In this document: positions 1 to 64,000 of the stretch, piece by piece | How the letters are laid out: the number at the start of each line of letters is the position of its first letter | How positions within the stretch are numbered: the stretch's first letter is position 1 | Source of the DNA: Tenacibaculum lutimaris | GTDB lineage: Bacteria > Bacteroidota > Bacteroidia > Flavobacteriales > Flavobacteriaceae | NCBI RefSeq assembly: GCF_003610735.1 | Contig: NZ_RAQM01000006.1 | Location: 146,274 to 210,273 of the forward strand | Reading direction: 5' to 3' | Length of the DNA stretch: 64,000 nucleotides | Notes under the pieces: generated by a model | What the model was told of the DNA's origin: nothing | The model's input: the letters and a program-made list of their open reading frames with translations, nothing else | Databases searched by the model: none | Made by a program: the position numbers and the translations under genes

Positions 1-3000
1 AGTAATATCCATCTGCATCAGCTACTGCGTCCCAACTAATTCCGGTACTAACACTAACATTCGTTGCTCCGTTACTTGGAAATGTGATTGTTGTACAATT
101 CGGTGCTGTTAGTAATATTTCTGTAGTAAAACTAATTTCTGAACAACCTATAGCACTTCCTAGAGAATTGTATGGAATTACCGAAACATAAATTATGGTC
201 GTTTCTGGTAAATCACTTGCTAGCGTGTAACTCGTTCCTGTTACTACTTCATTACTTACAATATCAGTTCCGCCTGAAGTTGTTCCTATTGACAGGTAAT
301 ATCCATCTGCATCAGCTACTGCGTCCCAACTAATTCCGGTACTAACACTAACATTCGTTGCTCCGTTACTTGGAAATGTGATTGTTGTACAATTCGGTGC
401 TGTTAGTAATATTTCTGTAGTAAAACTAATTTCTGAACAACCTATAGCACTTCCTAGAGAATTGTATGGAATTACCGAAACATAAATTATGGTCGTTTCT
501 GGTAAATCACTTGCTAGCGTGTAACTCGTTCCTGTTACTACTTCATTACTTACAATATCAGTTCCGCCTGAAGTTGTTCCTATTGACAGGTAATATCCAT
601 CTGCATCAGCTACTGCGTCCCAACTAATTCCGGTACTAACACTAACATTCGTTGCTCCGTTACTTGGAACTGTGATTGTGGTACAATTTGGCACATTTAC
701 AACTGCATCTCCTGTAGTAAAACTTTCTTCTACACAACCTGTAGCGTCACCTACATCATTGTATGGAATTATACGAACATAATGTATTCTATTTTCTTGT
801 AGATCTTGGGTAAAACTATACGAAGTAGTGTTTCCTACATCAATACTATTCACAACTTCTATTCCTCCTTGAGTAGTTCCTACACTTACTAAATACCCTG
901 TTGCTTCTGCAATTTCATTCCAAGAAATATCAGTATTCAACGGAACATTCGTTGAACCATTTATAGGATTCACTAAACTTGTACAACTAGGTGCTACTGG
1001 AATAAACTCTGTTTTAAAAGATTCTTCTCCACAACTTATTGCATCTCCTTCATCGTTATAAGGAGTTATAGTTACAAAAATATCGGTGTCTTCTGGTAAG
1101 TCTACAGGTAAATCATATGTTGTACTGTTACCTACATCAATACTATTAAGAATATCTGACCCTCCAGAAGTAGTTCCTACTGTAAGCCTATACCCATCTG
1201 CATTGCTTATAACATTCCATTCTAAATTTGTACTTACAGGTATATCTGTACCGCCAGCAAGTGGTAAGGTTAAATTGGTACAATTTGGTACTGTTGATGG
1301 AGTTGTAGACAGGGTAAAACTTTCTTCTGAACAAGGTCCTACTGCATCTCCATTTTCGTTTGAAGGTACAATAGTAACATGAACTGTTTCTCCTCCTGAA
1401 AAATCTGTAGCAAATTCATAAGTGGTAGCATTTACAACAGTTTCATTTATTATGGTTCCAGATGGTTCAATTCTAATTGTTAAAGCATATTCACGTGCAT
1501 ACAAAACAGATTCCCAAGTTAAATTGGTATTTACAGGAACATCTGTTGCTCCATTTAAAGGAGCTATTAACTGTGTACATTCTGGAATAGGACAATCTAA
1601 GACATCACCTGTAAAAGACCATCCAAAATCATCAATCATTGATTGTCTTTCTTCTACAGCATCACAATATGGAAGAGTGTTAGCTCCTAGATTTATTCCA
1701 GGTGTTAGTGTTTGTTCAGACCATGCAATAAGCGTATTGTCATAATTTACTCTGGTAAGAGCTGTATTATCTAACATATTTTGCATGTTGGTTACACCAC
1801 TAATATTCCAATCACCTAAATCTTGATTAAAAGCTGTAGCGTTATTAAACATAGCGTTCATAGATACCGTATTTAATAACCATTGGTTTAAAGATTGATT
1901 AAACAAACTTGCACCTTGAAACATTCTATCCATGTTTATCACTGCTGTTGGTCTCCAATTATTAATAGGTTGATTAAAGTTTATTGCACCATTAAACATA
2001 TCTTGCATGGTGGTTACTCTCCTGATATTCCAACTTCCAATAGCACCATCAAAAGCTTTTGCTCCGTAAAACATTCCTTGCATGTTAGTTACAGATGCTA
2101 CATTCCATGAATCTAAAGATTGATTAAATGATGCTGCATTTCTAAACATATCTTGCATTGTCGTTACAAAGGAAACATTCCAGTTTTTGATATCTTGATT
2201 AAAAACTAAAGCTCCATAAAACATTTCAGCCATTGTTTGGGCTTTTCCTGTATTCCATCCATTTAATGGTTTGTCGAATATTTTTGCTCCCCTAAACATA
2301 GCTTCAAAATTTGTAACCACAGCTACGTCCCAACTTTCTATATCTTGATTAAAAACAATAGCTTCTTCAAACATTGAAGGCATCAAGGTAACCGAACTCA
2401 CATCCCAATTATTTAATGGTTGGTTAAACAATTCTGCTCTTTCAAACATGCTACTCATATTAGCTACAGCACTAACATCCCAATTATTTAATGGTTGATT
2501 AAAAGATTTTGCACTTTGAAACATACTAGACATGTTAACTACAGAGTTTACATCCCAACTATTTAAAGGTTGATTGAAGGCAATACTATACCTGAACATT
2601 CCAGACATATTGGTTACATTAGTAACATTCCAACTATCTATGTTTTGATTAAATTCTGAGGCAGATGAAAACATATAACTCATATTAGTTACATTACTAA
2701 CATTCCAATTATCTAATGGTTGATTAAAAGATCTTGCACTTTGAAACATAGAGTTCATATCAGTAACTAAAGACACATTCCACGAATTTAGTGATTGATT
2801 AAAATCAACACATGCTAGAAACATTTCAGACATATTAGTAACATTACTTACATCCCAATTATTAAGTGGTTGGTTAAACACTTCTGTTCTTTCAAACATA
2901 CTACTCATATTGATAACATTACTTACATCCCAATTATTAAGTGGTTGATTAAATACTTTTGCTCCTTCAAACATACTACCCATATTAGTAACATTACTTA

Positions 3001-5749
3001 CATCCCAATTATTAAGATTCTGATTAAATACAACTGCACTCAGAAACATTCTTCCCATATCTGTAACATTTCCAGTATTCCAATTCCCTATATCTTGATT
3101 AAACTTTATAGCACTACCAAACATATAGTTCATGTTCGTAACATTACCCACATCCCAATTATTAAGTGGCTGATTATAAATTGAGGCTCCCCTAAACATA
3201 CTACGCATGTTGGTTATATTACTTACATCCCAATCGTTAATATTTCCATTAAATTTTATACACGAACTAAACATGCTTTCCATATCCGTTACTTTACTAA
3301 GATTGGGAATATCTGTAGCCTTGTATTCCATATTTCTACAGCTTTCAAAAGCTTCATACATACTTTCCCATACTTGAGTACCCCATTGATCTATTGATAG
3401 TAGCTTATAGGAATCTCCAACGTACTCATGTTTAGGAGAGGGAAAAGTACCTATAATGCTTACTGTATAAACTCCTGGTGTAAGATATGTATGCGTAATA
3501 TCTCCTGTGACATTATGGTTGTATTGTCCATCTCCCCAATCTATAGAATAATTATATGTTAGGTATTTTGGGTAACCTGAATTTGTTTCTATTTTTAATT
3601 GATTTATTGGTGTGGTAAATGAGTATGGTGATTGTATACTTGTATCGTAAGTAAGTTTAAATGCTTCTGGACTATTTACCCAACTCTCTATTACTGTAAA
3701 ACTAATTTCTTGGCAACCTGTTGCTGGTCCTTCAGCGTTATACGGAACAACTGTTACATATACAGTGTCTCCTGGGCTAAATTCATTAGTAAAGTCTACT
3801 CCTACTACATTTCCTACATCTTCATTATTATATATAACCTGTGAAATCGCTCCGTTTTCTCTTCTTACACTAATTCTGTATCCTGTAGCATTAGGTGCTG
3901 GATTCCAACGAATATCGCTATTAGCAGGAACTTGTGTGTCACCTACTTTCGGCATCGTTATCTCTGTACATAATACATAAGAACAGTTTACAACATCTCC
4001 CGTTATAATCCATCCATTATTATCTATTAAGCTCTGTCTCTGGTTTAACGCATCACAATAATTAAGATTTGTTGCTCCTAAATTAACACCACTTTTTACT
4101 GTTTGTAAAGACCAAGCTGTAAGAATTTCATCATAATTTTCTTGAGAAACACCACTATTCGACAACATATTTGTCATGTTTGTAACACTAGATATGTCCC
4201 AAACTCCTATATTTTGATTAAATGAGCTAGCCTGATTAAACATATAAGACATATTTCTGGCAGCCGTGGTTACCCACATGCTTATATCTTGATTAAAGGA
4301 TATAGCTCTATCAAACATATATTGAAAATTGGTAACTTTACTTACATTCCAATTGTTTAAAGGTTGGTTAAAAACTTCTGCTTGCTGGAATATGTTACTC
4401 ATATTAGTAACATTGCTTACATCCCAAGTATTTAAAGGTTGATTAAAAGCTTCTGTTCTTTCAAACATGCTTTCCATAATTGTAACACCACCAATATTCC
4501 AAGTACTTATGTCTTGATTAAATATACCTGCCCCCTCAAACATTCCTCTCATATTAATAACACTACTTACATCCCAACTACCAATATCTTGGTTAAAACC
4601 TAAATTGTCACGAAACATATAACTCATATCAGTAACATTACTTACATTCCAAGTATCTATAGGTTGATTAAAAACGGTTCTCCCTAGCCATCCATCAAAC
4701 ATACCTGACATATTAGTAACATTACTTACATTCCAAGTATCTATAGGTTGATTAAAAGTTCGATTACTAAAAAACATTTGAGACATATCAGTAACATTAC
4801 TTACATTCCAAGTGTTTAAAGGCTGATTGAATTTAGATCGACTAAATGTACCCTTCATTGTTGTAACATTACTCACATTCCAATTTTCTATTGGGTTATT
4901 AAAACTAGACTCTTTGAATGTCTCAATCATATTGGTAACGTTACTAACATTCCAGTTGTTCATGGGCTGGTTATATGCACTTGTATAATAAAAGGCACCT
5001 TGCATGTTAACAACATTCGCTACATTCCAATTATTAATATTTTGGTTGAATTTAATAGCTTTAAACAGGAAGTTTTCTAAGGTAGTTACAGATGATGTAT
5101 CCCAGTTACCTATAGGCTCATTGAAGTTTTCTGCAGATCTAAAGGTGTTAGACATATCTGTTACATTAGATGTATCCCACTGATCTAAAGGTCTATTAAA
5201 AATTTCGCAATCCATAAATAATCCTGATATATTAGTTATGTTACTCATATTCCAATTATTCATAATCCCATTAAATAATGAACAACCTCTAAAAGCATTT
5301 TGTAAACTAGTAACTTGACTTAAATCTGGTGGAGTAATGGCATCAAAATTTAGATTTGAACATCCATAGAATGCATTTTCCATACTTTGCCATTGAATTG
5401 TACCCCAAGACAATATTTCAATAATTTTGTCAACGTCTCCAGTATTGTTAAAATAGATTGCAGGAAACGTACCATCTATTTTAATTGTGTAAGTTCCTTG
5501 TGTAGCATAGGTATGAGTAATATCTCCTGTTACATTTGAATCTATATTTCCATCTCCCCAGTCAACGGTATAAGAATACGTATAAGCTGAATTGGTTGGT
5601 ATGGTTATTTCATTATCTGCAGAAGAACCAGTACTAACATTTGCTGTATTCCACAAAGAAGTAAATGATTGTGAAAATAATTGATTTGTTAAAACAAAAA
5701 ATAGGAATATTAATCCATTTCTTGAAAAGTTATGTCTTGATTTTTTCAT
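1..5749 (-). CDS. Giant secreted BspA-repeat / PKD / Fn3-like surface protein, 3' end outside window
   Basis: The start ATG is at 5749 and the frame stays open to the window edge (1916 codons), so the C-terminus is missing. The protein opens with a signal peptide (MKKSRHNF..., cleavage near LFSQS). A PKD-like domain follows (VDWGDG, GDITHTY, about residues 40-120), then about 15 BspA/DUF285-type repeats of 25 residues (FNQPLNxWNVSNVTxM) at about 136-540. Next come one Fn3-like domain, a second PKD-like domain (about 700-770), about 20 more BspA repeats (about 815-1330), and at least six Fn3-like modules of 98 residues. BspA repeats are known from surface and adhesion proteins. An adhesin exported by T9SS is inferred, because the sorting domain would lie off the window. 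The TPR/AraC regulator gene lies just upstream on the same strand. Confidence 0.9.
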   Translation of the reverse strand, partial: MKKSRHNFSRNGLIFLFFVLTNQLFSQSFTSLWNTANVSTGSSADNEITIPTNSAYTYSYTVDWGDGNIDSNVTGDITHTYATQGTYTIKIDGTFPAIYFNNTGDVDKIIEILSWGTIQWQSMENAFYGCSNLNFDAITPPDLSQVTSLQNAFRGCSLFNGIMNNWNMSNITNISGLFMDCEIFNRPLDQWDTSNVTDMSNTFRSAENFNEPIGNWDTSSVTTLENFLFKAIKFNQNINNWNVANVVNMQGAFYYTSAYNQPMNNWNVSNVTNMIETFKESSFNNPIENWNVSNVTTMKGTFSRSKFNQPLNTWNVSNVTDMSQMFFSNRTFNQPIDTWNVSNVTNMSGMFDGWLGRTVFNQPIDTWNVSNVTDMSYMFRDNLGFNQDIGSWDVSSVINMRGMFEGAGIFNQDISTWNIGGVTIMESMFERTEAFNQPLNTWDVSNVTNMSNIFQQAEVFNQPLNNWNVSKVTNFQYMFDRAISFNQDISMWVTTAARNMSYMFNQASSFNQNIGVWDISSVTNMTNMLSNSGVSQENYDEILTAWSLQTVKSGVNLGATNLNYCDALNQRQSLIDNNGWIITGDVVNCSYVLCTEITMPKVGDTQVPANSDIRWNPAPNATGYRISVRRENGAISQVIYNNEDVGNVVGVDFTNEFSPGDTVYVTVVPYNAEGPATGCQEISFTVIESWVNSPEAFKLTYDTSIQSPYSFTTPINQLKIETNSGYPKYLTYNYSIDWGDGQYNHNVTGDITHTYLTPGVYTVSIIGTFPSPKHEYVGDSYKLLSIDQWGTQVWESMYEAFESCRNMEYKATDIPNLSKVTDMESMFSSCIKFNGNINDWDVSNITNMRSMFRGASIYNQPLNNWDVGNVTNMNYMFGSAIKFNQDIGNWNTGNVTDMGRMFLSAVVFNQNLNNWDVSNVTNMGSMFEGAKVFNQPLNNWDVSNVINMSSMFERTEVFNQPLNNWDVSNVTNMSEMFLACVDFNQSLNSWNVSLVTDMNSMFQSARSFNQPLDNWNVSNVTNMSYMFSSASEFNQNIDSWNVTNVTNMSGMFRYSIAFNQPLNSWDVNSVVNMSSMFQSAKSFNQPLNNWDVSAVANMSSMFERAELFNQPLNNWDVSSVTLMPSMFEEAIVFNQDIESWDVAVVTNFEAMFRGAKIFDKPLNGWNTGKAQTMAEMFYGALVFNQDIKNWNVSFVTTMQDMFRNAASFNQSLDSWNVASVTNMQGMFYGAKAFDGAIGSWNIRRVTTMQDMFNGAINFNQPINNWRPTAVINMDRMFQGASLFNQSLNQWLLNTVSMNAMFNNATAFNQDLGDWNISGVTNMQNMLDNTALTRVNYDNTLIAWSEQTLTPGINLGANTLPYCDAVEERQSMIDDFGWSFTGDVLDCPIPECTQLIAPLNGATDVPVNTNLTWESVLYAREYALTIRIEPSGTIINETVVNATTYEFATDFSGGETVHVTIVPSNENGDAVGPCSEESFTLSTTPSTVPNCTNLTLPLAGGTDIPVSTNLEWNVISNADGYRLTVGTTSGGSDILNSIDVGNSTTYDLPVDLPEDTDIFVTITPYNDEGDAISCGEESFKTEFIPVAPSCTSLVNPINGSTNVPLNTDISWNEIAEATGYLVSVGTTQGGIEVVNSIDVGNTTSYSFTQDLQENRIHYVRIIPYNDVGDATGCVEESFTTGDAVVNVPNCTTITVPSNGATNVSVSTGISWDAVADADGYYLSIGTTSGGTDIVSNEVVTGTSYTLASDLPETTIIYVSVIPYNSLGSAIGCSEISFTTEILLTAPNCTTITFPSNGATNVSVSTGISWDAVADADGYYLSIGTTSGGTDIVSNEVVTGTSYTLASDLPETTIIYVSVIPYNSLGSAIGCSEISFTTEILLTAPNCTTITFPSNGATNVSVSTGISWDAVADADGYY
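2..669 (-). repeat. Tandem 294-bp repeats encoding Fn3-like modules
   Basis: By eye, bases 2-375 are repeated without a mismatch at 296-669, a period of exactly 294 bp or 98 codons. Each unit encodes an Fn3-like module with NGATNVSV, ISWDAV and ADADGYYLS motifs. The first clear difference is at 376 versus 670. The preceding modules (about 700-1600) follow the same plan but have diverged. Identity at DNA level points to a recent duplication or gene conversion, and the array probably continues off the left edge. Confidence 0.9.
1760..3310 (-). repeat. Second BspA/DUF285 repeat array, about 20 units of 75 bp
   Basis: This is a coding tandem repeat with a period near 75 bp (25 residues) and the pattern FNQPLNNWDVSNVTNMSSMF. 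Units differ from each other, so this is an old array held by protein selection. It is preceded by a PKD-like domain and followed by Fn3-like modules. Confidence 0.85.
4130..5340 (-). repeat. First BspA/DUF285 repeat array, about 15 units of 75 bp
   Basis: A coding tandem repeat of the same family as the second array, with more varied units, including one lengthened unit near 4690-4710 (FDGWLGRTV). It follows the first PKD-like domain. The two PKD plus BspA blocks look like an old internal duplication of the protein. Confidence 0.85.
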
Positions 5750-5798
5750 TTTCGCATGCTTTTTATATCGACTAAATCGTTTTAGCCTTAACATATAA

Positions 5799-5841
5799 AA
5801 GGTAATTGTACTAGCAAACCTATACTCCGTATAGTTACCTT
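5799..5841 (-). terminator. Compound hairpin between the TPR/AraC gene and the BspA-repeat gene
   Basis: On the minus strand AAGGTAA pairs with TTACCTT, and an inner CTATAC-GGA-GTATAG hairpin is nested inside, followed by TTTTAT. The T run is short. It may end the regulator transcript or be part of the leader of the giant gene. Confidence 0.35.
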
Positions 5842-5891
5842 AAAATTAAGATGCGCAAGATATAACTGTTCGTTATTTTAGAGGTATCACC

Positions 5892-7457
5892 CTAAAGAGT
5901 GGAACCTGATTTATTCATTTTTTCACGGTATTCAGTAGGGGTATAACCTGTTTGTTCTTTGAATACACGGTTAAAAGTTGTTTTACTTTTGAAACCAGAA
6001 TCGTAAGCAACAGCTAGTATTTTATAATTTTTATTAGTTGGTAAACCTAACAATCTCTTTGCTTCTTCGATTCGATATGAATTAATAAGTTGATAAAAAT
6101 TGGTATCAAACTCAAAAGAAAGTACTTCTGATAAATGGTGACTGCTTAATGCTAATTTTTGAGCAAAACTTGCTTGAGTTAAATCGTGATTTAAATATAC
6201 TTTTTCTTCTTCAATCACCTTTGCTATTTTTTGTTTGAAAGAGATTCTATCTTCTGGAGATAATGAGGAGTTTTTGTATTTCTCTGTTATAACATTTATT
6301 CCGTCTACTTCTCTTTTTGTTTTCTTAATTGTATTTTTTTGATCATTCCTTTTTATATAAATCCAGAACAACCCTCCCAACCCAAAAACACAAAAAGTAC
6401 TAAACCATAATATTGTTTTTTGCTGTTCTGACAAAAAAATTGCCGTCTCTTTTTGATCTAAAATTGCTTTTTCTTTTGCTTTTATTTCCTCTTTTAACTC
6501 GTCTGTTATTGCTTTTTTTTGGTTATTAAGAACAGCTATACGTATTTCATTGTATTTTTTCTCTGCATTTATAAAAGCTACTTTTTTATCTAATTCTTGG
6601 TACACTTTGGTAAGGTTTTCATAGCATACCATTATTATTTCTTCTATATTTTTTTCAGCAGCTATACTTAGTGCCTGATTTAAATGTTTTTCTGCCTCAT
6701 TATAAGACTTCAACTTTAAATTTGCTACCCCTATATTTACCAAAAGCCATGCTTTTACTCTTGTGTTTTTTTTAAAATACTTATAATTATTGGCTTCACT
6801 TGCTGTTTCTATAGCTTTTTGGTAGGCACCTAATTTATAGTGAGAGTTACTAATATGATTTAACGATGTTAATATAATACTTTCATTACCCTTTTTTTCT
6901 GCTATTCTTTTTACCTGATTTGCATATACCAAAGATTCCTTTTCATTATCTAAAGCTGAATAACTTATTGACAAACCATTTAAAGCCCCCATTTTCATTA
7001 AATCTGGTGTCTTAGTATCTTCAGCATTTTTTAACACCTTTTTCATTGTTTCTATGCTTTTTTCATATAGCTCTACGTTATTATAGGTGTTTCCTAAATT
7101 AACCAAAACTAGTGTTTGAGTATGTTTGTCATTTGGTATTTTCTCTGCTATGATTAAAGCTTTCCTATACAATGTAATAGCCTCTACATATGCTGCTTGC
7201 ATATTTAAGTTTATCGCCTGATTGACCATTGCTTTAACTTGAAAAGCTGTTAGGTTATTTTTTTTTGAAATAAAATATAATGAATCACTATAAATCTTAT
7301 GTAATTTATAATTCCCTTCTTTATAGCTTTTTTGTACCAGCTTTAAATAGCGCTCAGTCTCTTCAAGATTTTCTGTAGCTTGATCTTCTAAACCATCTTG
7401 ACTATAAACTTGAGTGACTACACATAAAAATAAATAAAGTGCTATTTTTTTTATCAA
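5892..7457 (-). CDS. Membrane-anchored TPR / AraC-type transcriptional regulator
   Basis: The protein has 521 residues. A signal-like N-terminus (MIKKIALYLFLCVVTQVYS) is followed by TPR-like helical repeats (about 40-310), one membrane segment (about 350-368, ILWFSTFCVFGLGGLFWIYI) and a C-terminal AraC-family HTH domain (about 415-515, ending FNRVFKEQTGYTPTEYR). This layout places the TPR part in the periplasm and the DNA-binding part in the cytoplasm. Such one-protein sensor-regulators are common in flavobacteria. It lies 142 bp upstream of the giant BspA-repeat gene on the same strand, so control of that gene is a reasonable guess, not shown. A -7-like TAATTTTG lies at 7500-7493. Confidence 0.85.
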   Translation of the reverse strand: MIKKIALYLFLCVVTQVYSQDGLEDQATENLEETERYLKLVQKSYKEGNYKLHKIYSDSLYFISKKNNLTAFQVKAMVNQAINLNMQAAYVEAITLYRKALIIAEKIPNDKHTQTLVLVNLGNTYNNVELYEKSIETMKKVLKNAEDTKTPDLMKMGALNGLSISYSALDNEKESLVYANQVKRIAEKKGNESIILTSLNHISNSHYKLGAYQKAIETASEANNYKYFKKNTRVKAWLLVNIGVANLKLKSYNEAEKHLNQALSIAAEKNIEEIIMVCYENLTKVYQELDKKVAFINAEKKYNEIRIAVLNNQKKAITDELKEEIKAKEKAILDQKETAIFLSEQQKTILWFSTFCVFGLGGLFWIYIKRNDQKNTIKKTKREVDGINVITEKYKNSSLSPEDRISFKQKIAKVIEEEKVYLNHDLTQASFAQKLALSSHHLSEVLSFEFDTNFYQLINSYRIEEAKRLLGLPTNKNYKILAVAYDSGFKSKTTFNRVFKEQTGYTPTEYREKMNKSGSTL

Positions 7458-7563
7458 TCTTTCCTTCTTTTAAGGTTTACATACAATTTTTACAAAATTA
7501 AGGTAATGTACAATTTTAAAAATGTTTTATTAATAAAAAACATGACCTCTTTCCATAACAAAA

Positions 7564-8526
7564 TCAAACACTTACTTCACTTGGTAACATTCCAAAGTGA
7601 TTTTTAAACGCTTTTGAAAACTGACTTAAATTAGAATACCCCATTAAAAAACCTGTTTCTGACACAGAGTAGTTACCTTGTTTTAAGGTTTCCATCGCTT
7701 TTTCCATTTTATTTTTTAAATGATATTTATACGGAGTTGTTCCTAAAACTTGTTTAAAAAGACGTTTAAACTTTGATAAACTCATTCCTGCTATACCTGA
7801 AAGATCGTTTAACAAAATTTCTTTTTCAGGGTTTGTATCTAGCACTTTTCTTACCTTCATTAACTGCTGTAAATCATTTGGATGTATATTTTGTTTACCT
7901 TCTTTTAAAGGTCTACTTCCAAAACGGATAAATAAATAATCGACTATTTGTATAACGTTAGAAATTGATGTTAACCTATTATCTTGGTTTAAATCAATTT
8001 TCTTTAATAAATCTTTGAGTTTATAATCTAAATTTTCCGATAAATATATAGGGCTTTCACAACTAAAAAAACCTCTTAAACTCTTATGATCGTCTAATAC
8101 GTTTTTAAACAACCATTCTTTAGAAATAAGAATATTAAAAGCTTTTATTCTTTGGTTTTTAGGTAGTAATGCTTTTGATGCTGTGGTAGAAGAACTCAAT
8201 ACCATATTTACATTTTCAAAACTTTGCCTAAACGTTTTTCCTTCTGCACATCTTATTATTTCTGTATCGGACAAATAAAAATCAACTAAATAAAAATCAT
8301 TTGTGTTTTTAGGTATTCGAAATAAACCTATTTCATCATGCAAAGTATAATCTATTTGTTGCGCCCATAAACCTTCTTGCACTTCTATATATTTCATTTT
8401 TCCTTTACCTAACTCTTCTTTAAGAGTAAGCTCGGTCCCTATGATTTCTATAGGTAATGTTTTACCTAACTCTGCAAAAAAATCTTTGGGTTGTGCAAGT
8501 TGATATTTTATTATTCTTTCCTTCAT
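7564..8526 (-). CDS. AraC family transcriptional regulator
   Basis: A soluble protein of 320 residues. The N-terminal about 210 residues form an unassigned sensing domain. The C-terminal about 100 residues are a typical double-HTH AraC domain (LSGIAGMSLSKFKRLFKQV, then GYSNLSQFSKAFKNHFGMLPSEV). No signal peptide or membrane segment is seen. It lies downstream of the efflux operon on the same strand but behind a terminator, so it is probably transcribed alone. A -7-like TATTTTTG lies at 8559-8552. The ligand and targets are unknown. AraC proteins often bind direct repeats spaced by two helical turns, as found ahead of the flavin enzymes at 29427-29459 and 30559-30591, but no link is shown. Confidence 0.85.
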   Translation of the reverse strand: MKERIIKYQLAQPKDFFAELGKTLPIEIIGTELTLKEELGKGKMKYIEVQEGLWAQQIDYTLHDEIGLFRIPKNTNDFYLVDFYLSDTEIIRCAEGKTFRQSFENVNMVLSSSTTASKALLPKNQRIKAFNILISKEWLFKNVLDDHKSLRGFFSCESPIYLSENLDYKLKDLLKKIDLNQDNRLTSISNVIQIVDYLFIRFGSRPLKEGKQNIHPNDLQQLMKVRKVLDTNPEKEILLNDLSGIAGMSLSKFKRLFKQVLGTTPYKYHLKNKMEKAMETLKQGNYSVSETGFLMGYSNLSQFSKAFKNHFGMLPSEVSV

Positions 8527-8585
8527 TTACTTATATGACGATCTCTAACATCAAAAATAATTATTTTAAAACAATCTCTTTTATC

Positions 8586-8625
8586 AAAAAAAAAGTGCCA
8601 TAAGTTTTACAACTCCATGACACTT
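8586..8625 (-). terminator. Rho-independent terminator of the efflux operon
   Basis: On the minus strand AAGTGTCAT pairs with ATGGCACTT (one T-G pair), with a further AGTT/AACT pairing inside, and is followed by a run of nine T. It lies just downstream of the tetR stop codon and ahead of the AraC gene. Confidence 0.8.
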
Positions 8626-8648
8626 CTTAAAACCACAAACTTACATCC

Positions 8649-9221
8649 CTATTTAGTGGTAGGTTTTAAAGAATTTAAATTATTAACAATCATATATTCC
8701 AATAATACTTCTTTCGGGTAATCGTCAAACAAATTATCGGCATCAAACAAACGACGTTCTAAATCACTTAAATATAATTTGCTAAATAATTCAAGGTCTG
8801 CATCTGGTCTTATTTCTCCATTACTTTTAGCTTCTTCAAGTAACTTCATTACATCTGTTGAAACTACATCTTTAGTAATTTCTTTATAAGCATCGTACGC
8901 ATTAGGATAGTACTTTTTTAACCCGAAAATAAATGACGGTTTAAATTTAACTACGTATTTAAAAATTACTTCATAAACTGCTATTACCTTATCTAAAGCT
9001 AATTCATTAGAATTAAGAATAGGTTCAACATCAATTTTAAATTCATTTATTAGCGCTTTGATACTTTCTATAATCAATTCTTCTTTGGATGAAAAACAAG
9101 TATAGATTGTTTTTTTAGATATTCCGAGTAATTCGGCTATTTCATCCATTGTAGTATGTTTACTACCAAAAGCTATAAACTTTTCTTTAGCTACATCGAT
9201 AAGTTTTTTCCTATTACTCAT
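8649..9221 (-). CDS. TetR/AcrR family transcriptional regulator, last gene of RND efflux operon
   Basis: A protein of 190 residues. The N-terminal HTH is typical of TetR (AKEKFIAFGSKHTTMDEIAELLGISKKTIYTCFSSKEELI, about 10-50), and the helical C-terminal ligand domain is not further assigned. It starts 12 bp after the outer-membrane channel gene and is followed by a strong terminator, so it is the fifth cistron of the pump operon. TetR proteins usually repress the pump they are encoded with; here it would act beside the GbsR-like regulator that opens the operon. Its operator was not identified. Confidence 0.85.
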   Translation of the reverse strand: MSNRKKLIDVAKEKFIAFGSKHTTMDEIAELLGISKKTIYTCFSSKEELIIESIKALINEFKIDVEPILNSNELALDKVIAVYEVIFKYVVKFKPSFIFGLKKYYPNAYDAYKEITKDVVSTDVMKLLEEAKSNGEIRPDADLELFSKLYLSDLERRLFDADNLFDDYPKEVLLEYMIVNNLNSLKPTTK

Positions 9222-9233
9222 AATAAAACAATC

Positions 9234-10649
9234 TTATTTCCAACCGCCTCCTAATGCTTCATATAAATTCACTACACTTAATAACTGATTTAATTTGTTA
9301 TTGATAACGTTTAATTCAGCATTCAATGCACTTTCTCTTGCGGTTAATAAATCTAAATAATTTGCATATCCGTTTTTCAATAATTCTTCAGAGTTTGCTT
9401 CTGCTCTACGCAACGCTTCAACTTCATTTTTTCTATACTCGAACTTCTCTGTTTCTGCATTATAATCGAAAAGTGCATTAGAAACCTCATTTCCTGCTGT
9501 TAACAATGTTTTCTTAAAGTTTAACAACGCTTGTTCTTGTTGTGCTTTTGCTACTTCATGTTGCGTTCTAATTTTTCTTTGATTGAAAATTGGTTGAGTT
9601 AATCCGCCCACAATATTAGCAAACAACGAATTTGCACTTATCAACTCATCTAACTCTAAGCTTTGAAAACCACCATTTGCAGTTACGGTTAACGATGGAT
9701 AAAAGTTACTTTTTGCTACATTAGTCATTTCAAAAGCATTGATTAAACCATATTCAGCAGCCTTTACATCTGGTCTATTACTTAATAATGTAGCCGGTAC
9801 GCCAAGGTTAATAGCTGCATTAAGCTCTTGCTGATCTAACTTACTTCTTTCAATAACTACAGAAGTTCTACCTAACAATAGATTTAACGTGTTTTCTGCT
9901 TTAAAGATTGCTGCTTCTAAATCAACTTTTAAAGCTTTAGCTTTGTTATATTGAGCTATATTCTGATCTACAGCAACCTGTGTTACTTGACCTGCATTTT
10001 TCAATTCTTTAATAGTACTTACACTACTCTCTCTAGTCTCAATGGTTTGTTCTGTTATTTCTAACTGTGCATCTAACGCTACTAATTGATAATATGTAGA
10101 CGCTATAGCTGAAACTAATTTTGTTTTAACCGCTTGGTGAGCTGCAACACTTTGTAAATAACCTGCTTTTCCTGCTCTTTTATTACTACGTATTTTTCCC
10201 CAGATATCTGCTTCCCATGAAAGATTAGCTGCTAAGTTAAATTGATCAAAATGATCAATATCTAAACCTGAAGCTTCTATTTGTCTTCCTACCTGACTAC
10301 CTTTTGAAAAATAATTTCTTGACACAGAGCCGTTAGCACTTAAAGTAGGTAAATACCCTGCTTTACCTTGTTTCATATAAGCCTCAGCAGCTGCCATTTG
10401 TTGAATAGCCACACGAATATCAAGATTGTTTTGAAGCCCTTCATCAATATATTGCTTTAAATGAGCATCAGTAAACATATCTTTCCAAGACACATCTGCC
10501 ATTGAAAGACTATCTTGTGGTAAATTATCGGTACGATACAAGTGTTCTGTTTCTTTTAGTTCAGGACGAGCGTAGTCTTTTGCTACAAAACAACTTTGTA
10601 AGGTTGTAGCCATTACGACTACAACCAAGGTTTTATTTATAAGTTTCAT
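9234..10649 (-). CDS. RND efflux outer-membrane lipoprotein channel (OprM/NodT family)
   Basis: A 471-residue TolC-like outer-membrane factor. The N-terminus is a lipoprotein signal with lipobox LQSC (cysteine about 20), so it should be lipid-anchored. The body has the two repeated coiled-coil and beta-strand halves of the NodT/OprM family (LSWEADIWGKIRSNKRAGKA in the first half, LSNRPDVKAAEYGL in the second). It forms the exit duct of the tripartite pump together with the membrane-fusion protein and permease encoded just upstream. Only 2 bp separate it from the permease gene, which supports co-translation. Confidence 0.93.
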   Translation of the reverse strand: MKLINKTLVVVVMATTLQSCFVAKDYARPELKETEHLYRTDNLPQDSLSMADVSWKDMFTDAHLKQYIDEGLQNNLDIRVAIQQMAAAEAYMKQGKAGYLPTLSANGSVSRNYFSKGSQVGRQIEASGLDIDHFDQFNLAANLSWEADIWGKIRSNKRAGKAGYLQSVAAHQAVKTKLVSAIASTYYQLVALDAQLEITEQTIETRESSVSTIKELKNAGQVTQVAVDQNIAQYNKAKALKVDLEAAIFKAENTLNLLLGRTSVVIERSKLDQQELNAAINLGVPATLLSNRPDVKAAEYGLINAFEMTNVAKSNFYPSLTVTANGGFQSLELDELISANSLFANIVGGLTQPIFNQRKIRTQHEVAKAQQEQALLNFKKTLLTAGNEVSNALFDYNAETEKFEYRKNEVEALRRAEANSEELLKNGYANYLDLLTARESALNAELNVINNKLNQLLSVVNLYEALGGGWK

Positions 10650-10651
10650 AA

Positions 10652-13600
10652 TTAATCTTCTTTAGTTTCAACAACAGCTGGCTTACTTGATACTTTTTCT
10701 TGTAACCATTGGAAAAGGATGAATAAAATAGGGATTACAAATACTCCTAAAATTGTACCAATTAACATTCCTCCTGCTGCTCCTGTTCCGATAGAATTGT
10801 TTCCTTCTGCTCCTACTCCTTTTGCTAATACTAATGGCATTAACCCTAAGATAAAAGCAAATGATGTCATTAAAATTGGACGTAAACGTGCTTTTGCTCC
10901 ATGAATAGCCGCATCTACTATACTTTCACCGTTTTTCCTTCTTTGTACTGCGAATTCTACAATAAGAATTGCATTTTTTGCCAAGAGTCCTACCAGCATA
11001 ATCAGTGCAATTTGGAAGTAAATATTGTTTTCTAAGCCCATTACTTTTGTTGAGAAGAATGCTCCGAAAACCCCTAAAGGTAACGAGAAGATTACTGCTA
11101 ATGGTAAAATATAACTTTCATATTGCGCTGCTAGTAAAAAGTAAACAAAAACAAGAACTAATAAGAAAATTACAACTGTTTGGTTACCCGCACTTACCTC
11201 TTCACGAGATAAACCAGAATAAGCAACATCATAATTACTTGGTAAGTTTTTAATTTCTTCGTTTACAATAGCTATCGCATCACCTGTACTATATCCTGGG
11301 TTTGCTGCTCCGTTAATTTTTGTTGAGTTATATAAATTAAAACGTGTTACTGATTGTGGACCATACACTCTTTTTAATTTTACAAACTGTGTTATTGGAG
11401 CCATTTCTCCACTACCCGTTTTTATATACAATTCATTTAATGAATTAGCATCGCTACGATCTTCTGGTAATGCTTGAACATATACACGGTATTGTTTACC
11501 AAACCTTGCAAAGTCAGCTGCATAAACCCCTCCAATATATCCTTGTAAGGTTGAGAAAATACTACTTATAGAAACTCCGTATTTTTTAGCTAACGGTACA
11601 TCAATATCTAATTCATATTGAGGATATTTTGTATTGAATGATGATTGCCCATACTGAATTTCTGGATGTTTCATCAAATTCCCAATAAACTGTTGTGTTG
11701 TCTTATCTAAATCTTCAAAACTTCCTCCTGATTTATCTAATAAGTTTACTTCAAATCCTCCTGAAAGACCAAAACCTGGAATACTAGGTGGGGCGAAGAA
11801 AATAATATTAGCATCAGGAATTGTAGCTGCAACACCAAACAGTTTACCAATAATAGCATTAGCTGATTGATCATCTGCCTCTCTCTTATCCCAATCTTCT
11901 AACTTCACGAAACCTAAACCGTAATTGGTTCCTGCTCCACTAATTAAACTTCTACCATTAATTACCGTTACTCCTCTAACTCCAGGAATTTCTTTTGCTT
12001 TCTTATACATTTCCTGTGTTACCACATTTGTTCTATCCATAGAAGCACCTGCTGGTAACTCTACGTTCATAAAGATAATACCACGATCTTCACTAGGAAC
12101 AAATCCTGTAGGCGTTGTATTAGCAGCCCACCAAATTCCTACTCCTGAAAGAACTAATATTAATCCTGTTACCCATTTATTTTTATATAAAAAGGCTAAT
12201 GATCTTCCATAACGTTCTGTCGTAGCATTGAATCCTGCATTAAATCGGTCATAAAACTTTTGTAAAAAACTTTTGTTTTCATCTTCATGATCATCATGCC
12301 CTTTTAAGAATAAAGCACACAGCGCTGGACTTAACGTTAATGCGTTTACTGCCGAAATTAAAATTGCCACAATAAGTGTAATACCAAACTGCTCGTAGAA
12401 TACTCCTGTTGGTCCTTGAATAAAGGTTACAGGAATAAATACCGCTGCCATTACTAAAGTAATCGAAATAATTGCTCCTGAAATTTCATGCATTGCATCT
12501 AAGGTAGCTGCTTTTGCATCTGTAGCTCCTTCATCTATTTTAGCATGTACCGCTTCAACAACTACGATTGCGTCATCTACCACAATACCAATTGCTAATA
12601 CTAATGCGAATAATGTTAGGAGATTAATCGAATATCCGAATAAGTTTAAGAAAAAGAACGTACCTACAATTGCTACTGGTACTGCAATTGCCGGAATTAA
12701 CGTTGAACGGAAATCTTGTAAGAAAATAAATACTACTAAGAATACTAATAAGAAAGCTTCTATTAACGTATTTCTTACCTTATTCATTGAAGCTGTTAAG
12801 AAGTTATTTGTATCGTAATTAATCTCGTATTTAATCCCCTCAGGAAAATCTTGTGATAAACGATTTAATTCTAACTTAATATTTTCAATAATTTCTTGTG
12901 CGTTAGATCCTGCTGTTTGATAAACTCCCATGTTTACAGAAGGGTGTCCTTCAGTAAAACCAAAAGAATCGTATCCTTGTGCATCTAATTCAACCTTAGC
13001 TACATCTTTTAATCGTAAATACTCTCCGTTATCTAATGCTTTTATAATGATATTTTCGTACTGATTTTCTGTTTTAAAGCGTCCGCTATATTTAATATTG
13101 TACGAAAATGCTTGTCCGTCGTTTTGTCCTAATGAACCTGCAGAAGCCTCTAAACTTTGCTCTCTTAAAGCAGCTGTAACTTCGGTTGGAACTAAATTAT
13201 ACGCTGCTAATTTTTCTGGTTTTAACCATATACGCATAGCGTAATCTTGGTTAGAGAACACATTTACATTACCTACACCATTTACCCTTTGAAGTGCTGG
13301 TATAACATTAATTTTTAAATAGTTTTGAACAAAAGTAGCGTTATAATCTTCGTTTTCAGAATATACTGATAAGAACATTAACGCCGATGTTTGTTGCTTT
13401 TGAGTTGTTACCCCTGTTTGAATTACCTCTTGTGGTAATAAAGGGTTTGCTCTAGCAACACGGTTTTGTACGTTTACTGCAGCAATATCCGGATCAGTAT
13501 TTTGATCAAAATATACTGTAATGTTTGCTGTACCATTATTAGATGCAGAAGAAGTCATATAAGTCATTCCTTCTACCCCGTTAATTTGTTCTTCTATGGG

Positions 13601-13789
13601 AATGATAACACTTTCTAAAATGGTTTCAGCACTCGCACCAGGATAAACTGCATTTACCTGAATGGTAGGCGGTGCAATATCTGGATATTGTTCAACAGGT
13701 AAAGTTGTGTACCCTAAAACACCCAGAATAACTATGATAATCGAAATAACGGTAGATAATACCGGTCTTTCTATAAATGTTTTTAACAT
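10652..13789 (-). CDS. RND efflux permease, AcrB/HAE1 family
   Basis: A 1045-residue inner-membrane drug/proton antiporter of normal AcrB length. It starts with the family hallmark (MLKTFIERPVLSTVISIIIV). The proton-relay acidic pair is present in TM4 (GIVVDDAIVVVEA, about residues 405-410), as is the lysine in TM10 (LLAKNAILIVEFA). Two periplasmic porter/docking loops lie between TM1-2 and TM7-8. It is encoded between the fusion protein (19 bp gap) and outer-membrane channel genes, so it works as a complete tripartite pump. Substrates cannot be read from sequence. The short C-terminal tail is acidic (VVETKED). Confidence 0.95.
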   Translation of the reverse strand: MLKTFIERPVLSTVISIIIVILGVLGYTTLPVEQYPDIAPPTIQVNAVYPGASAETILESVIIPIEEQINGVEGMTYMTSSASNNGTANITVYFDQNTDPDIAAVNVQNRVARANPLLPQEVIQTGVTTQKQQTSALMFLSVYSENEDYNATFVQNYLKINVIPALQRVNGVGNVNVFSNQDYAMRIWLKPEKLAAYNLVPTEVTAALREQSLEASAGSLGQNDGQAFSYNIKYSGRFKTENQYENIIIKALDNGEYLRLKDVAKVELDAQGYDSFGFTEGHPSVNMGVYQTAGSNAQEIIENIKLELNRLSQDFPEGIKYEINYDTNNFLTASMNKVRNTLIEAFLLVFLVVFIFLQDFRSTLIPAIAVPVAIVGTFFFLNLFGYSINLLTLFALVLAIGIVVDDAIVVVEAVHAKIDEGATDAKAATLDAMHEISGAIISITLVMAAVFIPVTFIQGPTGVFYEQFGITLIVAILISAVNALTLSPALCALFLKGHDDHEDENKSFLQKFYDRFNAGFNATTERYGRSLAFLYKNKWVTGLILVLSGVGIWWAANTTPTGFVPSEDRGIIFMNVELPAGASMDRTNVVTQEMYKKAKEIPGVRGVTVINGRSLISGAGTNYGLGFVKLEDWDKREADDQSANAIIGKLFGVAATIPDANIIFFAPPSIPGFGLSGGFEVNLLDKSGGSFEDLDKTTQQFIGNLMKHPEIQYGQSSFNTKYPQYELDIDVPLAKKYGVSISSIFSTLQGYIGGVYAADFARFGKQYRVYVQALPEDRSDANSLNELYIKTGSGEMAPITQFVKLKRVYGPQSVTRFNLYNSTKINGAANPGYSTGDAIAIVNEEIKNLPSNYDVAYSGLSREEVSAGNQTVVIFLLVLVFVYFLLAAQYESYILPLAVIFSLPLGVFGAFFSTKVMGLENNIYFQIALIMLVGLLAKNAILIVEFAVQRRKNGESIVDAAIHGAKARLRPILMTSFAFILGLMPLVLAKGVGAEGNNSIGTGAAGGMLIGTILGVFVIPILFILFQWLQEKVSSKPAVVETKED

Positions 13790-13808
13790 AATTTACTGAT
13801 CTAAAATA

Positions 13809-14936
13809 TTATTGAAATAGGGGTTTAATAGGCTTTACAATACTATCGAAAGCCACCTTTTGTGGTTGAACAGGCATTCCGTTTCTTAACTTACCAATAC
13901 CTTTAACTACAATTAAATCGTCCTTTTTTATACCTGAACCAACAACATATAACATTTCGCTTTTATCTTTAACAGTAATTAAAGTTGAATTTGCTGTATT
14001 GTTTTCTCCTACACTGTAAACATAAGTTTGTCCTTGTTGCTCATAAGTAGCTGATTGTGGCACTACTAAAGCTTCTTCATACAATTTAGGTATTTTAATT
14101 GTTCCACTATTTCCATTAGTTAATAACCTGTTAGGATTATCAAAAACAGCTCTAAAACTCACTGTACCTGTCTTAGCATCAATTTGACCTGTAACAGTTT
14201 CAATCGTTCCTTTTTCTTCATAAGCTTGCCCGTTAGCTAAAACTAATTCTACCTTAGGAAAATTCTTAATTTTTTCTTGTAGATTTTTACCTTCTGTTTG
14301 CTGAAGAAAATTTAAATATTCTGTTTCATTCATAGAAAAGTATGCAAACACTTTTTTAATACTTGCTACAGTAGTTAACGGTTTTGCACTAGTAGCACTT
14401 ACAAGAGAACCTTCTCTGTAAGGAATTGCTCCTACATAACCATCTACAGAACTTCTTACTGTAGCATAACCTATATTTGCCACCACACTATTATAAGCAC
14501 TTTTAGCTTGCGCCAACTTTGCTTTTGCCGTTTCTAATTGAACTGGACTTATAATATTTTTCTCTACTAAAGGCTTTAGTTTTTCTACCTCAACTTGTGC
14601 AGCGTTAACATTTGCTTTTGCTGCTCCTGCATCTTGGCTTAACGATTGTGTTTCTAGTTTGAATAAAGTTTGACCTCTTCTTACTTTTTGCCCTTCATCT
14701 ACCAAAACTTTTTGGATATAACCCGAAACTTTAGCTCTTACTTCACTATTGACAGTACCTTCAATAGTTGTTGGATAACTTGTATATGCTGTAACATTTT
14801 TTTGAGGAACAGCTACAACTGCTAAAGGCAAAGCTCTTTGTTGGTTGGCAGCCTGTTGTTGCTCTTTCTTACAGCTTGTAAAAGCCATAGCAACAATACC
14901 AAGCATAGTAATACCGTATATTCTTGTTTTTTTCAT
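13809..14936 (-). CDS. RND efflux membrane-fusion lipoprotein (AcrA family)
   Basis: A 375-residue periplasmic adaptor. The signal peptide ends in lipobox FTSC (cysteine about 22), followed by KKEQQQ. It has a lipoyl-like half (VRAKVSGYIQKVLVDEGQKV), a short coiled-coil hairpin (about 100-145), the second lipoyl half (ATVRSSVDGYVGAIPYREG), and beta-barrel and membrane-proximal domains ending in LRNGMPVQPQ. It bridges the permease and the outer-membrane channel. It starts 10 bp after the regulator gene and is the second cistron of the operon. Confidence 0.93.
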   Translation of the reverse strand: MKKTRIYGITMLGIVAMAFTSCKKEQQQAANQQRALPLAVVAVPQKNVTAYTSYPTTIEGTVNSEVRAKVSGYIQKVLVDEGQKVRRGQTLFKLETQSLSQDAGAAKANVNAAQVEVEKLKPLVEKNIISPVQLETAKAKLAQAKSAYNSVVANIGYATVRSSVDGYVGAIPYREGSLVSATSAKPLTTVASIKKVFAYFSMNETEYLNFLQQTEGKNLQEKIKNFPKVELVLANGQAYEEKGTIETVTGQIDAKTGTVSFRAVFDNPNRLLTNGNSGTIKIPKLYEEALVVPQSATYEQQGQTYVYSVGENNTANSTLITVKDKSEMLYVVGSGIKKDDLIVVKGIGKLRNGMPVQPQKVAFDSIVKPIKPLFQ

Positions 14937-14946
14937 TTTTTTATAA

Positions 14947-15441
14947 TTAGTGTTTGTGGTTTACAATTGTTTCTTTCAATTTGATAATAGATGTTATTGC
15001 TCCATCTAAAAATTCGATAAAACTATCGTGAAAACCTAATTCAAATTGGTTTTCTTCTTCTAAAGTTTCATTAGCTTCTTCTTTATAAGCCTTTATTTCT
15101 ATATGTAATTGCTTCTCTCCTTTCCATTCTTCAACCATGTCACTAATCCCCTGAAGCATTGTATCTTTATTTAAAACAAAATACTTTTTTCTATCTCCTG
15201 TCTTAGTAAAGTAATTCACCTTTTTTAAATCTTGTAAGTGGTTAAGGTGTGTTGATATTGTGCTTTTACTCGCGCAAAGACCAGATACTAGGTCTTCAAA
15301 AGTTGTCCCTTGTTTTCCTGTTAAAATGATATGTGAAAAAATTCTTGCAGCTACAGGAGCCATTTGTTCTTTTTTCTCTATAAAGATCCCTAGCTTTTCA
15401 ACTAATTCACATTTTCTCTTTTCTACTTGATTCATCTTCAT
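14947..15441 (-). CDS. GbsR/MarR-type winged-helix regulator, first gene of efflux operon
   Basis: A protein of 164 residues. The winged-helix region (about 25-95: IFSHIILTGKQGTTFEDLVSGL then KSTISTHLNHLQDLKKVNYF) matches GbsR/MarR-like proteins, and the acidic helical C-terminus is probably for dimerisation. The start chosen gives MKMNQVEK; a second ATG two codons on is equally possible. It heads the five-gene pump operon, and a perfect 11-bp inverted repeat lies 26 bp before the start, so autoregulation of the whole operon is likely. The effector is unknown. Pumps carrying both this type of regulator and a TetR are controlled at both ends of the operon. Confidence 0.85.
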   Translation of the reverse strand: MKMNQVEKRKCELVEKLGIFIEKKEQMAPVAARIFSHIILTGKQGTTFEDLVSGLCASKSTISTHLNHLQDLKKVNYFTKTGDRKKYFVLNKDTMLQGISDMVEEWKGEKQLHIEIKAYKEEANETLEEENQFELGFHDSFIEFLDGAITSIIKLKETIVNHKH

Positions 15442-15457
15442 TTAAAAATTTACTTTG

Positions 15458-15494
15458 CAAAAATAAGTTTAGTTCGGAACAAACCGAACTAAAC
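15458..15494 (-). promoter_or_regulatory. Efflux operon promoter with 11-bp inverted-repeat operator
   Basis: GTTTAGTTCGG at 15467-15477 and CCGAACTAAAC at 15484-15494 are exact inverted copies separated by 6 bases. The minus-strand TATTTTTG (15465-15458) matches the Bacteroidota -7 consensus TAnnTTTG and directly abuts the repeat, so a bound dimer would block the promoter. No well-spaced TTG was found at -33. The natural binder is the GbsR/MarR-like protein encoded 17 bp downstream; this is inference. Confidence 0.75.
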
Positions 15495-15555
15495 GAAGTT
15501 AAAAAATTGTTAAATAGTTTTTTAACAAAGATGATATGTATTTGTTTTCAGTATT

Positions 15556-16596
15556 TTACTTCACTACTTTTAAAAATGAGATGGTTTCTATCCCTTCTTT
15601 ATTGTAAAATTTTAGTGAATCGCCTTTGACTTTAAAACTAACTGAACTTTGTAACATTTTAAGATAATCAGCACCAACTTGCATATCTCTACACATTTTT
15701 TGTGTAGCTGCTATCTGCCCTATTACAATTTTACTTTCTGAGATTTTATTAATCTGGGCTGTATAATTGTTACACCCATTATTTCCAGACAATATCATTT
15801 CATCTAATGAAATATTTATACGAGGAGTTTTTACCATTCGATTAATCGGAGCTCCTTCTATTCTAGTAGCAATCCAATTTCCACCCAACGAAACTTCTAA
15901 TTCTTTTTTAGCTGATTTTGTGAAAGATACGATTTTTTTTCCTTCTTTATTAAAGAAAATCAAGTTGTTCCCTTTAATTAAATAGGTATTTATTTCTCCT
16001 AAAGCTTTATTATAACTATTGGCTACATCCATTATAAAACACATTCTTCTAGTAGTTGCCACTGTTTTAATTTTTAAACTTTGTGAGGTAACATTTGATA
16101 TTTGACCTGTATAATTATTACAACTATCATTTCCTGAAACTCTATTTTTATTTAAGTCAATCGTTAAACTTGGAGCATTTGTTGTTTCATTAAACTCTTT
16201 ATTATACAAACTTGTAACATTCCATTCTCCAGCTAAATAAGTTCTGATGTCTACATGACTCTCAATTTTTTCAATAAACGTATACATTAAACTAGAGGCA
16301 TCTGCTGGTACATCTTTAGCGTTTAATCGTTCTACTCTCACTTTTATTTTCTGAAGCATTCCTTCTTCAAAAGTAAATCCTTCAATAGGGGCATAAAAAA
16401 ATTCCCAAGTCGCATCCGCAATATTATTTCCTTTATAAATATTTAAGCAATTCATCTTGCCAGCACCAGCACTACATTCTGTTTTTATACCACTTACCCA
16501 AAACACCTCTTCTGTATTTTTTGCATTCTTTAAACTACCACATGATTGCAACACTAATGAAACAATTATTGGTAAAAACAAACTCACTTTTTTCAT
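15556..16596 (-). CDS. META / DUF4377 domain lipoprotein
   Basis: The start chosen is the ATG at 16596, because it gives a clean lipoprotein signal (MKKVSLFLPIIVSLVLQSC); a longer frame begins at 16659 but puts 21 non-signal residues in front. After the lipobox comes a DUF4377-like segment (about 30-110) and two META (HslJ-like) domains (about 120-230 and 235-345), each with GNDSCNNYTGQI or GNNGCNNYTAQI and a later RMC or KMC cysteine. META proteins are envelope proteins of uncertain role, with HslJ linked to heat and novobiocin tolerance in E. coli. It is monocistronic, with its own promoter. Confidence 0.85.
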   Translation of the reverse strand: MKKVSLFLPIIVSLVLQSCGSLKNAKNTEEVFWVSGIKTECSAGAGKMNCLNIYKGNNIADATWEFFYAPIEGFTFEEGMLQKIKVRVERLNAKDVPADASSLMYTFIEKIESHVDIRTYLAGEWNVTSLYNKEFNETTNAPSLTIDLNKNRVSGNDSCNNYTGQISNVTSQSLKIKTVATTRRMCFIMDVANSYNKALGEINTYLIKGNNLIFFNKEGKKIVSFTKSAKKELEVSLGGNWIATRIEGAPINRMVKTPRINISLDEMILSGNNGCNNYTAQINKISESKIVIGQIAATQKMCRDMQVGADYLKMLQSSVSFKVKGDSLKFYNKEGIETISFLKVVK

Positions 16597-16631
16597 CTTA
16601 CTTATCTTATTTACAGTATTAATAATCTTTA

Positions 16632-16659
16632 CAAAATTAAGCCTCGAAAAACCATACAA
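16632..16659 (-). promoter_or_regulatory. Promoter of the META lipoprotein gene
   Basis: Minus strand: TTG at 16659-16657, a 17-base spacer, then TAATTTTG at 16639-16632, which fits the Bacteroidota TTG/TAnnTTTG pattern. The -7 box is 36 bases before the chosen ATG at 16596, and the TTG overlaps the alternative upstream ATG at 16659, which supports the shorter start. Confidence 0.6.
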
Positions 16660-17193
16660 CTACTCCTCAAGGATTATCAATTACCCCCAAACGTTCAAAA
16701 AGTAAGCCAACATAAAAAAATCAAAACTCATTCATTTTAAAAAAAACAAACAAACACCATATAAAAAACATAAAAATCAACTTATTAACATGTAATTTGA
16801 TTTATTTTTAAAAAAATCTTATATTCACAAGCAGTTACGAAATTAAGTTTGTTTAAAACAAGCTAAAAAAACACAAACTTATTCGTAATAATTCTCCTTA
16901 AAATTAAAAGGACATATTACTGTATATTATTAAATATATACTGTTGAAATTCGGCTTTAATCTATTTTAATGATTCAGCCAGCTATGATATTTGTTTTTT
17001 TTAAAATTTAAGTCCCTCAGCTATGAGTTTTTACTTCATTCTTTTCAAAAAGGGTTGATACAAACGTAAAGTTTTTCAATCTTAAAAGTCTTTTTTACCA
17101 TTTTAAATAATGCGTTGCTCAACTCAGTAAACAAACCACTAATATACTTACTGAGTGGTACCTGATTTTTTTTGCATCCAATTATCAACTATT
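16660..17193. other. Non-coding 534-bp region upstream of the adhesin operon with inverted repeats
   Basis: There is no credible ORF and the region is very AT-rich. At 16835-16852 and 16073+800 (16873-16888) lie inverted arms pairing 7 bp (TTACGAA/TTCGTAA) and 9 bp (TAAGTTTGT/ACAAACTTA), with a 2-base bulge and a 20-base loop. Nearer the gene, ACTCAGTAA (17122-17130) pairs with TTACTGAGT (17148-17156), while ACCACT (17135-17140) could instead pair with AGTGGT (17154-17159), so the two stems exclude each other. No clean TTG/TAnnTTTG promoter was found. The long leader suggests the adhesin is controlled, but this is not shown. Confidence 0.5.
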
Positions 17194-20100
17194 ATGAGAA
17201 AAACTACTCATGCACTTTTAGTGCCTTTAAAATTTTGCTTACAAGTAAAATTCGTCGTGATATGTATTTTTTTATTCACAAACCATTCTTTTTCTAACAC
17301 TAATAACAACTACAAAAAACTTAACTATTATTCACCTCCTATTACAGTTCCTTGTAACACAGAAGAACCCGTTGCAATCACCTCATCCACCTTTACCGAC
17401 TTAACCACATCAAGTGATACAAGTGGTTTTTGTTTGTTAGGATGCGGAATTTCTAATCTTAACAATTTAACAGATTCCGATCTTACAAACTACACTACTG
17501 TATCCACATTGCTAGGATTAGGAGTAACCCATACAATTACAGCAACCGATGAAACAACCGATGAATATTTTGAAGCTGGAAGTTATGCTGGTTTTTTAAT
17601 AGAAAATAGTTCTGTTGCTCAAATAGATTTACTCGGTTCAATCACCATAAGAACTTATCTAAACGGTACTGAACAAGAAACAAGTTCTGGAAATTCATTG
17701 GTAACATTAGATAGCTCTCTACTTAATAATGATCAATTCTATGTAGGCTTTTATACAACTTTAGATTATGATAGTATTGAAATTTCCGCTACTAGTTTAG
17801 CTGGTATTGCATCAAGCACTAATATTTATTATCCTGTTACTAACAGTTTTTGCGTTGGTCCTACTTTAGAGTCCAATACCCCTACTGTACTAAACAAACC
17901 TGATTTTCCTGCTCGTATTGTTGATGAACGTACTGGAATGGGAGGTCTTCTAAATGTTGGTACTGTTACAAACACCAATTCAGCAATTGATTCAAACAGT
18001 AACACATACGCTAGTATTGATTTTACCCTAGGAGTTATAGCTACTGGTAGTATTTCAATAAAAGATGAATTAACAAATTATCTTGCACAAATTTATGTAG
18101 GTTTTGATATTGAAAATGCATCTGTTTTAAATCTAGAACTACTTGATGGAATTACCATAACAACTTATTTAGATGGAGTTCTACAAGAAGTTAAAACAGG
18201 AAGCTCTGAACTACTATCCGTAGACAGCGGCTTGTTATTTACTGGAACTGAACGTTCTCAAGTAGGTTTTGTTACTTCATTACCTTTTGATGAAGTTCAA
18301 TTATCCATTCAACAGACTCTTTCTTTAGATTTAGGAAGCACTAGAGTTTATGGTCTCATATTAGAAGCTTTTAGTGAGGGTGATTTAAACTGTGATACAG
18401 CTACGTTATTAAATAATCCTTCTCAACCTGTAATAATTAATAACACAAACACTGGTGTAAACGGAGTAGCTTGTGTAGCTTGTGAAGTAGATAACGCAAC
18501 AAATATTATTAGCGAAAGTGAATCTGACTTTGCTATGATAAATGTAACTGCTGGTGTTGCAAGCACAGCTTCTATTTCAGTTGAAAATGTACTAAGTAAT
18601 TTTCCTTCTGGAAGTTCTGCAGGTTTTGTTATTAGGGATACAAATGACCTTTTACAATTAGATTTATTAAACTCTCTAACTATAACAACATATTTAGATG
18701 GTTCAGTACAAGAAACACAATCTGGAAATAATTTACTAGCTCTTGAAGCATTGGGGTTAATAAATATAACTCCATCTACAACTAATGGTTTTTATTTAGT
18801 AGGATTTTCTACTTCACTTGAATACGATGAAGTTCAGCTTACTGTCAGTTCACTCGCTGCTACTATTAATAGTATAGAAGTTTATGGTAGCTATGTAGAC
18901 AATTCAATAAAAATATCTGGAAGTACAATAAAAGAAACATCTATAGGAGCTTCAGATGGAAGTATTTCTCTATCTGTATCTGGAGGAACACCTCCTTACA
19001 CCTATCTATGGAGTCCTGGAGGTCAAACATCTTCTTCTATTTCTGGTTTAACCCAAGGAAGCTACAATGTAACAGTAACAGATGCTAACGAGTGTCAATC
19101 TACAGCAGAATATATTATTTTTACTGATGGTGTACAATATCCTATTCCTTGTAATACAGAAAATCCTGTAGCTATAACAAATGATAATTTTACAGATTTA
19201 ACAGTAGGTGAAAATACTTCTGGACTCTGTGTAGTAGGCTGTGGAATTTCAGACGCTAATAATATTATAGATACCGACCCTTCTAGCTTTGCTTCTGTAT
19301 CAACGCTTGTTGGTCTTGGAGTAACACATACTTTAACAGTAACAGATAATACAGCTAGTGAGTTTATCGAATCAGGTGGTTACGCAGGTTTTTTGATAGA
19401 GAATACTTCCTTGCTTCAAGCCGATCTTTTAAATGCCATTACAATAACAACTTATCTTGATGGAACACAGCAAGAAACGAATACAAGTACTTCCTTACTA
19501 ACTTTAGATAGTCCTATTTTAGGAGACGATCAATTTTACGTTGGCTTTTACACCTCAATGAATTATGATGCCGTTGAAATCTCAATTTCAAGTTTAGCTG
19601 GAGTAGCATCAACAACAAACATTTATGCAGCTGTAACAAATAGATTTTGTGAAGGACCTGAATTAACTTGTAACACGGCTACTCAACTTACCAAACCAAA
19701 CTTTCCTGTTAGAGCTGTAGAGGAGCATACAGGAAATGGAGGGCTTTTAACACTGGGAAGCGTTAACAACATTAACAATGCTATCGATTCTGACACTTCA
19801 AACTATGCTTCTATAAACTTATTAGCTGGGGTAGCAGGTACAGCATCTATAGCTTATAAAAACGAAATTACCAATTATGCCGCTGATACTTTTGCTGGTT
19901 TTAATATTGAAAACACCTCTCTTCTAAACACTCAATTGTTTGACGCCATTACTATTTCAACTTATTTAGATGGAGTACTTGTTGAATCAAAAACAGGTGC
20001 AACTGAGTTACTTCCTATATATTCTGGATTATTATTAACAGGAAGTCAATCTGTACGATTAGGATTCATAACCACAGCCCCCTTTGACGAAGTACAACTT

Positions 20101-23100
20101 TCTATAACACAAACTCTTTCTTTAAATTTAGGTAGTACCCGAATTTATGGAATGGTACTTCAATCTTTCTGCCCAGGAACAATTAATTGTGATGAACCTT
20201 ACGTAATATCAAACCCCAGTAATTCGGTTATTATTAACAACGAAAATACAGGAACCGATGGTGTTGCTTGTATTGCTTGCGAAGTTGACAATGCCGTAAA
20301 TGTTATATCTGAAGACAATTCTGATTATGCTCTTATAAACATTGTAGCTGGTGTAGCAGGAAGTGCTTCAATTTCAGTTCAAGATGTACTTGTTGATTAC
20401 CCTGCTGGTACACAAGCTGGATTTGTGATTAGAGATACAAATGATTTACTTCAAGCAGACTTGTTAAATACACTCACCATCACAACTTATCTTGATGGCG
20501 TTCAACAAGAGCAACAAACAGCAAACAACCTACTCGCTATTGAAGCTCTAGGTTTAGTAAATATTACTCCAACTAGCACAGATAGTTTTTATGTTGTAGC
20601 TTTTGACACTAGCACTAGTTTTGATGAAGTTCAATTAACTGTAAACTCATTAGTTGCAGCAGTAAACTCAATTGAAGTTTACGGTGGATATATTGATGCT
20701 ACTAGTACATCTTTTTGTCAACAAGCAGATATTGCTTTATTGAAAGAAGGTGTTTTTAATGACCTAGATAATGACGGATGTGCAAATCCAGGTGAAACAA
20801 TTACATATACTTATACCGTAACCAATACAGGCAATGTTAGCATTACAAACGTTGAATTAACAGACCCTATTTCTCCTTCTCCTTTAACATTAGACTCTGG
20901 TGATACTGATGGTGATAACGAACTAGATGTTGACGAAACATGGATATACTCACTAGACTATATTATTACTCAAGACGATATTGACAATGGTTCTGTTACT
21001 GGTCAAGCTACTGTAACTGGAGTGAGCGCAGGAGGAACTAACGTAAGTGATCTATCTGACGATAACAGCATATTAGAAGACGATCCAACTATAGTTAGTT
21101 TATGCCAAACTGAAGATATAGCACTGATTAAACAAGGTACAATTAATGATGAAAACGGTGATGGTTGTAGCGATGATGGAGAAACTATAACTTTTTTCCT
21201 TTCTGTAATAAACACAGGAAACACAACACTAAATTCGGTAGTAGTAATCGACCCCTTAATATCAGTCTCTTACAGTTCAGGAGACACTGACTCAGATAAT
21301 GAATTAGATGTTGATGAAGTGTGGATATACACAGGGGCTTATATTATTACTCCGCCTGATATCGCAAATACATCTGTAGAAAATCAAGCAACTGTACAAG
21401 CAAGTACCGTTTCCGGAGGTACAGTAACTGATGCATCAGACGACAACAGTGTTCTAGAGGATGACATAACATCTATTGATTTATGTCAAGCACCAGATAT
21501 CGCCATTGTTAAGACAGCTACTTTTAACGATGAAAATTCAGATGGGTGTAGTAATGTTGGTGAAACTATAACGTATACAATGGCAGTTACCAACCAAGGA
21601 AATACTGGTTTAGTAAATGTAACTGTAAATGATCCTCTACTAGGTGGAGTTGTTACTCTAGATTCAGGAGATTTAAACACCAACAATACACTTGATATAG
21701 GTGAAATATGGATTTATACTGCTGATTACGCCTTAACACAAGTAAATATTGATACTGGATCAATTACTAATCAAGCTACAGCTAGTGGAGAATCATCACT
21801 AGGCGTAATTGTTACAGATTTATCTGATGACAATAGTGTACTTGAAGATGACCAAACACAAACTACATTGTGTCAATCCGATGGTGTTGCACTTATTAAG
21901 ACAGCCACTTTCAATGACGAAAATACTGATGGTTGTAGTGATATTGGTGAAACAATAACTTATAACTTTACACTAACCAACACAGGAAATACAAGCATTA
22001 CAAATGTTGTTCTAACCGACCCTATGCTTGGTGGTACAATTCCTCTTGTATCTGGTGACACTGACAATGACAATCAACTTGACACTAATGAAACTTGGAA
22101 TTATTCTGCAAGTTATACTATTACACAATCTGATATTGATAACGGTTCTGTAAACAACCAAGCAACTGTTACAGGTACAAGTATCAGTGGTAATAATGTA
22201 ATTGACTTATCTGATAATGATAGTATACTTGAAGACAATCAAACACAAACTACATTGTGTCAATCCGATGGTATTGCACTTATTAAAACAGCTACTTTCA
22301 ATGACGAAAATACAGATGGTTGTAGTAACATAGGGGAAACAATAACTTATAATTTTACACTTACAAACACTGGTAATACCACTATTACGAATGTGGTACT
22401 TACTGACCCAATGCTTGGTGGTACAATTACTCTTGCATCTGGTGACAATGACAGTGACAATCAACTTGATATTAATGAAACTTGGAGTTATTCTGCTAGT
22501 TACACCGTTACTCAAGCTAACATTGATAATGGTTCAGTTAATAATCAAGCAACTGTTACAGGTACAAGTATTAGCGGTAATAATGTAAGTGACTTATCTG
22601 ATAATGATAGTATTCTTGAAGACGATCAAACACAAACTACATTGTGTCAATCCGATGGTATTGCACTTATTAAAACAGCTACTTTCAATGACGAAAATAC
22701 AGATGGTTGTAGTGATATTGGTGAAACGATAACTTATAACTTTACGCTTACAAATACAGGAAACACTACTATTACAAATGTAGTGCTTACTGACCCAATG
22801 CTTGGTGGTACAATTACTCTTGCATCTGGTGATACCAATAACGACAATCAACTTGACACTAATGAAACTTGGAATTATTCTGCTAGTTACACCATTACTC
22901 AATCTGATATTGATAACGGTTCTGTAAACAACCAAGCAACTGTTACAGGTACAAGTATCAGTGGTAATAATGTAAGTGACTTATCTGATAATAATAGTAT
23001 ACTTGAAGATGATCAAACACAAACTACATTGTGTCAATCAGATGGTATTGCACTTATTAAAACTGCTAATTTTAATGACGAAAATACAGATGGTTGTAGC

Positions 23101-24147
23101 GATGTAGGAGAAACAATAACTTACAATTTTACATTAACCAATACAGGGAGTACAAGTATTACAAATGTAATTCTAACTGACAACATGCTTGGAGGTACTA
23201 TAACACTAGCTTCAGGGGACACAGATAACGACAACCAACTTGATGCTAACGAAACTTGGATTTATACGGCCAATTATAATATTACATTAAATGATATTAT
23301 TACAGGTTCTGTTAGTAATCAAGCAACCGTTACAGGTGTAAGTATTAACGGTAAAGATGTAAGTGATTTATCAGATGATAATAGTATTCTTGAAGATGAT
23401 CAAACACAAACTATCTTATGTCAATCGAGTAATATTTCCCTTGAAAAAACAAGTACTTTCAACGATTCTAACGGAGATGGTTATGCTAACTTAGGAGAAA
23501 CCATTACATATAATTTCACTATTTACAACACTGGAGCTTTAACGCTATATAATATTACCTTACAAGATAATCTTCCTGGTGTTTTAATAAATGGTGGATC
23601 TATCTCTCAATTGTCTCCTGGTGGTATAGATAACACAACTTTTACAGCTACTTATACCATAACCCAACAAGATTTAGACAATGAAATGGTAACAAATCAA
23701 GCATTGGTAACTGCAGAAGACCTCTCTGGAAATCAGGTTACCGATACTTCAGATGATCCAGAAAACCTGGACAATATTGACCCAGATAATGATGGTGATC
23801 CTGATGATCCAACAATAACTGATTTACCAATAGAGGATATTGAATTTGAAATTTTCAATGCTATGTCTCCTGACGAAGATGGTTCAAATGATTTCTTTAG
23901 AATTAACGGTATAGAAAACTACCCTAATAATAATCTTAAAATTTTTAATAGATGGGGTGTTTTAGTTTATCAAACTGATGCTTATGGTATTAACGGAAAT
24001 GTATTCAGAGGAATGTCAGAAGGACGTGCTACAGTTAGTAAAGAACAAAAACTACCAACAGGTACTTATTTCTATATACTCACACGGTGGGATTCTGACC
24101 AAGAAGCTATGACTAACAAAGGGTATTTATACCTAAAAAGAAATTAA
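17194..24147 (+). CDS. Giant SprB-like T9SS-exported adhesin with DUF7507/DUF11-type repeats
   Basis: About 2317 residues from the ATG at 17194, chosen because it starts a signal peptide (MRKTTHALLV..., cleavage near NHSFS); an in-frame ATG at 17155 only adds 13 residues. Two large similar modules (about 50-570 and 650-1170, each opening PCNTExPVAI) are separated by a SprB-type repeat (about 573-645, GGTPPYTYLW and SYNVTVTD). Eight DUF7507/DUF11-like repeats of about 129 residues follow (about 1178-2210: IALIKTATFNDENTDGC, GETITYNFTLTNTG). The C-terminus is a T9SS type B (gliding-associated) sorting domain (MSPDEDGSNDFF, IFNRWGVLVYQT, TGTYFYIL). A cell-surface adhesin carried by gliding machinery is inferred by analogy to F. 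johnsoniae SprB. The SprF-like gene starts 15 bp downstream. Confidence 0.92.
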   Translation: MRKTTHALLVPLKFCLQVKFVVICIFLFTNHSFSNTNNNYKKLNYYSPPITVPCNTEEPVAITSSTFTDLTTSSDTSGFCLLGCGISNLNNLTDSDLTNYTTVSTLLGLGVTHTITATDETTDEYFEAGSYAGFLIENSSVAQIDLLGSITIRTYLNGTEQETSSGNSLVTLDSSLLNNDQFYVGFYTTLDYDSIEISATSLAGIASSTNIYYPVTNSFCVGPTLESNTPTVLNKPDFPARIVDERTGMGGLLNVGTVTNTNSAIDSNSNTYASIDFTLGVIATGSISIKDELTNYLAQIYVGFDIENASVLNLELLDGITITTYLDGVLQEVKTGSSELLSVDSGLLFTGTERSQVGFVTSLPFDEVQLSIQQTLSLDLGSTRVYGLILEAFSEGDLNCDTATLLNNPSQPVIINNTNTGVNGVACVACEVDNATNIISESESDFAMINVTAGVASTASISVENVLSNFPSGSSAGFVIRDTNDLLQLDLLNSLTITTYLDGSVQETQSGNNLLALEALGLINITPSTTNGFYLVGFSTSLEYDEVQLTVSSLAATINSIEVYGSYVDNSIKISGSTIKETSIGASDGSISLSVSGGTPPYTYLWSPGGQTSSSISGLTQGSYNVTVTDANECQSTAEYIIFTDGVQYPIPCNTENPVAITNDNFTDLTVGENTSGLCVVGCGISDANNIIDTDPSSFASVSTLVGLGVTHTLTVTDNTASEFIESGGYAGFLIENTSLLQADLLNAITITTYLDGTQQETNTSTSLLTLDSPILGDDQFYVGFYTSMNYDAVEISISSLAGVASTTNIYAAVTNRFCEGPELTCNTATQLTKPNFPVRAVEEHTGNGGLLTLGSVNNINNAIDSDTSNYASINLLAGVAGTASIAYKNEITNYAADTFAGFNIENTSLLNTQLFDAITISTYLDGVLVESKTGATELLPIYSGLLLTGSQSVRLGFITTAPFDEVQLSITQTLSLNLGSTRIYGMVLQSFCPGTINCDEPYVISNPSNSVIINNENTGTDGVACIACEVDNAVNVISEDNSDYALINIVAGVAGSASISVQDVLVDYPAGTQAGFVIRDTNDLLQADLLNTLTITTYLDGVQQEQQTANNLLAIEALGLVNITPTSTDSFYVVAFDTSTSFDEVQLTVNSLVAAVNSIEVYGGYIDATSTSFCQQADIALLKEGVFNDLDNDGCANPGETITYTYTVTNTGNVSITNVELTDPISPSPLTLDSGDTDGDNELDVDETWIYSLDYIITQDDIDNGSVTGQATVTGVSAGGTNVSDLSDDNSILEDDPTIVSLCQTEDIALIKQGTINDENGDGCSDDGETITFFLSVINTGNTTLNSVVVIDPLISVSYSSGDTDSDNELDVDEVWIYTGAYIITPPDIANTSVENQATVQASTVSGGTVTDASDDNSVLEDDITSIDLCQAPDIAIVKTATFNDENSDGCSNVGETITYTMAVTNQGNTGLVNVTVNDPLLGGVVTLDSGDLNTNNTLDIGEIWIYTADYALTQVNIDTGSITNQATASGESSLGVIVTDLSDDNSVLEDDQTQTTLCQSDGVALIKTATFNDENTDGCSDIGETITYNFTLTNTGNTSITNVVLTDPMLGGTIPLVSGDTDNDNQLDTNETWNYSASYTITQSDIDNGSVNNQATVTGTSISGNNVIDLSDNDSILEDNQTQTTLCQSDGIALIKTATFNDENTDGCSNIGETITYNFTLTNTGNTTITNVVLTDPMLGGTITLASGDNDSDNQLDINETWSYSASYTVTQANIDNGSVNNQATVTGTSISGNNVSDLSDNDSILEDDQTQTTLCQSDGIALIKTATFNDENTDGCSDIGETITYNFTLTNTGNTTITNVVLTDPMLGGTITLASGDTNNDNQLDTNETWNYSASYTITQSDIDNGSVNNQATVTGTSISGNNVSDLSDNNSILEDDQTQTTLCQSDGIALIKTANFNDENTDGCSDVGETITYNFTLTNTGSTSITNVILTDNMLGGTITLASGDTDNDNQLDANETWIYTANYNITLNDIITGSVSNQATVTGVSINGKDVSDLSDDNSILEDDQTQTILCQSSNISLEKTSTFNDSNGDGYANLGETITYNFTIYNTGALTLYNITLQDNLPGVLINGGSISQLSPGGIDNTTFTATYTITQQDLDNEMVTNQALVTAEDLSGNQVTDTSDDPENLDNIDPDNDGDPDDPTITDLPIEDIEFEIFNAMSPDEDGSNDFFRINGIENYPNNNLKIFNRWGVLVYQTDAYGINGNVFRGMSEGRATVSKEQKLPTGTYFYILTRWDSDQEAMTNKGYLYLKRN
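20720..23430 (+). repeat. DUF7507-type coding repeats with an exact 387-bp period
   Basis: The phrase TGTCAATCC/TGTCAATCA recurs at 21871, 22258, 22645 and 23032, each exactly 387 bp (129 codons) apart. Long stretches of the middle copies are identical or nearly so, while the earlier units (from 20720) and the last one are diverged. This indicates recent internal expansion of the array. Confidence 0.85.
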
Positions 24148-24162
24148 AAACCCCGAAATCTA

Positions 24163-25098
24163 ATGAAACATTTTTCTATATTACTCTTAATAATTGCTAG
24201 TGTAAATGTGTGTTTTTCTCAACAAGATGCACAATACACACAATACATGTATAACACTCAAATTATAAACCCTGGTTATATTGGCTCAAAAAACGCTCTT
24301 GGTTTTGGTTTGTTATACAGAACACAATGGGCGGGGTTTGACGGAGCGCCCAATACTGGAACCTTTACTTTTAATACTCCTTTAGGGTTACTTAAACGAA
24401 ACGCAATAGGACTCTCTATTGTTAACGATCGAATAGGTCCTTCTAACGAAACAGGTATTACAATAGACTATGCGTATTCTCTTTTATTGTCAGGAAATTC
24501 AAGAATATCGTTCGGTATTAAAGGAGGATTAAGCATACTCGATGTAGACTATACTAAACTTAATATTTATGATGAAAATGATTGGCAATTTGCAGAAAAT
24601 ATTGATAAGAAAGTCCAACCCCAAATAGGTGCTGGTATTTATTATAACGATGACAAACTCTATCTTGGATTATCAGTACCTAATTTCTTTAATTCAAAAC
24701 ATTACAATGCTAATAACACTAATAATAGTAATGAAGATGCTATTGCAATAGAGCGCTTGCATTACTTTTTTATAGCAGGGTATGTTTTTGATATTAATGA
24801 GAGCATACGGTTTAAACCCGCAACCATGCTTAAATGGGTTAACGGGTCTCCATTTCAAGTTGATGTTTCTGCCAATTTTTTATTCAACAATAAATTTACC
24901 TTAGGAGCTTCTTATAGATGGGATGCCGCAATTAGCGCCATGGCAGGATTTCAAATTTCAGAACAATTTTTCTTAGGAGTGGGCTATGATTTTCAAACTA
25001 CCGATATACAAGATCATAGTAATGGTTCCTATGAGTTTTTCTTAAAGTTTGACCTTTTTAACAATCCTGAACGCATACTCACCCCAAGGTTCTTCTAA
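24163..25098 (+). CDS. PorP/SprF family type IX secretion outer-membrane protein
   Basis: A 311-residue protein with a signal peptide (cleavage near CFSQQ) followed by the family opening QDAQYTQYMYNTQIINPGYIGS and a beta-rich body ending in LTPRFF. PorP/SprF proteins are outer-membrane components. SprF is needed for export of the adhesin SprB in F. johnsoniae, and related proteins bind type B sorting domains. It is the second gene of the operon, 15 bp after an adhesin with exactly that sorting domain and 12 bp before the OmpA-like gene, so a dedicated export or anchoring partner is likely. Confidence 0.93.
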   Translation: MKHFSILLLIIASVNVCFSQQDAQYTQYMYNTQIINPGYIGSKNALGFGLLYRTQWAGFDGAPNTGTFTFNTPLGLLKRNAIGLSIVNDRIGPSNETGITIDYAYSLLLSGNSRISFGIKGGLSILDVDYTKLNIYDENDWQFAENIDKKVQPQIGAGIYYNDDKLYLGLSVPNFFNSKHYNANNTNNSNEDAIAIERLHYFFIAGYVFDINESIRFKPATMLKWVNGSPFQVDVSANFLFNNKFTLGASYRWDAAISAMAGFQISEQFFLGVGYDFQTTDIQDHSNGSYEFFLKFDLFNNPERILTPRFF

Positions 25099-25110
25099 AT
25101 TCAAAAAATT

Positions 25111-27051
25111 ATGAAAAAATATATAACTATAAGTCTTTTATGTTTTAGCATTAGTGTTTTAGCTCAAGCTTCTAAGCTAGAAAAAGCTAATATCAATTAT
25201 GATAAGTATAATTATATTGATGCTCGAGAAATTTATTTAAAGGTCGCTGAAAAAGGATACAAATCTGCCGAATTATACAGAAAAATAGGAGACACCTACT
25301 ATTTTAACAGCCAATACTCTGGTGCTGCTAAATGGTATTATAACCTAACCAAAGAGTTTCCTAATGAAACTACTGGAATAGACTACTTTCGAGCTGCTCA
25401 ATGCTTAAAAAGCATCAACCAACCCGAAGAAGCAGAAAAATTAATGAAAATTTACAAAGATAAAGGTGGGCAAGTTATCGATGTAACATCCTATGAGAAT
25501 GTTGCTGATACTCTTTTTAAAAAAGGAGTTCATAATAAACTTTTTGAAATAGAGAAAATCCCTATTAATACCGAGTTTTCAGATTTTGGCCCTGCTTTTT
25601 ATGGCAACAACATAGTATTTGCTTCTAGCAGAAAAATGTCTCCTGCTTTAAATGAACAGTCTAATGACCTAGATGGATGGAACAACAAACCTTTTCTAAA
25701 TCTTTATCAAGCTACTTTAGATAAAGACATGAATTTTGGAAAAGTATCCGCGTTTAATGGAACTGTTAATTCTCCTTATCATGAATCAACCGCTGTTTTT
25801 ACAAAAGATGGAAAAACCATGTATTTTACCAGAAACAACTATTTAAATGGTAAAAAGAAAAAAGACAAAAACCATGTTGTTAGACTTAAAATATACAAAG
25901 CCACTAAAAATGGAGATACATGGGGTAATGTAAAAGAATTACCTTTTAACAATGACAATTATTCCGTAGGTCATCCAGCATTGAGTCCTGAAGAAGATAA
26001 ATTATATTTTTCTTCTGATATGCCAGGAACTTTAGGAATGTCTGATATTTGGTATGTGAAAATTTTAGGGGAAGATATTTACACTCAACCTACCAACCTT
26101 GGTGATAAAATCAACACCGCTAAACGAGAAACTTTTCCATTTATAAGTAAAAAAAACAACCTATATTTTTCAAGTGATGGACATTCAGGCATGGGTGGTT
26201 TAGATATTTTTGTTACTAAATTAGAAAATGATTCTCACAAAGAAATTTCAACCTTTGGAGAACCTATAAATAGTATAAAAGATGATTTTAGTTTTATTAT
26301 AAAGGAAGGAAGAATTGGTTATTTTGCTTCAAACAGAGAAGGCAAAAAAGGAAGTGAAAGTGATGATATTTATCAAATTTGGGAACGTTGCCAAATTACC
26401 ATTCAAGGCCCTGTTACCGATAAAGCTACTGGTGAATTAATTCCGAATGCAGAAGTTACTTTAATAGACAGTAATAATAACGAAATAAAAACAATAACTG
26501 TTGGTAATGATGCTACTTTCACCTTTCTATTAGACTGTCAAGAGCAATACACTTTAAGAGCTAAAAAGGAAAGATATCATCCTAAAGAAAAAATAATAGA
26601 AACTCCCAATAACCCTAAGACCATTGAAATGCCTATTAAACTGAATATGCCTTTAAATCTAGAACTTTCAGATCCTTGTCCTCCAAATGATTTAGGATGT
26701 AGACTAACCCTACAACCTATTTACTTTGATTATGATAAATCTAACATTCGTCCAGATGCTGAAATTGAATTGGCTAAAATTTTAGCTGCTTTAAAAGAAT
26801 ATCCTATTCTAAAAATTCATATTGAATCACACACCGATTCAAGAGGTAACGATGCTTATAATCTAAAGCTTTCAGAGCAAAGAGCGCAAGCCACGTTAAA
26901 ATGGTTACTCAAACAAGGAATAGACAAAGATAGAATATCAGCCAAAGGTTATGGCGAATCACAACTAATTAACAAGTGTACAAACTCTACAAAATGTACT
27001 GAAGAAGAGCATCAACTCAACCGTAGATCAATGTTTATTATTAAAGAATAA
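25111..27051 (+). CDS. OmpA family protein with TPR, WD40-like propeller and carboxypeptidase-like domain
   Basis: A 646-residue secreted protein. After the signal peptide (cleavage near VLAQA) it has TPR-like helices (about 25-125), a PD40/WD40-like beta-propeller (about 150-425, with repeated LYFSSDGHSGMGGLDIF-type blades), a carboxypeptidase-regulatory-like domain (about 430-510) and an OmpA peptidoglycan-binding domain (about 530-640: IYFDYDKSNIRPDA, HTDSRGNDAYNLKLSEQRA). Such proteins accompany PorP/SprF and type B adhesin genes across Bacteroidota. The likely role is to anchor the surface complex to peptidoglycan. It is the last gene of the operon and is followed by a strong terminator. 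Confidence 0.92.
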   Translation: MKKYITISLLCFSISVLAQASKLEKANINYDKYNYIDAREIYLKVAEKGYKSAELYRKIGDTYYFNSQYSGAAKWYYNLTKEFPNETTGIDYFRAAQCLKSINQPEEAEKLMKIYKDKGGQVIDVTSYENVADTLFKKGVHNKLFEIEKIPINTEFSDFGPAFYGNNIVFASSRKMSPALNEQSNDLDGWNNKPFLNLYQATLDKDMNFGKVSAFNGTVNSPYHESTAVFTKDGKTMYFTRNNYLNGKKKKDKNHVVRLKIYKATKNGDTWGNVKELPFNNDNYSVGHPALSPEEDKLYFSSDMPGTLGMSDIWYVKILGEDIYTQPTNLGDKINTAKRETFPFISKKNNLYFSSDGHSGMGGLDIFVTKLENDSHKEISTFGEPINSIKDDFSFIIKEGRIGYFASNREGKKGSESDDIYQIWERCQITIQGPVTDKATGELIPNAEVTLIDSNNNEIKTITVGNDATFTFLLDCQEQYTLRAKKERYHPKEKIIETPNNPKTIEMPIKLNMPLNLELSDPCPPNDLGCRLTLQPIYFDYDKSNIRPDAEIELAKILAALKEYPILKIHIESHTDSRGNDAYNLKLSEQRAQATLKWLLKQGIDKDRISAKGYGESQLINKCTNSTKCTEEEHQLNRRSMFIIKE

Positions 27052-27062
27052 CTCTTTCTTTC

Positions 27063-27093
27063 AAAAAGCTTCTCTTGCATAGAGAAGCTTTTT
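27063..27093. terminator. Bidirectional terminator between OmpA-like gene and cls
   Basis: AAAAAGCTTCTCT at 27063-27075 and AGAGAAGCTTTTT at 27081-27093 pair perfectly around a 5-base loop, with A and T runs on both sides. It serves the convergent genes on both strands. Confidence 0.9.
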
Positions 27094-27108
27094 ACTTTTT
27101 ATTATTTC

Positions 27109-28551
27109 TTACAAAATAGGCGCTAACAAACGAGCTACTCTTTCTGCAAATCTTATAAAAATAGACCTGCTATTCCACTGCTTTACATCTATTTTTTCGC
27201 TGTGCTTTAAATCTTCTAAAAAGGCTTCTTTTAACTGAAGAGCTAGTTCTTTATCATAAACCAAAGCATTAATTTCAAAATTGAGCTCAAAACTACGTTC
27301 ATCTAAATTTGCAGTTCCTACGGAGCTAATTAACTCGTCAAAAACCATAGTTTTTGCATGTACAAACCCTTTTTTATATCTATATACCTCAACTCCAATC
27401 TCTAACACTTCTTTATAAAAAGAATTAGACACTCCGTTTACCAATTTAGAATCTGAAACACTGGGTACTAATAATTTTATATTCACTCCACTTAAACTAG
27501 CAATTTTAAGCGCATCTAAAAAAGACGCTCTTGGAACAAAATAAGGCGTAGTTATCAGAATTTCTTTTTTTGATAATAAAATTGCTTGAATGAGCGCATA
27601 CATTATATCTGGGTGATCAGAATCTGGTCCGCTAGAAATCACCTGAACTAACTGAGTATGCTCGCTTGTTATTTTTTGTTTATCTATAGGGAAAAGTTCT
27701 TCTTCTACGATAACATTTTGATCAGCACAAAAGTTCCAATCTGCTAAAAAAACACGTTGTAAGTTCAACACAGCCAACCCTTCAATTTTTATATGTGTAT
27801 CCCGCCAATAACGATTGAACTTATTAGGATTTATATACCTTTCTGAAACATTAATTCCTCCTATAAAACCAACTTGACCATCAACAACAATAATTTTTCT
27901 ATGGTTTCGATAGTTGATTCTGTTTGCTAACAGTAACCATTTTATTTTATAGAAAGGATATGCTTCAACACCACATTCAATTAAAGAATCTACGAATGAT
28001 TTACGAATATCTTTACTTCCAAAATCATCATATATAAAACGTACTTTTACACCTTCAGCAGCTTTTTCTTTTAAAACATCACCTATCTGTTTTCCTATAG
28101 CATCGTTTTGGTAGATATAATATTCAATATGTATATGGTTTTTAGCTGCTTTTAATGCTTTGATAACTTCAGGAAATTTGTGCTCTCCGTTTAGTAACAA
28201 ACTAACTTTATTATTACTTGTTAAAACATTTTCTTGATGTATAAACTTAGAAAGATTGTAAAAGTGTTTTAGTTGAACTTTTGATGTTGATAACGTTTTC
28301 TTTGTGTAGTTTTTAAGCTGTTCTTTAAGTTCTATAAAAATACTCTTATCTACTTCGAGTTTTTTATTGTAGAGCTTATAGGTTCTATGGTTTATACCTA
28401 CAGTTAAGTAAATAATTATTCCTCCGACAGGAAAAAAGATAAGTAAAAATAAGTAAGCTATTGCTTTAGGTGGTGTTGAGGTATTGATGATAATAACCGC
28501 AACGGTAAGAACAATAGCTATGTATAGAATTAAGAGTAATGTTGTGAGCAC
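27109..28551 (-). CDS. cls: Cardiolipin synthase (phospholipase D family)
   Basis: 480 residues, the usual length for ClsA-type enzymes. Two N-terminal membrane segments (about 1-22 and 30-52) are followed by two PLD catalytic motifs: HRKIIVVDGQVGFIGG (about 217-232) and HAKTMVFDELISSVGTANLD (about 398-417), both with the H-x-K-x4-D residues intact. It joins two phosphatidylglycerol molecules, or PG with another donor, into cardiolipin at the inner membrane. It appears to be a single gene, facing the adhesin operon across a shared terminator. The donor used cannot be read from sequence. Confidence 0.93.
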   Translation of the reverse strand: MLTTLLLILYIAIVLTVAVIIINTSTPPKAIAYLFLLIFFPVGGIIIYLTVGINHRTYKLYNKKLEVDKSIFIELKEQLKNYTKKTLSTSKVQLKHFYNLSKFIHQENVLTSNNKVSLLLNGEHKFPEVIKALKAAKNHIHIEYYIYQNDAIGKQIGDVLKEKAAEGVKVRFIYDDFGSKDIRKSFVDSLIECGVEAYPFYKIKWLLLANRINYRNHRKIIVVDGQVGFIGGINVSERYINPNKFNRYWRDTHIKIEGLAVLNLQRVFLADWNFCADQNVIVEEELFPIDKQKITSEHTQLVQVISSGPDSDHPDIMYALIQAILLSKKEILITTPYFVPRASFLDALKIASLSGVNIKLLVPSVSDSKLVNGVSNSFYKEVLEIGVEVYRYKKGFVHAKTMVFDELISSVGTANLDERSFELNFEINALVYDKELALQLKEAFLEDLKHSEKIDVKQWNSRSIFIRFAERVARLLAPIL

Positions 28552-28627
28552 AATATAAATACCTTTTGGTTAAAGATATTTAAAATATCATAAATCCTAT
28601 ACTTAGCTATTAAAAAAGTAATTTACC

Positions 28628-29230
28628 TTAATTAACAACCTCAATTACATCTTTATAAGGTCTTCTCGATTTCGGCATAACTTCAGGCTGATAACGATCG
28701 TCTTTGGCTCTGTACCCTACTGATAAAGCAAAAAGAGGTTTGTAAGCTGACATTCCTAAAATATCCATATACTTTTCAGGTTCTATACCTTCCATAGGGG
28801 TAGAATCTAACCCTAATGCGATAGAGGTACTCATAGCAACTCCTAACGCAATGTATACTTGTTTTGCTAACCATACTCGTAAATCGTTTTCTGGTATGTT
28901 AGCTTTTATGCTATTATACCAATCACCAAGAGCTGTTGGTAGCTCTTTATCAACTACTTTTTGAAAAGCATCTAAGTCTTCTGCCACACTAAAAACGATT
29001 AATAAATCTGCCTGATTCACTTTTTCAGTGTTATGAAGTGAAGCATCCGCTAGTTTACTTTTTATTGCTGGATTTTGTACAAACGTAAACTTCCAAGGTT
29101 GAATATTAATAGACGAAGGTGCTAAATGCAATACTTCTTTTAACTCCTCTATCTTTTCTTGTGGTATTTTTTTACTACTATCGTATTTTTTGGTTGCGTA
29201 GCGTTTTTTTGCTAATTCTGATGGTTTCAT
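28628..29230 (-). CDS. NAD(P)H-dependent nitroreductase-family oxidoreductase
   Basis: A 200-residue FMN enzyme of the NfsB-like nitroreductase family. The N-terminal phosphate-binding segment (KKRYATKKYDSSKKI), the LAPSSINIQPWKF motif (about 38-50) and the ALGLDSTPMEGIEP segment (about 140-153) are present. It should reduce quinones or nitro-aromatics with NAD(P)H. A 38-residue ORF ends 22 bp upstream on the same strand, and its promoter carries the same 33-bp box as the luciferase-like gene further upstream, so these two flavin enzymes are probably co-regulated. The physiological substrate is unknown. Confidence 0.9.
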   Translation of the reverse strand: MKPSELAKKRYATKKYDSSKKIPQEKIEELKEVLHLAPSSINIQPWKFTFVQNPAIKSKLADASLHNTEKVNQADLLIVFSVAEDLDAFQKVVDKELPTALGDWYNSIKANIPENDLRVWLAKQVYIALGVAMSTSIALGLDSTPMEGIEPEKYMDILGMSAYKPLFALSVGYRAKDDRYQPEVMPKSRRPYKDVIEVVN

Positions 29231-29252
29231 AATTCTTGTTTTTAAACATTTA

Positions 29253-29369
29253 TTATCTTCTACTACGTACTCTAACAGGAACTAATTGTTGTTTTTGTGT
29301 CAGAGTATTTACTCTTAATAAGACACTCTCTATCTTACTTAAAAGATTCATTATTGTTTTCATACTCAT
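29253..29369 (-). CDS. Putative 38-residue basic peptide upstream of the nitroreductase gene
   Basis: The frame reads MSMKTIMNLLSKIESVLL then a basic tail ending VRVRSRR. The ATG two codons inside (29363) is an alternative start. It is an amphipathic-looking helix followed by a positively charged end. Support for reality: the -7 box TAAATTTG ends 28 bases before the ATG at 29369, the same distance as for the luciferase-like gene (30530 to 30502), and the ORF ends 22 bp before the nitroreductase start, so it would be the first cistron. No family was recognised. It may be a leader peptide or a small functional protein. Confidence 0.45.
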   Translation of the reverse strand: MSMKTIMNLLSKIESVLLRVNTLTQKQQLVPVRVRSRR

Positions 29370-29396
29370 TTTATCCAATAGACTATAATTACTTTA

Positions 29397-29459
29397 CAAA
29401 TTTACTTCTTATAACCTCTTAATCAATACCCTTAAAAGCCTAAACACTACTCCTAAAAG
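29397..29459 (-). promoter_or_regulatory. Promoter with 33-bp direct-repeat box ahead of small ORF and nitroreductase
   Basis: Minus strand: a 33-bp box (29459-29427) starting CTTTTAGGAGTA and ending CTTTTAAGGGTA, two near-identical 12-mers with a 21-bp repeat period. A TTG follows directly (29426-29424), then 19 bases, then TAAATTTG (29404-29397), a good Bacteroidota promoter. The same box with one mismatch sits ahead of the luciferase-like gene at 30559-30591. Position just upstream of -33 suggests an activator site. Confidence 0.7.
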
Positions 29460-29470
29460 TATATTTTAAC

Positions 29471-30502
29471 CTACTTACCCTTTTTTAAAAATACTTCTGC
29501 TAATAGTTTTTGCGATTTTAGTCGTGCCTCGTGATTACCTGTAATAGTTTGCAACATAATTTCATCAGTTCCATAAACTTCAGCTATTTGAGTTAACCAA
29601 CCGTATAATTTTTCAGGAGTACTTGCTAAAACTTTTGGTGGTTGTTTCGGGTCTATTAATTCTTCTGGTTTCTTAAACCTATCCCCTAGTAATTCTAAAG
29701 CAGTATCTTCATCCTCAAGCAAACTTTGAGTATCTGCCTTTGTTCTTAAACGATGTTCAAATAATTGAAAAGGAGCAGTCATTCGATGCGCTTCTTTTTC
29801 AGTTTCCGCAGCAAAAACATTCAACGCTAACATTAATTGTGGTTTTCTGCTTCCCGATTCGTGTGCTATTGGTTTGAAATTTTGATGGTAATGCTGAGCT
29901 ATTCCGTAAGACATTGTAGGGTTGATAAAACCTGCAAAAGCATAACGCAAACCTAACTCGGCAGCAGCATTAGAACTCCAAGGACTAGACCCTAACAACC
30001 AAAACTCAGGAGTAGTGCCATTGTGATGTGACTTTATCTCAGAAAAAGGATTTTCAGCATCAAAATCTTGATTCATCCAATGCAACAATTCTATCAACTG
30101 ATCTGCTGAATCATTTATGTTTTGACGATATACAGATCGATGTCGTTGCAATGCCATATCCACTATTTGTCCTCCAGTAGCCCTTCCAATTCCCATGTCT
30201 ATCCTTTTAGGAAACAATTCTTCCAAACTATTAAAAGTTTCTGCTACTTTAAACGGACTATAGTGGTTTAACAAAACAGCTCCTGAACCTACTTTGATAT
30301 TCTTAGTTTGCGCTGCAATAAACGGAATCATCACTTCTGGTGTACGTCCTGCCCCTGTTCCTGCCGCATGATGTTCAGCTACCCAAAAACGAGAAAACCC
30401 TAACGCATCTGCTTGTTGTGCTAATTCTAAACTATTCATTAAGCTCTTGTGTCTGTCTCCATTCTTTGGCACGATAGATAAATCTAATACTGAAAGCTTC
30501 AT
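29471..30502 (-). CDS. LLM class flavin-dependent oxidoreductase (luciferase-like monooxygenase)
   Basis: 343 residues with a TIM-barrel bacterial-luciferase-like fold: MKLSVLDLSIVPKNG at the start, GFSRFWVAEHHA (about 35-47), VGSGAVLLNHYSPFKVAE (about 72-89) and MGIGRATGG (about 102-110). This subgroup is widespread and mostly uncharacterised; it is expected to use reduced flavin or F420-like cofactors, and in this phylum FMNH2 is the reasonable choice. It is transcribed alone from a promoter bearing the same 33-bp box as the nearby nitroreductase unit. It is not a bioluminescence operon, since no luxB, luxC, luxD or luxE genes lie near. Confidence 0.9.
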   Translation of the reverse strand: MKLSVLDLSIVPKNGDRHKSLMNSLELAQQADALGFSRFWVAEHHAAGTGAGRTPEVMIPFIAAQTKNIKVGSGAVLLNHYSPFKVAETFNSLEELFPKRIDMGIGRATGGQIVDMALQRHRSVYRQNINDSADQLIELLHWMNQDFDAENPFSEIKSHHNGTTPEFWLLGSSPWSSNAAAELGLRYAFAGFINPTMSYGIAQHYHQNFKPIAHESGSRKPQLMLALNVFAAETEKEAHRMTAPFQLFEHRLRTKADTQSLLEDEDTALELLGDRFKKPEELIDPKQPPKVLASTPEKLYGWLTQIAEVYGTDEIMLQTITGNHEARLKSQKLLAEVFLKKGK

Positions 30503-30529
30503 AATTTTATACTAAAAAGATTAATAGCA

Positions 30530-30591
30530 CAAATTTACTCTCATTACCCCTTCTTATATACCCTTAAAAGCCTAAACACTACCCCTAAAAG
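30530..30591 (-). promoter_or_regulatory. Promoter with 33-bp direct-repeat box ahead of the luciferase-like gene
   Basis: Minus strand: the box (30591-30559) begins CTTTTAGGGGTA, repeats as CTTTTAAGGGTA after 21 bp, and is followed after 21 bases by TAAATTTG (30537-30530). The ATG is 28 bases beyond the -7 box. There is no TTG at the expected -33 position, in contrast to the sister promoter, which fits activator dependence. Confidence 0.7.
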
Positions 30592-30750
30592 ATCAGCTAA
30601 AGGATTATAAACACCACTTTTTCAGCCCCTTATTTATTTCTAGATTTTAAAATAAAAATATTTTCTCAAAAAATGTGCAGATTTTGTACAAGTATAAAAA
30701 CAAAAAAAGCCTTAACTCTTTACGAATTAAGGCTTTACTATTTCTATTTG

Positions 30751-30832
30751 TACGGGCGGAGAGACTCGAACTCTCACACCTCACGGCACTAGATCCTAAG
30801 TCTAGCGTGTCTACCAATTCCACCACGCCCGC
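30751..30832 (-). tRNA. tRNA-Leu (anticodon UAG)
   Basis: An 82-nt gene whose minus strand begins GCGGGCGTGGTGGAATTGG. The acceptor stem GCGGGCG pairs with CGCCCGT (one G-U). The anticodon stem CTAGA/TCTAG encloses loop CTTAGGA, so the anticodon is UAG. The variable arm is long, as in class II tRNAs, and the T loop TTCGAGT is present. The discriminator base is A and CCA is not encoded. A -7-like TATATTTG lies at 30860-30853, about 20 bases before the tRNA. Confidence 0.97.
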
Positions 30833-30932
30833 GTACTTTGAATTTGTGGATGCAAATATAAACATTACTTGCAAACTACCAAGAACAAGTATACTATTTT
30901 TCTTATTTTTGAAGTTCATTAATATTCAACCC

Positions 30933-32321
30933 ATGCAAAACGTAAAAGATTACATAGCTCAACATAAAGATCGATTTATTAATGAGCTTATCGATTTATT
31001 GAAAATTCCATCAGTAAGTGCAGATCCAGCTTACAATCAAGATGTATTAAATACTGCTTATGCGGTAAAAGAAAGCTTAGAAAAAGCAGGATGTGATAAA
31101 GTAGAGATTTGTGAAACTCCTGGATATCCTATTGTTTATGGAGAAAAAATAATTGATCCTAACTTACCTACAGTTTTAGTTTACGGTCATTACGATGTAC
31201 AACCTGCTGACCCTATCGACTTATGGACTTCTCCTCCTTTCGAACCAGTTATTAAAAAAACAGACATACACCCTGAAGGAGCTATTTTTGCTCGTGGTGC
31301 TTGTGATGACAAAGGGCAAATGTATATGCATGTAAAAGCATTAGAATACATGACACATACAGGAAATTTACCTTGTAATGTGAAGTTTATGATTGAAGGT
31401 GAAGAAGAAGTTGGTTCTGAAAGCTTAGCGTGGTTTGTTCCTAGAAACAAAGAAAAGTTAGCCAATGATGTGATTTTAATTTCTGATACGGGAATGATTG
31501 CTAACGACATTCCTTCAATTACTACTGGTTTACGCGGATTAAGTTATGTAGAAGTTGAAGTAACGGGACCTAATAGAGACTTACATTCAGGTTTATATGG
31601 AGGCGCAGTAGCAAATCCTATTAACATTTTAACACAAATGATTGCTTCTTTACACGATGAGAACAATCATATTACCATCCCAGGATTTTATGATAAAGTA
31701 GAAGAGTTATCTCGTGAAGAGCGTGATGAAATGGCAAAAGCACCATTCTCATTAGAAGATTATAAAGCTGCGTTAGATATTGATGATGTTCACGGAGAAG
31801 CTGGTTATACTACGAACGAACGTAACTCTATCCGCCCTACTTTAGACGTAAACGGAATTTGGGGAGGATATACTGGTGAAGGAGCAAAAACTGTGATTGC
31901 TTCAAAAGCTTATGCAAAAATATCAATGCGTTTAGTACCAGGACAAGAATGGGAAGAAATTACTGAATTGTTCAAAAAACATTTTGAGAGTATCGCTCCA
32001 AAATCGGTTAAAGTAGAAGTAAAACCTCATCATGGAGGTCAAGGATACGTAACACCTATTGACAATATTGGATATCAAGCAGCAAGTAAAGCCTACCAAG
32101 AAACGTTTGGAGTCACTCCAATTCCACAACGAAGTGGTGGAAGTATTCCTATTGTTGCTTTATTTGAACAAGAATTAAAGAGTAAGACTATTTTAATGGG
32201 ATTCGGATTAAACTCAGATGCAATTCATTCACCAAACGAGCATTTTGGAGTATGGAATTACTTAAAAGGAATTGAAACCATTCCATATTTCTATCAGTAT
32301 TTTACTGAGTTATCTAAATAA
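30933..32321 (+). CDS. M20 family dipeptidase
   Basis: 462 residues from the ATG at 30933 (MQNVKDYIAQHK). An open frame extends upstream to 30675, but that part is antisense to tRNA-Leu and is not coding. Metal-binding motifs of M20 peptidases are present: YGHYDVQPAD (about 82-91), the ARGACDDKGQ block (about 115-124), EGEEEVGSESL (about 148-158) and a late histidine (SDAIHSPNEHFG). The fit is to cytosolic M20 dipeptidases (carnosinase/CNDP-like). It is expected to be a two-zinc enzyme that cleaves dipeptides; the preferred substrate is unknown. It is monocistronic with a terminator after the stop. Confidence 0.92.
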   Translation: MQNVKDYIAQHKDRFINELIDLLKIPSVSADPAYNQDVLNTAYAVKESLEKAGCDKVEICETPGYPIVYGEKIIDPNLPTVLVYGHYDVQPADPIDLWTSPPFEPVIKKTDIHPEGAIFARGACDDKGQMYMHVKALEYMTHTGNLPCNVKFMIEGEEEVGSESLAWFVPRNKEKLANDVILISDTGMIANDIPSITTGLRGLSYVEVEVTGPNRDLHSGLYGGAVANPINILTQMIASLHDENNHITIPGFYDKVEELSREERDEMAKAPFSLEDYKAALDIDDVHGEAGYTTNERNSIRPTLDVNGIWGGYTGEGAKTVIASKAYAKISMRLVPGQEWEEITELFKKHFESIAPKSVKVEVKPHHGGQGYVTPIDNIGYQAASKAYQETFGVTPIPQRSGGSIPIVALFEQELKSKTILMGFGLNSDAIHSPNEHFGVWNYLKGIETIPYFYQYFTELSK

Positions 32322-32327
32322 TAACAC

Positions 32328-32360
32328 AAAAAAAGTCATTACATCTGTAATGACTTTTTT
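32328..32360. terminator. Bidirectional terminator after the M20 peptidase gene
   Basis: AGTCATTACA and TGTAATGACT form a stem flanked by seven A on one side and seven T on the other. It ends both the plus-strand peptidase gene and the minus-strand DUF2490 gene. Confidence 0.88.
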
Positions 32361-33016
32361 TATAAAGATATATACCAAGTAGTTCTAAACCACAACGAAT
32401 TCTTTTTTGGTGTATCTAGCAATTTTCCTAAACGATAGTCAAGTCCAAACTCTAGTTTGTCTTTTTTAGAAAGCTGGTATCCTAAATATGGAGATAATCG
32501 TACCTCTAAATCTTCTTCATTAAACTGCCACAAATATTCATTTGACAACTTTACATACCATTCTTTAACATCTACTTTATCTCCTGACAATGCTTTTTCT
32601 AAAGAGGCTCGATAACGAGTTCTGTATTGAGGTTTAGCTCCTGATTCAAAAAATTGTTCAAAACCAAAGCGATGCCCTAATTTAAGTGCATCAAAACTTT
32701 GCACTAAATTAAAATGTTGAACTGTACGATGAATAATATCATCATCTTTAAATCGAATAATATACCCTACATTAAAAGATTTATTCACATCTGATTTTAT
32801 CGAAAAAATACTGGATACATCTACTAAACTATGAGAAAAAGCAAACTCGTCTTCATAAAAAACTTCCCTTGCCTCTATACTATTTACCCATTTTGTAGTT
32901 GAAGATGTTTTTGCTGATACTACTACTTTAGGTAACCAACCTGATGTAAAACTTGTTTGCCCATTAACCGACACTACAAACAATACAAGCACTAAAAACA
33001 CAAGTCCCTTTTTCAT
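32360..33016 (-). CDS. DUF2490-like outer-membrane beta-barrel protein
   Basis: 218 residues with a signal peptide (MKKGLVFLVLVLFVVSVNG, cleavage before QTSF). The rest alternates polar and aromatic residues as in beta-barrels and ends in an aromatic strand (LWFRTTWYISL), typical of outer-membrane proteins. Motifs RFGFEQFFE and YRTRYR resemble DUF2490 proteins. The function is not known. Its ATG overlaps the stop of the gene ahead by one base (TAATG), so the two are translationally coupled. Confidence 0.75.
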   Translation of the reverse strand: MKKGLVFLVLVLFVVSVNGQTSFTSGWLPKVVVSAKTSSTTKWVNSIEAREVFYEDEFAFSHSLVDVSSIFSIKSDVNKSFNVGYIIRFKDDDIIHRTVQHFNLVQSFDALKLGHRFGFEQFFESGAKPQYRTRYRASLEKALSGDKVDVKEWYVKLSNEYLWQFNEEDLEVRLSPYLGYQLSKKDKLEFGLDYRLGKLLDTPKKNSLWFRTTWYISL

Positions 33017-33579
33017 TAGAATTCTAAATTTAGTGAATTAGACGGGGCAAACTTTAATTGCTTTACAATTGTTCCGTCAGGGTTAATAAGTACTTCATAT
33101 AAACTTGTAGATTGTGTTTTTCTTCCTTTAAGTACTATTTCATAAAGCGTGTCTATTTTATATTCTTTATCACCGTTAATCAGCCCTTTCAATGTTTGCT
33201 CATCCGATTTCCATTGAACTTGAATTTTCCTTATCGTAAACTTTTCAAATTCATTCTTTAATGAATTTTCAATATTCTTTCTAATAGATGGTTCTATCTG
33301 CTTCCATTTAATCTTCTTTTCAACATCTAGCACATTACCTTTTATATCAAATTCTACACTGTACTTATAACTATTTTTATAAGACTTTGCTTCAATCGCT
33401 TTTCCATCTTGACTTTCTTCCATGTACCATTTTACTTTTTTATCAAACTTACATTGTTTAATAAAGTTTTGTGCTTTTAACGGAACTTCTTCTAATGAAA
33501 TTCGAAACTCACGCTCAAATTTTTCTTGAGAAAACCCCGAAAACACACAGAATAACAAAAGTGTTATTATAAATCTCAT
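33016..33579 (-). CDS. Secreted protein of unknown function, PepSY-like size
   Basis: 187 residues with a signal peptide (MRFIITLLLFCVFSGFS, cleavage before QEKF). The mature part repeats a charged strand pattern (KVKWYMEESQDGKAIEAKSYK) reminiscent of PepSY-like proteins, but I cannot assign a family. It is the first gene of a two-gene unit with the DUF2490-like barrel, and divergent from blaI/M56 with 143 bp between the starts, so it might also be under the BlaI-type repressor. Confidence 0.75.
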   Translation of the reverse strand: MRFIITLLLFCVFSGFSQEKFEREFRISLEEVPLKAQNFIKQCKFDKKVKWYMEESQDGKAIEAKSYKNSYKYSVEFDIKGNVLDVEKKIKWKQIEPSIRKNIENSLKNEFEKFTIRKIQVQWKSDEQTLKGLINGDKEYKIDTLYEIVLKGRKTQSTSLYEVLINPDGTIVKQLKFAPSNSLNLEF

Positions 33580-33660
33580 ACTTTATTTTTTTCTTCAAAA
33601 TAACAAATATTTACCTGTTACTTAGATAAGGAATTTATTAATTCTTTATTAAAAAAACAC

Positions 33661-33721
33661 TCTACACTTGTAGAATTAAAAATTATTTCTACATTTGTAG
33701 AGTTAATTCTAATCTTGTAGA
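33661..33721 (+). promoter_or_regulatory. BlaI/MecI-type operators overlaid on the promoter
   Basis: There are three dyads of form TCTACA-NN-TGTAGA: 33661-33674 (perfect), 33688-33701 (perfect) and 33708-33721 (right half perfect, left half degenerate). BlaI/MecI repressors are known to bind TACA/TGTA dyads. The TTG at 33668-33670 and TACATTTG at 33690-33697 are separated by exactly 19 bases, an ideal Bacteroidota promoter, so -33 lies in the first operator and -7 in the second. The third ends one base before the ATG. Confidence 0.88.
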
Positions 33722-33722
33722 A

Positions 33723-34091
33723 ATGCAATTATCAAAAACCGAAGAACAAGTAATGCAATACTTATGGAAGCTAAAAAAAGCTTTTATGAAAGATATTTTA
33801 GCTGAATTTCCCGAACCGAAACCTGCAACAACAACTGTTGCCACCTTATTAAAAAGGATGAAGGATAAAGGTTTTGTAGATTATAAACTATACGGAAAAT
33901 CAAGAGAGTATTTTCCTATGGTTAAAAAATCAGATTACTTTTCGAAGCATGTAAACGGATTAATTAAAAACTTTTTTAACAATTCTGCGAGTCAATTTGC
34001 TTCATTTTTTACTGAAAAAACGGATTTATCGGTTTCAGAATTGGAAGATTTAAAAAAGATCATCGATCAGCAAATTAAAAAGCAACAATAA
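33723..34091 (+). CDS. BlaI/MecI/CopY family transcriptional repressor
   Basis: 122 residues of standard length. The winged-helix domain (MQLSKTEEQVMQYLWKLKKA, TVATLLKRMKDKGFVDYKLYGKSREYFP) is followed by a helical C-terminal dimerisation region with an ELEDLKKIID motif. It should repress itself and the downstream M56 protease through the dyads just upstream, and be inactivated by that protease. The stop overlaps the next start (TAATG), which indicates a coupled operon. No beta-lactamase lies nearby, so the natural target is probably a cell-envelope response. Confidence 0.93.
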   Translation: MQLSKTEEQVMQYLWKLKKAFMKDILAEFPEPKPATTTVATLLKRMKDKGFVDYKLYGKSREYFPMVKKSDYFSKHVNGLIKNFFNNSASQFASFFTEKTDLSVSELEDLKKIIDQQIKKQQ

Positions 34092-36310
34092 TGATAACGT
34101 ATTTTATCAAATCAGGAATTTGTTTAGCGTTGTTACTTGCCTTTTATCACTTGATATTAGAGCGAGAAAAAATGCATCAATTCAACCGATTTTATCTGTT
34201 GGGTAGCGTGTTGTTTTCCTTTTTAGCTCCATTGTATAAAATATATATTGAAGTTACCCCACAAGCTTCCGAACTATTTGTTCCAATGATTGTTGACAGC
34301 AACACGGCAACAGAGATTGTTACTTCTCAAACACAAGAAATAGATTATATGCTATATCTAGCCTTTGCTTATACAATAATTGCTTTGATTCTTTTGGTTC
34401 GCTTTATAAAAAATCTGGTTAGCATTTATCTCAAAATTAAACATCATCAAAAAATTAAAAAAGAAAAAGCTACCATCATCTTGGTTGATGACGCTATTAG
34501 TCCACATACATTTTGGAACTACATTTTCATTAACAAAGAAGAGTACAATTCAAATAAGATTGAAACTGAACTTTACACACACGAATTAACACATGCCTTA
34601 CAAAAACACACGTTTGATGTATTACTTATTGAGTTTTTACAGGTGATTTTTTGGATAAACCCTACGTTTATATTCCTTAAAAAAGCTATTAAATTAAACC
34701 ATGAATTTTTAGCTGATAACAAGGTAATTACAATTCATAAAAATACTACCGAGTACCAATATTTACTATTAAATAGAGCTGCTTGGAACAACGATTATTA
34801 CTTGGCCAGTAATTTGAATTATTTATTAACTAAAAAAAGATTACTAATGATGACAAAACAAAGTTCTCGTACCAAAATCTTACTAAAAAAACTGGCAGTA
34901 ATACCGGTACTAGCTGGATTTACATTACTTTTTGCCGAAAGAGTAGAAGCCTATGAAAGCGCAAATAATATCGAGTTTTTAGATGCTGTTATTGAGAAAA
35001 AAACAAAAGAAAACCTTTTTATTGCTTCAATTGAAAGGGACGACAACCATGTTCATTTAAAATGCTACAATTGTGAAAGATGGTCAGGACTAGAAATCCC
35101 TTTAAATAAAGAATATACTATTACAGATTGGGGATTTTCAACAGATAAACACGTAGAAATTGCAAAATATGCTTTTACCATTAAAGCAACAGAAAAAGAA
35201 GTTATTTTAAAAGGAATAAAAAATATTTCTTGGAATAGCATAATACCACCTTTAAACAACAAAAAACATTTCTTTAATCAACAAGGTTCTCTAGAGTACA
35301 AAAAAGATAATTTAGAAGAAGTAATTAAGCAATATGTCAAATTAGAAGCTCCAACCCTATTTATTGATCAAAAAACTAACAACTATTACCTAAATAACAG
35401 ATTAATAAATATTGATAATATCAGAAGTGAATTTCTTAAAGAAACAAAAGGTGAAAAATCAAATTTAAAAATTTTTACTACAGGAAAAGTTTTAATGTCT
35501 CTTATAAAAACTATTCGTGAGAAACTGAGTAAAAAATATTTGGATGAGATTGTGTTAACTAATAGTCTTTCATATTTATATGAGGATGGAGTTTCTTTTA
35601 AAACTTCAAAAATTGAATATGATTCAATTCCAGCATTAAAAAGAATTGTTAACCGTAAAAATGAGACTTTTACTTATACAACAAAAGATGGTAGAGAAAT
35701 TACTAAAAAGATATCTGAATTAACTGAAGAAGAAAAGAAAATACTACCACCACCTCCACCTCCAGTTAAATTAAAACAGAAGACTTTATCTAATAAACTA
35801 TTCCAAGATTTTAAAAACACTAAAAAGTATGCCATTTGGATTGACGGAAAAGCAGTTAACAACAATGTTTTAAATAGTTATAAAAACACCGACTTTTATA
35901 ACTACACTGGAAGTTTTGTTCACAAAAATGCAAGAAGTAAGCGTTTTCCTCAAGAGTATCAATATCAGTTAAACACAAAAGAATACATACAAAAAATCAA
36001 AAAACAGTTACCACCTCCTCCTTCAAAAAATAAAAAGAACGTTAATTCCGAGAAAAAATTAGGGTGGATAGTAGGTAATAAAGCACACGAGATTAACATA
36101 CCTAATAAATCAAATGAAAAACTTAATGTATTTGATATAATTAGTCATGATAAAATTTTAAATAATTATACTATCAAAAGATATTTTTTAAACAACAAAG
36201 AAGTTCCAGAGCAACACCTTAAAAAAATAGACTACTTGAATTTGGAAACTACAAGGATGAAAAAGATAAGCGATGAAGAAATTAACATATACATAACCAC
36301 AAAAAACTAA
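34091..36310 (+). CDS. M56 family metallopeptidase, BlaR1-like sensor with long variable C-terminus
   Basis: 739 residues. N-terminal membrane helices (about 1-25, 33-53 and 88-110) precede the zinc-protease motif HELTH (164-168) and the later NHEFLADN glutamate; another membrane segment follows at about 270-285. The C-terminal about 450 residues are extracytoplasmic and hold PPPPPP and PPPP linkers with two related modules (KYAIWIDGKAVNNNVL, KLGWIVGNKAHEI). There is no penicillin-binding sensor domain like that of staphylococcal BlaR1. By family knowledge it cleaves the BlaI-type repressor on a signal. What the C-terminus senses is unknown. Confidence 0.88.
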   Translation: MITYFIKSGICLALLLAFYHLILEREKMHQFNRFYLLGSVLFSFLAPLYKIYIEVTPQASELFVPMIVDSNTATEIVTSQTQEIDYMLYLAFAYTIIALILLVRFIKNLVSIYLKIKHHQKIKKEKATIILVDDAISPHTFWNYIFINKEEYNSNKIETELYTHELTHALQKHTFDVLLIEFLQVIFWINPTFIFLKKAIKLNHEFLADNKVITIHKNTTEYQYLLLNRAAWNNDYYLASNLNYLLTKKRLLMMTKQSSRTKILLKKLAVIPVLAGFTLLFAERVEAYESANNIEFLDAVIEKKTKENLFIASIERDDNHVHLKCYNCERWSGLEIPLNKEYTITDWGFSTDKHVEIAKYAFTIKATEKEVILKGIKNISWNSIIPPLNNKKHFFNQQGSLEYKKDNLEEVIKQYVKLEAPTLFIDQKTNNYYLNNRLINIDNIRSEFLKETKGEKSNLKIFTTGKVLMSLIKTIREKLSKKYLDEIVLTNSLSYLYEDGVSFKTSKIEYDSIPALKRIVNRKNETFTYTTKDGREITKKISELTEEEKKILPPPPPPVKLKQKTLSNKLFQDFKNTKKYAIWIDGKAVNNNVLNSYKNTDFYNYTGSFVHKNARSKRFPQEYQYQLNTKEYIQKIKKQLPPPPSKNKKNVNSEKKLGWIVGNKAHEINIPNKSNEKLNVFDIISHDKILNNYTIKRYFLNNKEVPEQHLKKIDYLNLETTRMKKISDEEINIYITTKN

Positions 36311-36317
36311 TTTTGTT

Positions 36318-36344
36318 AAAAGCCTCTTAAATGAGGCTTTTTTT
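36318..36344 (+). terminator. Terminator of the blaI/M56 operon
   Basis: AAAAGCCTC (36318-36326) and GAGGCTTTT (36333-36341) pair around a 6-base loop, followed by T's. It lies 8 bases after the M56 stop codon. Confidence 0.88.
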
Positions 36345-36390
36345 GTAACAGAACCCTAAATAACTCGTTATTAAACTATAAGCTTATTTT

Positions 36391-37491
36391 ATGTTAAAAC
36401 GATTTTTCCTTCTTTGTTCTGGAGCTGATTTAGATTTGCTACAAAAATGTGCTAATGGAGAGCAAAATAAATATGCGGGTATTGGTGCTACAGTTTTCTT
36501 CACTGCACTTATGGCAACTATTGCATCTGCTTACGCTTTGTATACTGTTTTTGACAATATGTATACTTCCGTTTTCTTCGGAATTGTTTGGGGGTTGTTA
36601 ATTTTTAATTTAGATAGATTTATCGTTTCTACCATTAAAAAAAGTGAATCTAAACGAAAAGAACTTATACAAGTACTTCCTAGATTATTATTAGCAATGA
36701 TTATTGCTATCGTAATCTCTAAACCGTTAGAATTAAAAATTTTTGAAAAAGAAATCAACTAAGTGTTATTGACTGAAAAAAACCAAATGACATTAGACAA
36801 CAAAACTCAAATTGCGCAACAATTTACTCCTGAAATAGATAAAATAAATACTGAAATCGCTTCATTAAAAAACGAGATTATCTCCAAAGAACAGGAAGTC
36901 AATACACTTTATGAAACTTATATTGCGGAAGCTGAAGGAAGAAAGGGAACTAAACTTCTTGGTAAAGGTCCTGTTTATAAAGAAAAAAGAGAAAAACACG
37001 ATGTTACTCTTGCTGAATTGAATCAGTTAAAAACTGAAAACACCAATAAGATTCAACAAAAAGAAGCTGCTATTGTTAATTTACTAGAAAATCAGAAACT
37101 GAAAGAAACACAAAGCCAACCTATTATTTCTAATTTTGATGGACTAATGGCGCGCGTTAATGCTTTAAACAAATTACCTTGGCTACCTTCCTTCTTTATA
37201 TTCCTTTTATTTTTAGCGATAGAAACTGCTCCTATTTTTGCGAAACTCATCAGTTCAAAAAGTGAATACGATTATAAATTGGAAAATTATGAATCACAAG
37301 TAAAAACTTGGATTCAGCAACAAGCTCATCAAAGAGCAGCTATTTTACAAACCGACAAGGATCTTAACGATAAAGTTTACTCCGATTTAAAAACAGAAGA
37401 AGAACTACACAATTACAAACAAAAAATGGCTCGTAACTTAATGAAATTACAAACCGATTCATTTTATAAAAATCAACAGGAGAATTTGTAA
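36391..37491 (+). pseudogene. DUF4407 membrane protein gene split by an in-frame TAA
   Basis: The frame is continuous from the ATG at 36391 to the stop at 37491 except for one TAA at 36760-36762. The first part (123 residues) has the DUF4407 start (LLCSGADLDLLQKCANGEQNKYAGIGATV) and three membrane helices, including the NLDRFIVS motif. The second part (242 residues; GTG at 36763 could restart it) has a long coiled coil (about 10-105) and the last membrane helix (SFFIFLLFLAIETAPIFAK). Together, 366 codons match normal DUF4407 length. A CAA-to-TAA change is the simplest explanation, but readthrough, a split two-protein form or a sequencing error are also possible. Confidence 0.8.
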
Positions 37492-37560
37492 AAACTACGA
37501 TTTTTATATTCTATTATTTTTTATATTTTCGTTTTGCTGAAAACAAAATGAATTAATTGC

Positions 37561-39477
37561 ATGAAAACTAACAAACTCACTATTTTTTTAATAGTGTTGA
37601 TGCTATGTAGTACTATTTTTTCTCAAGAAGAACAAAACCTCTCTTCTCTTTTCATTTCAAAAGAACTAAAAGAAAATGCCAACGCTATACTACGGTTAAA
37701 CGAATTAGTCATAATAGTAGAAGCCGTAGATCAACTTACAATTAAACAAAAAAGAATTGTTACTGTTCTTAATAAACTAGGGAAAGATCATATTGATGCT
37801 TATAAACATTATAATAATGATACTAAAATTACTCGTTTATCTGCTATTATTTATGATGCATTAGGAAATAAGTTAAAAAAATATTCTAAGAACGATTTTC
37901 AAGATGTTAGCGCTATTGATGGAGGTACACTATATTCAGACTCTAGGATTAAATTTTTAGAACATACCCCTACATCATATCCCTATACCGTAGTTTTTGA
38001 ATCTGAAGTAAAAAACTCTTCAACAGCTTTTATTCCTAGATGGTTTCCTATTGAAAATTACTATTTATCTACAGAAAAAAGTGTCTATATTGTAAATAAC
38101 CCACAAAACATTCCTTTTAAGAAAAGAGAAAAAAACTTCAATGGTTTTTCTATTAAAAACTCTTCTAATGATAATGTTTTAAATTACATGCTAACCAACC
38201 AACAAGCTATTAAACCTGAGTACTATACTATTGACTTTGAAGAATTAGTCCCAAATTTATCTTTAGCACTAGAAAACTTTAGTGTAAAAGGAATAAAAGG
38301 AAGTGCTTCCAATTGGATAGATTTAGGTAAATGGGAATACAATACTTTTTACAACCAAGAACAAAAAGTTTCTGAACAAACTAAATCAAAAATAATAGAG
38401 TTAACCAAAGACATTACTGACCCTATTGAAAAAGCTAAGAAAGTATATGAATATGTTCAAAACAAAACAAGATATATAAATGTTAGCGTAGGAATAGGCG
38501 GATTAAAACCTATAGAATCTCATGTAGTTGACAGGGTTGGGTATGGTGATTGTAAAGGTTTAACAAATTATACTCGCGCACTATTGAAACTAATTAATAT
38601 TGATTCATATTTTGCTGAAGTCTTTGCCGGAAGCAAGAAAAAAAATATGGATTATACTTTTCCTCAGATACAAGGTAATCATGTTATTTTAAACATTCCT
38701 AATAATGGAAATGATATTTGGTTAGAATGTACCAGTCAAACTTTACCTTTTGGATTTTTAGGTGATTTTACTGACGACAGAAATGTGCTTGTAATTACTC
38801 CTGAAGGTGCTATCGCTAAAAGGACACCTGCTTATATTAATAAAGACAATTTACAGGTTAACAAAGCGACCATTAGGTTATTACCTGAAGGTAATATTTC
38901 AGCTCAACTTGAAAGAAAATCATATGGAACTCAATATGATGACAAATATTATATTGAAAATTATACTCAAAAAGAGCTTAACAAACATTACAAAACCAAT
39001 GTTTGGAGTTATAATAATAATTTAGAAATCGAAGACATTAAGCATGTAAATAACAAAGAAAAAGTTGAGTTTACAGAAAGTCTTAATATCAAAATAGAAA
39101 AGTTTGCTACAGTTAGAGATAGCAGTTATTTGTTCAAACTAAATGTATTTAATAGAGTAACTGGAATTCCAAAAAAATACAGAAACAGGCAACGTTCTTT
39201 AGAAATAGAAAGAGGTTTTACAGATAAAGACGAATTTATCTTTGGTATTCCTCAAGGTTATACTTTAACGAATTTACCTGATGACATAAACATCACAAAT
39301 AAATTTGGAACTTATAGTGTTCATTTTGAAAAGATAGATAGCACCTCTTTTAAATATAAAAGAGAGTTTTCTCTTATTAAAGGAGTGCACCCTAAAGAAA
39401 ACTATAAAGACTACAGAAAATTTAGGAAAACAGTTGCTAAATACGATAATCTAAGAACAGAATTAACCAAACTATAA
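37561..39477 (+). CDS. DUF3857 / transglutaminase-like exported protein, intact catalytic cysteine
   Basis: 638 residues with a signal peptide (MKTNKLTIFLIVLMLCSTIFS, then QEEQN). The DUF3857 domain spans about 60-230. A transglutaminase-like core lies at about 280-410 with the cysteine motif GYGDCKGLTNYTRALL (cysteine about 331) and a later HVILNIP/W-ECTS region. The C-terminal beta-rich domain resembles DUF3858. The enzyme fold is that of transglutaminases and related peptidases, likely periplasmic. It is the first of three tandem paralogues, 7 bp before the second, and the only one that keeps the cysteine. The substrate is unknown. Confidence 0.88.
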   Translation: MKTNKLTIFLIVLMLCSTIFSQEEQNLSSLFISKELKENANAILRLNELVIIVEAVDQLTIKQKRIVTVLNKLGKDHIDAYKHYNNDTKITRLSAIIYDALGNKLKKYSKNDFQDVSAIDGGTLYSDSRIKFLEHTPTSYPYTVVFESEVKNSSTAFIPRWFPIENYYLSTEKSVYIVNNPQNIPFKKREKNFNGFSIKNSSNDNVLNYMLTNQQAIKPEYYTIDFEELVPNLSLALENFSVKGIKGSASNWIDLGKWEYNTFYNQEQKVSEQTKSKIIELTKDITDPIEKAKKVYEYVQNKTRYINVSVGIGGLKPIESHVVDRVGYGDCKGLTNYTRALLKLINIDSYFAEVFAGSKKKNMDYTFPQIQGNHVILNIPNNGNDIWLECTSQTLPFGFLGDFTDDRNVLVITPEGAIAKRTPAYINKDNLQVNKATIRLLPEGNISAQLERKSYGTQYDDKYYIENYTQKELNKHYKTNVWSYNNNLEIEDIKHVNNKEKVEFTESLNIKIEKFATVRDSSYLFKLNVFNRVTGIPKKYRNRQRSLEIERGFTDKDEFIFGIPQGYTLTNLPDDINITNKFGTYSVHFEKIDSTSFKYKREFSLIKGVHPKENYKDYRKFRKTVAKYDNLRTELTKL

Positions 39478-39484
39478 AATTACT

Positions 39485-41509
39485 ATGAAAAAAGCATTAC
39501 TCTTATTTACTTTAATATTTATTTATAATTTAAATGCTCAAGAAACAAAATTTGGAAAAGTTTCAAAAGAAGAATTAGAAGAAAGTATACACCCTATAGA
39601 TTCTACTGCTGATGCTGCCTATCTTTTAAAAAATAGAAGAACTTATTTTAAATTTGACCAAAATAACGGATTTCAAGTTATTACTGATTATCATGAACGA
39701 ATTAAGGTCTATACAAAGGAAGGGCTTGAGTATGCTACAAAAAAAATAATCTATTATAAGCCTGAAACGGGAGAGGTTGAAAAAATCACCTCATTAAAAG
39801 CATATACCTTTAACCTAGAAAATGGTAAAATTGTAGAACAAAAACCATCTAAAAAGGATATTTTTGATATAAAACTTAATAAATACAGAAGCCAAAAAAA
39901 AATAACATTTGCTAATGTTAAAGAGGGAAGTATTATAGACATAAAATACACTCTTATTTCGCCTTATTACGATATAAGAACTCTCAATTTCCAATACGGG
40001 ATACCTGTTAAACAACTAAATACACAAATAGAAATTCCGGAGTATTTTGTTTTCAGCCAAAGAGCTAAAGGTTTTTTTAATATCACCCCAAAACAAACCT
40101 CAAAAGAAGGCTCTATAAATTGGACCTCAAAAACGAGACATCAAACCAGATCTGGCATGATGGGACATTCTATTAGTACTGAGTTTTCAAACCATACTAA
40201 AAAGTTTATTTTAAATGTATACAACTTTAACGATGAAAATATTCTTCCTCTTAAAGAAAACGAGCCTTTTTCGGGTAACATCAATAACTACAGAGGTGGT
40301 CTAGAGTTTGAACTTTCAGGTACTCGTTTTCCAAACTCAATGTATGAAAATTATGCTACAGATTGGAAAAGTGTTTGTAAAACAATTTATAACTCTTCAA
40401 GTTTTGGAGCTGAATTAGAAAAAACTAATTATTTTAAAGAAGATATAACTAATTTAGTAAGTATTACAAAAAATGACATTGATAAAATTGCACTAATATT
40501 CCAATTCGTTAAATCAAAAGTCAAATGGAATGAATATTATGGAAAGTTTACAGAAAAAGGGGTTAAAAAAGCCTACAAAGAAGGAGTTGGTAACGTAGCT
40601 GAAATTAATTTAATGTTAACCTCAATGCTTCAATATACAGGATTTGATGCAAATCCAGTTCTAACAAGCACTAGAGATAATGGAGTTTCATTATTCCCTA
40701 CAAGTGAAGGCTTTAACTATGTTATATCCAAAGTAAACTTACCTAATGGAAAATATATTTTATTAGATGCTACTGAAGCTTTATCAGACTTCAATATACT
40801 TCCTTTTAGAACCTTGAACTGGTACGGAACAGAAATTCTTGAAAACGGAAATTCTCAACAGGTTAAACTTATCCCCTCAACCCTTGCTGAAGAAAATAAT
40901 ATTTTACATATAAAAATTGATGAATTAGGAGAAGTAAGCGGAATGTTACGAAAATCTTTAAAAGGGCATTCCGCAATGTTTTACCGCCAAAAGAATAATC
41001 TAAAAAAAGAAGAAGACCTTATAAACTCTATAGAAGATAAATATGATATAGAAATAGAAGATTTTAAAATTTTAAACAAAGAAAACCTATCAAAACCCAT
41101 TGTTCAAAACTTAAAATTTTCTGGCGAAGATTTTATTGAAGAGGTTAACGATAAATTATATTTATCTCCTTTACTTTTCTTAGCCACAAAAGAAAGTCCT
41201 TTTAAATCAAAAGAAAGAAGCTTTCCTATTGATTTTGGTATGCCTTGGCAAGATCAAAATTCTGTTTCAATAATAGTTCCAGAATCTTATTCTATAGAAT
41301 CTTATCCAGATGAATTAGCTATTGGTTTACCTGATAACCTAGGAGTATTCAAATACAAAGTAACAGTACAAAACAATAAAATCAAACTCTTTTCAGTAAC
41401 CCAATTTAATTCTAATATAATAGCTCCTCAACATTATTTAGCAGTAAAAGATCTTTATAATCAACTAATTAAAAAACAAACCGAAAAAATTGTATTAACA
41501 AAAATATAA
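39485..41509 (+). CDS. DUF3857 / transglutaminase-like paralogue without catalytic cysteine
   Basis: 674 residues with a signal peptide (cleavage near YNLNAQETK). DUF3857 covers about 50-240 and the transglutaminase-like core about 310-440. The cysteine site reads GVGNVAEINLMLTSML, so the nucleophile is replaced by alanine; this GN-x-x-x-IN version appears to be a variant subgroup of the family. The C-terminus is a beta-rich domain. The stop overlaps the next start (TAATG). Probably it is a binding or scaffolding protein rather than an enzyme, by inference. Confidence 0.87.
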   Translation: MKKALLLFTLIFIYNLNAQETKFGKVSKEELEESIHPIDSTADAAYLLKNRRTYFKFDQNNGFQVITDYHERIKVYTKEGLEYATKKIIYYKPETGEVEKITSLKAYTFNLENGKIVEQKPSKKDIFDIKLNKYRSQKKITFANVKEGSIIDIKYTLISPYYDIRTLNFQYGIPVKQLNTQIEIPEYFVFSQRAKGFFNITPKQTSKEGSINWTSKTRHQTRSGMMGHSISTEFSNHTKKFILNVYNFNDENILPLKENEPFSGNINNYRGGLEFELSGTRFPNSMYENYATDWKSVCKTIYNSSSFGAELEKTNYFKEDITNLVSITKNDIDKIALIFQFVKSKVKWNEYYGKFTEKGVKKAYKEGVGNVAEINLMLTSMLQYTGFDANPVLTSTRDNGVSLFPTSEGFNYVISKVNLPNGKYILLDATEALSDFNILPFRTLNWYGTEILENGNSQQVKLIPSTLAEENNILHIKIDELGEVSGMLRKSLKGHSAMFYRQKNNLKKEEDLINSIEDKYDIEIEDFKILNKENLSKPIVQNLKFSGEDFIEEVNDKLYLSPLLFLATKESPFKSKERSFPIDFGMPWQDQNSVSIIVPESYSIESYPDELAIGLPDNLGVFKYKVTVQNNKIKLFSVTQFNSNIIAPQHYLAVKDLYNQLIKKQTEKIVLTKI

Positions 41510-43461
41510 TGAAAATCATATTATTTACTTTTACTTGTTTATTCTTCATTAATAGTTTTTCCCAAAAGAAAAGGTCCACAAAAATTGGGAACGTAGACGT
41601 ACATGAATTAAACATGAATCAGTATGAAAAAGATACAACCGCAAATGCAGTTGTTCTTTACGAACATGCCAATTACTATATAGATGAAAGTAGAGACTAC
41701 AAAAAAACTACCGATTATTATTTTAAAGTAAAAATATTAAAAAAAGAAGGCACTAATAGAGCCACCATAAAAATACCCTTTTATGGAGATGAAAAAATAC
41801 ATTCAATAAAAGGAATAACTTATAACATCTCAGAACACAATACAATTATTAAAAATCATTTAATTGATAAACAAGTTTATACAAAAGATCTCTATAGAGG
41901 ATGGAAGGAAGTTACATTTACTTTACCCAACATTAAAAAAGGTAGCGTAATTGAATATACATACTCTGTTACCTCTCCTTACTCTAAAATTGATGATTGG
42001 TATTTTCAATCTGATATTCCTAAAATTAGAAGTGATTTTACTGCAGCAATTTTAGGAAACTGGAAGTATAACATAAGACTTGTAGGATTTCTTAATTTGA
42101 ATAGAAGAGATGTTTCTGTAAAAAAAGGATGTGTTTATGTTCCTGGGTTAGGTGATGGTGCTTGTTTGATATTAGATTACGGAATAGACAATATTCCTGC
42201 TTTTAAGGAAGAAGATTATATGTTGAGTAAAGAAAACTTTATTTCTAAGCTTTGTTTTGATTTAGAATCTTTTCAAAACCCTAGAGGCGGAGTTGATAAA
42301 TATACTAAAACATGGAAAGATGCAGATAAAACTTTGAAATATGATTTCTTAGACAATCAAACCTCTAAAAAAAGTTTCTTTAAAAACAACTTACCCCCTT
42401 CTCTTCTTTTAATTAACGATGATTTAGAAAGAGCCAAAAAAGTTTATTATTTTATTCAAAATTATTTTACTTGGAATGAAAAATACTGGCCATCAAAAAA
42501 AGTAAGAATTAAAGATGCTTTTGAAAATAAAACAGGGAATGTTTTTGATATTAATTTATCATTATACAACTCTTTAAAAGCAGCAAATATTGAAAGCTAT
42601 CTAGTTTTAACTTCAACAAGAAACAAAGCAGTCCCTACAAGACTCCACCCAATAATTGACGACTTTAATTATTTACTAGTAAAAGCTATTATAAACAATA
42701 AAACATACTTTTTAGATGCTACTAATAAACAGTTACCTTTTGGCCTAGTACAACATGAATCGTTAAATGGTGATGGCAGAACTATGAATTTTGCTAGTGG
42801 TAGCTACTGGGAAACTATTAAGCTAAATAGAAAAAGCTTTAGAAATATTAAAGCCCAATTATCTTTCAATCAAGAAAATAGCTTAAGTGGTAATTTGATG
42901 GTTTCTAGTGATGGTTTCTACGCTGTAAATGATAGGGAGAACTTGAACTCTACAGACTCTGAAAGTTATATTGAAAATTTTGAGTCTAAGTACCCAAACA
43001 TAGAAGTAATAAATTTAGAACATCAAAACTTAGAAGATAAAGAAAACACTTTACATCAAATTTATGAAATCACAACCGATCCTATAAATTTTGAAACTAA
43101 ACTCAGAATCAACCCTTTTTTGATAGACAGGTATACTCAAAATCCTTTCAAACTTAATCAAAGAGACTATCCTGTTGATTATGGCTACCCTAGAAATCAT
43201 ACCTATATGCTTTCTTTAAAACTACCAGAAGGATATATAGTAAATAATTTACCAGAAAATAAAGTTTTGTCTTTACCAAATAAAGGCGGTAGGTTTATTA
43301 TTAATTTTAAAAACTTAAATAATGTAATTAGTGTATACTCAAGAATAAACCTAAATAAAAGAGTTTATACGAGCGAAGAATATCATTATTTAAAAGAGTT
43401 TTACAACCAAATAATAAAAGCACAAGATACTTTTATTGAAATTGAAAAATCGAGTAATTAG
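41509..43461 (+). CDS. DUF3857 / transglutaminase-like paralogue without catalytic cysteine
   Basis: 650 residues with a signal peptide (MKIILFTFTCLFFINSFS, then QKKRS). The layout is the same as in the second paralogue, with the would-be active site reading TGNVFDINLSLYNSL, where the cysteine is phenylalanine or absent. The C-terminal beta-rich domain is conserved (YPVDYGYPRNHTYMLSLKLPEGY). It is the last of the three coupled genes, and its stop codon lies inside a bidirectional terminator. All three together suggest a multi-subunit envelope assembly, not proven. Confidence 0.87.
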   Translation: MKIILFTFTCLFFINSFSQKKRSTKIGNVDVHELNMNQYEKDTTANAVVLYEHANYYIDESRDYKKTTDYYFKVKILKKEGTNRATIKIPFYGDEKIHSIKGITYNISEHNTIIKNHLIDKQVYTKDLYRGWKEVTFTLPNIKKGSVIEYTYSVTSPYSKIDDWYFQSDIPKIRSDFTAAILGNWKYNIRLVGFLNLNRRDVSVKKGCVYVPGLGDGACLILDYGIDNIPAFKEEDYMLSKENFISKLCFDLESFQNPRGGVDKYTKTWKDADKTLKYDFLDNQTSKKSFFKNNLPPSLLLINDDLERAKKVYYFIQNYFTWNEKYWPSKKVRIKDAFENKTGNVFDINLSLYNSLKAANIESYLVLTSTRNKAVPTRLHPIIDDFNYLLVKAIINNKTYFLDATNKQLPFGLVQHESLNGDGRTMNFASGSYWETIKLNRKSFRNIKAQLSFNQENSLSGNLMVSSDGFYAVNDRENLNSTDSESYIENFESKYPNIEVINLEHQNLEDKENTLHQIYEITTDPINFETKLRINPFLIDRYTQNPFKLNQRDYPVDYGYPRNHTYMLSLKLPEGYIVNNLPENKVLSLPNKGGRFIINFKNLNNVISVYSRINLNKRVYTSEEYHYLKEFYNQIIKAQDTFIEIEKSSN

Positions 43462-43474
43462 TTACTCGATTTTT
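43445..43474. terminator. Bidirectional terminator between DUF3857 operon and lrp
   Basis: AAAAATCGAGTAA (43445-43457) and TTACTCGATTTTT (43462-43474) pair perfectly around TTAG. The stop codon of the plus-strand gene is inside the hairpin, and the minus-strand lrp gene stops two bases beyond. Confidence 0.9.
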
Positions 43475-43475
43475 T

Positions 43476-43934
43476 TTATAAAGCTATTGCTATAGAATTT
43501 TTAACTTCACCAATAGTAAAAATACTATGAGTACTACCTATATGTTTTAAGGCCGTAATTTTATTTACCATAAACTCACGATATTCATCCATATCTTTTA
43601 CGTAGATTTTTAAAATATAATCGTAATCTCCACTTACATGAAAACATTCAGTTACCTCTTCTAGCTTATTAATTTCTCTTTCAAAAACAGCAATATATTC
43701 TTTAGTATGCTTTTCTAATCGAATATGGCAAAACACCAAAAACGATTTTCCTATTTTATTCTTATTTACCAAAGCAACATACTGCTTAATAACCTCTTCT
43801 TTTTCTAGTTTTTTTATTCGTTCGTAAACTGCAGTAACCGATAACCCCAATTGCAAAGACAACTGTTTAGTTGTTTGTTTACTATCTACTTGGAGTAATT
43901 CCAACAATTTTCTGTCTATTTTATCTAACTTCAT
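43476..43934 (-). CDS. Lrp/AsnC family transcriptional regulator
   Basis: 152 residues. The N-terminal HTH (LDKIDRKLLELLQVDSKQTTKQLSLQLGLSVTAVYERIKKLEKE) and the C-terminal RAM ligand-binding domain (about 65-145, CFHVSGDYDYILKIYVKDMDEY) are both complete. It is divergent, with a 164-bp gap, from the Cys/Met PLP enzyme gene. Lrp/AsnC proteins usually control such a neighbour in response to an amino acid, so it probably regulates amino-acid breakdown and uptake here. No clear promoter element or palindrome was found in the gap. Confidence 0.92.
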   Translation of the reverse strand: MKLDKIDRKLLELLQVDSKQTTKQLSLQLGLSVTAVYERIKKLEKEEVIKQYVALVNKNKIGKSFLVFCHIRLEKHTKEYIAVFEREINKLEEVTECFHVSGDYDYILKIYVKDMDEYREFMVNKITALKHIGSTHSIFTIGEVKNSIAIAL

Positions 43935-44098
43935 CTGAAAAAAAATCTATTTATTTAAGATTCTCCACAACAATAGCTGTAATAAAATCTAATAATCACC
44001 ACAAATCTAGTCTAAAAAACCACAAAAACTATTTTCAATTGATTTTTTAACTCATAATATTGATTTTAGTAGTCGTTTAATAACTAATTCTAATTAAC

Positions 44099-45298
44099 AT
44101 GAAATTCAAACCTGCAAACAACATACAAGACTTACAATATTTTGGAGAATTTGGAGGAGTCAATCCATCTATTTCAGATTCTTCTACTTATACTTTCTTA
44201 TCAGCAAAAACAATGTTTGATACCTTTGAAGGAAACACAGACGGTTGTTATTTATATTCTCGTCATTCTTCTCCTTCAAACTTATACTTAGCCGAAGCTT
44301 TAGCTGCTATGGAAGGAACAGAAACAGCCAATGTTGCTGCTACAGGTATGGGAGCTATTACCCCAACCATTTTGCAGATTTGTGGTGCAGGCGACCATAT
44401 AGTTTCTAGCAGAACTATTTACGGAGGAACTTATGCTTTTCTTAAAAATTTTACTCCTAGAATTGGAATTGAAACTTCGTTTGTAGACATAACAAAGTTA
44501 GACATCGTAGAGGCTGCTATTAACAAAAACACTAAGATGATTTACTGCGAAACTGTAAGTAATCCACTATTAGAAGTAGCAGATATCAAAGCTTTATCAA
44601 CTTTAGCAAAAAAACATAACTTACAACTAGTTGTAGATAACACTTTTTCTCCGTTATCAATCTCACCAGCTCAATTAGGTGCAGATATTGTAGTTCATAG
44701 TTTAACAAAATTCATCAACGGTTCATCTGACACCATGGGTGGCGTTGTTTGCGGAAGTACAGATTTTATCAATTCACAAAAAAGTGTTATTGATGGTGCT
44801 AGTATGTTATTAGGAGCTTCTATGGATTCTTTACGTGCTTCATCAATTCTAAAGAATATGAGGACTTTACACATCCGAATAAAACAACACAGTAAAAATG
44901 CTAGTTATTTAGCCGAAAAGTTTGAAGCTGATGGTTTAAAAACGGTATATCCTGGATTAAAATCACATCCTTCTCATGAAGTTTTTAAATCAATGATGAA
45001 TGAAGAATATGGTTATGGAGGAATGCTAACTATCGATGCGGGTTCTTTAGACAAAGCCAATGCCTTAATGGAATTGATGCAAGATAAAAACTTAGGATAT
45101 TTAGCAGTAAGTTTAGGCTTTTACAAAACATTATTCTCTGCTCCTGGTACCTCAACCTCTTCTGAAATACCTTTAGATGAACAAAAAGAAATGGGATTGA
45201 CCGATGGATTAATTCGTTTTTCAATTGGTTTAGACAATGATATTGAACGCACCTATCAGATGATGAAAGAGTGTATGAAGGAAGTTGGTGTATTGTAA
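44099..45298 (+). CDS. Cys/Met-metabolism PLP enzyme, methionine gamma-lyase-like
   Basis: 399 residues in the trans-sulfuration fold of PLP enzymes. The lysine expected to bind PLP is in HSLTKFINGSSD (lysine about 204). Other motifs are YSRHSSPSNLYLAEALAAMEG, VAATGMGAI, VSSRTIYGGTY, and DNTFSPL with the aspartate that pairs with the PLP ring. The exact reaction (methionine gamma-lyase, cystathionine or O-acyl-homoserine lyase) cannot be settled from sequence. Context of an Lrp regulator on one side and an NhaC-type carrier on the other favours breakdown of a sulfur amino acid over biosynthesis. Confidence 0.85.
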   Translation: MKFKPANNIQDLQYFGEFGGVNPSISDSSTYTFLSAKTMFDTFEGNTDGCYLYSRHSSPSNLYLAEALAAMEGTETANVAATGMGAITPTILQICGAGDHIVSSRTIYGGTYAFLKNFTPRIGIETSFVDITKLDIVEAAINKNTKMIYCETVSNPLLEVADIKALSTLAKKHNLQLVVDNTFSPLSISPAQLGADIVVHSLTKFINGSSDTMGGVVCGSTDFINSQKSVIDGASMLLGASMDSLRASSILKNMRTLHIRIKQHSKNASYLAEKFEADGLKTVYPGLKSHPSHEVFKSMMNEEYGYGGMLTIDAGSLDKANALMELMQDKNLGYLAVSLGFYKTLFSAPGTSTSSEIPLDEQKEMGLTDGLIRFSIGLDNDIERTYQMMKECMKEVGVL

Positions 45299-45324
45299 AC
45301 ACACTAAATTCATATTTTTAAACC

Positions 45325-45385
45325 TGTCACTTTAAACAGTATAAAAGCTATTGACTTTTTTCACACTGTTTAAAGTGACATTTTT
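45325..45385. terminator. 16-bp perfect inverted repeat with T run between PLP enzyme and NhaC genes
   Basis: TGTCACTTTAAACAGT (45325-45340) is exactly matched by its reverse complement at 45365-45380, with a 24-base loop and TTTTTG directly after. A terminator is the simplest reading. The long loop and perfect symmetry would also fit a conditional terminator or an operator. It would separate the PLP enzyme from the transporter gene, or control readthrough into it. Confidence 0.7.
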
Positions 45386-45492
45386 GTTTATCTATCATTT
45401 CTTTTCAATTTTTCTTAAAGAAAGTCTTTAACTGATTCGATTTGTGTAATTCTATTCAAAATCGTAACATTACAATCCGAAAAATACTACAC

Positions 45493-46977
45493 ATGCAAGA
45501 CGACAAAAACCTTTCAGAAATTAAAATTGAAGATCAAAAAATAATTCAAAATAAAGAGCTTAGTATTTGGGAAGCATTAATTCCTGTTTTTGCTTTAATT
45601 GCAATGTTAGCTTATAATGTATATGTTTTTGGTGATGATGCTTTAAGTGGTAGTAATCAATTTATATTATTACTAGGAGGTGCTGTTGCTGCTATTGTAG
45701 GATTCAGAAACAAGGTTTCTTATGAAAGAATGATAGAGGAAGTTGCTGAGAATATTAAATCTACAGCAGGAGCCATATTAATACTCTTAATGGTAGGTTC
45801 TTTAGCAGGAACATGGCTTATTAGTGGTATTATTCCTTCAATGATTTATTACGGACTTCAAATCTTAAACCCTACTATATTTTTAGTAGCCTGCTTAATA
45901 ATTTGTGCTGTAATTTCTGTTGCCACTGGAAGTTCTTGGACAACCTCAGCTACTGTAGGTATTGCTCTAATAGGTATTGGAGAAGCTTTAGGAATTTCTT
46001 TAGGAATGACAGCTGGTGCTGTTTTATCTGGAGCTTACTTTGGAGATAAAATGTCTCCAATGTCTGATACTACTAACCTAGCTCCAGCTATGGCAGGAAC
46101 CGACTTATTTACCCATATAAGATACATGGCTTATACTACAATTCCTACATTTGTTGTTACCATTATCTTCTTTATCATACTTGGATTTACGCAAACAACT
46201 ACTGGAGATGCTAACACACAACAAATGCTTACAGATATTAACAAAGCATTTAATATCACACCTTGGTTGTTTATTGTACCTGTGTTAGTTATCATTTTAA
46301 TTATTAAAAAAACACCTCCCTTAATTGCTCTTTTAGCAGGTACAATTTTAGGCGGAGTCTTCGCTTTAATTTTCCAACCACACATTGTTGCACAAGTTGC
46401 TGGAGTTGAAAAATTAAATTTTGAAGCTGCATACAAAGGAGTAATGCAAGCTATTACTGTTGAAACATCTGTTGCCACAGACAATGAAGTTTTAAAAGAT
46501 TTATTTACAGCAGGAGGAATGAAAAAAATGTTAGGAACTGTATGGTTAATTTTATTAGCAATGGTTTTTGGTGGAGTGATGGATGCTATCGGGGCTTTAG
46601 CTAAAATTAGCAGTTTTATGTTAAGCTTATTTGACTCTGTATTCGGATTATTTGCCAGTACAGTTGCTACTTGTATCGGGTTAAACTTTACAGCTTCTGA
46701 TCAATACTTAGCAATTGTAGTTCCAGGAAAAATGTATGCCCAAGCCTATAGAGATAAAGGTTTAGCTCCTGAAAATTTAAGTAGAACACTTGAAGATTCT
46801 GGTACGGTAACTTCTGTTTTAATTCCTTGGAATACTTGTGGTGCTTACCACTCCGGTGTATTAGGAGTCCCTGTTATAGACTATGCTTTTTACGCTATGT
46901 TTAACTGGCTAAGTCCTTTTACTACCCTAATATATGCTGCCTTCAGAATTAAAATAAAACAACTTACATCTAAATAA
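45493..46977 (+). CDS. NhaC-type Na+/H+ antiporter family transporter
   Basis: 494 residues from the ATG at 45493 (MQDDKNLSEIKIED); a TTG 51 bp upstream would only add a non-conserved stretch. About 11 membrane helices are visible, with the NhaC-family pattern SSWTTSATVGIALIGIGEALG and GAVLSGAYFGDKMSPMSDTTNLA. The family includes sodium/proton antiporters and, in some bacteria, methionine or other amino-acid carriers. Beside an Lrp regulator and a methionine-lyase-like enzyme, amino-acid uptake is the more interesting reading; ion exchange stays possible. Confidence 0.85.
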   Translation: MQDDKNLSEIKIEDQKIIQNKELSIWEALIPVFALIAMLAYNVYVFGDDALSGSNQFILLLGGAVAAIVGFRNKVSYERMIEEVAENIKSTAGAILILLMVGSLAGTWLISGIIPSMIYYGLQILNPTIFLVACLIICAVISVATGSSWTTSATVGIALIGIGEALGISLGMTAGAVLSGAYFGDKMSPMSDTTNLAPAMAGTDLFTHIRYMAYTTIPTFVVTIIFFIILGFTQTTTGDANTQQMLTDINKAFNITPWLFIVPVLVIILIIKKTPPLIALLAGTILGGVFALIFQPHIVAQVAGVEKLNFEAAYKGVMQAITVETSVATDNEVLKDLFTAGGMKKMLGTVWLILLAMVFGGVMDAIGALAKISSFMLSLFDSVFGLFASTVATCIGLNFTASDQYLAIVVPGKMYAQAYRDKGLAPENLSRTLEDSGTVTSVLIPWNTCGAYHSGVLGVPVIDYAFYAMFNWLSPFTTLIYAAFRIKIKQLTSK

Positions 46978-46985
46978 CATATAAT

Positions 46986-47013
46986 AAAACCTCACTTTTT
47001 GTGAGGTTTTTTT
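46986..47013 (+). terminator. Terminator of the NhaC-type transporter gene
   Basis: AAAACCTCAC (46986-46995) and GTGAGGTTTT (47001-47010) pair around TTTTT and are followed by more T. Confidence 0.9.
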
Positions 47014-47032
47014 ATAGAAAAAAGCAAGTATT

Positions 47033-47281
47033 CTATTTATTTTTTGAGCTTAAAGTTAAAAGGTTTAAGATTATGGAAACTATTAAAAGTATCCAAGGTG
47101 TTCCATGTAAAAACACATCAAACCAATCCATAAACTTCATAGCATGCTCTCCAGAAAAAGCATTTCCTCCTGCAATCCACTGTAGTTTCCCTACAATATG
47201 AGGTGGTTTAAAAGGTGCTAAGCCTAAAGTTAAACTTGCTATTAAAAACAGCTTCCAGTTTTGTCGTAATTTTTCTTTCAT
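47033..47281 (-). CDS. Small conserved-looking membrane protein after the porin gene
   Basis: 82 residues from the ATG at 47281 (MKEKLRQNWKLF), preferred over 47314, which would run back into the porin gene. Two membrane helices (about 10-25 and 62-80) flank a loop with IVGKLQWIAGGNAF and KFMDWFDVFLHG. I do not assign a function. It starts 4 bp after the porin stop, so both are on one transcript. Confidence 0.7.
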   Translation of the reverse strand: MKEKLRQNWKLFLIASLTLGLAPFKPPHIVGKLQWIAGGNAFSGEHAMKFMDWFDVFLHGTPWILLIVSIILNLLTLSSKNK

Positions 47282-47285
47282 ATTA

Positions 47286-49247
47286 TTAAATAAACCAATT
47301 CCAAACGACTCCAAAACGAATTACAAAATCTCTATATGGATAGTTAGGTGCTGAGAAATAATTCTTTTTTAACACGAAAGAACTAACATTATCTGCTTTA
47401 AAATAAATTCGAGTTCTTCTTACTCGTGCGTTAAAAAATAAATCAACTGTTGGATAACCTATTTCTGTATCGTTTTGTAACGTAAACTCTGCTAATAATG
47501 GGTTATAAGCATTCGCCTTATATTCTGAAAAGTATTTAAACGTTGCTCCTATCTGTACCAATAAAGGTTTTCCTTTAAACCATTCATCAGTATAATAAAA
47601 TGTATTACGAGTAACAAATTCAGGCACTCTAAAAACACTTTCTCCGCTTGCTACTTTTTGGTACATTAAAGTATTATCTAAAGCAAATTTTCCGAAGGTA
47701 AACTCTTTAGAAACTTTCGCCTTTAAATAATTAACATCTCCTGAAAATTGTTTTGGTTGCCCATTTTCATCAAAATAAGCATAGTTACTAATATTAGTAA
47801 TATCTAACGAAGCATTACCCCATTTAGAATCAATTACACCTCCTAAACTTCGAGTTCCTATTTGAGAAAAATTATTTTCCCAGTTATAATCATCATAACT
47901 ACTTTGATGCAGCAAGAAGTTAAAATTTGGAGATTTGGTACTAATACCTAACCTACCTTTCACAGTAAACACACTATCTTTCTTGTAAAAAGCTTCTCCT
48001 GAAAATTGATTTCCTGATAAACGTCCGCTTCCTGGAGTAAGACTTCCTGAAGCATTTACATGAAAATTACCTATACGTCCATTCCAATCTGCTCCAAATG
48101 AAACAGCATCTCCCTTTAACTTGTTTTTTGTTATTCCAACTGTATTATTTTGTAAATTTTCATATCCATAAGTATATGAAGTTACACCTGTTTTAACACG
48201 AAACTTTCCTAGCACATACTTTGAGTTAAAATCTAAAAACAGTTGATTATCATACAGCAAATATTTTGTCTTATTACTTATTCCGCTAGAAACATTAACA
48301 TTACCAAATACATCTGGTGTCGCTGTTCCTTGATTAAAACGATAAAATTTTGAATCTCTCGTAAATGAATGTCCTAATTTTAAATTCGAAAAATCTTTTT
48401 GCGTTACACTATCTTTCGATGAAAGTAGTTTAAAAGAGTGTTCAAAGTACAAGCGTTTAGCATCTAGATTATTTTCCGCATTATCTAAAATCACATCCAT
48501 CCTACCTCTATTGGTGCTAAAATTAGGATCATCGTTTAGAAAAGCTGCTAAAGAAGTTTCTGTTAACCCTCCACTTTCTTGATTAAAAAAATCTTGATTT
48601 ACCACATGTCCCCTTATCGCATATTGTCCTTTTGGAGTTTCATAACTAAAACTTACTCTAAAATTACCTGTACTTGCTAATGAATGTCTATATTTCCCTA
48701 ATGAACGAAGTCCTTTATAGGCTATCGCTAAATTAAATCGTTTAGAAAAATTTGTAGTAAACAATGCGTCTACAACTTGCCCTTGTTCCAAACCTGTTCG
48801 ATACAGAATTTCAGATGTTGGCGTAGGTACATGGTAATAATTTACATCTTCTATCCCCGCATAATTGAACATTTTAGCCCTAAAACCTATATCTGGAAAT
48901 TGTGAAACATTCGTAAAGTCGTATGCTAAATTATTAAATGTTTGCCCTTGATTATGAAAAGCCAATAATTCAAAATTATCTTTTCGTAGAAAATTAAACT
49001 TATACTCTTTTTGAATAGTTAATGTAGTATCTACAACAGTAGTATCATTCTTATGAGATATAATTTTATAATCGGTATACTTTGTTTTTCCACTTAATTT
49101 TACATTGATTTCATTTTCAGGCAACGAGTCTCTACCTTGATTAAGTCCTCCTCTACCTCTTGCAAAGCCTCCATCAATTGTTCTTAACTGAGCAAAAAAC
49201 ACCTGAACACTTATCAAACAAAAGAATACTAAAAGATTTTTCTTCAT
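47286..49247 (-). CDS. Putative porin (Porin_10-like beta-barrel)
   Basis: 653 residues with a signal peptide (MKKNLLVFFCLISVQVFFA, then QLRTI). The mature N-terminus has a glycine/arginine-rich segment (GGFARGRGGLNQGRD), followed by a long beta-barrel with an aromatic end (RFGVVWNWFI). It fits the putative porin family common in Bacteroidota. It would be an outer-membrane channel or structural barrel of unknown substrate. Its stop is 4 bp before the small membrane protein start. A -7-like TACTTTTG (49260-49253) lies upstream. Confidence 0.85.
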   Translation of the reverse strand: MKKNLLVFFCLISVQVFFAQLRTIDGGFARGRGGLNQGRDSLPENEINVKLSGKTKYTDYKIISHKNDTTVVDTTLTIQKEYKFNFLRKDNFELLAFHNQGQTFNNLAYDFTNVSQFPDIGFRAKMFNYAGIEDVNYYHVPTPTSEILYRTGLEQGQVVDALFTTNFSKRFNLAIAYKGLRSLGKYRHSLASTGNFRVSFSYETPKGQYAIRGHVVNQDFFNQESGGLTETSLAAFLNDDPNFSTNRGRMDVILDNAENNLDAKRLYFEHSFKLLSSKDSVTQKDFSNLKLGHSFTRDSKFYRFNQGTATPDVFGNVNVSSGISNKTKYLLYDNQLFLDFNSKYVLGKFRVKTGVTSYTYGYENLQNNTVGITKNKLKGDAVSFGADWNGRIGNFHVNASGSLTPGSGRLSGNQFSGEAFYKKDSVFTVKGRLGISTKSPNFNFLLHQSSYDDYNWENNFSQIGTRSLGGVIDSKWGNASLDITNISNYAYFDENGQPKQFSGDVNYLKAKVSKEFTFGKFALDNTLMYQKVASGESVFRVPEFVTRNTFYYTDEWFKGKPLLVQIGATFKYFSEYKANAYNPLLAEFTLQNDTEIGYPTVDLFFNARVRRTRIYFKADNVSSFVLKKNYFSAPNYPYRDFVIRFGVVWNWFI

Positions 49248-49317
49248 AACAGCAAAAGTAAAATAATTTAACGATTAATTTTAAGTTTAATTTCTTTGAA
49301 AACTGTTAATTTGTAGC

Positions 49318-49917
49318 ATGTTGAAATTAAACTTTAGCGGACATCAATTAGAAGCAGGCACTGATGAAGCAGGCAGAGGCTGCTTATCTGGCCCTGTAGT
49401 TGCTGCCGCTGTCATATTACCTGATGATTTTCAACATGAATTACTAAATGACTCTAAGCAGCTTTCTGAGAAAAAACGACAAAAACTTCGTCCATATATT
49501 GAAGAGCATGCATTGGCTTTTGGAGTCTCTTTCATCCATCAAGAAGAGGTAGATGAATTAAATGTTTTACAAGCCTCAATCACAGGTATGCATCGTTCTA
49601 TTCAACAATTAAATATTCAACCTGAATTTATTATTGTTGATGGGAATAAATTCAAACCACATGAAGAAATTCCTCATCAAACTATTGTAAAAGGTGATGC
49701 TAAATTTATGAGTATTGCTGCAGCTTCAGTATTGGCAAAGACCTACAGGGATGAATATATGGAGAAAATTCACCAAGAATTCCCACAGTATAACTGGAAA
49801 AAAAACAAAGGATATCCCACTAAAGAACATCGCGAAGCCATCCGTCAATTTGGAGCAACACCTTACCATCGAAAATCATTTAAATTGTTACCGGAACAAT
49901 TAAAATTGGAACTTTAA
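49318..49917 (+). CDS. rnhB: Ribonuclease HII
   Basis: 199 residues of normal length. Catalytic residues are in [14 protein letters not shown] (DEAGRG at about 16-21) and VDGNKF (about 107-112), with the [24 protein letters not shown] block further on. The enzyme cuts RNA in RNA-DNA hybrids and removes misincorporated ribonucleotides in the cytoplasm. It is divergent from the porin gene and followed 33 bp later by the nucleoid-associated protein gene. Confidence 0.97.
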
Positions 49918-49950
49918 TTTTTCTATTTTTGTCTTCCAATTTTTTAGAAG

Positions 49951-51006
49951 ATGATTAAAAGAACTCGTACCGAAATTAGTAAGTGTATTATTCATAAAGT
50001 AGCTAATAAATATAATAGCGGACAAAATGCTTTTTCTGAAAGTTTAGTTCGTTTTGATGAAGAAAGTTATGAATTACTACTTCCTTTCTTACTAAAGCCT
50101 TTTGGTGCGGTTACACAAAGTTATCGTTTTAGTCATCATGCAGATGTACGTCTAAATGAAATCAACAAATACTCTTCTGATATTTTTGAAGATGACAGCA
50201 ATGAAGTGTTTATTGAGCATTCTAAAAACATTGTAAATCATTTATACGAACAATCAAACTCTGCTAATATTAAAACAGGAGATGTAATTGTTGCTTATTT
50301 TGAAGGCATCGAGTATAAAGATGTTTTAACAGAGGCTGTCGGAATTTTTAAAATTGAAAGCAAGGTAGATTTTTTTCAAACTTATCAAGATGATGACAGT
50401 TTTGATGTAGTGGTACAAAAAGGAATTTCAACCAAAAGATTGGACAAAGGTTGTTTGATATTAAACTCTTCTGACACCGAAGGTACTGTAGTTTTATCTG
50501 TAGACAACAATCAATACGATGCTCAATACTGGATTAAAAACTTTTTGAGTGTTAAATATGCAGATGACCGTAACTTACACACTCAGAACTATTTAGAAAT
50601 GTGTAAAGAATTTTCTGAAGAAGTTATAAAACCTGAGTTCGGAAAACAAGAACAAAGTAACTTTTTAGCCAATACTGTTGATTACTTTAAAGAACACGAA
50701 AGTGTAGATTATCATAACTTTAAAGATGAAATCTTTGAAGAAACCAAGCACAAAGATTTATTTGAAGACTACAAACAACACTTTGAAAAATTAAATGATG
50801 TATTAATTCGTAATAACTTCGAAGTATCTGATGTTGTTTTAAAGAAGGAAAAAAGTAAGTTCAAAACCGAAATAAAGCTAGACACCAATATCCAAATTAA
50901 AATAGACGTAGATGCTCCTGATGCTTCTGCTGAATATTTAGAACAGGGATATGATGAAGAGAAAAAAATGAAGTTTTACAAGGTGTATTATAATACAGAG
51001 AAATAA
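49951..51006 (+). CDS. Nucleoid-associated protein, NdpA/YejK family
   Basis: 351 residues matching the NdpA family in length and layout: an N-terminal region with ISKCIIHKVANKYNSG, a middle domain with SKNIVNHLYEQSN and GDVIVAYFEGIEYKD, and a C-terminal lysine-rich beta domain (KKEKSKFKTEIKLD). It binds DNA and the nucleoid. A -7-like TATTTTTG (49924-49931) lies about 20 bp before the start, so the gene may have its own promoter as well as readthrough from rnhB. Confidence 0.85.
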   Translation: MIKRTRTEISKCIIHKVANKYNSGQNAFSESLVRFDEESYELLLPFLLKPFGAVTQSYRFSHHADVRLNEINKYSSDIFEDDSNEVFIEHSKNIVNHLYEQSNSANIKTGDVIVAYFEGIEYKDVLTEAVGIFKIESKVDFFQTYQDDDSFDVVVQKGISTKRLDKGCLILNSSDTEGTVVLSVDNNQYDAQYWIKNFLSVKYADDRNLHTQNYLEMCKEFSEEVIKPEFGKQEQSNFLANTVDYFKEHESVDYHNFKDEIFEETKHKDLFEDYKQHFEKLNDVLIRNNFEVSDVVLKKEKSKFKTEIKLDTNIQIKIDVDAPDASAEYLEQGYDEEKKMKFYKVYYNTEK

Positions 51007-51010
51007 AAAG

Positions 51011-51364
51011 TTAGTCTAACTCCGAAATTTCTTTTTCTAATCTTTTTGCCAACTCTTTCAATTCTTTTAGTTTCTTCTTATCCTGATACCCGCTAGAAAA
51101 ATGGTAAAGAAGTCAAAAAATCATATAAATAGTTGCGCAAAGCATTACTAATTTTAAATAACTATATTCTGTTTTTTGTAGTATTGATTCTTTATTAGAA
51201 AAAGAATGCCCCACGCCATAAGTTGGAGCCCAAAAGCTAAAAACAATACCAGCAGCAATTACTTTCCATCTGTGTCTTAACAAAAAGTCTTGCTGCCTGA
51301 TAACGTTTTCTATCTTATATCTTGTTGCTTGTAAATGCTTTTCTTTGTAATATTTAGCAGACAT
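51011..51364 (-). pseudogene. Small membrane protein gene with an in-frame TGA, possible nonsense mutation
   Basis: The first part, from the ATG at 51364, gives 83 residues (MSAKYYKEKHLQATRYKIEN) with two membrane-like segments (about 33-50 and 70-83). It stops at TGA (51115-51113). Beyond it, in the same frame, another 33 codons run to TAA at 51011 and encode a clear charged helix (KLKELKELAKRLEKEISELD) preceded by LLYHFSSGYQD. Random sequence rarely looks like that, so an original TGG (tryptophan) changed to TGA is likely. Family unknown; it resembles 2TM-type small membrane proteins. Confidence 0.6.
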
Positions 51365-51383
51365 TTTATTCTAAATATAAAAC

Positions 51384-51974
51384 CTATTCTTTCTCAGCCA
51401 TTTTCTTTACATAATCGGTAATAATTACGATTTGTGTTCCGTCTACTTTACCCTCAATGTATTTAGCATTTTCAGGATCTAATGAAATTCTACGTACTGC
51501 AGTACCTTGTTTAGCTACCATACTAGAACCTTTTACTTTTAAATCTTTAATCAACACCACGTTATCTCCTGCTTGTAAAATTGCTCCGTTCACATCACGA
51601 TGAATAATTTTTTCGCTTTCATCTAAATGCTCTCCTGTAGCTTCTGCAAATCGCACATCTTCATCTTCTAAATATAGCATATCCAACAAATCTTGTGGCC
51701 ACCCTTCTTTTTTCAAACGATTTAACATTCTCCAAGCTACAACCTTTACCGCTCTATATTCACTCCACATACTATCATTTAAACAACGCCAGCGATTTGC
51801 ATCAGTAGTTTCAGGATTTTCTATTTGCTCAATACAAGTGCTACAAGCCAGTAAACTACCATCTACTCCCCCCGTAGAAATAGGTGGCACTTCATAAATT
51901 GATAAGTTATCTTTTGATGCACATAGCTCGCATTGATTTCCGCTTCTATCTTGTAATTCTTGTAATAAACTCAT
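51384..51974 (-). CDS. PhnA domain protein
   Basis: 196 residues. A zinc-ribbon-like N-terminus (CELCASKDN, then CSTC, at about 16-45) is followed by a middle segment with RAVKVVAWRML and the conserved PhnA C-terminal beta domain (DANGAILQAGD-like: DVNGAILQAGDNVVLIKDLKVKGSS, about 128-152). Despite the name, PhnA is not needed for C-P lyase, and its role is still unclear. The promoter -7 is probably TACTTTTG at 52002-51995. It is divergent from the GNAT gene. Confidence 0.88.
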   Translation of the reverse strand: MSLLQELQDRSGNQCELCASKDNLSIYEVPPISTGGVDGSLLACSTCIEQIENPETTDANRWRCLNDSMWSEYRAVKVVAWRMLNRLKKEGWPQDLLDMLYLEDEDVRFAEATGEHLDESEKIIHRDVNGAILQAGDNVVLIKDLKVKGSSMVAKQGTAVRRISLDPENAKYIEGKVDGTQIVIITDYVKKMAEKE

Positions 51975-52025
51975 TTTGTTATTTTTTTGCTTCGCAAAAG
52001 TACATTTTTAATTTATATTTAAACC

Positions 52026-52529
52026 ATGTTATTAGAAAGCGAACGATTAATCATAAGAGACGCTCTGGTGAGTGATGCTCCTTTTTATTTTGAGTTATTT
52101 AACGACCCTGATTGGATTCAATTTATAGGTGACAAAAACTTAAAATCTATTGAAGAAACTGAAGTCTATTTAAAAGATATTTTATTTAAAAATTTAAAAT
52201 TAGGTGGATTAAGTTTTTTTACGGTTATTTTAAAAGAAACCAACAGGCCTATTGGTGCATCTACCGCCTTACAAAGAAATACTCTTGATTTTATTGATAT
52301 TGGCTACGCTTTTTTACCAATTGGAAGAGGCAAAGGTTATGCAACTGAAGCTACTAAATTAATTATTGAATACGTTCGCACAAAATTTAAACAAGAAAAA
52401 GTATTGGCTTTAACTATGCCTAAAAACGAAAAATCTCAAAAACTGTTAAAAAACTTAGGTTTTAATTACATAGGAATGCAACAAGTTTTTGAAAATGGAG
52501 AAGATTGCGTATTTGAGTATGTTTTTTAG
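52026..52529 (+). CDS. GNAT family N-acetyltransferase
   Basis: 167 residues of RimJ/RimL type (MLLESERLIIRDALVSDAPFYFELFNDP). The acetyl-CoA binding motif is visible in GRGKGYATEATKLIIEY (about 100-116), with a late LLKNLGFNYIGMQQ segment. The substrate is unknown. It is separated from PhnA by a 51-bp divergent gap and followed by about 240 bp in which I see nothing clear except poly-A/T runs. Confidence 0.9.
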   Translation: MLLESERLIIRDALVSDAPFYFELFNDPDWIQFIGDKNLKSIEETEVYLKDILFKNLKLGGLSFFTVILKETNRPIGASTALQRNTLDFIDIGYAFLPIGRGKGYATEATKLIIEYVRTKFKQEKVLALTMPKNEKSQKLLKNLGFNYIGMQQVFENGEDCVFEYVF

Positions 52530-52769
52530 ACATTAACAAACATATACACTCTATGTTAATTTTCTTGTTTTTGGATGAATTCAAACTCTTTTTTATAAAG
52601 TTTTAATTATTATTGCAATGCTTTAACAAAGTATACCTTTAAAAATAATTATGCTTTGTTAATCATTCCCCTCCCCAATTACATTTATCTGTCCTTTTTT
52701 AAAAAAAAAGAGGAGTTATTCTTGTTGTATTACACATAAAATTTTACTCAACCAAACTAAAAAAAGGAA

Positions 52770-53006
52770 ATGAAAATTAACCTAAAACCTGCTCAAAAAA
52801 AAGTAAAAAACAAAATTAGTCGCTTCCTAATCTTCCCTTTAATTTTTAAAGGACAGTTCTTTTGGCTAGAAAGAGTTATTATAAAAAGAAACTTTAACGG
52901 TAGAAACCTTCAAATAACCGATGTTATTAGATCAAAAGACTTGATTGAAAAAGAGATAAACAAAAAACATTATAAATTAAAAGTTGTAAAAAAGCTATAT
53001 AGCTAA
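52770..53006 (+). CDS. Small basic protein of unknown function
   Basis: 78 residues, strongly basic (MKINLKPAQKKVKNKISRFL). There is no signal peptide and no family was recognised. The purine-rich AAAAAAAGGAA directly before the ATG could serve as ribosome binding site, and a strong terminator starts at its stop codon. A real gene is likely, but without homology it stays tentative. Confidence 0.55.
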   Translation: MKINLKPAQKKVKNKISRFLIFPLIFKGQFFWLERVIIKRNFNGRNLQITDVIRSKDLIEKEINKKHYKLKVVKKLYS

Positions 53007-53038
53007 AAAAAACGGAAGGGTTACTCCTTCCGTTTTTT
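53007..53038. terminator. Bidirectional terminator between small basic ORF and rimM
   Basis: AAAAAACGGAAGG (53007-53019) pairs with CCTTCCGTTTTTT (53026-53038) around GTTACT, with A and T runs on both sides. It ends the plus-strand ORF and the minus-strand rpsP-rimM transcript. Confidence 0.9.
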
Positions 53039-53069
53039 ATACTATCTAAATAAATACCTCTAACTAATT

Positions 53070-53600
53070 TTATCCTAAATACAACTCAATTAGCCCTTCA
53101 GGTGTACTTACTTCAATTACTTGATTTTCTCTGTCTACCTTTTTAATAAAATCGTCTATCATCGGGATAAAGATTTCTTTACCCTCTCTATCAATTTCAA
53201 ACAAAGGTTGTGCAGAAGCATCATTAATACTAACGACAGTTCCAACTTCACCAAAATTATCATCTACAACCGTAAACCCAATAACTTCATGATAATAAAA
53301 CTTATTTCCAGAAAGTTTTGGAAGCAAATTTAAAGGTAAATACACTTCTGAACGCAAAATAGCTTCTGCATCAGCTTCCGTATCTACATCTTCAAACTTT
53401 ACTCTAAACATAGTTCCTTTACTCAACGAAGATTTTTCAATAAAAAAAGGAACCAGATTATTGCCTAAATCGACAAAAACTGATTCCAAATTTTCGTAAA
53501 GACCGGGTTCATCAGTATCTAACTTAATAATTACCTCACCCTTAAAACTATGTTTTTTAACGATTTTGCCAAGATAAAAGCAATCTTCTTTTTGCATCAT
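53070..53600 (-). CDS. rimM: Ribosome maturation factor RimM
   Basis: 176 residues. The N-terminal domain has CFYLGKIVKKHSFKGEVIIKLDTD, and the C-terminal PRC-barrel domain carries YYHEVIGFTVVDDNFGEVG and IPMIDDFIKKVD. RimM helps processing of 16S rRNA and 30S head assembly through S19. It follows rpsP by 14 bp. MM at the start leaves two possible initiators. Confidence 0.96.
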   Translation of the reverse strand: MMQKEDCFYLGKIVKKHSFKGEVIIKLDTDEPGLYENLESVFVDLGNNLVPFFIEKSSLSKGTMFRVKFEDVDTEADAEAILRSEVYLPLNLLPKLSGNKFYYHEVIGFTVVDDNFGEVGTVVSINDASAQPLFEIDREGKEIFIPMIDDFIKKVDRENQVIEVSTPEGLIELYLG

Positions 53601-53614
53601 CGTAGTACATGTTT

Positions 53615-54118
53615 TTATTCTTCGCTATCAGCACCTGTTTCAGCAACAGCAGCATCCTCACTATCAGTAGCAGGAACAGCAGCAGCAATACGTGCTTCGT
53701 TTACAGCTTTTTCAGCTTCTAAAGCTTTAGCTTTAGCATCAGCTTCTGCTTTCGCTAAACCATCTGCTTTACCAGCTACTTTAGATGCTTTTTCTTCTAA
53801 CCAAGCAGTAAATTTAGCTTCTGCTTGCTCTTCAGTTAAAGCTCCTTTTTTTACTCCACCAGCTAAGTGATTCTTTAATAAAGCTCCTTTGTAAGATAAG
53901 ATAGCTCTAGCAGTATCAGTTGGTTGAGCACCATTTTGTAACCATTTTACAGCTCCATCAACATCTAAATCGATAGTTGCAGGGTTAGTGTTAGGGTTGT
54001 AAGTTCCAATTTTCTCTAAGAAACGACCGTCTCTTTTAGCTCTAGAATCAGCAGCTACTACCCAATAAAATGGTTTTCCTTTTTTACCGTGTCTTTGTAA
54101 TCTAATTTTTACAGGCAT
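53615..54118 (-). CDS. rpsP: 30S ribosomal protein S16
   Basis: 167 residues: a conserved S16 core (about 1-85, [21 protein letters not shown]) plus an alanine/glutamate-rich, low-complexity C-terminal tail (about 90-167) that is common in Bacteroidota S16. It binds 16S rRNA early in 30S assembly. It is the first gene of the rpsP-rimM operon, with a structured leader upstream. Confidence 0.96.
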
Positions 54119-54132
54119 AATTTTTAATTTTT

Positions 54133-54219
54133 AAGGTTCGCGACCTTGGTTATTAATAAATCTTATCATCTCGTGATAAGTGGGCGCAAATTTATAAAAT
54201 CTTTTTGATTTAAAATCAA
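54133..54219 (-). promoter_or_regulatory. rpsP promoter and structured leader
   Basis: Minus strand: TTG at 54219-54217, a 22-base spacer, then TAAATTTG at 54194-54187. The leader holds two perfect hairpins: CTTATCA/TGATAAG (54180-54162, loop CGAGA) and AAGGT/ACCTT (54147-54133, loop CGCGA). Autoregulatory leaders have been proposed for S16 in flavobacteria, as far as I recall; whether this one fits the known motif must be checked. Confidence 0.55.
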
Positions 54220-54243
54220 AAAAAACACTTTATTAAAATAAAA

Positions 54244-54267
54244 AAGAGTCTGTAATACAGACTCTTA
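54244..54267 (-). terminator. Terminator of the cold-shock protein gene
   Basis: AAGAGTCTGT and ACAGACTCTT form a 10-bp stem around ATT, followed on the minus strand by six T. It lies 23 bp after the cold-shock stop codon. Confidence 0.88.
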
Positions 54268-54290
54268 AGAAAAATAAAATATGAGATATA

Positions 54291-54482
54291 TTATAATACT
54301 CTAACGCTAACTGCGTTTAATCCTTTTTTTCCTTCTTTAAGCTCAAACTCAACTGTATCACCTTCTCTAATCTCATCGATTAAACCTGATACGTGTACAA
54401 AATGTTCTGTGTTTGACCCTGACTCTGTAATAAATCCAAAACCTTTAGATTCATTGAAGAACTTTACTGTTCCTTCTTTCAT
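54291..54482 (-). CDS. Cold-shock domain protein (CspA family)
   Basis: 63 residues from the ATG at 54482 (MKEGTVKFFNESKGFGFITES), chosen because it is the family start; a longer frame to 54539 is not supported. The RNP motifs KGFGFI and HFVHVS are intact, followed by EGDTVEFELKEGKKGLNAVSV. It binds single-stranded RNA or DNA and melts structure. It is monocistronic with its own promoter and terminator. Confidence 0.96.
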   Translation of the reverse strand: MKEGTVKFFNESKGFGFITESGSNTEHFVHVSGLIDEIREGDTVEFELKEGKKGLNAVSVRVL

Positions 54483-54506
54483 TGTAAAAAATATTATATT
54501 AAAGTG

Positions 54507-54535
54507 CAAATGTAATCTTATTAATTGATTATCAA
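54507..54535 (-). promoter_or_regulatory. Promoter of the cold-shock gene
   Basis: Minus strand: TTG at 54535-54533, 18 bases, then TACATTTG at 54514-54507, an exact Bacteroidota TAnnTTTG element. The ATG is 25 bases beyond the -7 box. Confidence 0.7.
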
Positions 54536-54722
54536 TCACTTTTTCTGATATTTATTTTTAATTTAACCTATTAATAACACAATATTTAGTTACAGTCAAC
54601 CAATCAAGCCTTTACCTCAACTCAAAAACTATCGTTAATAACTTCTCTATCTAGCAATCTAAATTCTTCGTACTTTTACACTTTGCTTTACTCAAGAAAA
54701 ACACTTCAAGTAATTTTTGCCC

Positions 54723-57700
54723 ATGTATTTAATTTTCGATACCGAAACTACTGGATTACCTAAAAGCTGGAACGCTCCAATAACCGATACCGATAACTGG
54801 CCTAGAGCCATACAAATTGCATGGCAATTACATGATGAATTAGGTAATTTGGTTGAACACAACGATTTCTTAATACAACCTGACGGATTCAACATTCCAT
54901 ACGATGCAGAACGTATTCATGGAATTTCTACTGATTTAGCTATTGAGCAAGGTATTCAACTAAGTGAAGGACTGGAGTTATTCAACAATGCTTTGCAAAA
55001 AACAAAGTTTATTGTTGGGCAAAATGTTGGATTCGATGTAAATATCATGGGATGTGAATTCCATCGTTTGGGTGTTCAAAACAATTTAACTGAATTACCG
55101 GTCTTAGACACCTGTACTGAGCATACGGCTGAAATGTGTCAAATTCCTGGAGGTCGTGGAGGAAAATTCAAACTTCCTACACTTACAGAATTACACAACC
55201 ACTTATTTGGAACTGGCTTTGGAGAAGCACATAACGCAACTGCCGATGTTGAGGCTACAACTAGATGTTTCTTAGAATTAATTCGTTTACGCCAGTATAC
55301 CGAGGAACAACTAGATGTTCCTTCAGATTATTTTAAGCGTTATACCGAAGCAAACCCTAATCCGATTCAAGTTATCGGACTTAAACACTTAAACCTTAAA
55401 AAGGAAAGTGAAAAAATCCGCAAAAGAAAATCTTCAGAAACTGAGGAAGCTACTACCATTTCTACTGCAGAAGGTTTAGCTGAACTTGAGGGAGTTAAAT
55501 TTGCCCATTTACACAACCATACACAATACTCAATTTTACAGTCTACCATCCAAATTGGTAATATCGTAAATGCTGCTGCAAAAGATAACATGTCAGCAGT
55601 TGCTATGACCGACACTGGAAATATGATGGCTGCCTTTCATTTTGTACAAGCAGTTTTAGGACATAACAAAGCAGCAGAAGCCGCTAATCAAGAAGCTATA
55701 GAGAAAGGTGAAACACCTACAGAAACTATTTTAAAACCTATTGTAGGTTGTGAGTTTAATATTTGTGAAGATCACACAAATAAAAACCAAAAGGACAATG
55801 GATATCAAGTTGTGTTACTTGCCAAAAATAAAAATGGATATCACAACTTAGCAAAAATGTCTTCCATCGCTTTTGTGGATGGTTTTTACTATGTTCCACG
55901 AATTGATAAAAAAATCATTGAACAATACAAAGAAGATGTAATTGTTTTAACAGGGAATTTATACGGAGAAGTTCCTAGTAAAATATTAAATGTTGGTGAA
56001 ACCCAAGCGGAGGAAGCTTTACTTTGGTGGAAAAAACAATTTGGTGACGATTTATACATCGAATTAATGCGTCATGGACAAGAAGATGAAAGAGTAGTTA
56101 ATGAAACTCTTTTAGAGTTTTCAAAAAAACATAACGTAAAAATTGTTGCTACAAACAATACCTTTTATTTAGGAAAAGAAGATGCCAACGCACATGATAT
56201 TTTGTTGTGTGTAAAAGACGGAGAAAAACAAGCAACTCCGAAAGGTAGAGGAAGAGGTTATCGTTACGGTTTACCTAACGATGAGTACTACTTTAAATCT
56301 ACCGAAGAGATGAAAAAACTCTTTGCTGATTTACCAGAAGCTATCATTAACATTCAAGAAATTGTAGACAAGGTTGAACCTTTTGGTTTAGCTCGTGATG
56401 TATTATTACCTGCTTTCGATATTCCTGAAGAATTTAGAGATGAAAAAGATTTAGAAGACGGAGGAAAACGTGGAGAAAATAATTTTTTACGTCACTTAAC
56501 CTATGAAGGAGCAAAGAAACGATATGGAGAAATTACAGATAGTATTCGCGAACGTTTAGATTTTGAACTCGATGTAATTGCTAAAACAGGATATCCTGGG
56601 TACTTTTTAATTGTTGAAGACTTTATTCGAGAAGCTCGAAACATGGATGTATCCGTAGGACCAGGGCGTGGTTCTGCAGCTGGTTCGGTAGTTGCTTATT
56701 GTTTATGGATTACCAATATTGATCCTATTCAGTATGATTTACTTTTTGAGCGTTTCTTAAACCCTGAACGTGTATCGATGCCCGATATTGATATTGATTT
56801 TGATGATGAAGGTCGAAGTCGTGTAATGGATTACGTAATTGAAAAATATGGTGCTAATCAAGTAGCACAAATTATTACCTATGGTACCATGGCAGCTAAA
56901 TCATCTGTCCGTGATACCGCTCGTGTACTTGATTTACCTCTATTTGAAGCTGATAGAATTGCCAAGTTAATACCTGGAATGAAATTGGCTAAAATATTTT
57001 CTTTAGATGAAGCTGGATTAAAAGCAAAGCTTCGTTCCGAAGAAATTGAAATGGTAAACGAACTAAAAGCCATTGCCGATGGTAATGGATTAGAAGCAGA
57101 GACCATTAACAAAGCCCGAATTCTAGAAGGTTCTGTTCGTAACACAGGGATTCATGCTTGTGGAGTAATTATTACTCCTGATGACATTACCAAATTCGTA
57201 CCTGTATCGGTTGCAAAAGATTCTGACATGTATGTTACCCAGTTTGATAACTCGGTAGTAGAAAGTGCAGGATTATTAAAAATGGATTTCTTAGGGTTAA
57301 AAACATTAACCCTGATTAAGGATACTGTAAAAATTGTAAAAGCGCGTCACGGAGTAGAACTCGACCCAGAGAGTTTCCCTATTGATGATGAAGAAACGTA
57401 TGCTTTATTCCAACGAGGAGAAACCGTGGGGATTTTCCAATACGAATCTCCAGGAATGCAAAAGTACATGCGTGAATTAAAGCCTACCGTTTTTGCCGAT
57501 TTAATTGCAATGAATGCTTTATATCGTCCAGGCCCTTTAGAATATATTCCTTCATTCATTCGAAGAAAACATGGTGATGAAGAGATTCAATACGACCTTC
57601 CTGCAATGGAAGAATACTTAGCAGAAACCTACGGAATTACTGTATATCAGGAGCAAGTAATGCTACTTTCGCAAAAACTAGCTGATTTTACCAAAGGTGA

Positions 57701-59096
57701 AGCCGATGTACTTCGTAAGGCAATGGGTAAGAAACAAGCCGCAGTACTGGCAAAAATGAAACCTAAGTTTGTAAATCAAGCAAAAGCTAACGGTCATGAC
57801 GAAAAAGCCTTAGAAAAGATTTGGAAAGACTGGGAAGCATTTGCATCCTATGCCTTTAACAAATCGCACTCAACTTGTTATGCGTGGATTGCCTATCAAA
57901 CTGCTTATTTAAAGGCTCATTATCCTGCTGAGTATATGGCTGCAGTTCTTTCAAACAACATGAACGATATTAAATCTGTTTCATTTTTTATGGAAGAATG
58001 TAAACGAATGGGCTTAGAGGTTTTGGGGCCAGATGTAAATGAATCGTATGCTAAGTTTTCTGTAAACAAAGACGGTGCTGTTCGTTTTGGTATGGCAGCA
58101 ATTAAAGGTGTTGGTGGTTCTGCCGTAAAAGCTATTATTGATGAGCGTAAAGAAAACGGACATTACTCTTCTGTTTTTGATGTAGCAAAACGCGTGGATT
58201 TACGTGTAGCAAACAAAAAAGCATTTGAAGGATTAGTATTAGCTGGCGGATTTGATTCCTTTACCAGCACACATCGTGCTCAATATTATGTAAAAGATGA
58301 AAAAGGGCAAACTTTTTTAGAGAAAGCTATCCGTTTTGGGAATAAATATCAAGAAAATCAAAACTCTTCGCAAGTATCTTTATTTGGAGAAGCTTCAGAA
58401 GTTGACTTGCCAGAACCTCAAGTTCCAGAATGTGAAACATGGGGAACTATGGAATTATTAGCTCGTGAAAAGGAAGTCGTAGGAATGTATATATCTGCTC
58501 ATCCTCTAGATGATTTTAAAAATGAACTAAAGTTTTGCAACGCTAGCTTAGCACATTTTAAAAACATAGCTCAATATGAAGGTTTAGGTTTATCTTTCGC
58601 AGGAATTGTTACTGATGTTCAACATCGTGTGTCGAAAGCTGGAAAAGGATGGGCTTCTTTTATTATGGAAGATTACAATGATAGCTATGAGTTCAGAATT
58701 TTTGGAGAAGATTATTTAAAATTCAAACACTTTTTAGTTCCGAATTCATTCTTATTTATAAAAACAACGATCAAACCTGGGTGGACCAACAAAGAAGGAA
58801 TTAAAGGAGAGCCTAGAATCGGGTTTAATGAGTTTTTACTATTGCATGATATCATGGACAAAATGTGTAAAAAATTGACCATTAAAATTCCGTTACAAGA
58901 AGTAAAAGAAAACACTATTAAAGAGTTACAACACTTATTTGCTACTAACAAAGGTTCTCAAAGCTTATATTTTACTATTTGGGATACTGAAGAGAAAATT
59001 GAACTAAGTTTACCAAGTAGAACGACTAAAATTAAAGTGTCTAGTGAATTTTTAAAAGCTTTAGACGAGCAATTTATTAATTACAAATTGAATTAA
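54723..59096 (+). CDS. dnaE: DNA polymerase III alpha subunit with N-terminal exonuclease domain
   Basis: 1457 residues from the ATG at 54723 (MYLIFDTETTGL); an upstream TTG adds only two residues. The N-terminal about 190 residues are a DEDD 3'-5' exonuclease (DTETTG, then QNVGFDVNIMG, HNATADVEATTRC). A PHP domain starts near 258 (FAHLHNHTQYS), and the palm carries PDIDIDFDDEGR (about 686-697). The HhH, OB and tau-binding regions follow (HSTCYAWIAYQTAYLKAHYPAEYM near 1045-1070). It is the main replicative polymerase. The fused exonuclease is a feature of this phylum and could proofread in cis. It is monocistronic or linked to the next ORF (6 bp gap). Confidence 0.97.
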   Translation: MYLIFDTETTGLPKSWNAPITDTDNWPRAIQIAWQLHDELGNLVEHNDFLIQPDGFNIPYDAERIHGISTDLAIEQGIQLSEGLELFNNALQKTKFIVGQNVGFDVNIMGCEFHRLGVQNNLTELPVLDTCTEHTAEMCQIPGGRGGKFKLPTLTELHNHLFGTGFGEAHNATADVEATTRCFLELIRLRQYTEEQLDVPSDYFKRYTEANPNPIQVIGLKHLNLKKESEKIRKRKSSETEEATTISTAEGLAELEGVKFAHLHNHTQYSILQSTIQIGNIVNAAAKDNMSAVAMTDTGNMMAAFHFVQAVLGHNKAAEAANQEAIEKGETPTETILKPIVGCEFNICEDHTNKNQKDNGYQVVLLAKNKNGYHNLAKMSSIAFVDGFYYVPRIDKKIIEQYKEDVIVLTGNLYGEVPSKILNVGETQAEEALLWWKKQFGDDLYIELMRHGQEDERVVNETLLEFSKKHNVKIVATNNTFYLGKEDANAHDILLCVKDGEKQATPKGRGRGYRYGLPNDEYYFKSTEEMKKLFADLPEAIINIQEIVDKVEPFGLARDVLLPAFDIPEEFRDEKDLEDGGKRGENNFLRHLTYEGAKKRYGEITDSIRERLDFELDVIAKTGYPGYFLIVEDFIREARNMDVSVGPGRGSAAGSVVAYCLWITNIDPIQYDLLFERFLNPERVSMPDIDIDFDDEGRSRVMDYVIEKYGANQVAQIITYGTMAAKSSVRDTARVLDLPLFEADRIAKLIPGMKLAKIFSLDEAGLKAKLRSEEIEMVNELKAIADGNGLEAETINKARILEGSVRNTGIHACGVIITPDDITKFVPVSVAKDSDMYVTQFDNSVVESAGLLKMDFLGLKTLTLIKDTVKIVKARHGVELDPESFPIDDEETYALFQRGETVGIFQYESPGMQKYMRELKPTVFADLIAMNALYRPGPLEYIPSFIRRKHGDEEIQYDLPAMEEYLAETYGITVYQEQVMLLSQKLADFTKGEADVLRKAMGKKQAAVLAKMKPKFVNQAKANGHDEKALEKIWKDWEAFASYAFNKSHSTCYAWIAYQTAYLKAHYPAEYMAAVLSNNMNDIKSVSFFMEECKRMGLEVLGPDVNESYAKFSVNKDGAVRFGMAAIKGVGGSAVKAIIDERKENGHYSSVFDVAKRVDLRVANKKAFEGLVLAGGFDSFTSTHRAQYYVKDEKGQTFLEKAIRFGNKYQENQNSSQVSLFGEASEVDLPEPQVPECETWGTMELLAREKEVVGMYISAHPLDDFKNELKFCNASLAHFKNIAQYEGLGLSFAGIVTDVQHRVSKAGKGWASFIMEDYNDSYEFRIFGEDYLKFKHFLVPNSFLFIKTTIKPGWTNKEGIKGEPRIGFNEFLLLHDIMDKMCKKLTIKIPLQEVKENTIKELQHLFATNKGSQSLYFTIWDTEEKIELSLPSRTTKIKVSSEFLKALDEQFINYKLN

Positions 59097-59102
59097 CCAT
59101 AA

Positions 59103-59459
59103 ATGCTACCTAGCTATCAAAATAGCGTTGATTTACTAAATAATGTAGCTAATACCAAGTTATACAAAGATCTTATTATTCAACTTAACAAAGATCTTAA
59201 CTTAACCGGTATTGACGTTGCTTTTTTAGAAGATTATTCACCTACACAATTAAAAGAAGCGCTTCAAAAATTGATGAAAGAATTAATTCAATATGATTTT
59301 AATTCTTATACGAACCTATTATATCGTATTGATGTTTCTGAAAGAGAAATGCAAAATATTGAGTCAACTAATATTGATGAGTATTCTGAAAATGCTACTT
59401 TCTTAATTTTAAAAAGAGTTTGGAAAAAAGTATGGTTTAAACATCAGTTTTCTGGGTAG
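59103..59459 (+). CDS. Small protein of unknown function after dnaE
   Basis: 118 residues (MLPSYQNSVDLLNNVANTK), mostly helical, acidic in the middle and ending KKVWFKHQFSG. No family was recognised. It starts 6 bp after the dnaE stop, so it is co-transcribed, and it overlaps the 3' end of gldA on the other strand by 23 bp. Confidence 0.75.
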   Translation: MLPSYQNSVDLLNNVANTKLYKDLIIQLNKDLNLTGIDVAFLEDYSPTQLKEALQKLMKELIQYDFNSYTNLLYRIDVSEREMQNIESTNIDEYSENATFLILKRVWKKVWFKHQFSG

Positions 59460-60345
59460 TCAACTCTCTAAACAAGCTTTCTAAATTTTTATTTTCAGTA
59501 TTTAAACCGAGGATTTTTAATCCGTTTTCTTGAGCAAAATCGAAAATTACAGGACGCATATCTTCAGTAGTCTCAAAAGTTAAAATCCAGTTGTTTTCTA
59601 CAGTATTTTTAAAGGCTTTAATATTAGGTAATCGTTTAATAAACTGCTCTTCTAGTTTATAATCAAAAGTTACTCGTATAACTTGTTTCGCATCTGTTTT
59701 TAATTCTGATATCGGCTTATCAATTACTATTTCTCCTTTGTTTATTATAATGACACGATCACAAACTGCCTCTACTTCTTGCATAATATGTGTAGATAGT
59801 AAAACCGTTTTATCTTTACCTAATTCTTTGATTAATTCACGAATTTCAACCAGTTGGTTAGGATCTAACCCCGTGGTAGGTTCATCTAAAATCAATACTT
59901 CCGGATTGTGTAAAATAGCTGCTGCTAATCCAACACGTTGACGGTATCCTTTGGACAATTGATTGATTTTTTTATGTGATTCTACCGATAAACCTACTTG
60001 CTCAATTACCTCAGCAACCTTAACCTTATCAACCTTATGTAAAGATGCTTGAAATTGTAGATATTCTTTAACATACATATCTAAGTACAATGGGTTATGC
60101 TCCGGTAAATATCCTATCTTTTTTTGAGCTTCAATAGGATTTGTAATTACATTTATACCACTTACCAAAACACTTCCATTTGATGGCTGAATAAAACCTG
60201 TTAAGATTTTCATCGTAGTTGATTTCCCTGCTCCATTTGGCCCCAAAAACCCTACTATTTCTCCTTTTTTAGCTTCAAAAGAAATAGCGTTTACTGCTTT
60301 TTGTGCTCCGTAAGTTTTTGATATTTCAGTAAGTTGTATTGACAT
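59437..60345 (-). CDS. gldA: Gliding motility ABC transporter ATP-binding protein GldA
   Basis: 302 residues. The ABC signatures are complete: Walker A GPNGAGKSTTM (about 36-46), the LSKGYRQRVGLAAAI signature (about 131-145), Walker B VLILDEPTTGLDP and the STHIMQEVEAV switch. The C-terminal extension (about 215-302) matches GldA. With GldF and GldG it forms an ABC exporter needed for gliding motility in F. johnsoniae; those partners are not in this window. The gene stands alone and overlaps the ORF after dnaE by 23 bp. Confidence 0.9.
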   Translation of the reverse strand: MSIQLTEISKTYGAQKAVNAISFEAKKGEIVGFLGPNGAGKSTTMKILTGFIQPSNGSVLVSGINVITNPIEAQKKIGYLPEHNPLYLDMYVKEYLQFQASLHKVDKVKVAEVIEQVGLSVESHKKINQLSKGYRQRVGLAAAILHNPEVLILDEPTTGLDPNQLVEIRELIKELGKDKTVLLSTHIMQEVEAVCDRVIIINKGEIVIDKPISELKTDAKQVIRVTFDYKLEEQFIKRLPNIKAFKNTVENNWILTFETTEDMRPVIFDFAQENGLKILGLNTENKNLESLFRELTTQKTDV

Positions 60346-60408
60346 GCTTTTAGATTAATAGATTTTTAGATAAAAGATTCGGGGCTTATTTACTTTAACC
60401 TTATCCCC

Positions 60409-60900
60409 TTAATCTTTTCTCTTTTCGTAAGAAACGAAACTGTAATCATATTTATTTTTCTCGTCTGCTTTAAAATCTTCTCTAGCTACTTCTTTCCAAA
60501 CAGTTTTATCTATCTCTGGAAAAAAAGCGTCTGCCTCAAAATTGTGATGAACAATAGTTATATCTAAACGATCTACTAAGTCTTGTTCTAAAGCTTGCTT
60601 ATAAATTTGAGCTCCTCCTATGATGAATGCATTATTTCCTTTTGTAAGTTCTATTGCGTGTTCTATAGTATTCGCTATTAAACAACCATCTTTAAAATAA
60701 TCATTATTTCTGGTAATAATAATAGATGTACGATTAGGTAACGGCTTACCTATACTTTCAAAGGTATTTCGTCCCATTAAAATATGATGCCCAGAAGTAA
60801 TTTGTTTAAAACGTTTTAAATCGGCAGGTAAGTACCAAATTAAGTCATTATCTTTTCCTAAAGCATTATTTTTTGCAATTGCAGCAATAAGTGTAATCAT
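60409..60900 (-). CDS. folA: Dihydrofolate reductase
   Basis: 163 residues, chromosomal type. Motifs are MITLIAAIAKNNALGKDNDLIWYLPADLKRFKQ (the acidic active-site residue is D in LPADLKRF), GRNTFESIGKPLPNRTSIIITR and IIGGAQIYKQAL. It reduces dihydrofolate to tetrahydrofolate with NADPH. It lies in the same direction as thyA, with a small ORF between, so folate recycling and dTMP synthesis are kept together. Confidence 0.97.
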   Translation of the reverse strand: MITLIAAIAKNNALGKDNDLIWYLPADLKRFKQITSGHHILMGRNTFESIGKPLPNRTSIIITRNNDYFKDGCLIANTIEHAIELTKGNNAFIIGGAQIYKQALEQDLVDRLDITIVHHNFEADAFFPEIDKTVWKEVAREDFKADEKNKYDYSFVSYEKRKD

Positions 60901-60918
60901 AAATCTTTGTTGAAGGGT

Positions 60919-61095
60919 TTACATGCTTTTAACCCACTCTTTAATATATCCTGTAAGATCTCTTTTCTCTATAATCACTTCTTCAGTGCTAATATTATCT
61001 ACTAAAGTATGAATAGCTTTTAATACATTTTCATCTTGAATATCTGCTATTTTTTCATAGAGAGCATCCTTTAAGGTATCGATATCTGTGGTCAT
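60919..61095 (-). CDS. 58-residue protein of unknown function between folA and thyA
   Basis: The frame from the ATG at 61095 reads MTTDIDTLKDALYEKIADIQ and continues helical to EWVKSM, 58 residues. Codon use resembles the neighbours, and it lies 18 bp before folA and 64 bp after thyA on the same strand. It resembles small antitoxin-like or regulator-like helical proteins in length and charge, but no toxin partner is adjacent, so I give no function. Confidence 0.55.
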   Translation of the reverse strand: MTTDIDTLKDALYEKIADIQDENVLKAIHTLVDNISTEEVIIEKRDLTGYIKEWVKSM

Positions 61096-61159
61096 TTTTT
61101 ATAGATTTTAGCTGGTTTTCTACAAATTTACTAAACAAACTACAAAAAATAAAGTTAAA

Positions 61160-61984
61160 TTATACAGCTACAATTCCTTTGATATGAGGATGCGGGTTAT
61201 AATCAATCAACTCAAAATCTTCAAAAGTAAAATCTTCTATATTCTTAACCTCAGGGTTGATTTTCATTTTTGGTAACGGCCTTGGGTCACGTGATAACTG
61301 TAATTCTAATTGCTCCATATGGTTGTTATAAATATGTGCATCTCCAAAAGTATGAATAAACTCTCCAGCCTCATAACCGCAAACTTGAGCGACCATCATT
61401 GTAAACAATGCGTATGATGCAATGTTAAACGGTACTCCTAGAAAAATATCTGCACTGCGCTGATATAATTGACATGAAAGTTTACCATCAGCTACATAAA
61501 ACTGAAAAAAGGCATGACAAGGAGGAAGTGCTGCTTTACCATTCGCTACGTTTTCTGCAAACGATTTAGATGTATCTGGCAACACTGACGGATTCCATGC
61601 AGACACTAACATTCTACGGCTATTAGGATTACTTTTTAAGGTTTCAATTACTTCTTTTAATTGATCTATTTCATCACTATTCCAATTGCGCCATTGATGA
61701 CCATATACCGGACCTAAATCACCTTTTTCATCAGCCCATTCGTTCCAAATACGCACTCCATTTTCCTGAAGATATTTAACATTCGTGTCACCTTTAATAA
61801 ACCACAATAATTCATAAATAATCGACTTTAAATGTAATTTTTTAGTCGTCACCATTGGAAAACCCTCACTTAAATCAAATCGTATTTGATAACCAAAAAC
61901 ACTTTTGGTTCCCGTTCCTGTTCTATCTCCTTTTTCGTTTCCGTTGTCTAAAACGTGTTGTACTAAATCTAAATACTGCTTCAT
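61160..61984 (-). CDS. thyA: Thymidylate synthase
   Basis: 274 residues. The catalytic cysteine is in [12 protein letters not shown] (about 155), with the [10 protein letters not shown]-terminal loop, [23 protein letters not shown], and [15 protein letters not shown] near the end. It converts dUMP to dTMP using methylene-tetrahydrofolate and yields dihydrofolate, which FolA then reduces. It is of normal length. Confidence 0.98.
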
Positions 61985-62039
61985 CCTTCTCCGTTTAATC
62001 GTTAAACCTTTATGTTATAAAACAAAGTAAAAATAAAAA

Positions 62040-62064
62040 AGCATCTACACAAAATGTAGATGCT
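62040..62064 (-). terminator. Terminator of the CNT nucleoside transporter gene
   Basis: AGCATCTACA and TGTAGATGCT pair around a 5-base loop and are followed on the minus strand by six T. It lies 57 bp after the transporter stop and before thyA. Confidence 0.88.
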
Positions 62065-62120
62065 CTTTAAAATTATATTAATAAGTTATTAACTTTTTAT
62101 CTGTCTCTTGCAACTCACTA

Positions 62121-63866
62121 CTAACCTATAATCATTCCTGCTATAGTTGCCGACATTAATGAAGCAATAGTTCCTCCAATTAATGCTTTCATTCCGAATT
62201 CTGATAAGTTTTTACGCTGACCTGGAGCTAAAGAACCAATACCTCCAATTTGGATACCAATTGAAGCAAAGTTTGCGAATCCACACAACATATAAGTTGC
62301 CATAATAATAGACTTATTGTATGTTAAATGTGTTGCACTCGCTGCATTTTTTAAATCTGCTAACTGAATATAGCCTACAAACTCACTTGCTGCCAACTTA
62401 ACACCTAATAACTGTCCCATTAACGCCATATCTTCTTTTGCCACACCAATTAACCACATTAATGGTGCAAAAGCATATCCTAAAATAAACTCTAAGGACA
62501 ATGCCTCATATGGTGTTACACTAGCAATTAACTCATTCAAAGATGTAAACTTCCAACTGAAATACTCAATTCCATCAAAACCTCCAATTCCTCCTAAAAT
62601 TCCATTAATCATTGCAATAAAAGCAATAAACACTAATAGCATAGCTGCTACGTTCATAGCTAATTGTAAACCTTCTGTTGTTCCGTTTGCAATAGCATCT
62701 AAAATATTTGAACCTATTTTTTCTGACGATACTTGTACATCTGTATTTACCTCTTCAGTTTGTGGATATAATATCTTTGAAATAATAATTGCTCCTGGTG
62801 CTGCCATAACAGATGCTGCTAACAAGTGTTTTGCATATAGCAATCGTAATGCTTCATCATCTCCTCCTAAGAAACCAATGTACGCAGCTAACACTGCTCC
62901 AGCCACAGTTGCCATTCCTCCTATCATTACTAATAAGATCTCAGAACGGTTCATCTTTTCTAAATATGCCTTAATTAATAAAGGCGCTTCTGTTTGCCCT
63001 AAAAAGATATTTCCTGCTACCGATAAACTCTCTGCTCCTGAAATTTTAAGGATTTTTGATAAAACCATCGCAAAAATCTTAACAATGAATTGAATAACAC
63101 CTAGGTAAAATAAAAGTGAAGTTAATGCTGAGAAGAATATAATTGTTGGTAATACTTGAAAAGCAAAAATGAACCCGAAAGAATCCATATCAGCTACCAA
63201 ACCACTGAATAAAAACTCACTTCCTGCCCTTGTAAAATCTAACACACTTACAAATAAACTTCCTACCAACTCGAATGCTTTTTGTACAAAAGGAATTTTT
63301 AATACTCCTACAGCAATCAATAATTGAAAGGCTAATCCTAATCCTACTATTTTCCAATCAATCGCTCTTCTATTAGCACTAAATAAGAAAGCTAAAATTA
63401 ATAATGAAACCATTCCTAAAACTCCCCTCCACAAACTCTGAAAAGAAAAGCCTTGACTCGGAATTATTTCACTCACTTTTTGTTCAGCTTCTTCAGCTTC
63501 AATAACTGAAACTACTACTGGCTCTGTTGTAAACTTATACAACACGTTTTTCTCAGAAAGTATTAATCCGTCTTCTGCTAATTCAACCACATTGTAATAC
63601 CGAACAGTATCGTTAGGTTGGTTGTAATTAAAAATTAATAAGTTGTTTTGATGAATATAGTTTCCTGAAGCTTGTAAACTATCTTTATCAACTAATGAAT
63701 AGTTGAATTTTCCTTCTGACAGATTAAGAATATCTGCAGGATTTATCGTAACAATTGAATCTCCTTCAGTTGTTGTGATTGATGAGAAATTCCACTTTTT
63801 TTCAATGCTTTGACCAAAAGTTATCATCGTAACGCAAAGCATTATGAAAGTAAATAGTTTCTTCAT
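62121..63866 (-). CDS. NupC-family (CNT) nucleoside transporter with exported N-terminal domain
   Basis: 581 residues. A signal peptide (MKKLFTFIMLCVTMITFG, then QSIEK) is followed by about 115 residues of beta-rich lipocalin-like sequence (DILNLSEGKFNYSLVD), then the CNT transporter from about 145 on with its usual about 9 helices (GNIFLGQTEAPLLIKAYLEKMNRSE, MATYMLCGFANFASIGIQIGG). It moves nucleosides with Na+ or H+. The N-terminal periplasmic part is extra compared with NupC of E. coli and may bind or sense something at the membrane surface. It starts 15 bp after the gene to its right, so they may be co-transcribed. Confidence 0.88.
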   Translation of the reverse strand: MKKLFTFIMLCVTMITFGQSIEKKWNFSSITTTEGDSIVTINPADILNLSEGKFNYSLVDKDSLQASGNYIHQNNLLIFNYNQPNDTVRYYNVVELAEDGLILSEKNVLYKFTTEPVVVSVIEAEEAEQKVSEIIPSQGFSFQSLWRGVLGMVSLLILAFLFSANRRAIDWKIVGLGLAFQLLIAVGVLKIPFVQKAFELVGSLFVSVLDFTRAGSEFLFSGLVADMDSFGFIFAFQVLPTIIFFSALTSLLFYLGVIQFIVKIFAMVLSKILKISGAESLSVAGNIFLGQTEAPLLIKAYLEKMNRSEILLVMIGGMATVAGAVLAAYIGFLGGDDEALRLLYAKHLLAASVMAAPGAIIISKILYPQTEEVNTDVQVSSEKIGSNILDAIANGTTEGLQLAMNVAAMLLVFIAFIAMINGILGGIGGFDGIEYFSWKFTSLNELIASVTPYEALSLEFILGYAFAPLMWLIGVAKEDMALMGQLLGVKLAASEFVGYIQLADLKNAASATHLTYNKSIIMATYMLCGFANFASIGIQIGGIGSLAPGQRKNLSEFGMKALIGGTIASLMSATIAGMIIG

Positions 63867-63881
63867 TTTAAATAATTTTAA

Positions 63882-64000
63882 TTAAGAACGTTTGCTGATT
63901 TCATCACGGATTTTAGCCGCCAACTCATAGTTTTCGTTTGTTACAGCTTCGTTAAGTTGTTCGTGCAATTCTTCTAGAGATAAGTGTGAATAGTAGTCTT
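63882..64000 (-). CDS. Bifunctional nuclease family protein, C-terminal part only
   Basis: Only the last 39 codons are inside the window (SHLSLEELHEQLNEAV then AAKIRDEISKRS). This is a UvrB/UvrC-type motif such as ends DUF151 bifunctional nuclease proteins of Bacteroidota. The start and nuclease domain lie beyond 64000. The stop is 15 bp before the CNT transporter gene. The family assignment rests on this tail alone. Confidence 0.6.
   Translation of the reverse strand, partial: DYYSHLSLEELHEQLNEAVTNENYELAAKIRDEISKRS

Follow-up and report, generated by a model that had tools for sequence, protein, structure and literature searches.

The BlaI/BlaR1 systems and their operators with a TACA-NN-TGTA core are already known and are described in earlier work (PMC7253601, PMC3305447). 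The BlaI of S. aureus is cleaved between Asn101 and Phe102, and BlaR1 cleaves itself between Ser283 and Phe284 (PMC9834060). The operon described here lies in what we call the window, the whole 64-kb stretch of DNA from the marine flavobacterium Tenacibaculum lutimaris that was analyzed, and it resembles the BlaI/MecI repressors with the bla/mec operators of S. aureus and B. licheniformis in the Pfam family of its repressor, the TACA-NN-TGTA core, the M56 gene in the operon and the presence of several operators. It differs from them in that its operators contain the -33 and -7 boxes of a Bacteroidota promoter, that no β-lactamase or PBP2a gene was found under its dyads, that the outer TC...GA letters of these dyads are about as conserved as the core and that the operon is apparently its own sole target in this genome. 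BlaR1 (8exp/8exq) is the best match of the window M56 protein in both sequence and fold and has HExxH and ExxxD in common with it, but the C-terminal 441 residues of the window protein hold no detected penicillin-binding sensor, and their length varies greatly among relatives.

A further likeness is to the cop box of CopY/CopR, in which the core TACANNTGTA stands within a longer operator, but unlike CopY the window BlaI has no Cys-x-Cys metal site and not one cysteine among its 122 residues. A paper on Bizionia reports three BlaI/MecI/CopY genes without the copper site (PMC11213822). A search of one open-access library turned up nothing published on the operators of BlaI in Bacteroidota, most subscription journals lying outside that search. 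What appears to be new at this locus, as judged from sequence comparison, is the combination of promoter boxes inside the operators, a regulon apparently limited to the operon itself in this genome and a protease in which no sensor of a known type was detected.

Results

Dyads and promoter at the window locus

Two perfect TCTACA-NN-TGTAGA dyads hold the -33 TTG and the -7 box TACATTTG of the predicted promoter (Table 1). The spacer between these elements is exactly 19 bases, an exact match to the primary-sigma promoter of the Bacteroidota (-33/-7; TTG/TTTG, ~19 bases, TAnnTTTG). Direct reading and shuffling confirm this arrangement, which the sequence-only reading had proposed; two perfect dyads stand in the window, whereas 100 dinucleotide shuffles gave 0.01 on average and never as many as two. 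The spacing that it gave for the dyad centers, 27 bp from dyad 1 to dyad 2 and 20 bp from dyad 2 to dyad 3, agrees with the coordinates. A 19-base spacer is usual for Bacteroidota promoters and agrees with the spacers at the loci of relatives. Published Flavobacterium -7 boxes extend from -12 to -5 (PMC9723704, PMC6847099), which would put the transcription start where Table 1 has it and give a 21-base leader containing dyad 3. The claim that this third dyad touches the ATG held only in part: a weaker dyad is present, but it stops one base short of the start codon and is fixed relative to the -7 dyad. Dyads with up to two mismatches are only mildly unusual in the window (8 against a mean of 4.0, with 8 or more in 4 of 100 shuffles), so dyad 3 would not stand out by itself and is carried by its conservation.

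Table 1. Features of the blaI-M56 operon in the window
Feature	Position	Strand	Remarks
Dyad 1, TCTACACTTGTAGA	33661..33674	.	Perfect TCTACA-NN-TGTAGA dyad; spans the -33 element
-33 element TTG	33668..33670	+	Read from sequence; inside dyad 1
Dyad 2, TCTACATTTGTAGA	33688..33701	.	Perfect TCTACA-NN-TGTAGA dyad; spans the -7 element
-7 element TACATTTG (TAnnTTTG)	33690..33697	+	Inside dyad 2; published consensus boxes
Predicted transcription start (+1)	33702	+	Inferred; published G at -5 placed on 33697
Dyad 3, TCTAATCTTGTAGA	33708..33721	.	10 of 12 fixed positions; inside the predicted 21-base leader
BlaI-family repressor, 122 aa, helix type TTVAT	33723..34091	+	PF03965, E 4.9e-29
M56 membrane metalloprotease, 739 aa, long C-terminal extension	34091..36310	+	PF05569, E 3.5e-10
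Terminator-like hairpin AAAAGCCTC-TTAAAT-GAGGCTTTT	36318..36341	+	Behind the operon; by eye; absent from the list of a simple scan

Conservation and spacing of the dyads before blaI

We compared 81 loci, the window and 80 others taken by similarity of the BlaI protein alone, so that the upstream DNA of these 80 was unselected. The set includes Tenacibaculum, Polaribacter, Aquimarina, Flavobacterium, Maribacter, Roseivirga and Mucilaginibacter, and the six best relatives of the window BlaI, all from Tenacibaculum, share 93-99% protein identity with it. The sequence TCTAnnTTTGTAGA occurs no more than 200 nt before the blaI start in 77 of the 81 loci (over 200 rounds of shuffling, 0.005 loci on average and at most 1); in L038 there is one mismatch, and the BlaI frame is just 56 codons long. 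Dyad 2 is present in 80 loci and missing in L046, dyad 1 is present in 51 and dyad 3 in 60, the last count resting on offsets 19 and 20 from dyad 2 and including two loci that score just 8/12. Among the 80 loci with dyad 2, 29 are without dyad 1 and 20 without dyad 3, and these two dyads are thus not obligatory.

The dyads were picked by score on 12 fixed letters, so their conservation is partly built in, with the two center letters left unscored. The center of dyad 2 is TT in 79 of 80 loci, as TTTG requires, and that of dyad 1 is CT, TT or GT, with the final T that TTG requires in 51/51. At dyad 3, where there is no promoter box, the center is mixed, with 10 different dinucleotides in 60 loci, the freedom to be expected of a dyad that is purely an operator. 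The TTG is kept in 24 of the 29 loci that have dyad 2 without dyad 1 (spacer 19 in 22, 20 in 2), and the other five have no TTG at spacers 18-21. Across all three dyads, dyad 3 away from the promoter included, the outer TCTA and TAGA hardly vary. From the center letters, the TTG retained without dyad 1 and the outer letters of dyad 3, the constraints on promoter and operator can be told apart at the sequence level. The -7 box carries a G at -9 in 11 of the 80 loci, among them L032 (Polaribacter) and L079 (Arenibacter), giving TATGTTTG in place of TACATTTG, a variant that weakens the left half-site of dyad 2. A study of Flavobacterium johnsoniae reported a G at -9 to be virtually absent from -7 boxes, and these 11 loci may have weak promoters.

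A downstream scan at offsets of 14-40 from dyad 2 gave matches of at least 9/12 in 62 of 80 loci, at offset 20 in 57, at 19 in one and at 40 in four. The four at offset 40 are blaI coding sequence, and 57 of the 58 matches in the leader thus stand at 20 bp. Upstream (offsets 14-60, at least 10/12, best per locus), the distance was 27 in 24 loci, 28 in 23, 29 in 3, 30 in 1 and 53 in 1. Between dyad 3 and the ATG, 58 of the 60 loci have 0-5 bases and the other two have 24 and 428. A role of dyad 3 as a start-codon element was rejected, since its distance to dyad 2 is kept and its distance to the ATG is not. Dyads 2 and 3 are thus locked about two helical turns apart, which suggests that bound dimers would sit next to each other on one face of the DNA, and the gap between dyads 1 and 2 follows the promoter spacer.

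The BlaI and M56 proteins and their neighbors

The window BlaI matches PF03965 with 101.4 bits (cut-off, 22.6) over profile positions 1-115 of 115. Its relatives in the PDB are MecI and BlaI (phmmer to MecI 1okr, E 1.2e-12), and its own promoter has the TACA-NN-TGTA core in dyads 1 and 2, where it would be used by BlaI. Phe102 of the S. aureus BlaI cleavage site aligns with F96 and Asn101 with F95; this Asn is not conserved here, and S94-F95-F96 is present in 81 of 82 rows of the helix type A defined below, the remaining row having a gap.

The M56 frame overlaps blaI by one base, the last of its stop codon. Such a frame lies behind blaI in 76 of 81 loci, with HExxH in 76/76; our script found none in L011, L014, L023, L038 and L074, of which L023 ends early. 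Residues H164, E165, H168, E205 and D209 (HExxH, ExxxD) are invariant among 30 aligned M56 sequences. A profile search of PDB sequences at E ≤1 gave two matches, both BlaR1 (E 8e-6), and at E ≤0.001 the fold matches of the M56 model were four, all BlaR1 (8exq, 1.5e-5); against 8exr, the membrane/protease chain of BlaR1, the model had a TMt of 0.67. The C-terminal 441 residues had no convincing match at E ≤5 in either Pfam (one weak proline-rich match) or the PDB sequences (one chance match), and no penicillin-binding sensor was thus detected in the protein. The model of this part is poor (mean pLDDT 70.2, pTM 0.42, 163 residues below 50), with only weak fold matches beyond BlaR1, which leaves room for a very distant sensor fold. 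Complete M56 frames in the set range from 407 to 995 aa. The C-terminal extension (34985-36307 in the window; compared in L008-L087) varies strongly in length and frequently has proline runs (PPP). It also contains repeated 'GK.IS...' segments, which we take to resemble the plug units of TonB receptors, and among its fold matches is a weak one to the Cir receptor (E 1.4).

Behind the M56 gene lies a DUF4407 (PF14362) gene (36391-37491) whose frame is split by an in-frame stop at 36760-36762. The order blaI-M56-DUF4407 recurs among relatives, and 47 DUF4407 loci of relatives, found by a short motif, read through the point of the stop; the gene looks broken in this genome, unless the stop is an assembly error. 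The divergent gene on the other side of the dyads (33016-33579) had no Pfam match. Its control as the main role of the dyads was rejected, as at least two kinds of divergent neighbor occur among relatives that share the dyads.

Recognition helix and dyad type

For a survey of recognition helices, we aligned 126 BlaI proteins (the window, the 80 similarity loci and 45 from PF03965 searches and L129; 14 of 140 were unparsed and dropped) and searched the 700 nt upstream of each for dyad types. Proteins with helix type A (P..TT[VIL]AT) had TCTACA-type dyads at 80 of 82 loci, and one of these loci also had an ACTA-N6-TAGT match, which is within chance. For helix type B (..NT.ST), ACTA-N6-TAGT was found at 27 of 28 loci and the TCTACA type at 0 of 28. 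The 16 proteins with other helices had no TCTACA type, with ACTA-N6-TAGT at 8, a CGAA..TTCG type at 3 and none of the three types at 5. The two types are fully distinct at residues 37 (T/N), 40 (A/S) and 45 (R/other) and nearly so at residues 36 and 44, A being compared with B. These counts are not independent, since similarity to the window BlaI was what brought in 80 of the 82 type A proteins, which are related. Across the aligned proteins, the dyad type follows the recognition helix, and the same correspondence is seen between the two BlaI genes of this genome.

The second of these genes is in L129 (G000:C1:33500-39500), where the dyads ACTAAAAAATTAGT and ACTAATTTTTTAGT stand before a TATATTTG box and are followed by a small lipoprotein-like gene and those for BlaI, M56 and a TPR-like repeat protein. 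Like the window locus, L129 has BlaI followed by an M56 gene and 14-bp xCTA-N6-TAGx dyads just upstream of a TATATTTG box, but its dyads are ACTA-N6-TAGT, its helix is NTVST instead of TTVAT, and its -7 box lies beside the dyad and not inside it. By a count made by eye, 15 of 60 family genomes (e.g., G128, G148, G165 and G166) carry two PF03965 genes in opposite orientation on a single contig, separated by some 15-42 kb, a recurrent neighborhood. BlaI-family genes were present in 34 of 61 genomes drawn from Bacteroidota.

Sites elsewhere in this genome

The source genome (2.87 Mb, 14 contigs) has two perfect dyads, both at this locus. One-mismatch dyads occur at 12 more places, as many as in the reversed control (12), and all 12 lie within reading frames (64 to 422 codons as cut by our script). 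No second TCTAnnTTTGTAGA was found across the genome, and TCTANNTTTGTAGA has a single place, the window locus. The -7 box plus one half-site (TANNTTTGTAGA) showed no excess over the genome (24 places against 22 in the control), and a dyad pair spaced 20 bp apart with up to three mismatches was found nowhere else in the genome, the control also giving 1. The loose pattern TCTANNNNNGTAGA gave 40 lines over both strands of the genome and 28 in the control. Of these, 22 loci were read, ten further lines being left out save C6:5312, which was read as L126 among the one-mismatch sites; 20 lie within reading frames, one is dyad 3 of this operon and one, L402, is intergenic. L402 (G000:C1:519066-519079), a possible weak extra target, is the half-conserved dyad TCTAAATTAGTAGA; 3 bases behind it begins a secreted-protein frame of 149 codons, whose start resembles a signal peptide. 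A plasmid search gave no match.

Taken together, the scans with perfect, one-mismatch, loose and paired patterns indicate that strong sites mark one operon in this genome. A broad regulon with strong sites was rejected here on the loose-pattern result and on the placement of the one-mismatch sites in reading frames. The pattern TCTACA-NN-TGTAGA had been put forward as a means of finding the regulon, and it does mark this promoter, but the sole target that it found is the operon itself, with L402 as a weak candidate. The operon is apparently the only clear target in this genome as far as its sequence tells.

Sites in the genus and family

The perfect dyad occurs, among the matches listed, in 44 of 58 genomes of the genus. 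Among those matches, 29 loci besides the window were considered, one per genome, of which 14 stand before blaI, 14 are inside reading frames and one, L115, is covered solely by a 68-codon frame. A further 18 genus sites from the matches listed, chosen by their bases and not randomly, comprised 15 in frames, 1 before blaI and 2 intergenic elsewhere (L378 and L379, the latter being the same place as L115).

We searched 299 family genomes with a twin pattern, TCTANNNTTGTAGA-N(11-16)-TCTANNTTTGTAGA, and found it in 124 of them at 129 places, against 0 of 299 genomes in the reversed control. We read 127 of these places (30 + 97 loci), the other two being the window and G020, which is also before blaI. 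In 123 of the 127, a relative of BlaI (53-83% identity) is encoded downstream in the same orientation, 13 to 163 nt away and in only three cases at more than 33 nt. The gap between the twin dyads was 13 in 36 places, 14 in 90 and 15 in 1. In G249, three blaI genes have twin dyads, one product being 69% identical to the window BlaI.

Four of the 127 twin places are not before blaI, so that control of the operon alone is no rule for the family. In L191 (G134), the twin dyads stand before a gene for a PF00144 β-lactamase-family protein (E 1.6e-63), which is followed by an OmpW gene; since PF00144 also includes esterases and peptidases, the product is not established as a true β-lactamase. In L196 (G262) they precede a 301-aa lipoprotein-like frame, in L197 (G262) a short M56 gene (321 aa) immediately precedes them and frames for small secreted proteins follow, and in L263/L287 (G313) they precede a lipoprotein-like frame of 559 aa that matches DUF4886 and TPR weakly. 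All three genomes also encode BlaIs that are 75-76% identical to the window BlaI. G262 has an extra BlaI/M56 pair (L384), whose M56 has 321 aa; behind the pair come twin dyads and a series of partly similar small secreted proteins. The description of the window genes as a non-β-lactamase pair stands for the window locus, where no sensor domain was detected, but it does not extend to the relative with twin dyads before the PF00144 gene.

Discussion

It is very likely that the three dyads are operators of the adjacent BlaI and that the operon represses itself through coverage of its promoter and leader, with the M56 protease relieving the repression. With BlaI dimers bound to dyads 1 and 2, the -33 TTG and the -7 TACATTTG would be covered, and because these promoter elements are written inside the dyads, repressor and RNA polymerase would contend for one set of bases. 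A further dimer, on dyad 3 (about +7 to +20), would bind jointly with that on dyad 2 and also block early transcription. On the model of BlaR1, the C-terminal part of M56, if exported, would sense a signal, and the protease would then cut BlaI near S94-F95-F96 and lift the repression; BlaI and M56 levels would rise until the signal fades. Repression by overlap, which the sequence-only reading had deduced from the window alone, gains support from the comparison with relatives, where the layout is kept before blaI, the helix matches the dyad and the two kinds of constraint are separable.

We consider it rather unlikely that the dyads, as BlaI operators, serve a larger regulon in this genome through weaker or differently spaced sites that escape our patterns. 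Relatives do have targets other than blaI at 4 of 127 twin places (the PF00144 gene and lipoprotein-like frames), two of the 18 selected genus sites lie in intergenic DNA ahead of genes other than blaI, and one weak intergenic site, L402, is present here. Against such a regulon stand the absence of a second TCTAnnTTTGTAGA from the scan, the location of all 12 one-mismatch sites and of 20 of the 22 loose-pattern loci in frames, and the 20-bp pair with up to three mismatches, which occurs only here, even if the control also gave 1.

A palindrome alone names no protein, and BlaI as the binder is deduced from sequence, so another regulator might be thought to occupy the dyads. This is very improbable given that twin dyads precede blaI in 123 of 127 places, that the dyad type tracks the BlaI helix (80/82 and 27/28) and that TACA-NN-TGTA is the published operator core of the BlaI family (PMC7253601). 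It is scarcely credible that the dyads are promoter letters plus chance, or hairpins in RNA or DNA. Half of dyads 1 and 2 does coincide with promoter letters, but the outer TCTA/TAGA, mostly non-promoter, is nearly invariant at the three dyads, an invariance that the score-based picking favors somewhat; moreover, two bases are too few for the loop of an RNA hairpin, and the predicted start lies downstream of dyads 1 and 2.

A repressor/protease circuit of this kind might exist in several Bacteroidota classes and be mostly self-controlling, with M56 an output as well, its fast-changing C-terminal part being needed on demand, a possibility that we offer tentatively. It is equally conjectural that, with M56 as an output, the loop would be closed by operator and promoter being one piece of DNA. 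The pair in G262, with an M56 of 321 aa without a long extension and twin dyads before small secreted-protein genes, accords with M56 as an output.

BlaI-family genes in Bacteroidota tend to carry labels as regulators of β-lactam resistance. As the branch studied here seems mostly to regulate itself, this label is doubtful for it. For this branch, the comparison offers a putative operator code, with the TTVAT helix going with TCTACA dyads and the NTVST helix with ACTA-N6-TAGT, and a twin pattern that locates the promoter in whole genomes, with no hit in the reversed control. The promoter itself might find use as a compact inducible promoter for flavobacteria.
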